Source: a virus
Length of the DNA stretch: 34,515 nt
Direction: 5' to 3' (one strand)
Virus record (IMG/VR): IMGVR_UViG_3300031977_001476
Coordinates: 1-34,515 of that record
Under the pieces are notes generated by a model. It was not told the DNA's origin and ran no database searches. It saw only the letters and a program-made list of their open reading frames with translations. Of the stretch, positions 1 to 34,515 are shown in pieces (positions within the stretch are counted from its first letter, which is position 1; every line of letters starts with the position of its first letter). A program made the position numbers and the translations under genes.

Positions 1-84
1 GAACTAGATCCCAAAGTTCAGAGTATATGGCGACTGCATCTTTTATTTTTATACAAGCCAGATGAGGTGCCTGTTCCGGATTAA
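1..84 (+). CDS. 3' end of a rightward gene, product unknown (partial)
   Basis: An open frame enters from the left edge and ends at TAA 82-84, giving 27 C-terminal residues that include the segment SIWRLHLLFLYKPDEVPVPD. The composition (Trp, Arg, Pro, acidic residues) looks coding, and the stop falls exactly where the leftward microprotein frame ends, a compact tail-to-tail junction typical of phage genomes. The protein cannot be identified from so short a tail. No start or domain is visible in the window. Confidence 0.45.
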   Translation, partial: ELDPKVQSIWRLHLLFLYKPDEVPVPD

Positions 85-155
85 ATTATTAAAAGGGTAA
101 ACAAACAAATAAATAGTCCAACTATCATCCAGAATATTTGTTCGTCGTATTTCAA
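81..155 (-). CDS. possible 24-aa single-span membrane microprotein with TTG start
   Basis: Directly after the TAA of the upstream leftward gene comes TTG, opening a 24-codon frame that ends TAA at 81-83. A strong Shine-Dalgarno-like GGAGAAGG lies about five bases before the TTG, inside the end of the preceding gene, so reinitiation is plausible. The product starts MKYDEQIFW and then runs almost entirely through hydrophobic residues (Met, Ile, Val, Leu, Phe, Cys), one membrane span. Nothing is known of its role. It could also be chance, since AT-rich DNA often encodes hydrophobic stretches; the ribosome-binding site and the exact stop/start junction are the main support. Confidence 0.35.
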   Translation of the reverse strand: MKYDEQIFWMIVGLFICLFTLLII

Positions 156-365
156 TTAGCCTTCTCCGTATTTGTAGGCTTGATTGGTTGTATGCTCTGT
201 CCAGGTATCTTCTAGATACTGTTCATCATCCAATAAATAGTTATTGGCTTTATGACGAAGCTTCTTCATACCTGCGCAGAAGTCTGCAAAATCTTCGCAA
301 CCGTTATCAATAACTTCCTCTGCTACTATGTCTGCATCTAAAAGTAAATCTTTTAATCTACTCAT
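156..365 (-). CDS. small acidic hypothetical protein (69 aa)
   Basis: The 69-aa frame starts with ATG at 365, separated by one base from the TGA of the upstream gene, so the two are one transcription unit. A GAGAGG element lies roughly ten bases upstream. The protein is rich in Asp and Glu, has two Cys (near residues 23 and 30) and looks helical, with no membrane span or signal peptide. I do not recognise the family. Its place at the edge of the replication region, on the opposite strand to the helicase operon, suggests an early accessory gene, but that is inference. Confidence 0.7.
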   Translation of the reverse strand: MSRLKDLLLDADIVAEEVIDNGCEDFADFCAGMKKLRHKANNYLLDDEQYLEDTWTEHTTNQAYKYGEG

Positions 366-366
366 A

Positions 367-639
367 TCAATTTACCTCTCTTGTATTATCAACAATATAC
401 TCAGCATCTTCTATTGCGCTATGCAATACGTTGATGAGTTCTTGTTCGTGGCCTTTGGCTTTATACAAAAGACCAATAGCTAAATTATGAACGAGTAGAT
501 AAGATCCAACAATAGGATCCATCATCTCCTTATCTTTGTCTAAGGTACATTCGTTTGCATATTTTTTAAGCATGTCAACCGATAGGTTAAATGCTAAGTT
601 TGAGTTTTTTTCTAACTCTTCATGTTTATTAGGTTTCAT
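367..639 (-). CDS. small helical hypothetical protein (90 aa)
   Basis: The 90-aa frame has ATG at 639 and a good ribosome-binding site (TGGAGA about six bases upstream). It is predicted mostly alpha-helical, mixed-charge and soluble: the N-terminus is Lys/Glu-rich, and a more hydrophobic helix around residues 45-60 includes YLLVHNLAIGLLYKAKG. No known motif was recognised. It is the first gene of a leftward unit diverging from the rightward replication operon, with the 106-bp divergent gap carrying a plausible promoter. Function unknown; an early host-takeover or regulatory role would fit the position but cannot be shown. Confidence 0.7.
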   Translation of the reverse strand: MKPNKHEELEKNSNLAFNLSVDMLKKYANECTLDKDKEMMDPIVGSYLLVHNLAIGLLYKAKGHEQELINVLHSAIEDAEYIVDNTREVN

Positions 640-672
640 ATCATTCTCCAGATTTATGAATTAATTACAAAT

Positions 673-700
673 AGTATAATCATTTTTGTTTACTTTGCAA
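673..700 (-). promoter_or_regulatory. candidate sigma70 promoter for the leftward small-gene unit
   Basis: On the minus strand, TTGCAA (700-695), a 16-bp spacer and TATACT (678-673) sit about 35 bases before the ATG at 639, in the divergent intergenic gap 640-745. Because TTGCAA is its own reverse complement it could also serve the other strand, but no good rightward -10 was found at the right distance. TATAAT at 675-680 on the plus strand has no fitting -35. Pattern match only. Confidence 0.35.
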
Positions 701-745
701 ATATATTTTGCTATTCTTTTTCTAATTATATTTTTAGGAGAAGAT

Positions 746-943
746 ATGAACGAACTAAACCAACTAATGGACCAAGCTATAGGCATACCTGCAGCAACCG
801 GTCCTAAGCATCTCTTAGATATGCAAACAGACTTACGAGCCTACAAAAGGCTAACGGAATTTGTGCGTTATATTTATGATCATCATCCTGTGTTATTCGA
901 CCAGGCCTATGCAAAATCTATGGAGAAAGTAAATGAAAACTAA
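746..943 (+). CDS. small hypothetical protein, first gene of the rightward early operon (65 aa)
   Basis: The open frame extends back to an ATG at 686, but I start it at ATG 746 because TAGGAG sits at the right distance just before it and the upstream extension is an AT-rich hydrophobic stretch translated from the leader. The 65-aa protein is soluble, with a histidine pair near YIYDHHPVLFDQ and a probable helical hairpin. Family not recognised. Its last eleven bases overlap the next gene, whose ribosome-binding site lies inside it, indicating translational coupling. Confidence 0.65.
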   Translation: MNELNQLMDQAIGIPAATGPKHLLDMQTDLRAYKRLTEFVRYIYDHHPVLFDQAYAKSMEKVNEN

Positions 944-1121
944 AGAAGCAAAAAGTCTTGCCAAGAAAAAAATTGTAAGAAAAAGGGTTAGGAAAAAACC
1001 TATTATGAAAAAAATAGAAGAGCCAGAGGTAAAAGAAATAGAAGACTTGGATAATGTAGAAAAAGTTCAGCTTTTATTAATAGTGCTTATTATTGCCGGC
1101 ATGTTTTACTTTGGTACCTAA
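933..1121 (+). CDS. small C-terminally anchored membrane protein with basic N-terminus (62 aa)
   Basis: The 62-aa protein begins at ATG 933, with GGAGAAAG placed five bases upstream inside the previous gene. It has three parts: a very basic N-terminal third (runs such as KKKIVRKRVRKKP), an acidic middle (EEPEVKEIEDLDNVEK) and a C-terminal hydrophobic span of about 17 residues (VQLLLIVLIIAGMFYFG). This is a tail-anchored single-pass layout with a cytoplasmic charged domain. The stop TAA overlaps the helicase start as TAATG. Unknown family; the strongly basic head could contact DNA or phospholipid head groups near the membrane. Confidence 0.65.
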   Translation: MKTKEAKSLAKKKIVRKRVRKKPIMKKIEEPEVKEIEDLDNVEKVQLLLIVLIIAGMFYFGT

Positions 1122-2728
1122 TGCCACTTAGAGATTACCAGCAAGAGGCCTTAGATGCCTTAGAAAGCTATGTAGCGTCGCAAGAGGGTAATCCCCTTGT
1201 TGTTATGCCTACTGGCTCTGGTAAGTCTCACGTGATCGCAGACTTTGTTCTGCATATGAATCAACAAAACCAGCAGAATACTTTGATCGTAAGCCACGTC
1301 AAAGAAATACTGCTACAGAATTATGAAAAGCTACAAGATGCTTGGCCTTACGGAAGTATAGGATTATACGGTGCCAGTCTTAAAAGGCGAGATAGTCAAA
1401 ACGATATTATCTACGCTCAGCTTCAATCGGTTTGGAACAAAGTGGAACATCTCCCCCGATTTCACCTCCTCGTAATCGACGAGGCCCACTTAGTTCCAAA
1501 AGAAGGTGAGGGAATGTATCGTTCCCTCATCTCTTCTTTGAAAGAACAAAACCCAGAATTAAAAGTTGTTGGCTTTACTGCCACACCTTACAGACTAAAC
1601 TCCGGAATGCTAACAGACGGCGATGGATCTATTTTTGATGATATAGCTATCGATTATGGAAGCGGAGAAAACTTTATAAAACTAATAGATGATGGCTACT
1701 TAGCACCCTTAGTAACCAAGTGTATGGATACTGAATACGATGTAGAGTCTGTAGGTATAAGGGGTGGAGAGTTTATCCAAACAGATCTACAAAAGAAAAT
1801 GAACGATAGAGGGAGAACAGAAAAAGCTATTCAAGAGGTCCTTATCAAAGGCCAGAATAGAAAACAGTGGTTAATCTTTTGCGCTGGTATAGCCCATGCT
1901 GAAATGGTCTGCAGCCTTTTGAATTTCAGCAATATCAGCGCAGAGGTTATCAGCGGAGAAACTCCTACCAATCAAAGAGATCAATTAATAGAAGATTATA
2001 AAAACGGTAAATTAAAAGCTTTAGTTAACTGCGATGTTTTGACGACTGGGTTCGATGCCCCTATCACCGATCTCATCGTCATGTTGCGCCCTACCCAATC
2101 CCCTGGTTTGTATGTCCAGATGATGGGTAGGGGTATGCGCCCAGCTGAAGGTAAAAAGAATTGTTTGGTATTAGACTTTGCTAAGAATATTGAACGTCAT
2201 GGTCCAATCAATCAGATTAAACCCAATCAAAAAGGTAAACGTAAAAAGACCGGGCAAGCACTCGTTAAGTCTTGTCCTGCATGTAAATCTTATGTGCCTA
2301 AAAGCGTAAGCCTATGTCCAGATTGTGGCCATACATTCCCTGCAAGAAAAATAGATTTGGATCTTATTTCATCTAAGTTAGATATTATTTCAAGCGCTGG
2401 TAAAAAAACTAAATACGAAATAAAAGTTATAGATATGTGGGTGGGTCAACATCAGAAATTAGGATCATCTACCCCAGTATTAAAAGTGTCATACAAGACA
2501 CCCAATAAAATAGTTAGTGAATACATATGTTTTGAACATACAGGTTATCCACGCGACAAAGCCGTAAGGTGGTGGAATCAAATGGGAACGCCAGCAAGTT
2601 TACGTAAGTCTCCGCCAAGAACAGTAGAGGAAGCTTTGTTTAGACAATTAGAAATACGTAAGCCAAACTTAATTAAAGTAGATTTTTCTGGAAAGTTTCC
2701 TAATATAGTTAATCACATATGGAGATAG
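1121..2728 (+). CDS. superfamily 2 DEAH-box helicase with C-terminal zinc ribbon
   Basis: This 535-aa protein has a full SF2 helicase core: N-terminal Q-motif-like LRDYQQEA, Walker A PTGSGKS at 30-36, DEAH at 120-123, TATP at 153-156, and in the second RecA-like domain the TTGFDAP motif and the QMMGRGMRP arginine-finger motif. Two Cys pairs (CPAC and CPDC, residues about 385-403) form a zinc ribbon, seen in many phage helicases of the SSL2/UvsW-like group. It probably unwinds or branch-migrates DNA during replication and recombination. It starts in a TAATG overlap with the upstream gene, has no strong ribosome-binding site of its own, and overlaps the next gene by ten bases, so it is part of one operon. 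Confidence 0.93.
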   Translation: MPLRDYQQEALDALESYVASQEGNPLVVMPTGSGKSHVIADFVLHMNQQNQQNTLIVSHVKEILLQNYEKLQDAWPYGSIGLYGASLKRRDSQNDIIYAQLQSVWNKVEHLPRFHLLVIDEAHLVPKEGEGMYRSLISSLKEQNPELKVVGFTATPYRLNSGMLTDGDGSIFDDIAIDYGSGENFIKLIDDGYLAPLVTKCMDTEYDVESVGIRGGEFIQTDLQKKMNDRGRTEKAIQEVLIKGQNRKQWLIFCAGIAHAEMVCSLLNFSNISAEVISGETPTNQRDQLIEDYKNGKLKALVNCDVLTTGFDAPITDLIVMLRPTQSPGLYVQMMGRGMRPAEGKKNCLVLDFAKNIERHGPINQIKPNQKGKRKKTGQALVKSCPACKSYVPKSVSLCPDCGHTFPARKIDLDLISSKLDIISSAGKKTKYEIKVIDMWVGQHQKLGSSTPVLKVSYKTPNKIVSEYICFEHTGYPRDKAVRWWNQMGTPASLRKSPPRTVEEALFRQLEIRKPNLIKVDFSGKFPNIVNHIWR

Positions 2729-3009
2729 GTAAACCGGCAGCATTTTATCCGTTAAGAGTAATGGGCGGTTTTGTATATGTACCTTACGAAAAAACAGATT
2801 TAGATCTAGTATTCAGAGGAAACCAAGATGATATGGATAAGATAATTGAATATTGGCATTTAATTAAATCGCCAAAATATTATATAACTAAAAGCTTACA
2901 AGAAAATTTACAAGCAATGTATGACGATTTACAGTATTGGCCAAAGCCAATGTTAACTAACAAGGTTGTCAAAGCCTTACACCTGGAGTATGAAAATGAA
3001 GATAGATGA
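2719..3009 (+). CDS. hypothetical protein between helicase and exonuclease (96 aa)
   Basis: This 96-aa soluble protein starts at ATG 2719 inside the helicase 3' end and ends inside the start of the exonuclease gene. It is rich in Tyr, Trp and Lys, with an N-terminal beta-rich part (FYPLRVMGGFVYVPYEKTD) and a C-terminal helical part. No motif was recognised. Overlap on both sides means it is translated from the helicase-exonuclease transcript, so a helper role in DNA processing is a reasonable but unproven guess. Confidence 0.7.
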   Translation: MEIGKPAAFYPLRVMGGFVYVPYEKTDLDLVFRGNQDDMDKIIEYWHLIKSPKYYITKSLQENLQAMYDDLQYWPKPMLTNKVVKALHLEYENEDR

Positions 3010-3826
3010 ACTAAACACTTATGAGTCAGAGCAAAGAGGGGAAGCTTTAATCTTTGCCGATATACCTAACGAGGCTTATCACGCCGGCGTTGGTATTAGT
3101 AGCAGTGCTATTCGCAGATTTGGCGAGTCGCAACTGCATGCAATAGAACACGTACAAGAAACCACCCCTGCTATGAAGTTTGGAACGGCAGCTCACGCGT
3201 TGCTAGTCGAAGGCGAAGAAGCTTTTAATAACGATATAGCTGTTTTGGCTGGATCTCCGTATACCAATGCAAATAAAGAACTTAAAAAAGAATACGAAGA
3301 AAGAGGCCTAACGGTTATTAAAGAAGCTGAACTAAATCATATTAAAGGTATGAAAGCCAATATGATAGAAGAAGGCGATATGTATCTCAATCCAGAAGGT
3401 AAGCTCGCAGAGGCTAGCTTTTACTGGTATGAGGATGAAGTCTTATGCAAATGCCGTCCAGACGTTCTCTGCCCTCCCCTAACAAAACCTTATGCAGATA
3501 ATAGCGTTGTAGTAGTAGATTACAAAACAACGCAATCTTGCGATCCTAAAGCCTTTGCTGGATCTGTTAGAAAATACGGCTACGATATGCAAGCAGCTTG
3601 GTATAGAAGGGGTATGGAGAAAGCTGGATTCAAAGTTCAAGAGTTTGTCTTTGTAGCTCAAGAGAAAGTACCACCTTATGCTGCAAAAGTATTCAGAATT
3701 ACAGAAGAGCAAATGGATATTGGCTGGGAAAGAATGCAGAAATTTTTAGAGGACTATAAAAATTATTCAAAAGGTGGACATTTATCTATTTATAATTCGC
3801 CAAATATTGTAGACTTAATACTATAA
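2996..3826 (+). CDS. RecE/exodeoxyribonuclease VIII-like PD-(D/E)XK exonuclease (DUF3799 type)
   Basis: I start at ATG 2996 because GGAG at 2985-2988 lies seven bases before it; the open frame extends further back. In the resulting 276-aa protein the N-terminal IPNEAYHAG...ISSSAIR and KFGTAAHALL motifs match DUF3799/RecE-type exonucleases. The catalytic set is visible as Glu139, Asp156 in the RPD motif, Asp175-Tyr-Lys177 in VVVVDYKT, and the downstream Gln199/Tyr203 motif. It should degrade one strand of double-stranded DNA to leave 3' overhangs for annealing. The partners are probably the leftward Sak4-like ATPase and DUF669 protein just downstream. It ends in ordinary AT-rich sequence before the next small gene. 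Confidence 0.88.
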   Translation: MKIDELNTYESEQRGEALIFADIPNEAYHAGVGISSSAIRRFGESQLHAIEHVQETTPAMKFGTAAHALLVEGEEAFNNDIAVLAGSPYTNANKELKKEYEERGLTVIKEAELNHIKGMKANMIEEGDMYLNPEGKLAEASFYWYEDEVLCKCRPDVLCPPLTKPYADNSVVVVDYKTTQSCDPKAFAGSVRKYGYDMQAAWYRRGMEKAGFKVQEFVFVAQEKVPPYAAKVFRITEEQMDIGWERMQKFLEDYKNYSKGGHLSIYNSPNIVDLIL

Positions 3827-3843
3827 CTATTATATTTACAAAT

Positions 3844-4041
3844 ATGCAGTATATGTCGAAATACATCTGTGTCTATAGAGACGAACAAGAACTCCAGGCT
3901 ATTGTCATACCAGCTCCTAATCAGGATACAGCTGAGTTCTTTGTTAAGTTTGGAAAGACGTTAGATCCAGAAAATGATTTCGACATATTAAGTATTACCA
4001 AATTCAATCCAACGCAACATATCAGCTTAAGAATCCATTAA
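3844..4041 (+). CDS. small hypothetical protein (65 aa), possibly interrupted by an in-frame stop
   Basis: The 65-aa frame runs from ATG 3844 (ATG 3853 is an alternative) to TAA 4039-4041. No clear ribosome-binding site is seen. The protein has a compact alpha/beta look (YICVYRDEQELQAIVIPAP). After the TAA the same frame stays open for 26 more codons to TAA 4120-4122, encoding a plausible segment with Arg, Trp and Asp (ENDGGPLWRPSKPIKL), and that second stop lies immediately beside the stop of the convergent gene. This could mean stop readthrough, a recent nonsense mutation, an assembly error, or chance. No family recognised. Confidence 0.55.
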   Translation: MQYMSKYICVYRDEQELQAIVIPAPNQDTAEFFVKFGKTLDPENDFDILSITKFNPTQHISLRIH

Positions 4042-4116
4042 GAAAAGACTAGGTGGGAATCAGACTTTACGGAGAATGATGGAGGTCCCTTATGGCGCCC
4101 TAGCAAGCCAATTAAA

Positions 4117-4620
4117 TTATAACGAAGGTTTAGCTGGTTTTGCAGCTGGCTCTTCAGTTACCCAAGCAGGTGGAGCTTCAGCAGATTCTGCCTTCATTCC
4201 CTCTACTGGTTTAAATTCAAGCACTTTGTTCTTGTCGCCGTAATCCGGGTTGTCGCTTTTCTCTATACCGAGTTTACATACAACCTTTCTACCAACAAGC
4301 TCAGAAGCATTCGACGGTGGATTATCTTGTAGACCCAATGCTTTTAATAATTTAGCAAAGTTTCTAGAAGCAATCTCTCTTACCATTTCCTGCTTACTGG
4401 AATCACTATTGTTATACCAGAGATTGTAATTCTCTCTAATAATCCAGTTGTTATACTTATCTTCATCTACCTGCACTTCTAATTTCAGGTAATCATTACC
4501 AGCTGCGGATGTAGTCTTTTCGCAAACACTAATCCTGCATCTGTAATCGCCCTCTGGAATAAAGGAGTTACCTTCATCCTTCGTATCGAAATCAAACTTG
4601 ACGTCAGCAAAATCGCTCAT
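4117..4620 (-). CDS. DUF669-family protein, probable phage ssDNA-binding protein
   Basis: The 167-aa protein opens with FDTKDEGNSFIPEGDYRCRI, followed by EKTTSAAGNDYLKLEVQV and the conserved LLKALG and VGRKVVCKLGI segments. This is the layout of the DUF669 family, small OB-fold-like phage proteins that sit next to Sak/Erf-type recombinases and are thought to bind single-stranded DNA. The C-terminal tail is Ala/Glu/Pro-rich and ends in basic residues, unlike the acidic tip of bacterial SSB. Its ATG overlaps the TGA of the upstream ATPase gene as ATGA, and the ribosome-binding site GGAGA lies inside that gene. The two form one leftward unit set between rightward genes. Confidence 0.85.
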   Translation of the reverse strand: MSDFADVKFDFDTKDEGNSFIPEGDYRCRISVCEKTTSAAGNDYLKLEVQVDEDKYNNWIIRENYNLWYNNSDSSKQEMVREIASRNFAKLLKALGLQDNPPSNASELVGRKVVCKLGIEKSDNPDYGDKNKVLEFKPVEGMKAESAEAPPAWVTEEPAAKPAKPSL

Positions 4621-5333
4621 TTATCTTCTCCTTTAGTAGTAAAACCAAGTTTATTAATAACATATGATAGGTTAGGCTCTTCAAAAGAATCTAACTTACC
4701 ACTCCTATCCTTAGCGATATAGTTATCGCCAATTGTTGTTTGCAACCATCTATTGGTTACTTTCTTTCCTTCTTCATTCTCTTCAGTAAATGTTCTAAGA
4801 CATAATACTTCATCAAAGAAGTAAGGAATTTGTGTCGGTAGTTTAGTACCAACCATCATAGGTTGATAGTGAAACATACCTGTTGAATCATCTCTGATCT
4901 TGTCTTCTTTAGCAACAAAGATTACATGAATCTTTAGATCTCTAAACCTACGCATAGTTTTAGTCATAACTTCTATAACTTCTCCGTATGCTCTTCTAGG
5001 ATCTTTAGATCTAGCTTTTTCTTGCGTTAACAATAATTCAGACATCTCAGTAACACTATCTAAACAGACAGTATCATAATCAAGTTGTCCACTTTCTAAC
5101 AACGCAGCAATCTCTTCAATCTCAGATGCTTCTTTAACTTCAATAGCGGTTACATTATCTGCATCTTTAATAGATAACAGACCAGCCTCCATACTAATAA
5201 TTAAAGTCTTACCTGGTGCAGTAGCGCACGTTGTTGTTTTACCGGCGCCAGAGGCACCATAAATTAAAAGTTTGGCCCCTTGGTTTTCTACCAACTGGCT
5301 AGGACTTTTAATACGTTCTAGGATATTCGACAT
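4617..5333 (-). CDS. Sak4-like RecA-fold ATPase (phage single-strand annealing / recombination)
   Basis: I choose ATG 5333 rather than 5345 because GGAGAAG is correctly spaced only for the inner start. The 238-aa product has Walker A GASGAGKT at residues 26-33, the IISMEAG segment that follows it in this group, Walker B ending in Asp92 (TVCLDSVTEM), and a later VGTKLPTQIPYFFDEV region. These are the marks of the compact AAA_24/Sak4 phage ATPases, a RecA-like core that promotes strand annealing together with an SSB. Overlap with the DUF669 gene supports this pairing, and the RecE-like exonuclease on the other strand would supply the substrate. Confidence 0.85.
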   Translation of the reverse strand: MSNILERIKSPSQLVENQGAKLLIYGASGAGKTTTCATAPGKTLIISMEAGLLSIKDADNVTAIEVKEASEIEEIAALLESGQLDYDTVCLDSVTEMSELLLTQEKARSKDPRRAYGEVIEVMTKTMRRFRDLKIHVIFVAKEDKIRDDSTGMFHYQPMMVGTKLPTQIPYFFDEVLCLRTFTEENEEGKKVTNRWLQTTIGDNYIAKDRSGKLDSFEEPNLSYVINKLGFTTKGEDK

Positions 5334-5360
5334 ATTCTTCTCCATAAATAATAAAAATCT

Positions 5361-5389
5361 ATTTTAAAATAAAAAAATATAATATACAA
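5361..5389 (-). promoter_or_regulatory. candidate sigma70 promoter for the Sak4/DUF669 unit
   Basis: In the divergent gap 5334-5421, the minus strand carries TTGTAT (5389-5384), a 17-bp spacer and TAAAAT (5366-5361), placing the start of transcription about 20 bases before ATG 5333. The region is extremely AT-rich, so chance matches are likely. The same gap must hold control signals for the rightward HTH gene, but no convincing rightward promoter was found there. Confidence 0.35.
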
Positions 5390-5421
5390 TAGGTCAACTA
5401 GATAAATTAACGGAATGTATA

Positions 5422-5754
5422 ATGAACGAAATTAACCCAGTACAATGGAAGGTTAATTATCTTTGGAGAATAAAGAGTTTAGCTGATAAAGAACTAAGCG
5501 TCTACACGTCTCAAAAGATTGAACCTGAATATAAGGAGCGAGAAGTGAGAAGAATAACCCTAAAGGAGTATATCGAATTTGTAGGTATTGAACCTGCGGC
5601 AGAACTGTTTGGCTGTTCGCCAGCATCAACCAAAGCTTGGAGATATGGGATCAGACAGCCCTCTATTAAACAAGCTAAAAAAATTATTCACGCCTCTGGC
5701 GGAAGATTAGATTTTGAATCTATCTTTGGACCTGTAGAAGATGGTGTTGAATAA
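5422..5754 (+). CDS. HTH DNA-binding protein, putative transcriptional or replication regulator
   Basis: The C-terminal half of this 110-aa protein (residues about 46-97) reads TLKEYIEFVGIEPAAELFGC followed by SPASTKAWRYGIRQPSIKQA. This is a Cro/YdaS-like helix-turn-helix in which AAELFGC is the first helix, the stretch around SPASTKAWRYG is recognition helix and turn, and a KKIIHASGGRLDFESIFGP tail follows as in phage regulators of this type. The N-terminal 40 residues are basic and unrecognised. The gene sits two bases before the primase GTG, so both are co-transcribed. It diverges from the Sak4/DUF669 unit, so the shared gap is an obvious candidate operator. Confidence 0.78.
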   Translation: MNEINPVQWKVNYLWRIKSLADKELSVYTSQKIEPEYKEREVRRITLKEYIEFVGIEPAAELFGCSPASTKAWRYGIRQPSIKQAKKIIHASGGRLDFESIFGPVEDGVE

Positions 5755-5756
5755 AA

Positions 5757-7880
5757 GTGTTCAATTTAAACGTAACAGCGCAGGATTCTGCGTTGGACTT
5801 AGCTCTTGCGTATGCTGAATATGGACTGAGCGTTATACCTCTACAGAGGCATAATAAAGTTCCGCCTAAAGAATTAGGCAGTTGGGAAAAATACAAGACA
5901 GAGCAACCAACGACAGAACAAATAGAGAAATGGTTCAAGGGGAGAAACGATTTAGTTGTAGCCTTGGTCTGCGGTAAGTTTATTGTCGTAGATGCAGATA
6001 CACCTGAATCAGTTAATTGGGCAGAAGCCAATTTACCAGTAACACCTTTTAAGGTTGCAACTGGTAAGGGTATGCACTATTACTATAACAATCCGGAAAA
6101 CTTTACAACTTACGTAGCTAGAAGGACTGAATCAACAGACCCAGCTAAACTTATTGACTTACGCGGCGTCGGTGGCTTAATCATTGCTCCACATAATATA
6201 CATGCTACTGGCGCCATCTACGAACCTATTGTCATACATGACTGGGGCCTAAACGATGTTGATGATCTTCCGGACTTTACCAAAGAGTTATGGGTAAAGA
6301 TTACCGGAGCAGAAAAATTAAACGGTAAGCCCATATCTGCTCCGTTATCAATTAAGGGTGTAAAAGAAGGAAGTAGGAACGACCAAGCTGCAAGACTGGC
6401 TGGTTATTTAATAGCTAAAGATATTAACGTAGATTTTGTAGAGTTTTTTGTTCAATCTTGGAACAGACAAAACAATCCACCTTTAGATGAAACAGAAATA
6501 TCTACTACAGTTAATTCAATACAAAAGACGCATGATCGTAAAAACCAACAAGCACCTGCTTATATAAAAAGTACGCGTTCAATTGCTGAGCCAACTAACT
6601 TATATAGTCCTCCAGGTGTTCTCAAAGATATATACGATTACTCGGAGAATATAGCCAAGATATCCCAGCCAGCTATAAGTATGCAAGCCGCTCTATCCGT
6701 TGGATCTGTTGCCGCAGGAAGAATGTATAGAACAGATATGAATAACTTTTCATCTTTATTTTTTATGTGTATTGCTAAATCGGGTCAAGGCAAAGAGAAC
6801 GTAAAGACTGTTGTTGAATCTATATTAGATAAAGCAGACCATTCTGATTTAATGGCTGGTGATGGTTATACATCTAGTGGTGCTATTTATTCTTTACTTA
6901 GATATAAACCAACTCATATAACAGTTATGGATGAGTTTGGTAAACGTCTTGAAAGTATATCTAAAGCATCTAACTCTAATAAAGAAGACGCTCTGCAAGT
7001 GCTAATGGAAACGTGGGGTAGGTGTCATGGTGTCTTGCGTCCAGATAATTATTCAATGATGACGCTCAATCAAAAACAACAAAAGGAAGCTATGGATAGG
7101 TCTACGATTAAACCTGCTATTACGTTAGTCGGTATGAGTGTTCCTAAAAACTTTTATGGTGCTTTATCAACTGGGCGTATTGTTGACGGTTTCTTAAATA
7201 GATTTATTGTTGTTGAATCTCACGTGCCAAGAAGCGTTGGCAGAATGATACCTTACGTTGAGCCACCTAAAGCTGTATACGATTGGGTGACTGATGTAAG
7301 ACAAACTAATAACGAAATGGAGCAGATAGCTAGAGATAATGCTGAGCTAGATTTTAAACAACGCATACTTACCTTTGATGACGATAGTAGAAACTTATTA
7401 GAAAAACTTGCATACGACTTAGTGGACCAACAAAACAAATTAGAAAAAGAAGGTTTAGAAGTATTGCTATCTAGAACTAGAGAAAAAGCTATGCGCTTAG
7501 CTTTAATAGGAGCTTTGGCTGATAACAAAAGAGCTAAAACTATTAGCGGTGATATAACCCAATGGGCTATTGATTATGTTAATTATTACGACCAGTTATT
7601 AATAGAATCTTGTAAAGACAAAGTTGCAGGATCTGAAATGGAAGGACGTATCAAACAGATACTTAGCTTTATTCGTTCTCAAGGCGAGTGGGGTATTAGT
7701 AAACGTGATATTGATAGACGTGAAATATTTAGAAGTATGAAGTCATACGAAGTAAAAGAAATTATAGAAAGACTTAAAAACTCAGGAGAGATACAAGAAA
7801 AGGATGTGAAGAAATCTAATACAGGTCGACCAACCAAGCGTATTGTTGCAATAGACCCTGAGTTTTTTAACGAGGATTGA
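5757..7880 (+). CDS. primase-helicase: prim-pol (archaeo-eukaryotic primase) N-domain fused to DUF3987-type ATPase
   Basis: The frame opens with GTG 5757, three bases after the HTH gene. N-terminal residues 11-190 are a prim-pol domain: the YGLSVIPL opening, catalytic Asp79/Asp81 in VVDADTP, GKGMH at 103-107 and a GGLIIAPHNIH segment. A short KGVKEGSRNDQAARLAGYL linker resembles the primase C-terminal helical module. The second half matches DUF3987-type ATPases: a P-loop-like SGQGKENV near residues 342-349, an ITVMDEF Walker B near 388-394, and a C-terminal winged-helix-like end with a basic GRPTKR. It should prime and unwind phage DNA. No separate DNA polymerase gene is visible here, so prim-pol may also polymerise, or a polymerase lies outside the window. 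Confidence 0.9.
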   Translation: MFNLNVTAQDSALDLALAYAEYGLSVIPLQRHNKVPPKELGSWEKYKTEQPTTEQIEKWFKGRNDLVVALVCGKFIVVDADTPESVNWAEANLPVTPFKVATGKGMHYYYNNPENFTTYVARRTESTDPAKLIDLRGVGGLIIAPHNIHATGAIYEPIVIHDWGLNDVDDLPDFTKELWVKITGAEKLNGKPISAPLSIKGVKEGSRNDQAARLAGYLIAKDINVDFVEFFVQSWNRQNNPPLDETEISTTVNSIQKTHDRKNQQAPAYIKSTRSIAEPTNLYSPPGVLKDIYDYSENIAKISQPAISMQAALSVGSVAAGRMYRTDMNNFSSLFFMCIAKSGQGKENVKTVVESILDKADHSDLMAGDGYTSSGAIYSLLRYKPTHITVMDEFGKRLESISKASNSNKEDALQVLMETWGRCHGVLRPDNYSMMTLNQKQQKEAMDRSTIKPAITLVGMSVPKNFYGALSTGRIVDGFLNRFIVVESHVPRSVGRMIPYVEPPKAVYDWVTDVRQTNNEMEQIARDNAELDFKQRILTFDDDSRNLLEKLAYDLVDQQNKLEKEGLEVLLSRTREKAMRLALIGALADNKRAKTISGDITQWAIDYVNYYDQLLIESCKDKVAGSEMEGRIKQILSFIRSQGEWGISKRDIDRREIFRSMKSYEVKEIIERLKNSGEIQEKDVKKSNTGRPTKRIVAIDPEFFNED

Positions 7881-8005
7881 TGAGAAGATTTATAGGTAAT
7901 TTAATTAATAGATTTTTAGAGTGGTCTTTCCAAAGACAGGAAGACAAATTTATGAGACAAGCATATGAAGATAGACAGAAGAGCCTTAAAAGAAAGTGTA
8001 AGTGA
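7880..8005 (+). CDS. small basic hypothetical protein (41 aa)
   Basis: The primase stop and this start share TGATG, so the 41-codon frame is probably translated by reinitiation. The product begins MRRFIGNLINRFLEWSFQRQ, a strongly amphipathic basic helix, and continues with alternating Arg/Lys and acidic residues to a basic end, KRKCK. It overlaps the following membrane protein gene by 41 bases in another frame. No family is known to me; a short membrane-surface or nucleic-acid-binding helix is possible. It could be spurious, but the exact stop/start overlap matches its neighbours. Confidence 0.45.
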   Translation: MRRFIGNLINRFLEWSFQRQEDKFMRQAYEDRQKSLKRKCK

Positions 8006-8177
8006 TGTAGGCTTGGGTATTCTTATAGCAATACCTTTGAGCTTTGCCGTATTAAATGTATGTACTTATCTGGGGTTAGACAATTTAACTATTTCAATAA
8101 TACAAGTTGCAGTCTTTACAATCGTTGGAATTATTAGAAAGTATTGCGTAAGAGTAATATTTAAAAAAGGAGATTAA
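7965..8177 (+). CDS. two-span small membrane protein (70 aa), DUF7220-like
   Basis: The 70-aa protein has a basic amphipathic start (MKIDRRALKESVSDVG), two membrane spans (about residues 17-36 and 40-57) and a basic end, RKYCVRVIFKKGD. This plan, with both ends positively charged and therefore probably cytoplasmic, matches small phage proteins I remember as DUF7220-like; this is recall, not a search result. It is located between the primase and the nuclease genes and overlaps the preceding small frame. The start codon lacks a strong ribosome-binding site. Confidence 0.65.
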   Translation: MKIDRRALKESVSDVGLGILIAIPLSFAVLNVCTYLGLDNLTISIIQVAVFTIVGIIRKYCVRVIFKKGD

Positions 8178-8294
8178 ATGAAAGTTGCCTGGCAGTTATT
8201 AAAAGATTTTTTAGAAGAATGCATATCTCAAGGAGTTCAGCCAGATCCGGAAGAATTACTTGAGATGATGCAAAATTTTGAACAGGAGGAATAA
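8178..8294 (+). CDS. small acidic hypothetical protein (38 aa)
   Basis: ATG 8178 directly follows the previous stop and has an excellent ribosome-binding site (AAGGAGAT, seven bases upstream). The 38-aa product is acidic and helical: MKVAWQLLKDFLEECISQGV leads into a Pro/Asp turn and a Glu-rich tail. The AGGAGG near its 3' end serves the following nuclease gene. Tight packing and the strong translation signal make it a real gene. Function unknown; helix-turn-helix hairpins of this size often act as small protein-binding modulators. Confidence 0.65.
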   Translation: MKVAWQLLKDFLEECISQGVQPDPEELLEMMQNFEQEE

Positions 8295-8780
8295 GTGGAA
8301 CAACCAAAACCAAAGATGGAGAATATTAACGATCAGAAGCGAGAGGAACGTGTTGCTGGTTTTATAGAAGGACTCTGGAATGTTAGATGTCATAAGCTTC
8401 CAGTATCATACGGCCTAGATTACTGGTGCGAAAGCAAAGAAGTTTCTTTTTGGCTAGAAGTAAAGTGCAGAAGTTTTGGTATAGATAAGTATGACACTTT
8501 ATTGTTATCGTCTAGCAAACTACGAATGGGTGCTGCCTTATCGGCTGCAACTAACCATCCTTTTGTTATTGTTTACGCTATGACTGATAGCGTTTACAGT
8601 CATACGTGGCAAAGAGATAAAGTGTATGACGTTAGGTTTGGAACGGTAGCAGAGCCTGTATATGAGGAAGACTCAGAACCATACATACATTTTAGTAAAG
8701 ATGAGTTGGAGTGTTTGTCCCCACATCCTTTAGGTTTTGATAGAGAAGAAATGGGATTAGTTAAAAACTATAAAAAATAA
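8295..8780 (+). CDS. putative PD-(D/E)XK nuclease-fold protein (161 aa)
   Basis: The gene starts with GTG 8295 immediately after the previous stop, preceded by AGGAGG at a good distance. The core of the product shows the nuclease-fold signature: an N-terminal helix with REERVAGFIEGLW, Asp42 in GLDYW, and Glu55-Val-Lys57 in FWLEVKCRS, followed by strand-helix elements (HPFVIVYAMTD). The distance between Asp and ExK fits the PD-(D/E)XK superfamily. DNA substrate unknown: it could be a structure-specific or nicking enzyme in recombination, or a nuclease-fold protein acting on host DNA. It lies in a run of overlapping genes with a resolvase-like nuclease. Confidence 0.65.
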   Translation: MEQPKPKMENINDQKREERVAGFIEGLWNVRCHKLPVSYGLDYWCESKEVSFWLEVKCRSFGIDKYDTLLLSSSKLRMGAALSAATNHPFVIVYAMTDSVYSHTWQRDKVYDVRFGTVAEPVYEEDSEPYIHFSKDELECLSPHPLGFDREEMGLVKNYKK

Positions 8781-8956
8781 TGACGCAATATAAAGAATTA
8801 GTAGAAGAGCAAAGACTTAAATTAAGCAGAGAAAAGTCTAAATGGTATATACACGTTAACAACGGGGGCGGTTATACAGAAATAAAACAAGGTAATATTA
8901 TTAGAATAAAAAACCATAAAACAGGAAAGATTAAAATTATTAAAGATGACGATTAA
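8780..8956 (+). CDS. small basic hypothetical protein (58 aa)
   Basis: The frame shares TAATG with the upstream stop (ATG 8780) and overlaps the resolvase start by eleven bases. The 58-aa product has a charged N-terminal helix, then a beta-rich segment WYIHVNNGGGYTEIKQGNII and a Lys/Ile-alternating end. It looks like a tiny beta-barrel or SH3-like fold, basic overall, which would suit nucleic-acid binding. No family recognised. Overlaps at both ends tie it to the two nuclease genes. Confidence 0.6.
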   Translation: MTQYKELVEEQRLKLSREKSKWYIHVNNGGGYTEIKQGNIIRIKNHKTGKIKIIKDDD

Positions 8957-9380
8957 CAGTAGAAACAAAGGCGCTCAGTTTGAAAGAGATATAGCAAAAA
9001 TTTTAAATGAGTTTTTTGAAAAAGAGGGTATTGATTATCAGACTAAAAGAAATTTAGATCAGTATCAAGGTGCTGGACAATGCGATTTGAATATGCCTTA
9101 TCATGCTGTTGAGTGTAAGTTTTATAAAGAGGGTACAGGATTAAAAAGCGCTTGGTGGAACCAGGTGTGTGAATCTGCGCAAGGCAGAATACCAGTTTTA
9201 ATATTTAAGTTTAACAGAAGGCCAATACAAGTTTGTATACCTTTACATGCGATTAATACTGAGTGGGAAGAGGATAATAAAAAGATAGCTTTTATGCCTA
9301 TGGATGAATGGTTAGAAATTTTAAAAAGAAACTGGAAAATTTATTCTATGTTAGATCGTCTTAAGGGTGTTAAAAATTAA
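8946..9380 (+). CDS. Holliday-junction-resolvase-like PD-(D/E)XK endonuclease
   Basis: The 144-aa protein has the archaeal Hjc/HJR-like layout: NKGAQFERDIAKILNEFF (catalytic Glu13 in the first helix), GAGQCDLNM with Asp47, and AVECKFYK with Glu56-Cys-Lys58, followed by a Trp-rich helix (AWWNQVCESA) and a PVLIFKFNRRPIQVCI strand. Small PD-(D/E)XK enzymes of this shape resolve branched DNA before packaging. It is the last rightward gene and ends six bases before the stop of the leftward 996-aa gene, with no clear hairpin terminator between the two converging operons. Confidence 0.8.
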   Translation: MTINSRNKGAQFERDIAKILNEFFEKEGIDYQTKRNLDQYQGAGQCDLNMPYHAVECKFYKEGTGLKSAWWNQVCESAQGRIPVLIFKFNRRPIQVCIPLHAINTEWEEDNKKIAFMPMDEWLEILKRNWKIYSMLDRLKGVKN

Positions 9381-9386
9381 ATTTAT

Positions 9387-12377
9387 TTAGCCAAGTCTTT
9401 GTGATCTTTGGGCTATATCTATATTAGCTGGAGATCCGCCTAATAAACTTTGACTTACGGGAGCTTGACTAGGAGCTGCGACTGGAGATATTTCTGGAAG
9501 ATCTCCAAGATCTGCAGACAATCTAGGTTGAGTTGCTTCTCTTCCTAAATTCATCAGTTCAGATGCGCTTTCTTGTAAAAGTCCTCTAATGCTTTGCCCC
9601 TCTTCGGTTTCTTCTAAAGCTCTTAAACCTTCTGTAGCTTGCTCTCCGGCCTGTATTGTTTGCAAGTAAATGTCTCTAAAACCTCCACGTGTTATAGTTT
9701 GCGCAAAATAATCTAAAACCTTAGCAATAGATCCTTTATCTTGTTTTGCAAATAAAGGAACCAATCTTGGGTTAGAAAAAATTTGTTTGTAAAACCCAAG
9801 CATCGCAACCGTTGGCCAAAGAGATACATTAAAAACATTTAAAGCAACCGTAGCTGCTACAAGAGCACCAGCTTGTCCTCCACTTGGTTCTCCTGCCGTT
9901 GATCTTAAAGTTTTTGCAAAATTCTTTAAAGAAAATGTTAAATCTTTTCCAAACATAGCCTCTAGCGTATCGTCGCCATACATCGTTAAAGCTCTTTCTA
10001 AATTGCCTGGTTTAAATATATCGTTTAATTTAGTGCTACCTGTTTGTACGCTGTCTTTAATAATTTCTTCTAACGCTTGCTCTTGTATGTCAGTAAAAGC
10101 ATCTGCGGTAACTGCATTTTTAACCCTTAATATATCATCTGATGATTTTGGTCTAAATACTATTTTTACAACCTCTTCTGGAGATGCTGAATCTATACGA
10201 TCAAAGATTTTAGCTTTTTGTATATCTGCTGCTTCTGCACTTACTTTAGCTTTGTTTTTTAAAGCATCTATAAATCTTACAAAACTTTGAGGAGCTCCAG
10301 TTGTAGCTTCTAGCTGGGGTATTCTTCCTGATAACTCAGAAATTATTTCGTCTAATTCTCTTGAATTTAAGTTAGGTTTTAGCCTTGCAAAATCGTCTAT
10401 TGCTTGAAAAAATTCTGTAGATTTATTTCCTAACAAAGGCTCTAATTTTTTTCTATCTTTTAAAATAATATTAGAAAAAGAAGCTGGTTTAATAAACCCG
10501 GTTTTAGAATCTATTACAGCAGCATTAGATTTTTCTTGCATGTATCTTCTTAATAATTTTTGCCTTAAAGGAAGTCTTTGATCAACTGGTATTGCTTGAA
10601 TTATGGCTTTCATGTCTCCAGCTTGATTTATTCCAAAAACTAAATCATATACGTCATCTCCGTCTATTTCTCTTTCACTCATTACTTTTTTAACTTTTGC
10701 GTTATCAAAAGGTAAATGGTTTTTATAATATCTGGCATTTTCTCTGTTAAGGTCCTTTATTATATCTACTACTTTATTCTTATCTCCTTTTATAGTATGT
10801 AAATTGTTTGGCAAATCTATAATTTTATTATTTACAGCTTTGTATGCTTGATCTAAAGCCTCAACAGCATCTCCAGAAAGAACTTTTGTGTCTCTGGCAG
10901 CTCTTAAAATTTTTCTTGTTTCAACAAGATCTTTAAGAGTGTATTTTGAATTTACCAATATTTCATTTCTTAATTTTTTTATTACGTTTGGGATATTGCC
11001 CTCGCCTATACCCCTTCCTCTTTTTAAAATTTCATCTAATTCCATTCCTATGTCAGTTAAGTCTACGGTATATTCTGGATTTAATTTATTTATTCTATTG
11101 GCTATTGATCCATATGCTTCTCTATGGCCATCTTGAATTGCCTTATAAGCGCCTGCTATTGTATCTTGAACATTTTTTCCAAGTTCTTTTTTTCCTTGCA
11201 ATATAGTAGAGTTAAAACCGCCTGTTGAAGAAGCTAAGTCATTCATTAGCTTTTTCAAATCATTTGTTACGTTTTCTTCTGCTTTTTCTAACGCTGTTCT
11301 TTTTGCTTTTAGTTCTGCTATGACTTTTGAATCTGTTTCTGAAAATATAGAGTATTCATCTAGTTTGGCTTTTTTGTCAGCTATTTGTCTTTTTAGCTTT
11401 TCTAAAGCTTGAAAATTGTAACCAATGGTTTCTCTTTCTCTCTTTTTTTTGCCAAAAACAGTTTCTCCGGCTTCTTGGAATCTTCCTGGTATGGGTCTTC
11501 CTAAACCTGTTTGAGTGGGAAGGGCCGCAAATTTAAAAACTTCTATTTCTCCTCTTTTTGCAGCTTGGTCTATTTCTTTTTCGGTAGCTTTTCTTCCGAG
11601 TTTTTTATCAAATCTTAAAACATCGTCTAAACTATATTTTTTACCTTCAATGAATTTTTGTCTTATAACATCTGAGTCAACCTTTCTACCAAAAAAAGCT
11701 CCGATAGCTTTTGCTCCCAGCTCTCCTAAACCTTGACCAGTAACGCCAATAGTAAATTCTGTTCCTAATAAATCGGCTAATTCGTTAGCATCTTTATCCT
11801 GGAATCCTTGTAATACGTCTATTGATTCTTCAGCTGCCTTACCGCCAGCTGCTCCAATACCAGATGATATAGATCTGCTTACAGTTGGAGCTTTAAATAA
11901 ATATTGAATACCTTTTAATAATCTTCCTTGAGGGCTAAGGGCTGCAATCGCTCCAGCGATAGGACCAATAGCTCCAGCAAAATCTGCGTAGTCGCCAGCG
12001 CTACCAAACTTGTTTTCATCTATAACAATATTTTTATCAGACTGTTGATCTTCATCTAACAATCCTTTTTCAATAAGAACTCTTTGTCCTTCTGGAGTAA
12101 TAGCAAAATCGCCTTTAGTTGTTCTAGTAAATCCTGTACTATCAACGTAAGCTCTTAAGACATTTTCTTTTTCTTCTCTTTTTTCCTGTCTTGCTAAAGC
12201 TTGTCTTAACCTTGGAACGTTAATACCTGTTTCGTAATCAAAGTATATAGAATCAAAAAGAGGCGACGCCTCTTTCTTTGCAATTTCTGACTTAAGTATC
12301 CTTACGGCTTCTTCTCTTGAATTAGCTTCTACCGGTATTGTAAGATCATCCGTTAATCTGAATCTGTAAGTCTTCAT
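9387..12377 (-). CDS. very large internal-virion / DNA-ejection-type protein (996 aa)
   Basis: The 996-aa frame is the last gene of the leftward late operon. It starts with a short beta-rich module (TYRFRLTDDLTIPVEANSRE), then long helical stretches with Lys/Glu coiled-coil character (about residues 325-390). Small-residue hydrophobic segments occur early (GAIGPIAGAIAALSPQG) and late (GALVAATVALNVFNVSLW), followed by a Pro/Ala/Ser-rich tail. Size, composition and position after the other large late proteins fit podovirus internal-virion proteins that help deliver DNA across the host envelope. No lytic transglycosylase motif was recognised. It overlaps the upstream gene as ATGA. Confidence 0.6.
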   Translation of the reverse strand: MKTYRFRLTDDLTIPVEANSREEAVRILKSEIAKKEASPLFDSIYFDYETGINVPRLRQALARQEKREEKENVLRAYVDSTGFTRTTKGDFAITPEGQRVLIEKGLLDEDQQSDKNIVIDENKFGSAGDYADFAGAIGPIAGAIAALSPQGRLLKGIQYLFKAPTVSRSISSGIGAAGGKAAEESIDVLQGFQDKDANELADLLGTEFTIGVTGQGLGELGAKAIGAFFGRKVDSDVIRQKFIEGKKYSLDDVLRFDKKLGRKATEKEIDQAAKRGEIEVFKFAALPTQTGLGRPIPGRFQEAGETVFGKKKRERETIGYNFQALEKLKRQIADKKAKLDEYSIFSETDSKVIAELKAKRTALEKAEENVTNDLKKLMNDLASSTGGFNSTILQGKKELGKNVQDTIAGAYKAIQDGHREAYGSIANRINKLNPEYTVDLTDIGMELDEILKRGRGIGEGNIPNVIKKLRNEILVNSKYTLKDLVETRKILRAARDTKVLSGDAVEALDQAYKAVNNKIIDLPNNLHTIKGDKNKVVDIIKDLNRENARYYKNHLPFDNAKVKKVMSEREIDGDDVYDLVFGINQAGDMKAIIQAIPVDQRLPLRQKLLRRYMQEKSNAAVIDSKTGFIKPASFSNIILKDRKKLEPLLGNKSTEFFQAIDDFARLKPNLNSRELDEIISELSGRIPQLEATTGAPQSFVRFIDALKNKAKVSAEAADIQKAKIFDRIDSASPEEVVKIVFRPKSSDDILRVKNAVTADAFTDIQEQALEEIIKDSVQTGSTKLNDIFKPGNLERALTMYGDDTLEAMFGKDLTFSLKNFAKTLRSTAGEPSGGQAGALVAATVALNVFNVSLWPTVAMLGFYKQIFSNPRLVPLFAKQDKGSIAKVLDYFAQTITRGGFRDIYLQTIQAGEQATEGLRALEETEEGQSIRGLLQESASELMNLGREATQPRLSADLGDLPEISPVAAPSQAPVSQSLLGGSPANIDIAQRSQRLG

Positions 12378-14527
12378 AAAACATCAAATAAATTTTTATC
12401 TCTCAAGTCTATATCAACAATACTACTTAAATCTACATCCTTAGAAGATCCGGTAACATCTGATTGGAGAATGCTTTGTATTAAAGAAAAATATGGGGAT
12501 ATAGCCCTTGTTCCAACTCCTGCATATGCGGGATTTTGTATAATTTCAAAATTTGAAGCAATTGACCTTTTTTTATCTTTATTATTTATAATTAAACTTT
12601 GTCTAGCATTTTTAAGTTTTTTCAATATTTCTTTAGGATCTCCTGTAAGATCTAAATCTCCAAACACCCTATCTACTATATCTCTATCTAAGTTAGATAT
12701 AGTTCTTCCAGATTCATTTAATATTTCTCTAATACTTCTTTGTTTTACTTGTTCTATATAATTTTTAATTTTTGTAGCATCTGATACGTTTGGATTATCT
12801 ATCCCAATAAATGCAGATGCCTCGTCTTTAAATCTTGCAAGTCTTCCCGGTAAGCCAGTTATTGGCACTCCTTTTTCTTGGGCCTCTTCAAATAAAGATA
12901 TTGCATCATTCATAATACCTATAGATGCCTGAGTTCCTTCATAGTTTTTTATAGTATCACTCATTTCTGTAGTCATAGCGTTTAAACTTTTTAATTCAGA
13001 TGGTTTTAGTGCTGTTGTTCCCTGGCTTTTAATACGTTCTAATTCTAATTCTTGAGCAAGTTTTTGTTCTTCTAAATCTCTCAGCCCTCTTTCCTCAGCT
13101 GCAAGCGCCGCACCTTTTGCTAAGCCAGATGCCATATCTTCTGAAGTAGCTAAGCCTTTTGATAGGTTGGCAACAAATCTTACAAAGTTTGGACTAGAAA
13201 ATACGTTGCCTGCTTTTTCAAAATCTCCTGCTGGAACCACCTTTGGCTTTGTTTCCGTAATAGTTTCTTCTGTTGTAGCTACAATATCTTCAGCAACAGC
13301 TTCTCCTTCTGGCTTTTCTTCAACTACTTCCTCAGCTGTTTTTTCTGTAGTTGTTGCTACTTCCTCTTCAGCTTCTACGTCTTCAGTTACTGTATCTGCT
13401 GGAGATGGGGTCTTTTCTAAATCTTCTAATTGTTTTGATAGGGTGTCTGGAGTTACTTCTCCTACAGAGGCTTCCAAAATAATACTGTCCAAAGTTTCTG
13501 GAGTTTCTCCACCCGTTAAACCGTACCTTTGAATTTCTTGTAAATTTTCTGCAAAAGTTCCTTGTCCTGAAAAAGGAGTGTCAAATATATCTAAATATTC
13601 TCCTCTACCTTCTTCTCTTGCTTTTTTGGCAGCATCTCTTCCTTTAAAAACACCTACCATTTCTGGGCTAACTATTTTTCTTGCCTGGTTTATTAAGCCT
13701 TCTATTCCCTCTTTTGCAAAATCAACCCCAAACTTTAACGCTAATTCACCCCTTTCATCTGGGCTTATATAAACGTCTTTGTTACCAACTTTTATTGATT
13801 CTGGATCTGCTAAGGTTGAAGATCTTCCTAAAGCCTCAGACTCGATAATTGTTTTTAAGTCGCTTCCATATTCAACATTTGGGTTTTTTACAATACCTGA
13901 AATAATTCTAGGACTTTCTGAAGATAACAATTGTTTAAATTTAGCTGGATCAATTGAAAAAATTCTACCGTCGCTTGTTCGGTATTCATTTGGAGCCAAA
14001 CTTGTTGCCGAAAGAGGCTCTTCTATTACCTCAACAGCATCTAACGAAGCTAAACTTGGATCTGTCATTTCAACAGAAGTATCTGGTAAAGATAAATATT
14101 CTTTAGCCTCTTCATCTGTTAAATTAAAGTTCATTTTTAAACCAAGTATTTGGTTTTCTGTTCCCAGCTCCTTTGTAGCCCTTATATAGCTAAATATTTT
14201 ATCTAACTCTGTAGTTGTAGGAAGCTTCACCTTTGGAGCCAATCTTTTAATTACTTTAGTTTCTGGAATTTCTTGAAATACATTTATATCACCAGTAAAT
14301 TCATCTGCCCCAGGACTAGCGACAGCTGGATTAACACTTCCTCCAAGCTGAGATACAGCCGACTCTATCTGCCTCATATCTAAATTCGGAAGCATTTCTT
14401 TTATTTCTAATGCGTTATAACCTTGAGATACGTAATATTCAATTAATCTTGGTATATCAACTCTAGGCTGAGGTCCAGCGTTTACCACATCCCCCTCGGC
14501 AAACATTCTTCTTTGTAATATATTCAT
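12374..14527 (-). CDS. large internal-virion-type protein with acidic Thr/Glu/Val linker (717 aa)
   Basis: This 717-aa protein begins with MNILQRRMFAEGDVV and a helical domain with a YYVSQGYNALEIKEMLPNLD motif. Its centre (about residues 370-445) is a low-complexity acidic linker of Thr, Glu, Val and Ala. After that come helical segments (AKGAALAAEERGLRDLEEQK), and the C-terminal third has the ALNSMT-like pattern of long amphipathic helices found in structural proteins. It overlaps its neighbours by a few bases on both sides. I infer a virion component ejected or assembled with the 996- and 602-aa proteins. There is no enzymatic motif. Confidence 0.6.
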   Translation of the reverse strand: MNILQRRMFAEGDVVNAGPQPRVDIPRLIEYYVSQGYNALEIKEMLPNLDMRQIESAVSQLGGSVNPAVASPGADEFTGDINVFQEIPETKVIKRLAPKVKLPTTTELDKIFSYIRATKELGTENQILGLKMNFNLTDEEAKEYLSLPDTSVEMTDPSLASLDAVEVIEEPLSATSLAPNEYRTSDGRIFSIDPAKFKQLLSSESPRIISGIVKNPNVEYGSDLKTIIESEALGRSSTLADPESIKVGNKDVYISPDERGELALKFGVDFAKEGIEGLINQARKIVSPEMVGVFKGRDAAKKAREEGRGEYLDIFDTPFSGQGTFAENLQEIQRYGLTGGETPETLDSIILEASVGEVTPDTLSKQLEDLEKTPSPADTVTEDVEAEEEVATTTEKTAEEVVEEKPEGEAVAEDIVATTEETITETKPKVVPAGDFEKAGNVFSSPNFVRFVANLSKGLATSEDMASGLAKGAALAAEERGLRDLEEQKLAQELELERIKSQGTTALKPSELKSLNAMTTEMSDTIKNYEGTQASIGIMNDAISLFEEAQEKGVPITGLPGRLARFKDEASAFIGIDNPNVSDATKIKNYIEQVKQRSIREILNESGRTISNLDRDIVDRVFGDLDLTGDPKEILKKLKNARQSLIINNKDKKRSIASNFEIIQNPAYAGVGTRAISPYFSLIQSILQSDVTGSSKDVDLSSIVDIDLRDKNLFDVL

Positions 14528-16335
14528 TAGCCTGTCGCTGTTCCTGTATTTTGGCCATAATTATTATATAAGCTAGCGTAAGCTCCTAAACCAGCACCTA
14601 TACCTTTTTGTAAAGGATCTATAGGCATACCATATTGTTTAGTTACTTGAGCCTGGCCTGATTGATACTGAGGAGCAAAGCCTTGCATAAACTGCATAGC
14701 TCTCATTGGGTCTTGTCTTTGTTGCTCTGCATAGTCGTATTCTCTGCCGTATTGAGTTTCCATCAATTGTCTTGGAACTTGTCCTAGACCCATTAATTCT
14801 GATCTTTCTGCTTGGCCAAGTCTTTGATAAGTTGCGCCAAGATCTCCAATTTGACTACCAAATCCTGCTAGTCTTCCACCTATTCCGCCTAGTTGTTGTC
14901 CGTATCCTGCTAGAGCAGATCCGGTTCCTCTTGCTAAGTCTCCTCTTGCTTGGCCTAAACCTAATATGTCACCAGCGTATCCACGTCTTGCACCCATTAG
15001 GGTTTGACCGTATCCAGCCTCTCTTTCTCCAGCTCTTTCTAAGGCACCTCTGCCAAACTGAGATTCTCTCATCGCTGTTTCTAAGGCTTGTTGAGATAGT
15101 CCTGCTAAATCAGATCCAATAGCTCTTTCTGCGCCAGCCGCTCCAAATCTAGCAGCTTGTTCTTGAGCGCCTCTTTCTGCAGCCATAGTTCCTAGTTTAC
15201 CAATCTGTCCAGCTAATAATTGACTGCCGCCTAATTGACCGGCTCCAAATCTTTCAAGACCGGCTCCTAGTTGCTGTCCTAATCCTGCAAGTGTTCCGCC
15301 AGATCTTTCTAACGCTGATTGCTGTCTACCAAATTCACCTAACGCTGCTTGTTGCGCTCTTTGGAATCCGCCAGATCTAATATTTGCTAAAGCCTCTCCA
15401 AGACCTCTACCCAAAGCAGACTGCCTTTCTCCTGCGCTTAGTCTTGCTCTAGAGCCAAAAGCTGATTGACCACCAGTTTGTATATCTCTAGCTCTTGCAG
15501 CTATATCTTCTTTAGCGCCGCCTTTCATTATATCTTCAATTGTTTGTTGAACGACTTGTTGTTCAAACGGATCGTAAAATCTTGCAGTATCTCTAGGGTC
15601 AAAAGTAGCTCTTCCTGTTTCTCTGGCTATCATTCTAGCCTCTTCAGCGCCACCTCTTAGTTCTCTTAAACCTGCTCGTCTTGCTGCCTCTTCTTGACCA
15701 ACGCCTCTTTGAAGCTCACGCAAAGCTTGAGATCCTAACATCTGCTCTCTAGCTGCGCCGCCCATCAAGGACTCTAACCCTCTGCCTGTTTGCTCTCTAG
15801 CAGATTGAATAAATGGTTGCATTACCTGAGAAGGTAAGCTATAGGCTGCAGCAGCTCTTGGATCAAATCCTTCTAACGCTGCTCTTTGAAATTCTCTTGC
15901 TGAGGGCCCTCTTTGACCAAGGCTACCAATTAAATCTCCCAGTCCTGCGCCGTACTGTTGCTCTGCTTGAGAAAAGTAAGGTTGTTGTATTTCTCCGCCT
16001 CTTCTAGTTGCTTCTATAGCTTCGTTTAATAAACCTCTTTCTTGTCCAATTAAACCCATTCCACCTAAAAGAGCTTGCTCTTGAGCTTGTAAATATGGTT
16101 CATATCCACCAATACCGCCGTAAGCTCTTTCTATAGCTGCTTGCTCTAAGGGAGAAAGACCGGCCGTTTTTCTCATCGTTGGCCCTGCGTCTAAATATTT
16201 TTGAGCCGCTCTTCTTGAACCAGCAATAAGTCCTTCGTAATCTGGAGAGCCAAAATAAAGTTCTCTTACAAAAGGATCAGATATTACATCCGTTCTTCTT
16301 ATATCTGCTAATACTGGATTAATTGGATCTGCCAT
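14527..16335 (-). CDS. Gly/Arg/Gln/Ala-rich large virion-type protein (602 aa)
   Basis: The 602-aa protein is strikingly biased to Gly, Arg, Gln, Ala and Leu, with irregular repeats such as GLGQQLGAGLERFG, ERGAQEQAARFGAAG and LAGYGQQLGGIGGRLAGFG, spaced by Arg-Glu helices. The long, basic, helix-forming central region is flanked by a normal N-terminus (IRRTDVISDPFVRELYFGSP) and a Gln/Tyr-rich C-terminus. Such proteins appear in the same spot in marine podovirus-like genomes, probably as internal core proteins in contact with DNA, although the function has not been shown. Coupled to its neighbours by one- to four-base overlaps. Confidence 0.6.
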   Translation of the reverse strand: MADPINPVLADIRRTDVISDPFVRELYFGSPDYEGLIAGSRRAAQKYLDAGPTMRKTAGLSPLEQAAIERAYGGIGGYEPYLQAQEQALLGGMGLIGQERGLLNEAIEATRRGGEIQQPYFSQAEQQYGAGLGDLIGSLGQRGPSAREFQRAALEGFDPRAAAAYSLPSQVMQPFIQSAREQTGRGLESLMGGAAREQMLGSQALRELQRGVGQEEAARRAGLRELRGGAEEARMIARETGRATFDPRDTARFYDPFEQQVVQQTIEDIMKGGAKEDIAARARDIQTGGQSAFGSRARLSAGERQSALGRGLGEALANIRSGGFQRAQQAALGEFGRQQSALERSGGTLAGLGQQLGAGLERFGAGQLGGSQLLAGQIGKLGTMAAERGAQEQAARFGAAGAERAIGSDLAGLSQQALETAMRESQFGRGALERAGEREAGYGQTLMGARRGYAGDILGLGQARGDLARGTGSALAGYGQQLGGIGGRLAGFGSQIGDLGATYQRLGQAERSELMGLGQVPRQLMETQYGREYDYAEQQRQDPMRAMQFMQGFAPQYQSGQAQVTKQYGMPIDPLQKGIGAGLGAYASLYNNYGQNTGTATG

Positions 16336-17642
16336 TATATTGCCTCAAAAATATCCATCAGTTGACGCATGTTTTCTACGCCTTTTTCTCTAGAGGCGCT
16401 ACCGCCTTTTATAAGCTCTATTCCTGATTTTGTTTTATTTACATCAAAAGCGCCAGCACCTCTGGTAGCTTTTGCAGTCATCACGTATTCGCCGTCGCTT
16501 AACATCGCAGGTATATCATCTGAAGTACCTGTACCTGGGCCTGCTGATTCGCCACCGTCTCTCATATCTAATTCAGCAACTCCGCCTACGTTAAAATATT
16601 GTCGATATACTGGACCGCCCATATTAAATTCTAAAGCTTTTTGAGCCTCTGGAAGGCCAAACTCGCCTCTAGTTCCGCCTGTTCCTAATTCTTTTGATAA
16701 TTGGTATCTGCCAAGAGCATCCATCGTTACAGCTGGAGTTTCAGCCAAACCACCCATTCTTTCTTTAGCTGATTCGTAAGTTACTTTACCAAGCAATCCA
16801 GCAAGTGCGGCTGCGCCCATATTTCCGCCAAATATTCCTTTAGAGTCTCCACTTCCTGTAAGAAAACTAAGCGGACCTGTTCCTTTGTTTGGGTCTATAT
16901 TTAAAATTTTATCCGCAAAACTGTCCGGACCAACTAATCCAGAGAACCTAGGTGTAGTAACCATATTTCCAGATTGATCCATATATCCTTTTTCAATCAT
17001 TTGTTGTTTTGTCAACTGGGTTCCGTCTGGTAATTCATATAAATCTACAGGATTGCCAGCCTCATCTACAAGTTGCGTAGGCTGTTGACCCATTCCTATA
17101 AGACCTTCTAAAGGACCCCCTCCAAGCATTCCTTTAAGACTCATTATTCCTTTTAAACTATCAAAACCACCTGCGGCTCCGCCTGCAATAGACGAAATCC
17201 CTGGTATCTTAAGACCTGCTAGGCCTTTTGCTCCACTTGTTATTAAACCGCCAAGTCCGCTTGTACTAGATAAGCCAAGAGCTCCACCCACTTTTCCTGC
17301 AAGTCCTCCAAGAACGCCTCCTAAAGCCGTACCAACTCCTGGTATAAATGCAGCAACAGGTGCAACTTTCTTTACAACTTTTTTAATAGACTTAAATGTT
17401 TTCTTTAACCAGCCAAATTCTGGCATTCCTGTAATAGGGTTAATAGACATACCTGCGCCAACAGTATATTCATCTGGAGATAGGCCTGCAGCCCTCATCT
17501 CGGCTTCTATACGCTCTCTTGTTTCTGGAGAAATAATAGGTGGTACGACCATTTCGCCTTGGGCGACGTGAGCCATATATTGGTCTTCATCCCTGCCTAA
17601 TCTTGCTAATCCTTGTCCGCTATTGTCTATTTTATTCATCAT
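16335..17642 (-). CDS. glycine-zipper structural protein with conserved SDGEYV C-terminal module (435 aa)
   Basis: The protein has three regions. The N-terminus (LARLGRDEDQYMAHVAQGEM, then VVPP) leads into a basic helix (GWLKKTFKSIKKVVKKVAP). A long Gly/Ala/Leu/Ile zipper (about residues 95-175, e.g. IPGVGTALGGVLGGLAGKVG) could insert in or span membranes. The C-terminal part holds GTSDDIPAMLSDGEYVMTAK, a motif I know from many marine phage virion proteins of unknown role. Basic helix plus glycine zipper suggests a membrane-active ejection protein next to the larger internal proteins. The start has two Met in a row, so either may be used. Confidence 0.6.
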   Translation of the reverse strand: MMNKIDNSGQGLARLGRDEDQYMAHVAQGEMVVPPIISPETRERIEAEMRAAGLSPDEYTVGAGMSINPITGMPEFGWLKKTFKSIKKVVKKVAPVAAFIPGVGTALGGVLGGLAGKVGGALGLSSTSGLGGLITSGAKGLAGLKIPGISSIAGGAAGGFDSLKGIMSLKGMLGGGPLEGLIGMGQQPTQLVDEAGNPVDLYELPDGTQLTKQQMIEKGYMDQSGNMVTTPRFSGLVGPDSFADKILNIDPNKGTGPLSFLTGSGDSKGIFGGNMGAAALAGLLGKVTYESAKERMGGLAETPAVTMDALGRYQLSKELGTGGTRGEFGLPEAQKALEFNMGGPVYRQYFNVGGVAELDMRDGGESAGPGTGTSDDIPAMLSDGEYVMTAKATRGAGAFDVNKTKSGIELIKGGSASREKGVENMRQLMDIFEAI

Positions 17643-17654
17643 ACTATTGTAACC

Positions 17655-18392
17655 TTAATTTTCTTTACTGTTAATTGATTCTTCCTCAGAATTAAGCCAA
17701 AAAACCAATAAATATCTATCGCCTTCCTCAACTGCTAAACCTCGATGCATGTGAGTATAGCTAGGAAATATTAGACCGCTACCTGTCGGTAAAGGCTCTA
17801 CGATTCCCCTGTTTAAAAATTCTGTTCCGCCGCCTTTGTAGTCGCCTGTATTTAAGGGTACTACAATACTAACATCTGAACTGGCGTCGTGGTGCCAAGC
17901 ACCTTGTTTTTTATTCTTTAAATTGTAATTTGCTATTTGTATATTGCCACCTGTAACGTGGCGATTCCATATTGTTAATAAAATTGGATTGATAAAAGAT
18001 TGAACTACGTGCAACAAAGAGCTGTATAGTTCTGGACATCTTTCACTTAAAACTATTTCTGGTATTTGTCTTAGCTCATCTTCTTCTGGATTTGGACAAA
18101 ATGAAAAATGATCTTGCATATTATTTATTTCATCTAATAATATTTGACAAAATTTTTCTGAAAATAAGGGAACGGTATATACCTCCTTCAAAGGCTCTGA
18201 TATAACGCTTGTTAAAGGATTATCTTCTGGGTTATTTACACCCATACTTTTGTAAAAATCTACGATATTTGGAATAGATTGTTTGGCTCTTTCTAAGGTT
18301 TCTTTGTTCAAAAACCAATCGGATGGATATGCGAGCAATAGGTTTTTAAGCTCGTATTTTTCTTCTTCTAAATATATTTTTTCTGCTAGCAT
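17655..18392 (-). CDS. 2-oxoglutarate/Fe(II)-dependent dioxygenase, prolyl-hydroxylase-like
   Basis: The 245-aa protein carries the double-stranded beta-helix signature: iron ligands His167-x-Asp169 in AWHHDASSD and distal His216 in THMHRG, followed ten residues later by Arg226 in EEGDRYLLVFW, the usual 2-oxoglutarate anchor. A GGGTEFLNRG segment between them matches the prolyl-4-hydroxylase-like group. The first 110 residues are unrecognised and helical. It should hydroxylate a protein side chain or small molecule using O2 and 2-oxoglutarate. It lies between structural genes, so a virion or host-surface protein target is possible. Confidence 0.82.
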   Translation of the reverse strand: MLAEKIYLEEEKYELKNLLLAYPSDWFLNKETLERAKQSIPNIVDFYKSMGVNNPEDNPLTSVISEPLKEVYTVPLFSEKFCQILLDEINNMQDHFSFCPNPEEDELRQIPEIVLSERCPELYSSLLHVVQSFINPILLTIWNRHVTGGNIQIANYNLKNKKQGAWHHDASSDVSIVVPLNTGDYKGGGTEFLNRGIVEPLPTGSGLIFPSYTHMHRGLAVEEGDRYLLVFWLNSEEESINSKEN

Positions 18393-18405
18393 TTTTTCCC
18401 ATATG

Positions 18406-18717
18406 TTAAGGCGTTGAAACTGTTACGCTTCCTAACGCTGATGTAGCAGAAACTCCTGTTAAGTAAGTACGATGGCTCGTTAAATCAATAAACTCAGTCC
18501 CGTCAAATACTTGTAGCGTTTCTGTTGTTGTATTAAATATTAGCGTGCCTTGATTAAAATTCAAAGAATCACGTTCAGTAGTCGATAATTGTATCGTATT
18601 ATCTGGATCTACTGATCCTAAGTTTATCTCTAAAATTCTTATAAGTCTATTAAAAACGTCTACTGATACGTATTGTCCTGAAGCTACAGGTAGTTGAGTT
18701 TGTAGTAATTTGCTCAT
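18406..18717 (-). CDS. small structural protein ending in a copy of the SATSALG repeat (103 aa)
   Basis: The 103-aa protein begins MSKLLQTQLPVASGQYVSVD and contains GTLIFNTTTETLQVFDGTEF, the strand pattern common in phage fibre and baseplate proteins where a value is tied to a displayed object. Its last 20 residues, LTGVSATSALGSVTVSTP plus the preceding turn, match one unit of the 22-aa repeat protein at 26116-27009. Its ATG overlaps the stop of the upstream 624-aa gene as ATGA. Likely a small tail-associated or decoration protein. The shared tail suggests copying between the two genes or a common binding surface. Confidence 0.65.
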   Translation of the reverse strand: MSKLLQTQLPVASGQYVSVDVFNRLIRILEINLGSVDPDNTIQLSTTERDSLNFNQGTLIFNTTTETLQVFDGTEFIDLTSHRTYLTGVSATSALGSVTVSTP

Positions 18718-20588
18718 CTTCTGCCGTCAGTTTTAATATCTATTCTAGTAGCCCCTAACCTCCAACCAATACCTAAATTACCGTTGTTTGTTGCGTCGTC
18801 GTTTGATTCAATACGTAAAACCAATTGTCTCGCCCTTCCTCTAACGTATGCTTGTTGCGTTGTTTGACTAATAGCGCTTGTAGAGCTTGTTGTTAAAGAG
18901 TCGCCAGGAAAGTTTCTGGTTTTAACAACTATATTTACTGAGCAATCGTTTTGGTTTTCTATAAATTTAAAGTCTGGAATAATTCTTCTTATAAATGAAA
19001 ACTGCTCACCCTCTCCTATATCAAAGTCTGAGCTTTCTATAAATACGTTAGTCATCGGCGATCCGTCTGCGTCAAATCCTGTTTCTTGTTCGTATAAATA
19101 ACCGCCGCTTACTGCTCTTGGGAAGTTCTCAATACCAGCATCTAGCCAAGCCGTTCTACTTAACTGTCCATACGTCCAGATATTTTCCATATAGTTATAA
19201 ATAACGTATCTATCTATTTCGTTACTGTCAGCAGAACAATAGAACCAACCTACTTCGTTTTTATCAGCAATAGTAAAAGCGTTTATTTTAAATGATTGTA
19301 CTAAGTTAATATCGCCAAATACGTAATTATGAACGCTACAAGGCAAAGTTTGAACGCTACCGTTATAGCTATAAAAATTGTTATAGCCCATCCAGAAAAT
19401 AGATGAAGGAGCTGTTACCGCAGCCTTAGGGCCAACTAATCCTGTTCCTTCGTTAACTAGGTTTACTGCAAAAGTAAAAGGAGGACCAACAAACTGCATA
19501 CTATATACAGCAGTATCTGTCCAAACGATAATTTCTTGTCTTGATTTTACGGCTCCAATAATAGCAGATCCAGAGGATAGCCTTAAAGAACCAGCTGTAT
19601 TCGTTATCAAAGGCTCAAACTCTAAGTTATTTTCTTGATCAGAAAAAGCAATCAGCATCGGATCTACTGTACCGGTTCTAGCCGTACCTGCATCATTTAT
19701 AGGGTCTGCACCTAGTACAATTAAATGCCTGTCTTTTTCAGAAGTAATAACTTGTAATCCTACTGTTGGAACTAAATTAGCTCCTGATATGCTAGACATA
19801 TCTACAGCCCTTACCGCTGTACCACTATTTTCTGTCCATTGATAAATACCACCGCCTCTAACATTTATTATTAAGTTTTCGCCGAAATGATCGTGCGTCC
19901 AAAGTCTTAACTGGTTTGTTACTGTTAAGGATGATGCGGAGCCAAAAGATCCTTCGCCCCAGCCGTTTACGCCCCAACCGGTTCCTGGAACATATACATC
20001 CAAGCCTACATTTATTTGATAGGCTCCTATTGTACTTGAGCCGCCGTTTCCGGTATCACTTGCGTTAGCTGTTACAGTATTTCCGTTAGTATCTTTAGCT
20101 ATTATTTTATATGAATCACTATCTACTATAGTATCTATTTGATACTCTTGATTTAAAACTTCAGCAGTAATATTTCCACCTAGACTTACAGCGTCTGTAA
20201 AGGTAACAAAATCATTTTTTACAGATCCATTTGCTGTATCGGTTACTGTAATAGTCGAAGAGCCATCTGTTGCAGAAAAAGTTACGTCTCCTGCAGCTGT
20301 TGTAGCTCTTATTGGAGTAATATCGTTAAAATTAGAACCCTCTTCTATATAGTATTTCCAAGTAGTACCAAGGCCTAAGTATTTAGTTCCTTCTATTGAC
20401 ACCCAAGGATGCAAAGCTCTGCAGGTGCCAAGAAAACTATTAGGAGTATTTTTGGTCCATCCTCCAAATTTTTCTGGCAATCCTTTTCTAAAACGAACGA
20501 GATTGACGTCAAACCAACCGCCCTCGTTACTATAATCGGTACCTTCTCTGTTGATACCTGGGTTAAATACTGCTTTCTGTAAGGTCAT
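18714..20588 (-). CDS. large beta-rich tail nozzle / DNA-stabilisation-type protein (624 aa)
   Basis: This 624-aa protein is mostly beta strand. The N-terminus (QKAVFNPGINREGTDYSNEG, then GWFDVNLVRFRKGLPEKFGGW) matches the opening of marine phage proteins that I compare with P22 gp10 stabilisation proteins or T7-like nozzle proteins. Later come propeller-like blades with Trp-rich motifs (VIYNYMENIWTYGQL, IIVWTDTAVYSMQF) and an insert rich in Thr/Asp/Asn (about residues 95-185). It probably forms the tail nozzle closing the packaged head. The start overlaps the end of the nuclease gene by 26 bases, and no strong ribosome-binding site is seen. Confidence 0.6.
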   Translation of the reverse strand: MTLQKAVFNPGINREGTDYSNEGGWFDVNLVRFRKGLPEKFGGWTKNTPNSFLGTCRALHPWVSIEGTKYLGLGTTWKYYIEEGSNFNDITPIRATTAAGDVTFSATDGSSTITVTDTANGSVKNDFVTFTDAVSLGGNITAEVLNQEYQIDTIVDSDSYKIIAKDTNGNTVTANASDTGNGGSSTIGAYQINVGLDVYVPGTGWGVNGWGEGSFGSASSLTVTNQLRLWTHDHFGENLIINVRGGGIYQWTENSGTAVRAVDMSSISGANLVPTVGLQVITSEKDRHLIVLGADPINDAGTARTGTVDPMLIAFSDQENNLEFEPLITNTAGSLRLSSGSAIIGAVKSRQEIIVWTDTAVYSMQFVGPPFTFAVNLVNEGTGLVGPKAAVTAPSSIFWMGYNNFYSYNGSVQTLPCSVHNYVFGDINLVQSFKINAFTIADKNEVGWFYCSADSNEIDRYVIYNYMENIWTYGQLSRTAWLDAGIENFPRAVSGGYLYEQETGFDADGSPMTNVFIESSDFDIGEGEQFSFIRRIIPDFKFIENQNDCSVNIVVKTRNFPGDSLTTSSTSAISQTTQQAYVRGRARQLVLRIESNDDATNNGNLGIGWRLGATRIDIKTDGRR

Positions 20589-21045
20589 TTAAAGGCTCTA
20601 ATTCTGGTATTTTGTTTATCGTTAATAAAGTTTTAATTAAAGACTCTTTTGAGTCAATCTTTTTTAAATTATTTGCTGTCTTTGCATATTCTGTTTGATT
20701 TCCATCTTCTGTAAACGGAATAAAAAAAACCTTATCAATAGGCAAAGCAACCAAGCAAAACATATCTATTTGCCCGTTTCCATATCTTACCATTTTATTT
20801 TGTCGAATGTTATCTTGAGTTCGCTTGCTGGTTCGTATTTCCCAGCGGTAATAATCTTGTCCTCTACGCTTATAAATGCTGTTGGTAGTCTTTACTTGTA
20901 CTTTATATAGTTGTCCTTGATGATCTAGAATTAAATCTGAACGATGGCCTGCTGGAGCTAAAATAACAGAGTCGCAATATCTCATCAAATATGACGCTGC
21001 TAAATATTCACCTGCTAACGCAATACGCGTTGTAGCATGTGGCAT
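20563..21045 (-). CDS. free-standing PD-(D/E)XK endonuclease (intron-endonuclease-like)
   Basis: The 160-aa protein has Glu13 in LAGEYLAASYLM, Asp37 in GHRSDLIL and Gln50-Val-Lys52 in YKVQVKTTN: the compact PD-(D/E)XK core of nucleases related to group I intron-associated homing enzymes. A basic RRGQDYYRWEIRTSKRTQ stretch would bind DNA. It has a good ribosome-binding site (AAGGAG before ATG 21045) and is inserted between the lysis genes and the nozzle gene, away from the replication region. That placement is typical of mobile endonucleases, although a role in DNA processing cannot be excluded. No intron was detected around it. Confidence 0.75.
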   Translation of the reverse strand: MPHATTRIALAGEYLAASYLMRYCDSVILAPAGHRSDLILDHQGQLYKVQVKTTNSIYKRRGQDYYRWEIRTSKRTQDNIRQNKMVRYGNGQIDMFCLVALPIDKVFFIPFTEDGNQTEYAKTANNLKKIDSKESLIKTLLTINKIPELEPLNDLTESSI

Positions 21046-21054
21046 TTTATCTCC

Positions 21055-21498
21055 TTATATTTTTCCCCACTCTTTACCTTCAAACAGTAGGGATTCTGCG
21101 TTTCTTCTCCTAACCAGTCCTTCTAAAACTTTGCCATCTACTTTATTCCATCTTTGTATTTGAGCTGGAACATCTTCGTATTTTTTATTGTTTAAAACTT
21201 TTAAAAGAGTAGATTTTTTTAAATTATCTGGCCCAAGGTTAAAAACCCAAGAAACCAAAGCATCAAATTGATTTTGGTTTAAATCTACTTCTACTAAATC
21301 TTTTACGTAATTTTCGTATTCTTTTATTTCTTCTGATAGAAGTTTTTCGGCATCTTCTTTGGTAATAGTATCGCCTTCTTGAACATTTTTAGTTGAACCG
21401 TATCCATAGGTCCATACTGAAGCGGCGCATTGATACGCCTCTAGACTGCAGCCCTCAAATTTTTTGATTAGGCACAGTCCTTCTTGGGATATTTCCAT
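21055..21498 (-). CDS. endolysin: GH24 phage lysozyme (muramidase)
   Basis: From ATG 21498 the 147-aa product begins MEISQEGLCLIKKFEG, with catalytic Glu15, Cys24 in place of the usual Asp, and Thr30 in AASVWTYGYGST. This is the E-8-D/C-5-T triad of T4/P22-type GH24 lysozymes, followed by the conserved FDALVSWVFNLG and LVRRRNAESLLF segments. It cleaves the glycan of host peptidoglycan. A longer GTG start at 21567 would overlap the holin and add a Trp-Leu-rich head; I prefer 21498, which nearly abuts the holin stop. No export signal is visible, so release depends on the holin. Confidence 0.88.
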   Translation of the reverse strand: MEISQEGLCLIKKFEGCSLEAYQCAASVWTYGYGSTKNVQEGDTITKEDAEKLLSEEIKEYENYVKDLVEVDLNQNQFDALVSWVFNLGPDNLKKSTLLKVLNNKKYEDVPAQIQRWNKVDGKVLEGLVRRRNAESLLFEGKEWGKI

Positions 21499-21499
21499 A

Positions 21500-21985
21500 T
21501 CACTCTTTTTTGTCGTCGGTATTAGACGCTCCAAAATAGAACGAAATAATTGCACTAGCCAATCCACCTAAGTATCCTAATACTAAATTTATTAAACCTT
21601 CCGAAGTCTGGTCCGGAGGTTGTATTGTTACCATAAATATATATCCTAAAAATCCAGCAATAGTTCCTATACCTATTATTCTAGCAGTCCAATCTTTAGA
21701 AAAATACCTTCTTGCGCTTTGCTTTTCTTTAGCCTCTAAAGCAAAGATATCAACTTCAAGCTCTTTCATTTTTAATTCAAAGTCTTTTTCAGCTTTTTTC
21801 AACTCCATCATTTGCTCAGATGTAGCATTATAAATTGCTGTTTCTATTGATTTTGGATTATTAGGAACTCCCAAAGCCTCAGATATAACACTTGCCGCCA
21901 TTCCTCCCATAGGCCCTCCTAGAGCTGTACCAAGAGTAGGGGCTACCGCGCCAACTATTTCTTTTAGAATTTTTTTAAACTTCAT
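21500..21985 (-). CDS. holin, three-TM gene-transfer-agent type
   Basis: The 161-aa protein has an N-terminal amphipathic/small-residue segment (VAPTLGTALGGPMGGMAASVI), a charged central helix (about residues 50-95, Lys/Glu-rich coiled-coil), and two strong membrane spans near 102-122 and 130-153. This order matches the GTA_holin_3TM family of alphaproteobacterial gene-transfer agents and marine phages. It should form the inner-membrane lesion that lets the lysozyme out. It lies between the XhlA-like gene, whose stop it overlaps by four bases, and the lysozyme. Family assignment is from memory of the pattern. Confidence 0.82.
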   Translation of the reverse strand: MKFKKILKEIVGAVAPTLGTALGGPMGGMAASVISEALGVPNNPKSIETAIYNATSEQMMELKKAEKDFELKMKELEVDIFALEAKEKQSARRYFSKDWTARIIGIGTIAGFLGYIFMVTIQPPDQTSEGLINLVLGYLGGLASAIISFYFGASNTDDKKE

Positions 21986-22194
21986 AACATGACTGATATT
22001 AAGGCTATAGCTAAAGCGCCTATAAAGCCAAAAATACCAAAGGTTGTCATTTTTATTGTATTGTTAATTGAGGATATTTCGCTTTTTATATCTGCAAATT
22101 CATTAAATGCTGTCTTCCAACGCTCAGAGCATTGGGTTTCATGTTTGGCAAGATCTGCCGCTACGGTTACGGCTGTGGCTTTAGTACCTGGCAT
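21982..22194 (-). CDS. small coiled-coil membrane-anchored lysis protein, XhlA-like (70 aa)
   Basis: The 70-aa protein has a short N-terminus, a helical region with conserved Cys-Glu-Arg-Trp (TQCSERWKTAFNEFADIK), a heptad-like segment (SEISSINNTIKM) and a C-terminal membrane span (about residues 50-69). This is the design of XhlA-type hemolysin/holin accessory proteins. It is the first gene downstream of the lysis promoter. The ATG at 22194 has no ribosome-binding site close by, so initiation may be weak or depend on a near-leaderless AT-rich leader. An unrelated two-part spanin is less likely, as no lipobox or signal peptide is present. Confidence 0.6.
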   Translation of the reverse strand: MPGTKATAVTVAADLAKHETQCSERWKTAFNEFADIKSEISSINNTIKMTTFGIFGFIGALAIALISVML

Positions 22195-22234
22195 TTTAAA
22201 ATTTTACATATTAAGTTGATTAGTTTACCCCTCA

Positions 22235-22262
22235 ATTGTATCTTCAAGAGCAACTATGTCAA
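22235..22262 (-). promoter_or_regulatory. near-consensus sigma70 promoter for the lysis cassette
   Basis: On the minus strand, perfect TTGACA (22262-22257), a 16-bp spacer and TACAAT (22240-22235) lie 40 bases before ATG 22194, in a gap without coding sequence. Predicted transcription starts around 22228. This is the best host-type promoter in the window. It would let the host RNA polymerase express holin and lysozyme independently of the long late transcript. The -35 is a perfect match and the -10 differs in one base from TATAAT. Confidence 0.65.
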
Positions 22263-22304
22263 TAATATATTAAAAAAGCTTAAAATTTTAATTTAAAACG
22301 CTAA

Positions 22305-22349
22305 AACCTCTTCAGAGACTTCTGGTGAAGAGAAAAATTAAAAGAGGTT
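22305..22349 (-). terminator. structured element upstream of the lysis promoter, possible terminator or alternative-fold RNA
   Basis: The arms 22308-22314 and 22326-22332 form a perfect 7-bp inverted repeat (CTCTTCA/TGAAGAG). The arms 22305-22312 and 22342-22349 form a perfect 8-bp one (AACCTCTT/AAGAGGTT). Both use the same left arm, so only one can form at a time. Read leftward, the short hairpin is followed by GTTTTAG and then an AT palindrome and a T6 run near 22273-22278, which could end the tail-fibre transcript just before the lysis promoter. Read rightward, it could be part of a small RNA. Confidence 0.35.
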
Positions 22350-22380
22350 CTAGGATATTAACTTATGCAAGATAATTAAT

Positions 22381-22409
22381 TCTGAGACATCTCAGAGGCA
22401 TGTTTTTTT
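22381..22409 (+). terminator. possible rightward hairpin terminator in the pre-lysis gap
   Basis: TCTGAGACATCTCAGA (22381-22396) is a perfect 6-bp stem with a four-base loop. It is followed after six bases by seven T (22403-22409). The gap between stem and T-run is longer than ideal. No rightward gene is known here, so if active it would end an antisense or small RNA. The rest of the non-coding gap 22195-22429 holds AT palindromes and the lysis promoter; no coding frame was seen in it. Confidence 0.25.
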
Positions 22410-22429
22410 AGGATTTTTAAAAAATTTAG

Positions 22430-22591
22430 CTATTTGTTAACTTTACCTATATTAATAGCTAGTAAATTTATAAATTTATAAAAATTGGCTAACCATTCGT
22501 TATCTTTCGGTGTAGATGTTGTTGCTGCCACAATTGAAGCAATCGTTACAATTGTAGTTATCCAATTTACTATTTCTACTATATTATCCAT
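22430..22591 (-). CDS. small membrane protein (53 aa)
   Basis: This 53-codon frame is below the usual ORF size limit. It starts with ATG 22591 inside the end of the upstream 64-aa gene (GATAATGGATAA overlap), which argues for coupled translation. The product begins MDNIVEIVNWITTIVTIASI, a hydrophobic N-terminal span of about 20 residues, followed by TPKDNEWLANFYKFINLLAI and a basic end, GKVNK. It fits a small inner-membrane protein near the lysis genes, perhaps an accessory or antiholin-like factor; that role is inference. Confidence 0.6.
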   Translation of the reverse strand: MDNIVEIVNWITTIVTIASIVAATTSTPKDNEWLANFYKFINLLAINIGKVNK

Positions 22592-22778
22592 TATCACTTT
22601 CCTCCTTAGTTGGTGTAGTTTCTACGGACTCTTCTGGCTCAGCAAATTCTTTTAATTGCTCAACCACTTCTTTTCTTAAAATGGCAACAAATTCTAGATC
22701 GTTACCCTCCCAAGTTCCTCTTTTGGTAGCTACATCAATAAGCTGTAGCATTCCTAATAAAAATTGTTTCTTCTCCAT
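22584..22778 (-). CDS. small acidic hypothetical protein (64 aa)
   Basis: The 64-aa protein begins MEKKQFLLGMLQLIDVATKR, continues with a helical EFVAILRKEVVEQLKEF and ends in an acidic Thr/Glu/Pro-rich tail. It has a good ribosome-binding site (AAGGAG upstream of ATG 22778) and overlaps the following 53-aa membrane protein gene. No membrane span or known motif. Position between the tail-fibre partner gene and the lysis cassette is shared with similarly small genes in marine phages, but no function is known. Confidence 0.65.
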   Translation of the reverse strand: MEKKQFLLGMLQLIDVATKRGTWEGNDLEFVAILRKEVVEQLKEFAEPEESVETTPTKEESDNG

Positions 22779-22794
22779 TTTATTTCTCCTTATA

Positions 22795-23133
22795 TTAAGA
22801 TATTAATTGTTTTGTTTCTGTTGTTGGATTTTTAAGTTCTGATATTTTATCAGCTATAAGAGCCTCGTTTTTATCAACCTCTTCAGTTCCCATAGCCTCT
22901 TGAGCCCAGGTGGTAGCCATAGCGTTTGTTACCTGATCAAAAGGCACAAAATTACTTAAATCTGAAGTGTCAACTTCTTGAGTCCCATATACGCTGCTTA
23001 CATGCGAATTACCGTCTGCATCAGATTCGGTTCCTGTGATTTTCCAATGAATGTTGTAGATAACATTATCTTCACCGTTTTCAGACGGATAAACGTCTAC
23101 AGTATTACAGTTCCAAATATAATTAATTGCCAT
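22795..23133 (-). CDS. tail-fibre-associated small protein, DUF7936-like (112 aa)
   Basis: The 112-aa protein begins MAINYIWNCNTVDVYPSENG and has NVIYNIHWKITGTESDADGN, VYGTQEVDTSDLSNFVPFDQ and an Ala/Glu-rich helical end. I know very similar proteins directly after tail-fibre genes in marine phages and cyanophages, and recall the label DUF7936 for them; that label is from memory. The Trp/Tyr beta strands followed by a helical tail would suit a small structural or chaperone-like partner of the fibre. Starts with a ribosome-binding site AAGGAA upstream. Confidence 0.7.
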   Translation of the reverse strand: MAINYIWNCNTVDVYPSENGEDNVIYNIHWKITGTESDADGNSHVSSVYGTQEVDTSDLSNFVPFDQVTNAMATTWAQEAMGTEEVDKNEALIADKISELKNPTTETKQLIS

Positions 23134-23160
23134 TTTGTATTCCTTGTTTTTTTAATTAAA

Positions 23161-26100
23161 TTATTCTGTTTCTTCTTCTAAAAGCTCTACTATTTTTAAA
23201 GGCTCAACTATTACCTTACCATTTTCATCAGTCCATTCAGTATCAAGCATATGTTGGTCTTGTCTTTCACCAATTACCAACCAAGATACAGTTGCAGTTG
23301 ATGATGTATTTTGACAAGAGATAGTTAATATATTTCCTGATACGCTACCTTTTACAGCATCCCAGTCTGATTCATTTGTTGTAAAGCATTGAACATCTGT
23401 ATTTAAAACTACAAAAGTTCCTTCAGTCATACCTGCTACAGTATCAATATTAACTGTTGCAGAACCATCTACTAAATCTACTTTTCCTCTATAAATATTA
23501 TCTGCTTTAGGTGCTTCTACAAATGAATGTACTAAATGGTGAGTATCTTTTTTAGATTCTAATGGATGGTCAATTTTAAATGAGCCTGAACCTTTTGATA
23601 AAGAACCTGCTATAGATACCGCACCTGCATTATCAATAGCCATTCTTTCTAATAAATTTAAAGCAGTTCCATCTGCTGATGTAAAGAAACCTAAAGTTCC
23701 TGCACCAGTTGTAGCATTAGTTACACGAGACCTGATAGCAGAAGGTACAGCAGCATTAAATTGAAATCTTAAACCTGTTGTATGACCTATTGAAGTTGCA
23801 CCACTATTTTGTACTGAAATAGAATCTGTAGTTGTACTTGCAGAGTCTACATCTACTTGAAGTAAATTAGAAGGACTAGTCGTTCCAATACCTACTGAAT
23901 CTCCAAAGTAAGCACTTACTGGATTATCTGTTCTATCAGGATCTGCTGCTGGTACATATATACCCCACCAGTTTGTAATAACTCCTGCTGCTCCACCTGC
24001 TGTTGAGTTATTAATATAAGCACCGTATAAATTAGTAATTTCATCTGTACCTGTTATATCAGCAGAGGCTAAATCAACATTTATACCTTTTAGATTTGTA
24101 ATTGCTGAACCACTTGCTTTACCTATATCAACATCAAAAGCTGTATAGTCTGAAGAAATATTCCCGTCAAAAGCAATACTTAAAAGGTCAGCAGTCGTAG
24201 TACCAATACCAAGGCCTGTAGATGTGTTACGCATTATTTCAGAACCACCTACTTTATAAATTAAAGCACCACCTGTATCACCAACAATAGCTTCATTTGT
24301 GCCACCCCACTCCACAGCATTAGCATTAGCAACTCTTATTGAACCATTTACATCTAAAGGTCTTGATGGTGAGTTAGTCCCAATTCCAAGATTGCCATTT
24401 GTATTAAACCTTGCATATTCTGTACCGTTTTTTGAAAAAGTTAATGATTGTGTTGGTTCTAGTCCCACATCCCAATAATTGTCTAAAATATCACCACCTG
24501 CTGATTCTGCAAATCTAATTCTAGCATTTGCTGTACTTTGTCCAGTATCTGTATCTCTTATTGTTAATATTGGGTCAGCACCAACAATCTCCATGATGGT
24601 ATCAGGTGAGTCAGTATTTATACCTATTTTATTTGAAACAATAGATAGTCTATTATCTAAAGAACCTCCTGATTGTGTTCTAAAAAATAAATTACCATCC
24701 TCACTTCCGTCAGAAGCATCGTTTATTTCTCCCAAAATAAAAGCATAGCTGGTGTCGTTACCGCCGTCGTCTTTACCTTTAAAAAGTATGTTACCTATAT
24801 CATCACCATCTGCTGGTGAGCTACTATTTCTATAAAGAACTAAATCTGGAGCTGCACTTGCACCTGCTTCTGTTGATTCTAAAACCAAGCAGTCTCCTGT
24901 ACCTGTATAAGTTATTGTAGCTGTACCATCTACATCTAAACCATCAGCAACAACTGTACCTGTTACGTCTATGCCTGTTGAGGTTGTGGCTAGTTTGGGT
25001 GAGTTGTCATGGTAAAGGGTTACTGCTCCATCTGTTGCAATAGTTAAGCCTGTTTCGGCGGCATCATTTCCTGTAAGAAAATTAATTGCGTTACCGCCGC
25101 TAATATTTAATACTCCGTTTCCTTTTTCTTTGACATAGCTATTAGACCCATCATGATAAATCTCTAGGTCTGAACCTGCTCCAAAGATAGCTTTGTCGTT
25201 GTCGCCAAAGTTAATATCACCTGTAGTTGTTAAACCATCTGTTGTTATTACGCCTGTTACGTCTATGCCTGTTGAGGTTGTGGCTAGTTTTGCAAATCCA
25301 GCGTGATGAATAGTTGTTGCACCACCATCAACACCTGCAAGATAAGATAATGTTCCTGCTGCGTTTTGAAGTTGTAATTGAGTACCTTGTATTTTTAAAT
25401 TTCCAGTTCCTGAATCATTAATATAAGAAGCTGAACCATCATGATAAATCTGTAAATCTGAACCTGCTCCAAAGACTGCTTTATCGTTATCGCCAAAGTT
25501 AATATCGCCTGTAGTTGTTAAACCTGTAATAGTTCCAAGACTTGTAATATTAGGTTGAGCTGCTGTAGCTAGTGTTCCTGTTAAAGTGCCACCTGTAACC
25601 GTACCAGTTGTAGTGATTGCTCCTGATCCTGCATCTAACGCAGCAACGGTTGTAGTACCGCCTAAGTTTAAATCAGTAAAAGCATCAACAACTGCTGCTC
25701 CTGCGCCTGCTCCGTCTGTATAAATTACTTTTACATCTCCGTTAGGTATAGTTACGTTAGCTCCGCTACCTTGAGATATATTAATTGATTGTGAGCCTGA
25801 AGTTGCGTTTTCTATAATCCAAATCTTGGATACGGTATTAGGTGCAATAGTAAGTGTTCTAGTAGCTGTTAAGCTAACGCCAGACGTTATTTTAAGATAC
25901 AAACTTCTAGCTGGATCACTTGCTCCGTCTGCTATTGTTGTTGTTGCGTCTGCATCTGAGCCGAATGAAGCTTGAGTACCGTAACTAAATGCTTCTGCTA
26001 TTAATTCTAAATTGGTATTAGTTGTATCGCCCCAAGTTCCGGATTGATCTCCGGTGGCCATTTCCTCTAATCTTAAATCATTTACATATGTGCTTGCCAT
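23161..26100 (-). CDS. tail fibre / receptor-binding protein with tandem repeats (979 aa)
   Basis: The 979-aa protein starts with a conserved fibre N-terminus (YVNDLRLEEMATGDQSGTWG, then DTTN), the part that probably attaches to the virion. It is followed by beta-rich repeats containing GDINFGDNDKA, GAGSDLQIYHDGS and KLATTSTGIDVTG. Repeats of about 98 residues occupy roughly residues 195-390, with a further KLATTSTGIDVTG copy. The middle and C-terminus have many Gly/Thr/Ser/Asp strands, RPLDVNGSIRV-type motifs of trimeric fibres, and a final Asp/Glu-rich segment. It probably binds the host surface; the tip is not identifiable. A clear ribosome-binding site (AAGAGGAA) precedes ATG 26100. Confidence 0.85.
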   Translation of the reverse strand: MASTYVNDLRLEEMATGDQSGTWGDTTNTNLELIAEAFSYGTQASFGSDADATTTIADGASDPARSLYLKITSGVSLTATRTLTIAPNTVSKIWIIENATSGSQSINISQGSGANVTIPNGDVKVIYTDGAGAGAAVVDAFTDLNLGGTTTVAALDAGSGAITTTGTVTGGTLTGTLATAAQPNITSLGTITGLTTTGDINFGDNDKAVFGAGSDLQIYHDGSASYINDSGTGNLKIQGTQLQLQNAAGTLSYLAGVDGGATTIHHAGFAKLATTSTGIDVTGVITTDGLTTTGDINFGDNDKAIFGAGSDLEIYHDGSNSYVKEKGNGVLNISGGNAINFLTGNDAAETGLTIATDGAVTLYHDNSPKLATTSTGIDVTGTVVADGLDVDGTATITYTGTGDCLVLESTEAGASAAPDLVLYRNSSSPADGDDIGNILFKGKDDGGNDTSYAFILGEINDASDGSEDGNLFFRTQSGGSLDNRLSIVSNKIGINTDSPDTIMEIVGADPILTIRDTDTGQSTANARIRFAESAGGDILDNYWDVGLEPTQSLTFSKNGTEYARFNTNGNLGIGTNSPSRPLDVNGSIRVANANAVEWGGTNEAIVGDTGGALIYKVGGSEIMRNTSTGLGIGTTTADLLSIAFDGNISSDYTAFDVDIGKASGSAITNLKGINVDLASADITGTDEITNLYGAYINNSTAGGAAGVITNWWGIYVPAADPDRTDNPVSAYFGDSVGIGTTSPSNLLQVDVDSASTTTDSISVQNSGATSIGHTTGLRFQFNAAVPSAIRSRVTNATTGAGTLGFFTSADGTALNLLERMAIDNAGAVSIAGSLSKGSGSFKIDHPLESKKDTHHLVHSFVEAPKADNIYRGKVDLVDGSATVNIDTVAGMTEGTFVVLNTDVQCFTTNESDWDAVKGSVSGNILTISCQNTSSTATVSWLVIGERQDQHMLDTEWTDENGKVIVEPLKIVELLEEETE
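24959..24996. repeat. 38-bp direct repeat, copy 1 (tail fibre)
   Basis: Identical over 38 bp to 25253-25290 and encoding the KLATTSTGIDVTG motif. The start positions are 294 bp (98 codons) apart, so unequal recombination between copies would keep the frame and change fibre length. Confidence 0.9.
25253..25290. repeat. 38-bp direct repeat, copy 2 (tail fibre)
   Basis: Exact partner of 24959-24996. Nearby imperfect repeats (for example GAACCTGCTCCAAAGA at 25172 and 25460) show the same period of about 290 bp, so the whole unit, not only the 38-bp core, was duplicated. Confidence 0.9.
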
Positions 26101-26115
26101 TTTTTTCCTCTTGTC

Positions 26116-27009
26116 TTAAGCAACCTCTTCCCAGCTAGGAGCTTGGGTTTCATCAATCTCTGAGAATGATGATGTTTGCGTATCTGTTATGTTAGTATAG
26201 TTTGGAGTTTGGCTTTCATCAATAAGCGACCATATTAAAAACTTACCAACACTTCCTGTTGCGCTGACTCCCAATAGTATAACATTCGCATCAGCGTTTG
26301 GGGTAACATTTCCTAAAGCAGATGTAGCGGATTGTCCTGTTACATCAATATTAATTGATAATAATACAGTTATTGATCCTAATCCACCTGTAGCAGCTAA
26401 GCCTGTTACAGAAATATTATTATTAGTAACAAGTGTAATACTTCCAAGACCAGAAGTTAATCCAAATCCTGTTATATTTACGTCTGCATTTGCTTTTGGC
26501 GTTACTGTACCTAAAGCAGAAGTTGCCGCTAGACCTGTTAAGGTTACATTTGCCTCAGCATCTATTAAAGGAGTTCCTAAAGCAGATGTTCCAACCTGGC
26601 TGTTAGGCGTTATATTTGCCTTACCTGTAGTTGAAACAGTTCCAAGCGCTGAGGTTAGTTCAAAGCCAGTTACACTTACATTTGATTCTGCATCTACAAC
26701 TGCTGTTCCAAGCGCAGATGTAGCCTCTTGACCTGTAGGTGTTACGTTTGCTTCTGCTTGAATTTGTACTGTAACAGTACCAAGTTGACTGTCTAAAGAT
26801 GGAACTACTGCTACAGCTTGAGCATTTACGCCCACGCCGCTTACGGCTGCTGTTGCTGATTGACCAGTTAAAGTTAAATTAGCATCAGCTACTACGGAAA
26901 TAGTGCCTAAAGCACTTGTAGCTGATTGACCTGATACGGGTACTAACGTGGCTGCTGGTTCACCCCAGGGACCATCTCCCCACGTAGAGCGACCCCAACC
27001 TACTGCCAT
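26116..27009 (-). CDS. structural protein of about eleven 22-aa SATSALG repeats (297 aa)
   Basis: After an N-terminal Trp-Gly module (GWGRSTWGDGPWGEPAAT) the protein consists of about eleven degenerate 22-residue repeats of the form TGxxATSALGTVxxxAxANxx. Conserved Ala-Leu-Gly and alternating hydrophobics suggest a beta-solenoid or stacked beta-strand rod. The C-terminus has a different repeat, with two or three D-E/T-x-Q-x-P/S-x-x-x-x-I motifs ending in APSWEEV. Proteins of this form are common beside fibre genes in marine phages. It is probably a fibre-like or spike component. Its repeat also closes the protein at 18406-18717. Confidence 0.75.
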   Translation of the reverse strand: MAVGWGRSTWGDGPWGEPAATLVPVSGQSATSALGTISVVADANLTLTGQSATAAVSGVGVNAQAVAVVPSLDSQLGTVTVQIQAEANVTPTGQEATSALGTAVVDAESNVSVTGFELTSALGTVSTTGKANITPNSQVGTSALGTPLIDAEANVTLTGLAATSALGTVTPKANADVNITGFGLTSGLGSITLVTNNNISVTGLAATGGLGSITVLLSINIDVTGQSATSALGNVTPNADANVILLGVSATGSVGKFLIWSLIDESQTPNYTNITDTQTSSFSEIDETQAPSWEEVA

Positions 27010-27021
27010 CGTAGGACCGCC

Positions 27022-27453
27022 TTAAGCGATTCTTATAATCGCTGTACCTGAAGCTGCGGCTGGAAATACGATTGTAAAGTCTCCAGCAGTAGATGTTTTA
27101 TCGCCGCCAAAGTCGATTGTTGCTACAGATTTGTTTGAATCACTTGAGTTATAGATCATACAACCTCTAGCTGTAATAGTAGCTGTACCAAATGTTAGAT
27201 CATTAAAATCACAAAAAGCAGTTGTTCCAGATGTTGTTGGAGTTACGTTTGTTAAGGTTCCTCCACCTGAAGTGTAATTAGTTCCAGAAGCTTGACCTGT
27301 AGTTGTAAACGAAGTTGTAGTAGCTCCTAAAGTAGCAGATGAAGTATATAAAGCTAACTTATAAGTATCTCCTGCAGTACCTGCTGTAAAATTATGATTT
27401 CCAAGCAATAGCTCTTTTTTAAAACTCGTTGTAAGTGTTGATGTAATTGCCAT
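27022..27453 (-). CDS. small beta-rich structural protein (143 aa)
   Basis: The 143-aa protein has an N-terminal basic start (TSTLTTSFKKELLLGNHNF), then Thr/Gly/Ser/Ala-rich beta strands (TYKLALYTSSATLGATTTSF) and an ARGCMIYNSSDSNKSVATID segment, ending in a FTIVFPAAASGTAIIRIA strand. This resembles small marine phage decoration/tail proteins of unknown name. It lies between the repeat protein and the next small gene. No catalytic residues seen. Confidence 0.7.
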   Translation of the reverse strand: MAITSTLTTSFKKELLLGNHNFTAGTAGDTYKLALYTSSATLGATTTSFTTTGQASGTNYTSGGGTLTNVTPTTSGTTAFCDFNDLTFGTATITARGCMIYNSSDSNKSVATIDFGGDKTSTAGDFTIVFPAAASGTAIIRIA

Positions 27454-27455
27454 AA

Positions 27456-27749
27456 TTATAGTTTCCTAATTAAATCAGCAGCTTCTTTTAGATCTGCTTT
27501 TTCTAATTGATTGTTAATTGTTATCCTATCAGATTTTATCGCATTTTGCATATAATTGTTAATAACTTTTTCTATATTATCTCTATAGGCTTTTACCTGT
27601 TCTTTTACATTTTCTGGAGCTTCATCACTTACTTGTATTATTTTATCTATACATAATTTAGCCCAAAATTCAGTTGGATGACCGCCTTCATCTGTAGTAT
27701 GAACTTCTAGCATACCAAGCTCAGGACCTGCTTTGTAACTCATTACCAT
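27456..27749 (-). CDS. hypothetical protein (97 aa)
   Basis: The 97-aa protein opens with a beta-hairpin (LEVHTTDEGGHPTEFWAKLC) and continues as charged helices (KEQVKAYRDNIEKVINNYMQ). The start ATG 27749 lies inside the end of the upstream gene, with AGGAGAG about eight bases before it; ATG 27743 is an alternative. It has the size and look of a small tail or assembly factor. I do not recognise a family. Confidence 0.65.
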   Translation of the reverse strand: MVMSYKAGPELGMLEVHTTDEGGHPTEFWAKLCIDKIIQVSDEAPENVKEQVKAYRDNIEKVINNYMQNAIKSDRITINNQLEKADLKEAADLIRKL

Positions 27750-28486
27750 TTGTTTGGCTCTCCTACTTTATTCTTTTTTAAATGTGTGTCGTTTCTATCT
27801 ATAAGAACTGGCTCTTGTTCTTGTTTAAATTGTTGTACTTGACTTTGCTTTTTTGCTATTAAAACACCTTTTTCATCTGCAATTACAACTAAAGGGTCAT
27901 CTAAACGATGGTATCCGTATAGCTTTTCACTTGCAGGAACGTTCGTATCTAACAACCCACTTGTTGCTGCTACTTCTACCTGTATGCCATTAAACATAGC
28001 CTTGCTTAACCAAAACTCTACACACGCTCTACCAGATTCAGCAAAATGCAAATTGCCTTTATAACTAAAATCTATACCAAACATTTTTATTTTTCCAACT
28101 TTATTCCATATAGCAAAAGCTACAGCAAAAGCAACCGTATTATTAAGATAGTGTGATCCACATCCTGCCAAAACTTCATCTATAGGATATTCAACAAGTC
28201 CAGGACATCTATCATCTAGTTCGCAGGTATATACAGGACCTTGATGTTCTTGTAATAGTTTGGACATACTATCAGTCTGTCCACCAGCATCGTCTGTATC
28301 TAAAAACCTAGATGGAGGATCCATCATAAATACTCGGTCATGATATATAACAGAAGCAACAGCGTTTATAGCCCATACTTCGTCAAAATGTGATCCATGT
28401 GATTTTGCTAAATTATAGTCAAACCAGCTTTTGCCCATGCCGACAATAGCTACGGTTTTACCTTCAAGTTTCTTGATTGGTTTCAT
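27743..28486 (-). CDS. Rossmann-like protein, possible DUF115/MptE-like or GT42-like transferase (247 aa)
   Basis: The N-terminus KTVAIVGMGKSWFDYNLA is a nucleotide-binding-type strand-loop-helix. It is followed by DEVWAINAVASVI, RVFMMDPPSRF, a HYLNNTVAFAVAFAIWNKVG helix and KIKMFGIDFSYKGNLHFAES. The D-x-x-x-x-I-N and FGIDFSY-type motifs remind me of MptE/DUF115-like and GT42-like transferases that act on sugars or pterins. This is a fold-level resemblance only. The 50-residue C-terminal tail is charged and unrecognised. In a block of structural genes, a transferase could modify a virion or host-surface molecule. It has a good ribosome-binding site (AAAGGAGA). Confidence 0.55.
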   Translation of the reverse strand: MKPIKKLEGKTVAIVGMGKSWFDYNLAKSHGSHFDEVWAINAVASVIYHDRVFMMDPPSRFLDTDDAGGQTDSMSKLLQEHQGPVYTCELDDRCPGLVEYPIDEVLAGCGSHYLNNTVAFAVAFAIWNKVGKIKMFGIDFSYKGNLHFAESGRACVEFWLSKAMFNGIQVEVAATSGLLDTNVPASEKLYGYHRLDDPLVVIADEKGVLIAKKQSQVQQFKQEQEPVLIDRNDTHLKKNKVGEPNKW

Positions 28487-28507
28487 ATCTTCTCCTTTTT
28501 TGTAAGT

Positions 28508-29182
28508 TTAAGTAACTTGCGTTCTTAACGAATCATATCTGTATTCGTCTTGACGTCCTCTAGCTTCAGCTAGATTTTTCAATCTTGAAACCTCTTGATT
28601 GAATCTGTTTTCATATAAGGCCATCATATCTTGTTCGCCTTTCATAAAAGTATAAGCTTCTACTAAACAACCGTATAATAAAGCATTTCTCGCATTTTGA
28701 GAAATCCAAGTACCAGATGTTTGACTGGTCAAACTTGCTGGCTCATATAAATAATGTAACTCTACGTTGTAATCTTGATCGGGAACAGGTGAAACAATAA
28801 GAGTAGATCCGTTGTCTGACCCTGTTGATAATTCTTTATCAAAGTCTGCGTAATATTGCGGAAGTCCTCTAGCATTTGTATCTGTAGGATCTGGCGCATA
28901 TTCACGCATAAAAGTGGTATGTTTTTTTTCTAAATAATTGTAATCGCCATTACCATCAATAACAGCCAAAGAAAATGACATTTGAAAATCGCTTGGGGCT
29001 GTTAAATACGTATTACCAGTAGTTAAATTACCAGTAACGTTTTTTCTAAAAAAATCTAATTGTATTAGGTGAAATAATCTTTCTTCAGCATTTACAATAA
29101 AATCATCTAACGTATTAACAAACGTAGTTTCTTCGTTTTCAGTAAAGTTTTGAATAAGTGTTTTTAATTCTGCTAAAGTCAT
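28508..29182 (-). CDS. head-tail adaptor protein (SU10/gp4-like, 224 aa)
   Basis: The 224-aa helical protein opens with LAELKTLIQNFTENEETTFV, then LDDFIVNAEERLFHLIQLDF, later YLTAPSDFQMSFSLAVIDG, VELHYLYEPASL and a YGCLVEAYTFMKGEQDM helix. This pattern is shared by podovirus adaptor/tail-accessory proteins, here most like the SU10-type phage adaptor. It probably sits between portal and nozzle. It overlaps the upstream zinc-ribbon gene as ATGA. Assignment from the motif pattern. Confidence 0.72.
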   Translation of the reverse strand: MTLAELKTLIQNFTENEETTFVNTLDDFIVNAEERLFHLIQLDFFRKNVTGNLTTGNTYLTAPSDFQMSFSLAVIDGNGDYNYLEKKHTTFMREYAPDPTDTNARGLPQYYADFDKELSTGSDNGSTLIVSPVPDQDYNVELHYLYEPASLTSQTSGTWISQNARNALLYGCLVEAYTFMKGEQDMMALYENRFNQEVSRLKNLAEARGRQDEYRYDSLRTQVT

Positions 29183-29520
29183 GTTGTAGTAATTGTAACC
29201 TCCCCAACAGCTCCTGTCATTTCAGGAACTACAAAATTAGAACCAATAATTGAATCATTCATAAATGATGGTAAATAAATATTTGATACAGTAACAACAA
29301 CAAATCCTTCACCAACCTCTTTATCAGTATTTGGTCTTGGTTTATATAGAGCTTGCGGATCAGCTGGAGCTGTATGTGGTTCTAGTTGAGGATGTTTTGT
29401 TTCAAAACATTCTGGACAAGTTTTTAAGCCGTTCCACTCTTCTTTTAAAGAATGTAACGGGTATTCAAAAGCGCATCTGTCGCATAAGGCTCTTGCAAAC
29501 TTACCACTTGCATATGCCAT
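29179..29520 (-). CDS. small zinc-ribbon protein with fibre-like C-terminus (113 aa)
   Basis: Four Cys in two pairs, Cys13/Cys16 (ALCDRCAF) and Cys35/Cys38 (KTCPECFE), form a clear zinc ribbon. A Pro-rich linker with HPQLEPHTAPADPQALYKPR follows, then a beta segment with GFVVVTVSN and IIGSNFVVPEMTGAVGEVTI. Proteins of this design occur between adaptor genes in marine podovirus-like phages. The ribbon may stabilise a small structural protein or bind nucleic acid or protein; the role is unknown. The gene ends in an overlap with the adaptor. Confidence 0.75.
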   Translation of the reverse strand: MAYASGKFARALCDRCAFEYPLHSLKEEWNGLKTCPECFETKHPQLEPHTAPADPQALYKPRPNTDKEVGEGFVVVTVSNIYLPSFMNDSIIGSNFVVPEMTGAVGEVTITTT

Positions 29521-29521
29521 A

Positions 29522-30193
29522 TTAATTCGCGCTGTTGAAAGGCCTTATTCTGAAGGATGCTCTGTCTTCATCTGTTGACATAGCCCTATCAAATTCTTCT
29601 TCATAAGCTTGTTTTAATAAACCAACTCTATCTGGAGCTTTTTTCATAGCAATATAATAAGCTAGACCTGCTGCAAAACAAGGATAAAACCTAAAAGGCA
29701 TATCCATTGTATTGGTACCAGCATCGGCATCATCCATTCTTACCAGCTTATTAAACACCAATACATCTGTACTATTTTCCGGAACAGGCCAAACTTTTAT
29801 AGCGGGTGTAATAGTTTTATCAATAAAAAATTGAGATGGTCTAGCTTGAGTTGTTTTGTTTGGTATGTTTAAGTATTCACTTCTACTTAATCTATCCATT
29901 GATATATCTGTTTGAGTTCCGTTTACAGTTCTTCTGCAAACAACATCTAATACATCAATAACATTTGTATTTAAAGAATAACTTGCAGTTCCTTGTGTTA
30001 CAGTTTCGGTTGCTTGTTCTATAGTCCATTGATTTAAACCACGGTTAGCCCATTCAGCCAACATTAGATTGATAGATCTGCGAGCTGTTTTTAAATCGTA
30101 ACCAGTTCTAAGTTCTAGCCCACATCTTTCAAATGCTTCTTCTACAAACTCAGCTACGTTTGGTTCAAAATCTGTACTGCTAGATGTTGTCAT
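29522..30193 (-). CDS. second adaptor / head-completion-type protein (223 aa)
   Basis: The 223-aa protein has FVEEAFERCGLELRTGYDLK followed by ARRSINLMLAEWANRGLNQW, a helical pair seen in phage proteins that bind the portal or connector. Then come TASYSLNTNVIDVLDVVCRR, a FIDKTITPAIKVWPVP segment and a C-terminal FRFYPCFAAGLAYYIAMKKA helix. Very similar proteins are found beside the adaptor in marine phages. I infer a connector protein in the head-tail interface. It overlaps neither neighbour but is one base from each. Confidence 0.68.
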   Translation of the reverse strand: MTTSSSTDFEPNVAEFVEEAFERCGLELRTGYDLKTARRSINLMLAEWANRGLNQWTIEQATETVTQGTASYSLNTNVIDVLDVVCRRTVNGTQTDISMDRLSRSEYLNIPNKTTQARPSQFFIDKTITPAIKVWPVPENSTDVLVFNKLVRMDDADAGTNTMDMPFRFYPCFAAGLAYYIAMKKAPDRVGLLKQAYEEEFDRAMSTDEDRASFRIRPFNSAN

Positions 30194-30194
30194 A

Positions 30195-30875
30195 TTAATC
30201 TTCCTCTGGAGCGTATAGATTATTAAAAGTTATATTTGGATCTATATAGCTCTCATGCTGTTCTGCAGAATGCGTCCATTGAGAAGGCATAAAGTCTGGA
30301 GCTCCCTCACCAACACGCCATAAAGCAGGATTTGTTGCTCTAACTCTATTATTTGGTAAAGCAACAAAATTGCCAGTATATTCACCAGCATCTGTTAAAT
30401 ATAACACATGAGACTGCTTATGTTGAGCAGGATCATCTGCTATAGAGTTATCTGTATAGTCTACAGTAAATAAATACTTTCCTGTATAAAATTCTCCACC
30501 TATTTTACAAAGCCAAGGAGATGAACTGACTCTATCCATTGTAACTACAGAATGGTGATGGCTAAGACAATCCCAAGGTTGGGCTAAATGATCTTCCATT
30601 GGAGTTGGCCATTCTTGAAGAGGTATATCTGCTACAAGTGCTTGAATTGGCATTCTGGCCCACATAGCGCCACCATGAACATTTTGAGCGTCTTCTTCGT
30701 TATCTATTTCGCATCCTGTAAATACTACTTGAAATGACAAAGATCTGTCTGGAATTGTATTTACAGCTATAGCCAAAGCATGTAAATATTCTCCGTGATA
30801 CTTGCTATGATTTGCTGTAAATTCTTTTCTGACCCAGCATTTAAACTGAGGTATATTTGAAATTAAATATGACAT
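30195..30875 (-). CDS. conserved marine-phage hypothetical structural protein (226 aa)
   Basis: The 226-aa protein starts SYLISNIPQFKCWVRKEFTA and contains HGEYLHALAIAVNTIPDRSL, HGGAMWARMPIQALVADIPL, a LAQPWDCLSHHHSVVTMDRV segment and a Trp-rich C-terminal region (NPALWRVGEGAPDFMPSQW). Its His- and Trp-rich surface is unusual and could coordinate metal (the HHH triplet near residue 106). I recognise it as a recurrent unnamed protein in this location of marine phage genomes but know no function. It precedes the small basic protein cluster in gene order. Confidence 0.7.
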   Translation of the reverse strand: MSYLISNIPQFKCWVRKEFTANHSKYHGEYLHALAIAVNTIPDRSLSFQVVFTGCEIDNEEDAQNVHGGAMWARMPIQALVADIPLQEWPTPMEDHLAQPWDCLSHHHSVVTMDRVSSSPWLCKIGGEFYTGKYLFTVDYTDNSIADDPAQHKQSHVLYLTDAGEYTGNFVALPNNRVRATNPALWRVGEGAPDFMPSQWTHSAEQHESYIDPNITFNNLYAPEED

Positions 30876-30886
30876 TTAGCTGCAAG

Positions 30887-31081
30887 TTAAACTTTGCCGC
30901 CTTTTGCCATATATTTAGTGCTTTTAGAAGCAGCTCCGCCTGCAGCCATGTACTTTGTTTTTTTAGCAGCTCCGCCTGTAGACATATATTTTGTTTTTTT
31001 AGCAGCTCCGCCTGTAGACATATATTTAGTACCTTTACTTACAGGTCCACCACCTGCGTACATTTTAGTTCTTTTAAACAT
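30887..31081 (-). CDS. tiny basic protein made of 12-aa KTKYM-GG repeats (64 aa)
   Basis: After an initial MFKRTKMYAGGGPVSK the 64-aa protein consists of four copies of a 12-residue unit KKTKYMSTGGAA (with KGTKYMSTGGAA, KTKYMAAGGAAS and STKYMAKGG variants), so it is strongly basic, Gly-rich and low in hydrophobics except Tyr/Met. It has a very good ribosome-binding site (TAGGAGA before ATG 31081). Such repeats could bind DNA, phosphate or another protein by stacking of Lys-Tyr pairs. No known family. It ends the five-gene cluster of small basic proteins. Confidence 0.72.
   Translation of the reverse strand: MFKRTKMYAGGGPVSKGTKYMSTGGAAKKTKYMSTGGAAKKTKYMAAGGAASKSTKYMAKGGKV
30957..31028. repeat. 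two tandem 36-bp units encoding the KTKYM repeat
   Basis: Units 30957-30992 and 30993-31028 match at 35 of 36 bases, differing only in the last. More distant copies of the same 12-codon unit flank them, with more differences, so the repeat grew by tandem duplication, with the central pair the most recent. Confidence 0.9.
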
Positions 31082-31090
31082 TCTATTCTC

Positions 31091-31288
31091 CTAGCTTATT
31101 GTAGTTACTTTTCTTTTTTGCTCCATAACAGCACCGCATCCATTTGCTATAAAGCCGCCACCTTGCAATTTTAATTTGTTTTGCTTTGCCATTGATTTTT
31201 CAATAGCTAAACCTCTTTTTTCTTCGTAAGAGTTAATTTTGCCGTCTTTATTAAGATCTGCTTTTTTTGGGTTTTTTAGTTTTGCCAT
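31091..31288 (-). CDS. small basic protein with a single EF-hand calcium loop (65 aa)
   Basis: DLNKDGKINSYE (residues 11-22) is a canonical EF-hand loop: ligands Asp at 1, Asn at 3, Asp at 5, Gly at 6, Ile at 8 and Glu at 12. Helices flank it (KNPKKA and EKRGLAIEKSMAKQNKLK). The C-terminal end GGGFIANGCGAVMEQKRKVT is a motif I know from similar short proteins in marine phages. The protein is very basic, odd for a calcium binder. Calcium is abundant in seawater, so a structural Ca site in the virion is possible. It belongs to the small-protein cluster. Confidence 0.72.
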   Translation of the reverse strand: MAKLKNPKKADLNKDGKINSYEEKRGLAIEKSMAKQNKLKLQGGGFIANGCGAVMEQKRKVTTIS

Positions 31289-31297
31289 TTTTTTATT

Positions 31298-31585
31298 TTA
31301 TCTTAACCTATCTCTCATAACAACACCCTGCCCTCTAATATTTGCAGGCCCTCCTGTTGATTTTCTAACCCTTCCGCTTTTCCAGCTTACTCGTTTTTTG
31401 CTGGTTTTTTTCTTTATTGCTGAAGATGCTCCTTTTTTCTTACAATCAGCCATAGTTGGTCTACAAGCTGGATATCCTTTACGCTTTTCGCCTTTTTGGC
31501 GACCGCAAGGTTTGCCAGTTTTACAATCAACCCAGCCTTTGCCTTTGTTGCGAGAAAACCATTTTTTTAATCCTTCTTCTGCCAT
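31298..31585 (-). CDS. small very basic Cys-containing protein, DUF5872-like segment (95 aa)
   Basis: The 95-aa protein has a KGKGWVDCKTGKPCGRQKGE block followed by KRKGYPACRPTMADCKKKG (four Cys that could bind zinc), then a Lys/Arg/Ser-rich tail (SAIKKKTSKKRVSWKSGRVR) and an RGQGVVMRDRLR end. The first block is one I associate with DUF5872-type proteins of viruses, from memory. It is overwhelmingly basic, so DNA binding or condensation is a natural guess. Its start shares one base with the stop of the upstream gene. Confidence 0.72.
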   Translation of the reverse strand: MAEEGLKKWFSRNKGKGWVDCKTGKPCGRQKGEKRKGYPACRPTMADCKKKGASSAIKKKTSKKRVSWKSGRVRKSTGGPANIRGQGVVMRDRLR

Positions 31586-31815
31586 TATCCCAGCTTAGTT
31601 TGTTTACGTTTACCTTTAAGCAAGTTACTAAAACCTCTAGGAGTTACAAAAGTTGCTACGCCACCACCTGAAAGTTTCTGTCTTGATTTATTGCCCCAGT
31701 TTTTTGCTCCCACTTTTCTGCATTTAACCAAAGCTCCGCTTGCATATGCAGATGGCCAAACTTTATATCTTGATTTTACCTTTCTATAACAAGCGTCTTT
31801 TTTACCTTTTGCCAT
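31585..31815 (-). CDS. small very basic protein with DUF5872 motif (76 aa)
   Basis: The core KKDACYRKVKSRYKVWPSAY followed by ASGALVKCRKVGAKNWGNK matches the short conserved motif found in DUF5872-type viral and phage proteins: two Cys, Trp-Pro-Ser-Ala-Tyr and basic helices. The tail RGFSNLLKGKRKQTKLG is again basic. Together with the neighbour it looks like a longer two-domain protein split into two adjacent genes. Function unknown; the motif is found in proteins suspected of DNA contact. Confidence 0.75.
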   Translation of the reverse strand: MAKGKKDACYRKVKSRYKVWPSAYASGALVKCRKVGAKNWGNKSRQKLSGGGVATFVTPRGFSNLLKGKRKQTKLG

Positions 31816-32118
31816 TTAACACTTCCACCTTCTTCTTGCCTGCCTAATTCTTGAATTAGGATCGTTTCTAGTTTTTGCTGAACTTCTCTTCAATTGTCCT
31901 AGAGATCTTGCGCAATATGAAGCACGTCTTTTTGCTGCTTTAGATCCTTTTTTTACTTTACCTGTTACAGCTGTTTTTAACTTAGATCCTGGATTTGCTT
32001 TTCTATAAGCTCTTACACCTTTAGCTGTCATACCAGCGCCTTTTTTAGTAGGTCTATAATTAGCACCCTTACCTTTTGTTGTTCTTGGTATACTTTTAGA
32101 TTTTCTTCTTGTTGTCAT
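31816..32118 (-). CDS. small very basic protein, DUF6321-like (100 aa)
   Basis: The conserved block GAGMTAKGVRAYRKANPGSK followed by LKTAVTGKVKKGSKAAKRRA and SYCARSLGQLK is the pattern I remember as DUF6321, found in many phages and some giant viruses. The C-terminus PNSRIRQARRRWKC is also typical. It is Lys/Arg-rich with few acidic residues, and is the first of the five-gene cluster of small proteins, just after the 264-aa virion gene. It could coat or compact DNA in the head or act in assembly; no experiment is known to me. Confidence 0.8.
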   Translation of the reverse strand: MTTRRKSKSIPRTTKGKGANYRPTKKGAGMTAKGVRAYRKANPGSKLKTAVTGKVKKGSKAAKRRASYCARSLGQLKRSSAKTRNDPNSRIRQARRRWKC

Positions 32119-32120
32119 AA

Positions 32121-32915
32121 TTACTCAGGATAAGGTCTATTTTGTATATATATAATATCCATAGAAGCAGATACAGCAATATCAGCACCTGCTGAGTCTC
32201 CTACACATCTAAATTCTAAGTCTGTCTTTTCTTCAAACTTTAAAGGAACATCGTACTGTTGATTATGTGAGCTTTCTGCTTTTACAAATTTATCTTTTGC
32301 CTGAAAAACACCACCATTTTCTCTAGCAACAAAATGAACAGTTGCATATTTATTGTTTTGGGTTGTTGCTGCGGTAACATCCGTTTGAGATAAATATGCG
32401 GTATAGCCTCTTGGAACAGTCCAAAGCGCCATAAGGGTTTGATTATCTCCGATTGCTATAGTTGCGTATTTATTTGCCGGCACACCAGAAGTTACAGTTC
32501 CTGTACCTGCGTATATAACGCCAGCATTTTTACCACCAGATCCTGCTGTATCAACAGTCATTCTGTAAATTCTTAAATAAGATAAAGTTGAATTTACAGC
32601 TGTTTGTCCATTTAAAGTAATTGTTTCCGATATTTCATCATAATTAGCATCTAGTCCAAATAATGTTACGGTTCTTGCTCCGGTTCCTGCAGATGTATCA
32701 TTTGTTGAAGAACTAGATATTTTTAAAACAGTAGCTGCTGATAAATAGGAGTACAATCCACCTTCAGCCCAAATAGTTTCTAAAGAATCATCAACATCTG
32801 GATTAAAACCAAACTTAAATATGCTTTTATGATAAGCAATTTGCCCTCTTGCAATTTGTAAATTAAAAGGCTCGCTTGTTCCTACACGTGATATTGAAGA
32901 AACTTCGCGAGCCAT
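32121..32915 (-). CDS. conserved marine-phage beta-rich virion protein (264 aa)
   Basis: The 264-aa protein begins with MAREVSSISRVGTSEPFNLQ and has IARGQIAYHKSIFKFGFNPD, then long beta segments with Thr/Ser/Gly (TVTLFGLDANYDEISETITL) and a C-terminal NRPYPE. I know close look-alikes in the structural block of marine phages, encoded near the capsid gene, so decoration, vertex or head-fibre roles are all possible. No catalytic motif is present. Confidence 0.68.
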   Translation of the reverse strand: MAREVSSISRVGTSEPFNLQIARGQIAYHKSIFKFGFNPDVDDSLETIWAEGGLYSYLSAATVLKISSSSTNDTSAGTGARTVTLFGLDANYDEISETITLNGQTAVNSTLSYLRIYRMTVDTAGSGGKNAGVIYAGTGTVTSGVPANKYATIAIGDNQTLMALWTVPRGYTAYLSQTDVTAATTQNNKYATVHFVARENGGVFQAKDKFVKAESSHNQQYDVPLKFEEKTDLEFRCVGDSAGADIAVSASMDIIYIQNRPYPE

Positions 32916-32918
32916 AAT

Positions 32919-33218
32919 TTACGAATGAAAGACAGTTACTCTATCTATATTGCTTAATACAACGTGAATACCATCTTCAAATAAAACTCCAGAATCTGGA
33001 ATGTTTAAAGTTTCGGTATCGTTTGCGTTGCAAGGAGCAATTAATAAGGTAGAGCCTGTAACAGAACCATCCCTAAAAGTAACAGTACCGTCAGAAGTTC
33101 CGCCAGCAATAATATAACCTCTTAATCTTGATCTACCATTTTGCAATACTGCGCCACCGGTAGCAGCTGAAGTTGTTGTTGCCGTTTTTACATCTGAACC
33201 TACAATTCTACCTGCCAT
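32919..33218 (-). CDS. small beta-rich decoration-type protein (99 aa)
   Basis: The 99-aa protein opens with MAGRIVGSDVKTATTTSAAT and has GRSRLRGYIIAGGTSDGTVT, a VLFEDGIHVVLSNIDRVTVF C-terminal strand pair and almost no Lys. It is compact, beta-rich and Gly/Thr-rich. The ribosome-binding site (CAGGAGA) before ATG 33218 is clear. Its position between two larger capsid-side proteins fits a small head decoration or cement protein, which is inference from context. Confidence 0.68.
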   Translation of the reverse strand: MAGRIVGSDVKTATTTSAATGGAVLQNGRSRLRGYIIAGGTSDGTVTFRDGSVTGSTLLIAPCNANDTETLNIPDSGVLFEDGIHVVLSNIDRVTVFHS

Positions 33219-33233
33219 AATTATCTCCTGTTA

Positions 33234-33743
33234 TTAAGCGTCAGCAAATGGAGTTACTATAGTCCCAGAACCAATTAACAATGAGTTATGTACTAAGTAT
33301 GTTGCTGAATCAATAGCTGTTACTTGAATAACACTACCGACAATACCGCCTTTAGTTGTACCATTTAATGTAATAACATCATTAGTAGCTGCTGGTACAA
33401 AAGCTTTCTCAGCACCATCATCTACAGCTATAAATGCAGCGCCTTTAAATTTGTCAGTACCATCAGTTTTAATATCAAGATCAGTAGCTGCTGTTTCTAT
33501 ATAAAAATAGAAAGAAGCTCCAATATTGTTTAACTGGTTTGGATCTGTTGGATCGCTTGGTGTTGTTGTAACAATTGATGGTAAAGTAAATTTACCGTCT
33601 GCATCGTTACATAACAATATTTTTCCTGCGTGTGCATCTACTGTTAAAGTTGTATCTGCGGTTAAAGAAACAGAGTTATTAACCCCTGCTGAAATAAATC
33701 CCGCCAAAGATTTGACTGGACCTGAAAAAGTTGATTTAGCCAT
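33234..33743 (-). CDS. capsid-proximal beta-rich decoration-type protein (169 aa)
   Basis: The 169-aa protein begins MAKSTFSGPVKSLAGFISAG, a start common to phage decoration/stabilisation proteins, then runs as beta strands (VSLTADTTLTVDAHAGKILL, GASFYFYIETAATDLDI) and ends GSGTIVTPFADA. A strong ribosome-binding site (TTAGGAGA, six bases before ATG 33743) is present. The upstream gap holds inverted repeats. It is the first gene after the isolated DUF1289 gene. A head-decoration role is inferred. Confidence 0.7.
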   Translation of the reverse strand: MAKSTFSGPVKSLAGFISAGVNNSVSLTADTTLTVDAHAGKILLCNDADGKFTLPSIVTTTPSDPTDPNQLNNIGASFYFYIETAATDLDIKTDGTDKFKGAAFIAVDDGAEKAFVPAATNDVITLNGTTKGGIVGSVIQVTAIDSATYLVHNSLLIGSGTIVTPFADA

Positions 33744-33764
33744 TATTTTCTCCTAACTAAATTA

Positions 33765-33839
33765 GTTATACCATCTTTGGAGTAAGTCTGCCGAGCCAGT
33801 TGGTATAACAAGTTACCTCGGTTTAGTATAACTATACTA
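33765..33839. promoter_or_regulatory. inverted-repeat-rich intergenic element with interleaved arms
   Basis: Perfect arms GTTATACCA (33765-33773) and TGGTATAAC (33801-33809) enclose a 27-base loop. CCGAG (33791-33795) lies inside that loop and pairs with CTCGG (33817-33821) beyond it. This A-B-A'-B' order is pseudoknot topology, so both stems could form together. A further hairpin TAGTATA-AC-TATACTA lies at 33824-33839. The region forms the leader of the leftward decoration gene and may be a terminator, a regulatory RNA or an operator. Confidence 0.45.
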
Positions 33840-33841
33840 CT

Positions 33842-34261
33842 TTATAGTTGTTTATTAAAGTGTTCTTTTGACTCTAATATGGCTTCTCTAGAATTAAATA
33901 AAGCCTGATAGGATTCTTTTATTTTTGGATCTTTGCCGTATTCGTCTAACATATCTTTACCAATCATTTCTAGCAAAGATATTACGGTTGTCATTCTTCC
34001 TTGTATGTCTTGTTTCTTCTCGCTCATTTCATCTCCATAAGATTCTATTTTTTGTCTTATACTGTATCCTCGCATAACATTTTTTAGATTTATTAACTTT
34101 TTATCTAAATCTGTATAGGTTTCCCAATCTCGTATTTCTTCGACACTTCTTCCGCATCCTTTGCATATTTCATCAAAAGGAGCCATAGAAGTGCTGCACT
34201 TTCCTATACAAGGAGAGTTTGACATGCTATTGCTTGAATGCAAAACAGTATATATTTTCAT
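33842..34261 (-). CDS. DUF1289-domain protein with an added helical C-terminal half (139 aa)
   Basis: The N-terminal 50 residues carry the DUF1289 pattern SPCIGKCSTSMAPFDEICKG followed by CGRSVEEIRDW, with Cys18, Cys22, Cys33 and Cys36 arranged as a metal- or Fe-S-binding knuckle. DUF1289 is usually a short bacterial (mainly proteobacterial) protein of this length by itself. Here an extra 90-residue charged helical tail (RQKIESYGDEMSEKKQDIQG, then SLLEMIGKDMLDEYGKD) follows. The first Met and the Met at residue 13 are both possible starts, and neither has a ribosome-binding site. It lies outside the capsid transcript, after a terminator. Confidence 0.75.
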   Translation of the reverse strand: MKIYTVLHSSNSMSNSPCIGKCSTSMAPFDEICKGCGRSVEEIRDWETYTDLDKKLINLKNVMRGYSIRQKIESYGDEMSEKKQDIQGRMTTVISLLEMIGKDMLDEYGKDPKIKESYQALFNSREAILESKEHFNKQL

Positions 34262-34341
34262 AATACTTTATTTATTAGCTTCTTAAATTCTACAACAAGA
34301 AACTAAATATAGGTAGCTTTTTGTAAAATTAAATTTTAGAC

Positions 34342-34367
34342 AAAAAAAAGGGAGCCGAAGCTCCCTT
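34342..34367 (-). terminator. strong rho-independent terminator after the capsid gene
   Basis: Read leftward, an 8-bp stem AAGGGAGC/GCTCCCTT with a TTCG tetraloop is followed by a run of T (complement of A at 34342-34349). The UUCG loop and GC-rich stem make this the clearest intrinsic terminator in the window. It lies 17 bases after the stop of the probable capsid gene. Confidence 0.92.
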
Positions 34368-34383
34368 AAGGAAAATTTCCGTA

Positions 34384-34515
34384 TTAAGCACCTTGAGATG
34401 CGAATACTGCTCTCCAGTTTGAGTAACCAAAAGAATATCTTTCTCTTGCTTTATATCTCATATTACCGGTATCGAAGTCTCCTTCGAGTGCAGTTTGCAT
34501 TGGGCTTCTTTGGAA
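34384..34515 (-). CDS. C-terminal end of probable major capsid protein (partial)
   Basis: The frame enters from the right edge and yields 43 residues to TAA 34384-34386. The last part reads MRYKARERYSFGYSNWRAVF and ends ASQGA. The R-E-R-Y-S-F-G-x-x-x-W/D-R-A/G-x-F/Y-x-S-x-G-A ending is one I associate with major capsid proteins of tailed phages. The strong terminator directly after, and the decoration-type genes downstream, support a highly expressed capsid gene. Identification rests on the short tail, so it is moderate. Confidence 0.6.
   Translation of the reverse strand, partial: FQRSPMQTALEGDFDTGNMRYKARERYSFGYSNWRAVFASQGA

Follow-up and report, generated by a model that had tools for sequence, protein, structure and literature searches.

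Organization of the locus

The window, that is, the whole stretch of DNA analysed here, is a virus record of 34,515 bases that has been classed as a possible fragment, and its right end cuts off a major-capsid-like frame recognised by eye; relatives of the window extend to 48-50 kb. Scans with phrog and Pfam models named neither a terminase nor a portal in it. An assignment to HTVC010P-type phages was dropped, the DUF6321 gene being the sole gene found in common with those phages. A preliminary description of the sequence had pointed to five consecutive tiny leftward genes (64-100 aa), and these are indeed present, with lengths of 64, 65, 95, 76 and 100 aa from left to right. They are tightly packed, such that genes 1 and 2 abut at 31816/31815 and genes 2 and 3 overlap by one base (31585/31585). 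Read in the direction of transcription, the first gene encodes module C (DUF6321), the second module B and the third module A; genes for an EF-hand protein and a protein of 12-residue repeats follow. Profiles were constructed for these three modules, for another module, D, for E, which substitutes for C, and for the EF-hand and a C-terminal tag (T), and were run against 9,093 ORFs of 173 sequences. The features of the locus are as follows.

31816..32118, minus strand: gene 1, 100 aa, DUF6321, module C at residues 28-100 (31819-32037), from Pfam, phrog_10346 and phrog_727; net charge +33
31585..31815, minus strand: gene 2, 76 aa, module B at residues 5-43 (31687-31803) with a Cys9/Cys32 pair, phrog_727 1.7e-23; net charge +20
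31588..31668, minus strand: tag variant of gene 2, ending RGFSNLLKGKRKQTKLG, from comparison of tags across loci
31298..31585, minus strand: gene 3, 95 aa, module A at residues 6-45 (31451-31570), phrog_727 0.0024 (weak), own profile 4e-17; net charge +24
31301..31354, minus strand: tag variant of gene 3, GGPANIRGQGVVMRDRLR, from comparison of tags across loci
31091..31288, minus strand: gene 4, 65 aa, single EF-hand/dockerin-like loop (31223-31258), own profile 2e-20; net charge +9
31094..31162, minus strand: tag of gene 4, GGGFIANGCGAVMEQKRKVTTIS, T profile 8e-11 and comparison of tags across loci
30887..31081, minus strand: gene 5, 64 aa, KTKYM/GG 12-residue tandem repeats; net charge +15
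30195..30875, minus strand: 226-aa flanking gene, phrog_3704 ("PurM/ferredoxin" in cyanophages), a neighbour whose membership in the set is unproven

Most of the preliminary assignments stood. The DUF6321 match of gene 1 is clear (PF19846, 1.1e-11; 45.6 bits against a Pfam cut-off of 28.5), and the 12-aa KTKYM repeat of gene 5 is present with a 36-bp period over 30897-31027, in 2.8-3.6 copies, within a protein that holds no acidic residues and has a relative in 64 of the 173 sequences. The proteins had been called nearly all strongly Lys/Arg-rich, in agreement with a Lys+Arg content of 23-34% and net charges of +9 to +33. Two further genes had been read as DUF5872-like pieces, which is partly borne out: the 76-aa protein falls below the Pfam cut-off for DUF5872 (PF19197, E 0.011; 16.7 bits, cut-off 27.5) but matches phrog_727 strongly, whereas the 95-aa protein matches phrog_727 weakly and no Pfam family, DUF5872 included. 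Similarly, the proposed single EF-hand has a loop, DLNKDGKINSYE (31223-31258), that fits the canonical 12-residue pattern DxNxDGxIxxxE, but its Pfam scores (EF-hand_5 0.013, Dockerin 0.0035) are both below cut-off (15.4 bits against 25.9 for EF-hand).

Compared with their closest informative relatives, the five genes have pN/pS values of 0.12-0.36 (0.12-0.22 for gene 1 and 0.13-0.29 for gene 2); they are thus under purifying selection and not chance ORFs. The strongest constraint among the genes compared was on the 226-aa acidic neighbour (pN/pS 0.05-0.08), which has no Pfam match and for which the names "PurM" and "ferredoxin" look doubtful. This neighbour bounds the set on one side and a 264-aa protein (32121-32915; phrog_8198, unknown) on the other. 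The preliminary placement of the five genes between two structural proteins needs correcting, in that neither flank is proven structural; a head-tail adaptor (SU10_adaptor, 4.5e-15) lies one gene beyond the 226-aa neighbour. Elsewhere in the window, a DUF1289 domain protein (5e-12) is encoded at 33842-34261 (minus strand), two genes from the capsid-like frame, and a 2OG-Fe(II) oxygenase-like protein (phrog_61, 1.8e-29) at 17655-18392 (minus strand), within the leftward late operon.

The modules occur as separate genes or within one fused protein

The profile of phrog_727 spans A at positions 112-179, B at 265-309 and C at 361-430 of its 450 positions, an order that is kept in the window but spread over three genes rather than one. 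In T4-like cyanophages, all three modules are contained within one protein located between gp16 and gp17. For example, S-TIM4 ORF_115 is an A-B-C fusion at this position, and fused A-B-C proteins also include S-SCSM1 gp29, S-SM1 SSM1_115 and T4-GC 119, while the Bellamy protein reads D-A-B-C. In the Bellamy protein (L022:4957-6813, plus strand) a DUF192 domain (1.3e-26) also sits between A and B. The observation that DUF5872 motifs of longer proteins appear here on separate genes therefore extends further than first described, to A, B and C all in one cyanophage protein. Used as a query, the S-TIM4 protein retrieved 490 phage records, 240 of which cover most of its length, and the gene 2 protein matched 366. 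A cellular origin of B was rejected, since among 84,980 species it was found in just 28 contigs, all of them from metagenome-assembled genomes.

Separate neighbouring module genes, in turn, recur in phages infecting SAR11, Roseobacter and Prochlorococcus; the sets of these unrelated phages lie near capsid, terminase or portal genes. In Prochlorococcus phage P-SCSP2, genes for B, EF-hand, A and C are flanked by the scaffold and capsid genes, with no terminase nearby, and in Roseobacter phage CRP-7 genes for C, B and A adjoin the terminase. Small module genes were likewise found in Pelagibacter phage HTVC203P, Roseobacter phage CRP-901 and phage C72C1. The B and A open frames of CRP-901 (L166:3835-4231, plus strand) are unannotated in the deposited record, a sign that the annotation of public phage genomes misses small module genes. 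Flavobacterium phage immuto carries a B-A fusion, with a homologue of the window's 226-aa neighbour about 1 kb off. A two-module protein at L071:5968-6414 (plus strand), starting MKFSEWLELREE, also has B before A and not A before B, with Leu-x-Glu directly ahead of module B.

The five genes had been proposed to form a unit, and counts of co-occurrence agree. Of 11 IMG/VR contigs that were retrieved through B only and extend far enough to either side of it, all had A close by and 10 had C or E. Contigs were also fetched by the 226-aa neighbour gene; of the 63 that have 2.2 kb or more of sequence upstream of it, 54 had both A and B, and 53 had A, B and either C or E. Clustering at 90% identity over 2 kb splits the 89 sequences with the neighbour gene into 64 groups, so these contigs are not one genome copied. 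The five genes are therefore a real, co-inherited set. Its cassettes vary nonetheless: C is replaced by E in some, D and EF are gained or lost, and EF is sometimes fused to A. The EF-hand module is optional, being present in just 17 of the 63 cassettes, and the calcium dependence raised in the preliminary description is accordingly not supported.

Paired cysteines and predicted structures

All modules are net basic, and their cysteines are conserved in twos. Gene 3 encodes four cysteines, of which the two in module A are (near-)invariant in the alignment of the family. In module C, Cys69 and Cys100 (numbering of the window protein) are (near-)invariant among DUF6321-type members and E-like relatives; a profile comparison probability of 53% is suggestive of homology between C and E. 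For module B both cysteines were present in 61 sequences, both absent in 19 and a single one present in none. That the two are lost jointly suggests a paired role, by way of either a disulfide or a metal bound by both. An AlphaFold model of B has two predicted helices (8-16 and 23-35, pLDDT about 80), one carrying C9 and the other C32; the model of C has helices at 32-41, 60-78, 81-85 and 90-97. The two predicted models, with mean pLDDT values of 64 and 68, gave no significant structural match in the PDB, and no DNA-binding fold was recognised in them at this moderate confidence. Foldseek matches to H2A.Z nucleosomes were discarded as chance (E above 5). Neither proteins B and C nor the profiles of the three modules matched anything when searched against PDB sequences.

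A C-terminal tag shared by proteins with different modules

Proteins that have no module in common (B, A, A-EF and EF proteins) often, though not always, share a C-terminal tag of the pattern GG-(n)-[IV]xRG[CQF]Gx[VM]Mxx[KR][RL][KR], or in short form GG...RGxGxVMxxKRK. The T profile match stops 2-5 residues before the C-terminus. In the window, genes 2, 3 and 4 carry three different variants of the tag. A broader form of the pattern was present in 70/70 proteins matching the T profile, in 33/57 other B ORFs and in 5/57 other A ORFs; its 4 occurrences in the 8,717 remaining ORFs are chance-like. No T profile match was obtained for the fused cyanophage forms, the C proteins or the D proteins. 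When the KKTKY end of the tag was compared with the KTKYM repeat of gene 5, TK[YF] was found in 11 of 70 tags. The movement of this tag between unrelated cargo suggests one common partner, presumably a head or core protein.

Prohead protease-type motifs at module borders of the fused proteins

The prohead protease of T4 cleaves after L/I-x-Glu (PMC9026906), a motif that we broadened from L/I to [ILVMF]-x-Glu. Among non-redundant fused proteins, 28 of 30 have the broadened motif no more than 12 residues before A and 26 of 32 no more than 12 before B, and in 19 of 26 it falls within 3 residues of where C starts, as compared to 24% (within 12) and 7% (within 3) of random linker positions. Composition-preserving shuffles of the upstream segments gave far fewer matches; the motif is, however, short and common, and the upstream segments are partly kin by descent. 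A stricter form, [ILVMF]xE[GASD], occurred zero times in 8,107 module residues, an absence that is weak alone because the modules are Glu-poor. Its density in linkers was 0.0104, 2.5 times the value of 0.0041 for the other large ORFs at these loci. The simplest reading of these sequence patterns is that the fused protein would be a precursor split by gp21 into modules, which would match the separate products of the window. S-SZBM1_194 (L177:15253-17376, minus strand), a 707-aa protein whose gene adjoins that of the terminase small subunit, has an internal FITYREFIAEG whose end is an I-x-Glu site like that of the T4 prohead protease, and is possibly another multi-part precursor.

Relatives of the modules in virions

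Two cyanophage relatives have been recorded in virions. S-CREM2 ORF137, whose C-terminus is module C and in which neither A nor B was found, was detected by mass spectrometry in CsCl-purified virions with 4 unique peptides and 4.1% coverage (PMC10665884, Table 3); this detection is thin, and the identity of ORF137 was matched by coordinates. S-SCSM1 gp29, which has the full A-B-C arrangement, is labelled "virion protein" in MK867354.2. The S-SCSM1 virion was the subject of a mass spectrometry study (PMC9602691), and the labels of the record appear to track that study because terminases and many hypotheticals go without one. The S-SM1 A-B-C gene (SSM1_115) remains "hypothetical" despite an analysed S-SM1 virion, and the S-SZBM1 virion proteins gave no support for modules in the particle. 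S-SZBM1_190, a detected virion protein of the same genome interval, was dropped as extra support, as its sequence contains none of the modules. Very Lys/Arg-rich proteins are easily missed upon trypsin digestion. Both virion records concern cyanophage relatives.

A proposed role in the head interior

The co-inherited set, the cyanophage fusion and the two relatives in virions together argue that these are probably small proteins housed in the head along with the DNA. More specifically, we give about even chances to a reading in which these are modular, small, basic head-interior proteins that lie against packaged DNA and are brought in by a tag or a precursor. Under this proposal the basic proteins would enter the head interior and neutralise or organise the packaged DNA. 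Encoding them as separate genes would yield modules that are made singly and can be swapped, as when C is exchanged for E, EF-hand is gained or fused to A, or D is inserted. The tag shared by EF, A and B would dock varied cargo onto a common head or core partner, a part played in T4 by the N-terminal capsid-targeting sequence common to its internal proteins; in T4-like cyanophages the modules are instead strung in one protein, a presumed precursor, from which cutting at the hydrophobic-x-Glu sites ahead of A, B and C would free them as the head matures. The preliminary description had also suggested an internal head set. Virion association is upheld through the S-CREM2 and S-SCSM1 relatives; the interior location, like DNA contact, cleavage and tag function, is one that we infer, and the step from the virion to a position inside, on DNA, would draw on charge, gene neighbourhood and analogy.

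The same virion records would also fit internal head proteins that act after injection, like T4 IPI and Alt, by blocking host nucleases or altering host chromatin or transcription. We regard this as unlikely, as we do its corollary that the module swaps mirror an arms race with hosts. It would account for cassettes in which E takes the place of C or in which D and EF come and go, and the internal proteins of T4 include an anti-restriction protein (PMC9026906), but module B is 73-95% identical among varied phage contigs and over 75% identical among cyanobacterial phages, a conservation exceeding what arms-race proteins usually show, and models of anti-defence and defence systems gave no match. 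It is improbable, too, that the proteins are late helpers outside the virion, which would bind nucleic acid in packaging or late expression and be made together with structural proteins but not retained in the particle. Such helpers could explain why the genes adjoin the terminase in T4-like phages and CRP-7, and the lack of a structural label in S-SM1, but not the virion records of S-CREM2 and S-SCSM1 or the position of the P-SCSP2 set between scaffold and capsid genes, with no terminase close by. Small outer or inner capsid cement proteins, disulfide-stapled and stabilising the shell rather than the DNA, would suit the near-invariant Cys pairs of A and C, their joint gain or loss in B and the adjacent capsid-region genes, but are highly improbable, since every protein carries a high positive charge that is unusual in outer decoration proteins. 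Nor do passages of the P-SCSP1u capsid paper that describe the particle name such a protein.

A head-interior role would bring the set close to known systems without placing it among them. T4 IPI, IPII and IPIII are, like the window set, small basic proteins, and the T4 internal proteins, several per virion, combine a short common terminal sequence with differing bodies (PMC9026906), much as the window set shares a tag. L/I-x-Glu processing in T4 also has a comparable motif at the module borders of the cyanophage fused forms. In T4, however, the common sequence is an N-terminal capsid-targeting propeptide ending in L/I-x-Glu, whereas the five window proteins share no N-terminus and have instead a C-terminal tag that is not a propeptide. 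Their modules are moreover Cys-paired, no sequence similarity to T4 internal proteins was found, and the arrangement is one of separate genes in the window and one precursor in cyanophages. We therefore suggest that the set works like the T4 internal proteins and, given that the N-terminal propeptide is absent from the window proteins, claim no membership in that group. The fused phrog_727 protein of cyanophages has A, B and C as in the window, but in one chain with linkers and with no C-terminal tag, EF-hand or KTKYM repeat. Inner-body and ejection proteins of phiKZ and SPN3US are head proteins cut after x-x-Glu by a gp21-like protease, some of them DNA-associated (PMC9026906), but these are large proteins of large phages, unlike the window set. 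The charge and Cys pairs of the window proteins would also be compatible with histone-like or protamine-like packing proteins.

Resemblances reach beyond phages. DUF5872, of algal giant viruses and polinton-like viruses (PLVs), aligns weakly to B and then A, below the Pfam cut-off, and DUF5754/Tlr6F weakly matches the E-type substitutes of C, also below cut-off. DUF5872 is present in an algal giant virus (PMC12085832), and Tlr6F is common to PLVs, NCLDVs and phages and widespread in viruses (PMC12220804). Searches for virion or functional data on DUF5872 and DUF5754 yielded none. A bolder proposal, which we advance tentatively, is that marine phages share one swappable kit of small, basic, Cys-paired head modules with two modes of delivery, as tagged separate genes or as a protease-cut polyprotein, and that this kit reaches the algal giant viruses through DUF5872 and DUF5754/Tlr6F.

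The domains themselves are known in Pfam and PHROGs, where they are listed without function. The open literature describes no function for DUF5872, DUF6321 or DUF5754, and in open-access text we came across no earlier account of the tag, of the border motif or of the set treated as one unit. The present analysis joins several families of unknown function as a single functional set found in unrelated marine phages. It offers a testable role for DUF5872, DUF6321, phrog_727 and DUF5754/Tlr6F, and it specifies exactly both a protein tag and the predicted points of cleavage. If the proposed role is true, the tag would represent a second capsid-targeting scheme besides that of T4, and internal head proteins would evolve through splitting and fusing. 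If the modules do form one shared kit, it would amount to a virion-interior toolkit common to phages and eukaryotic viruses.
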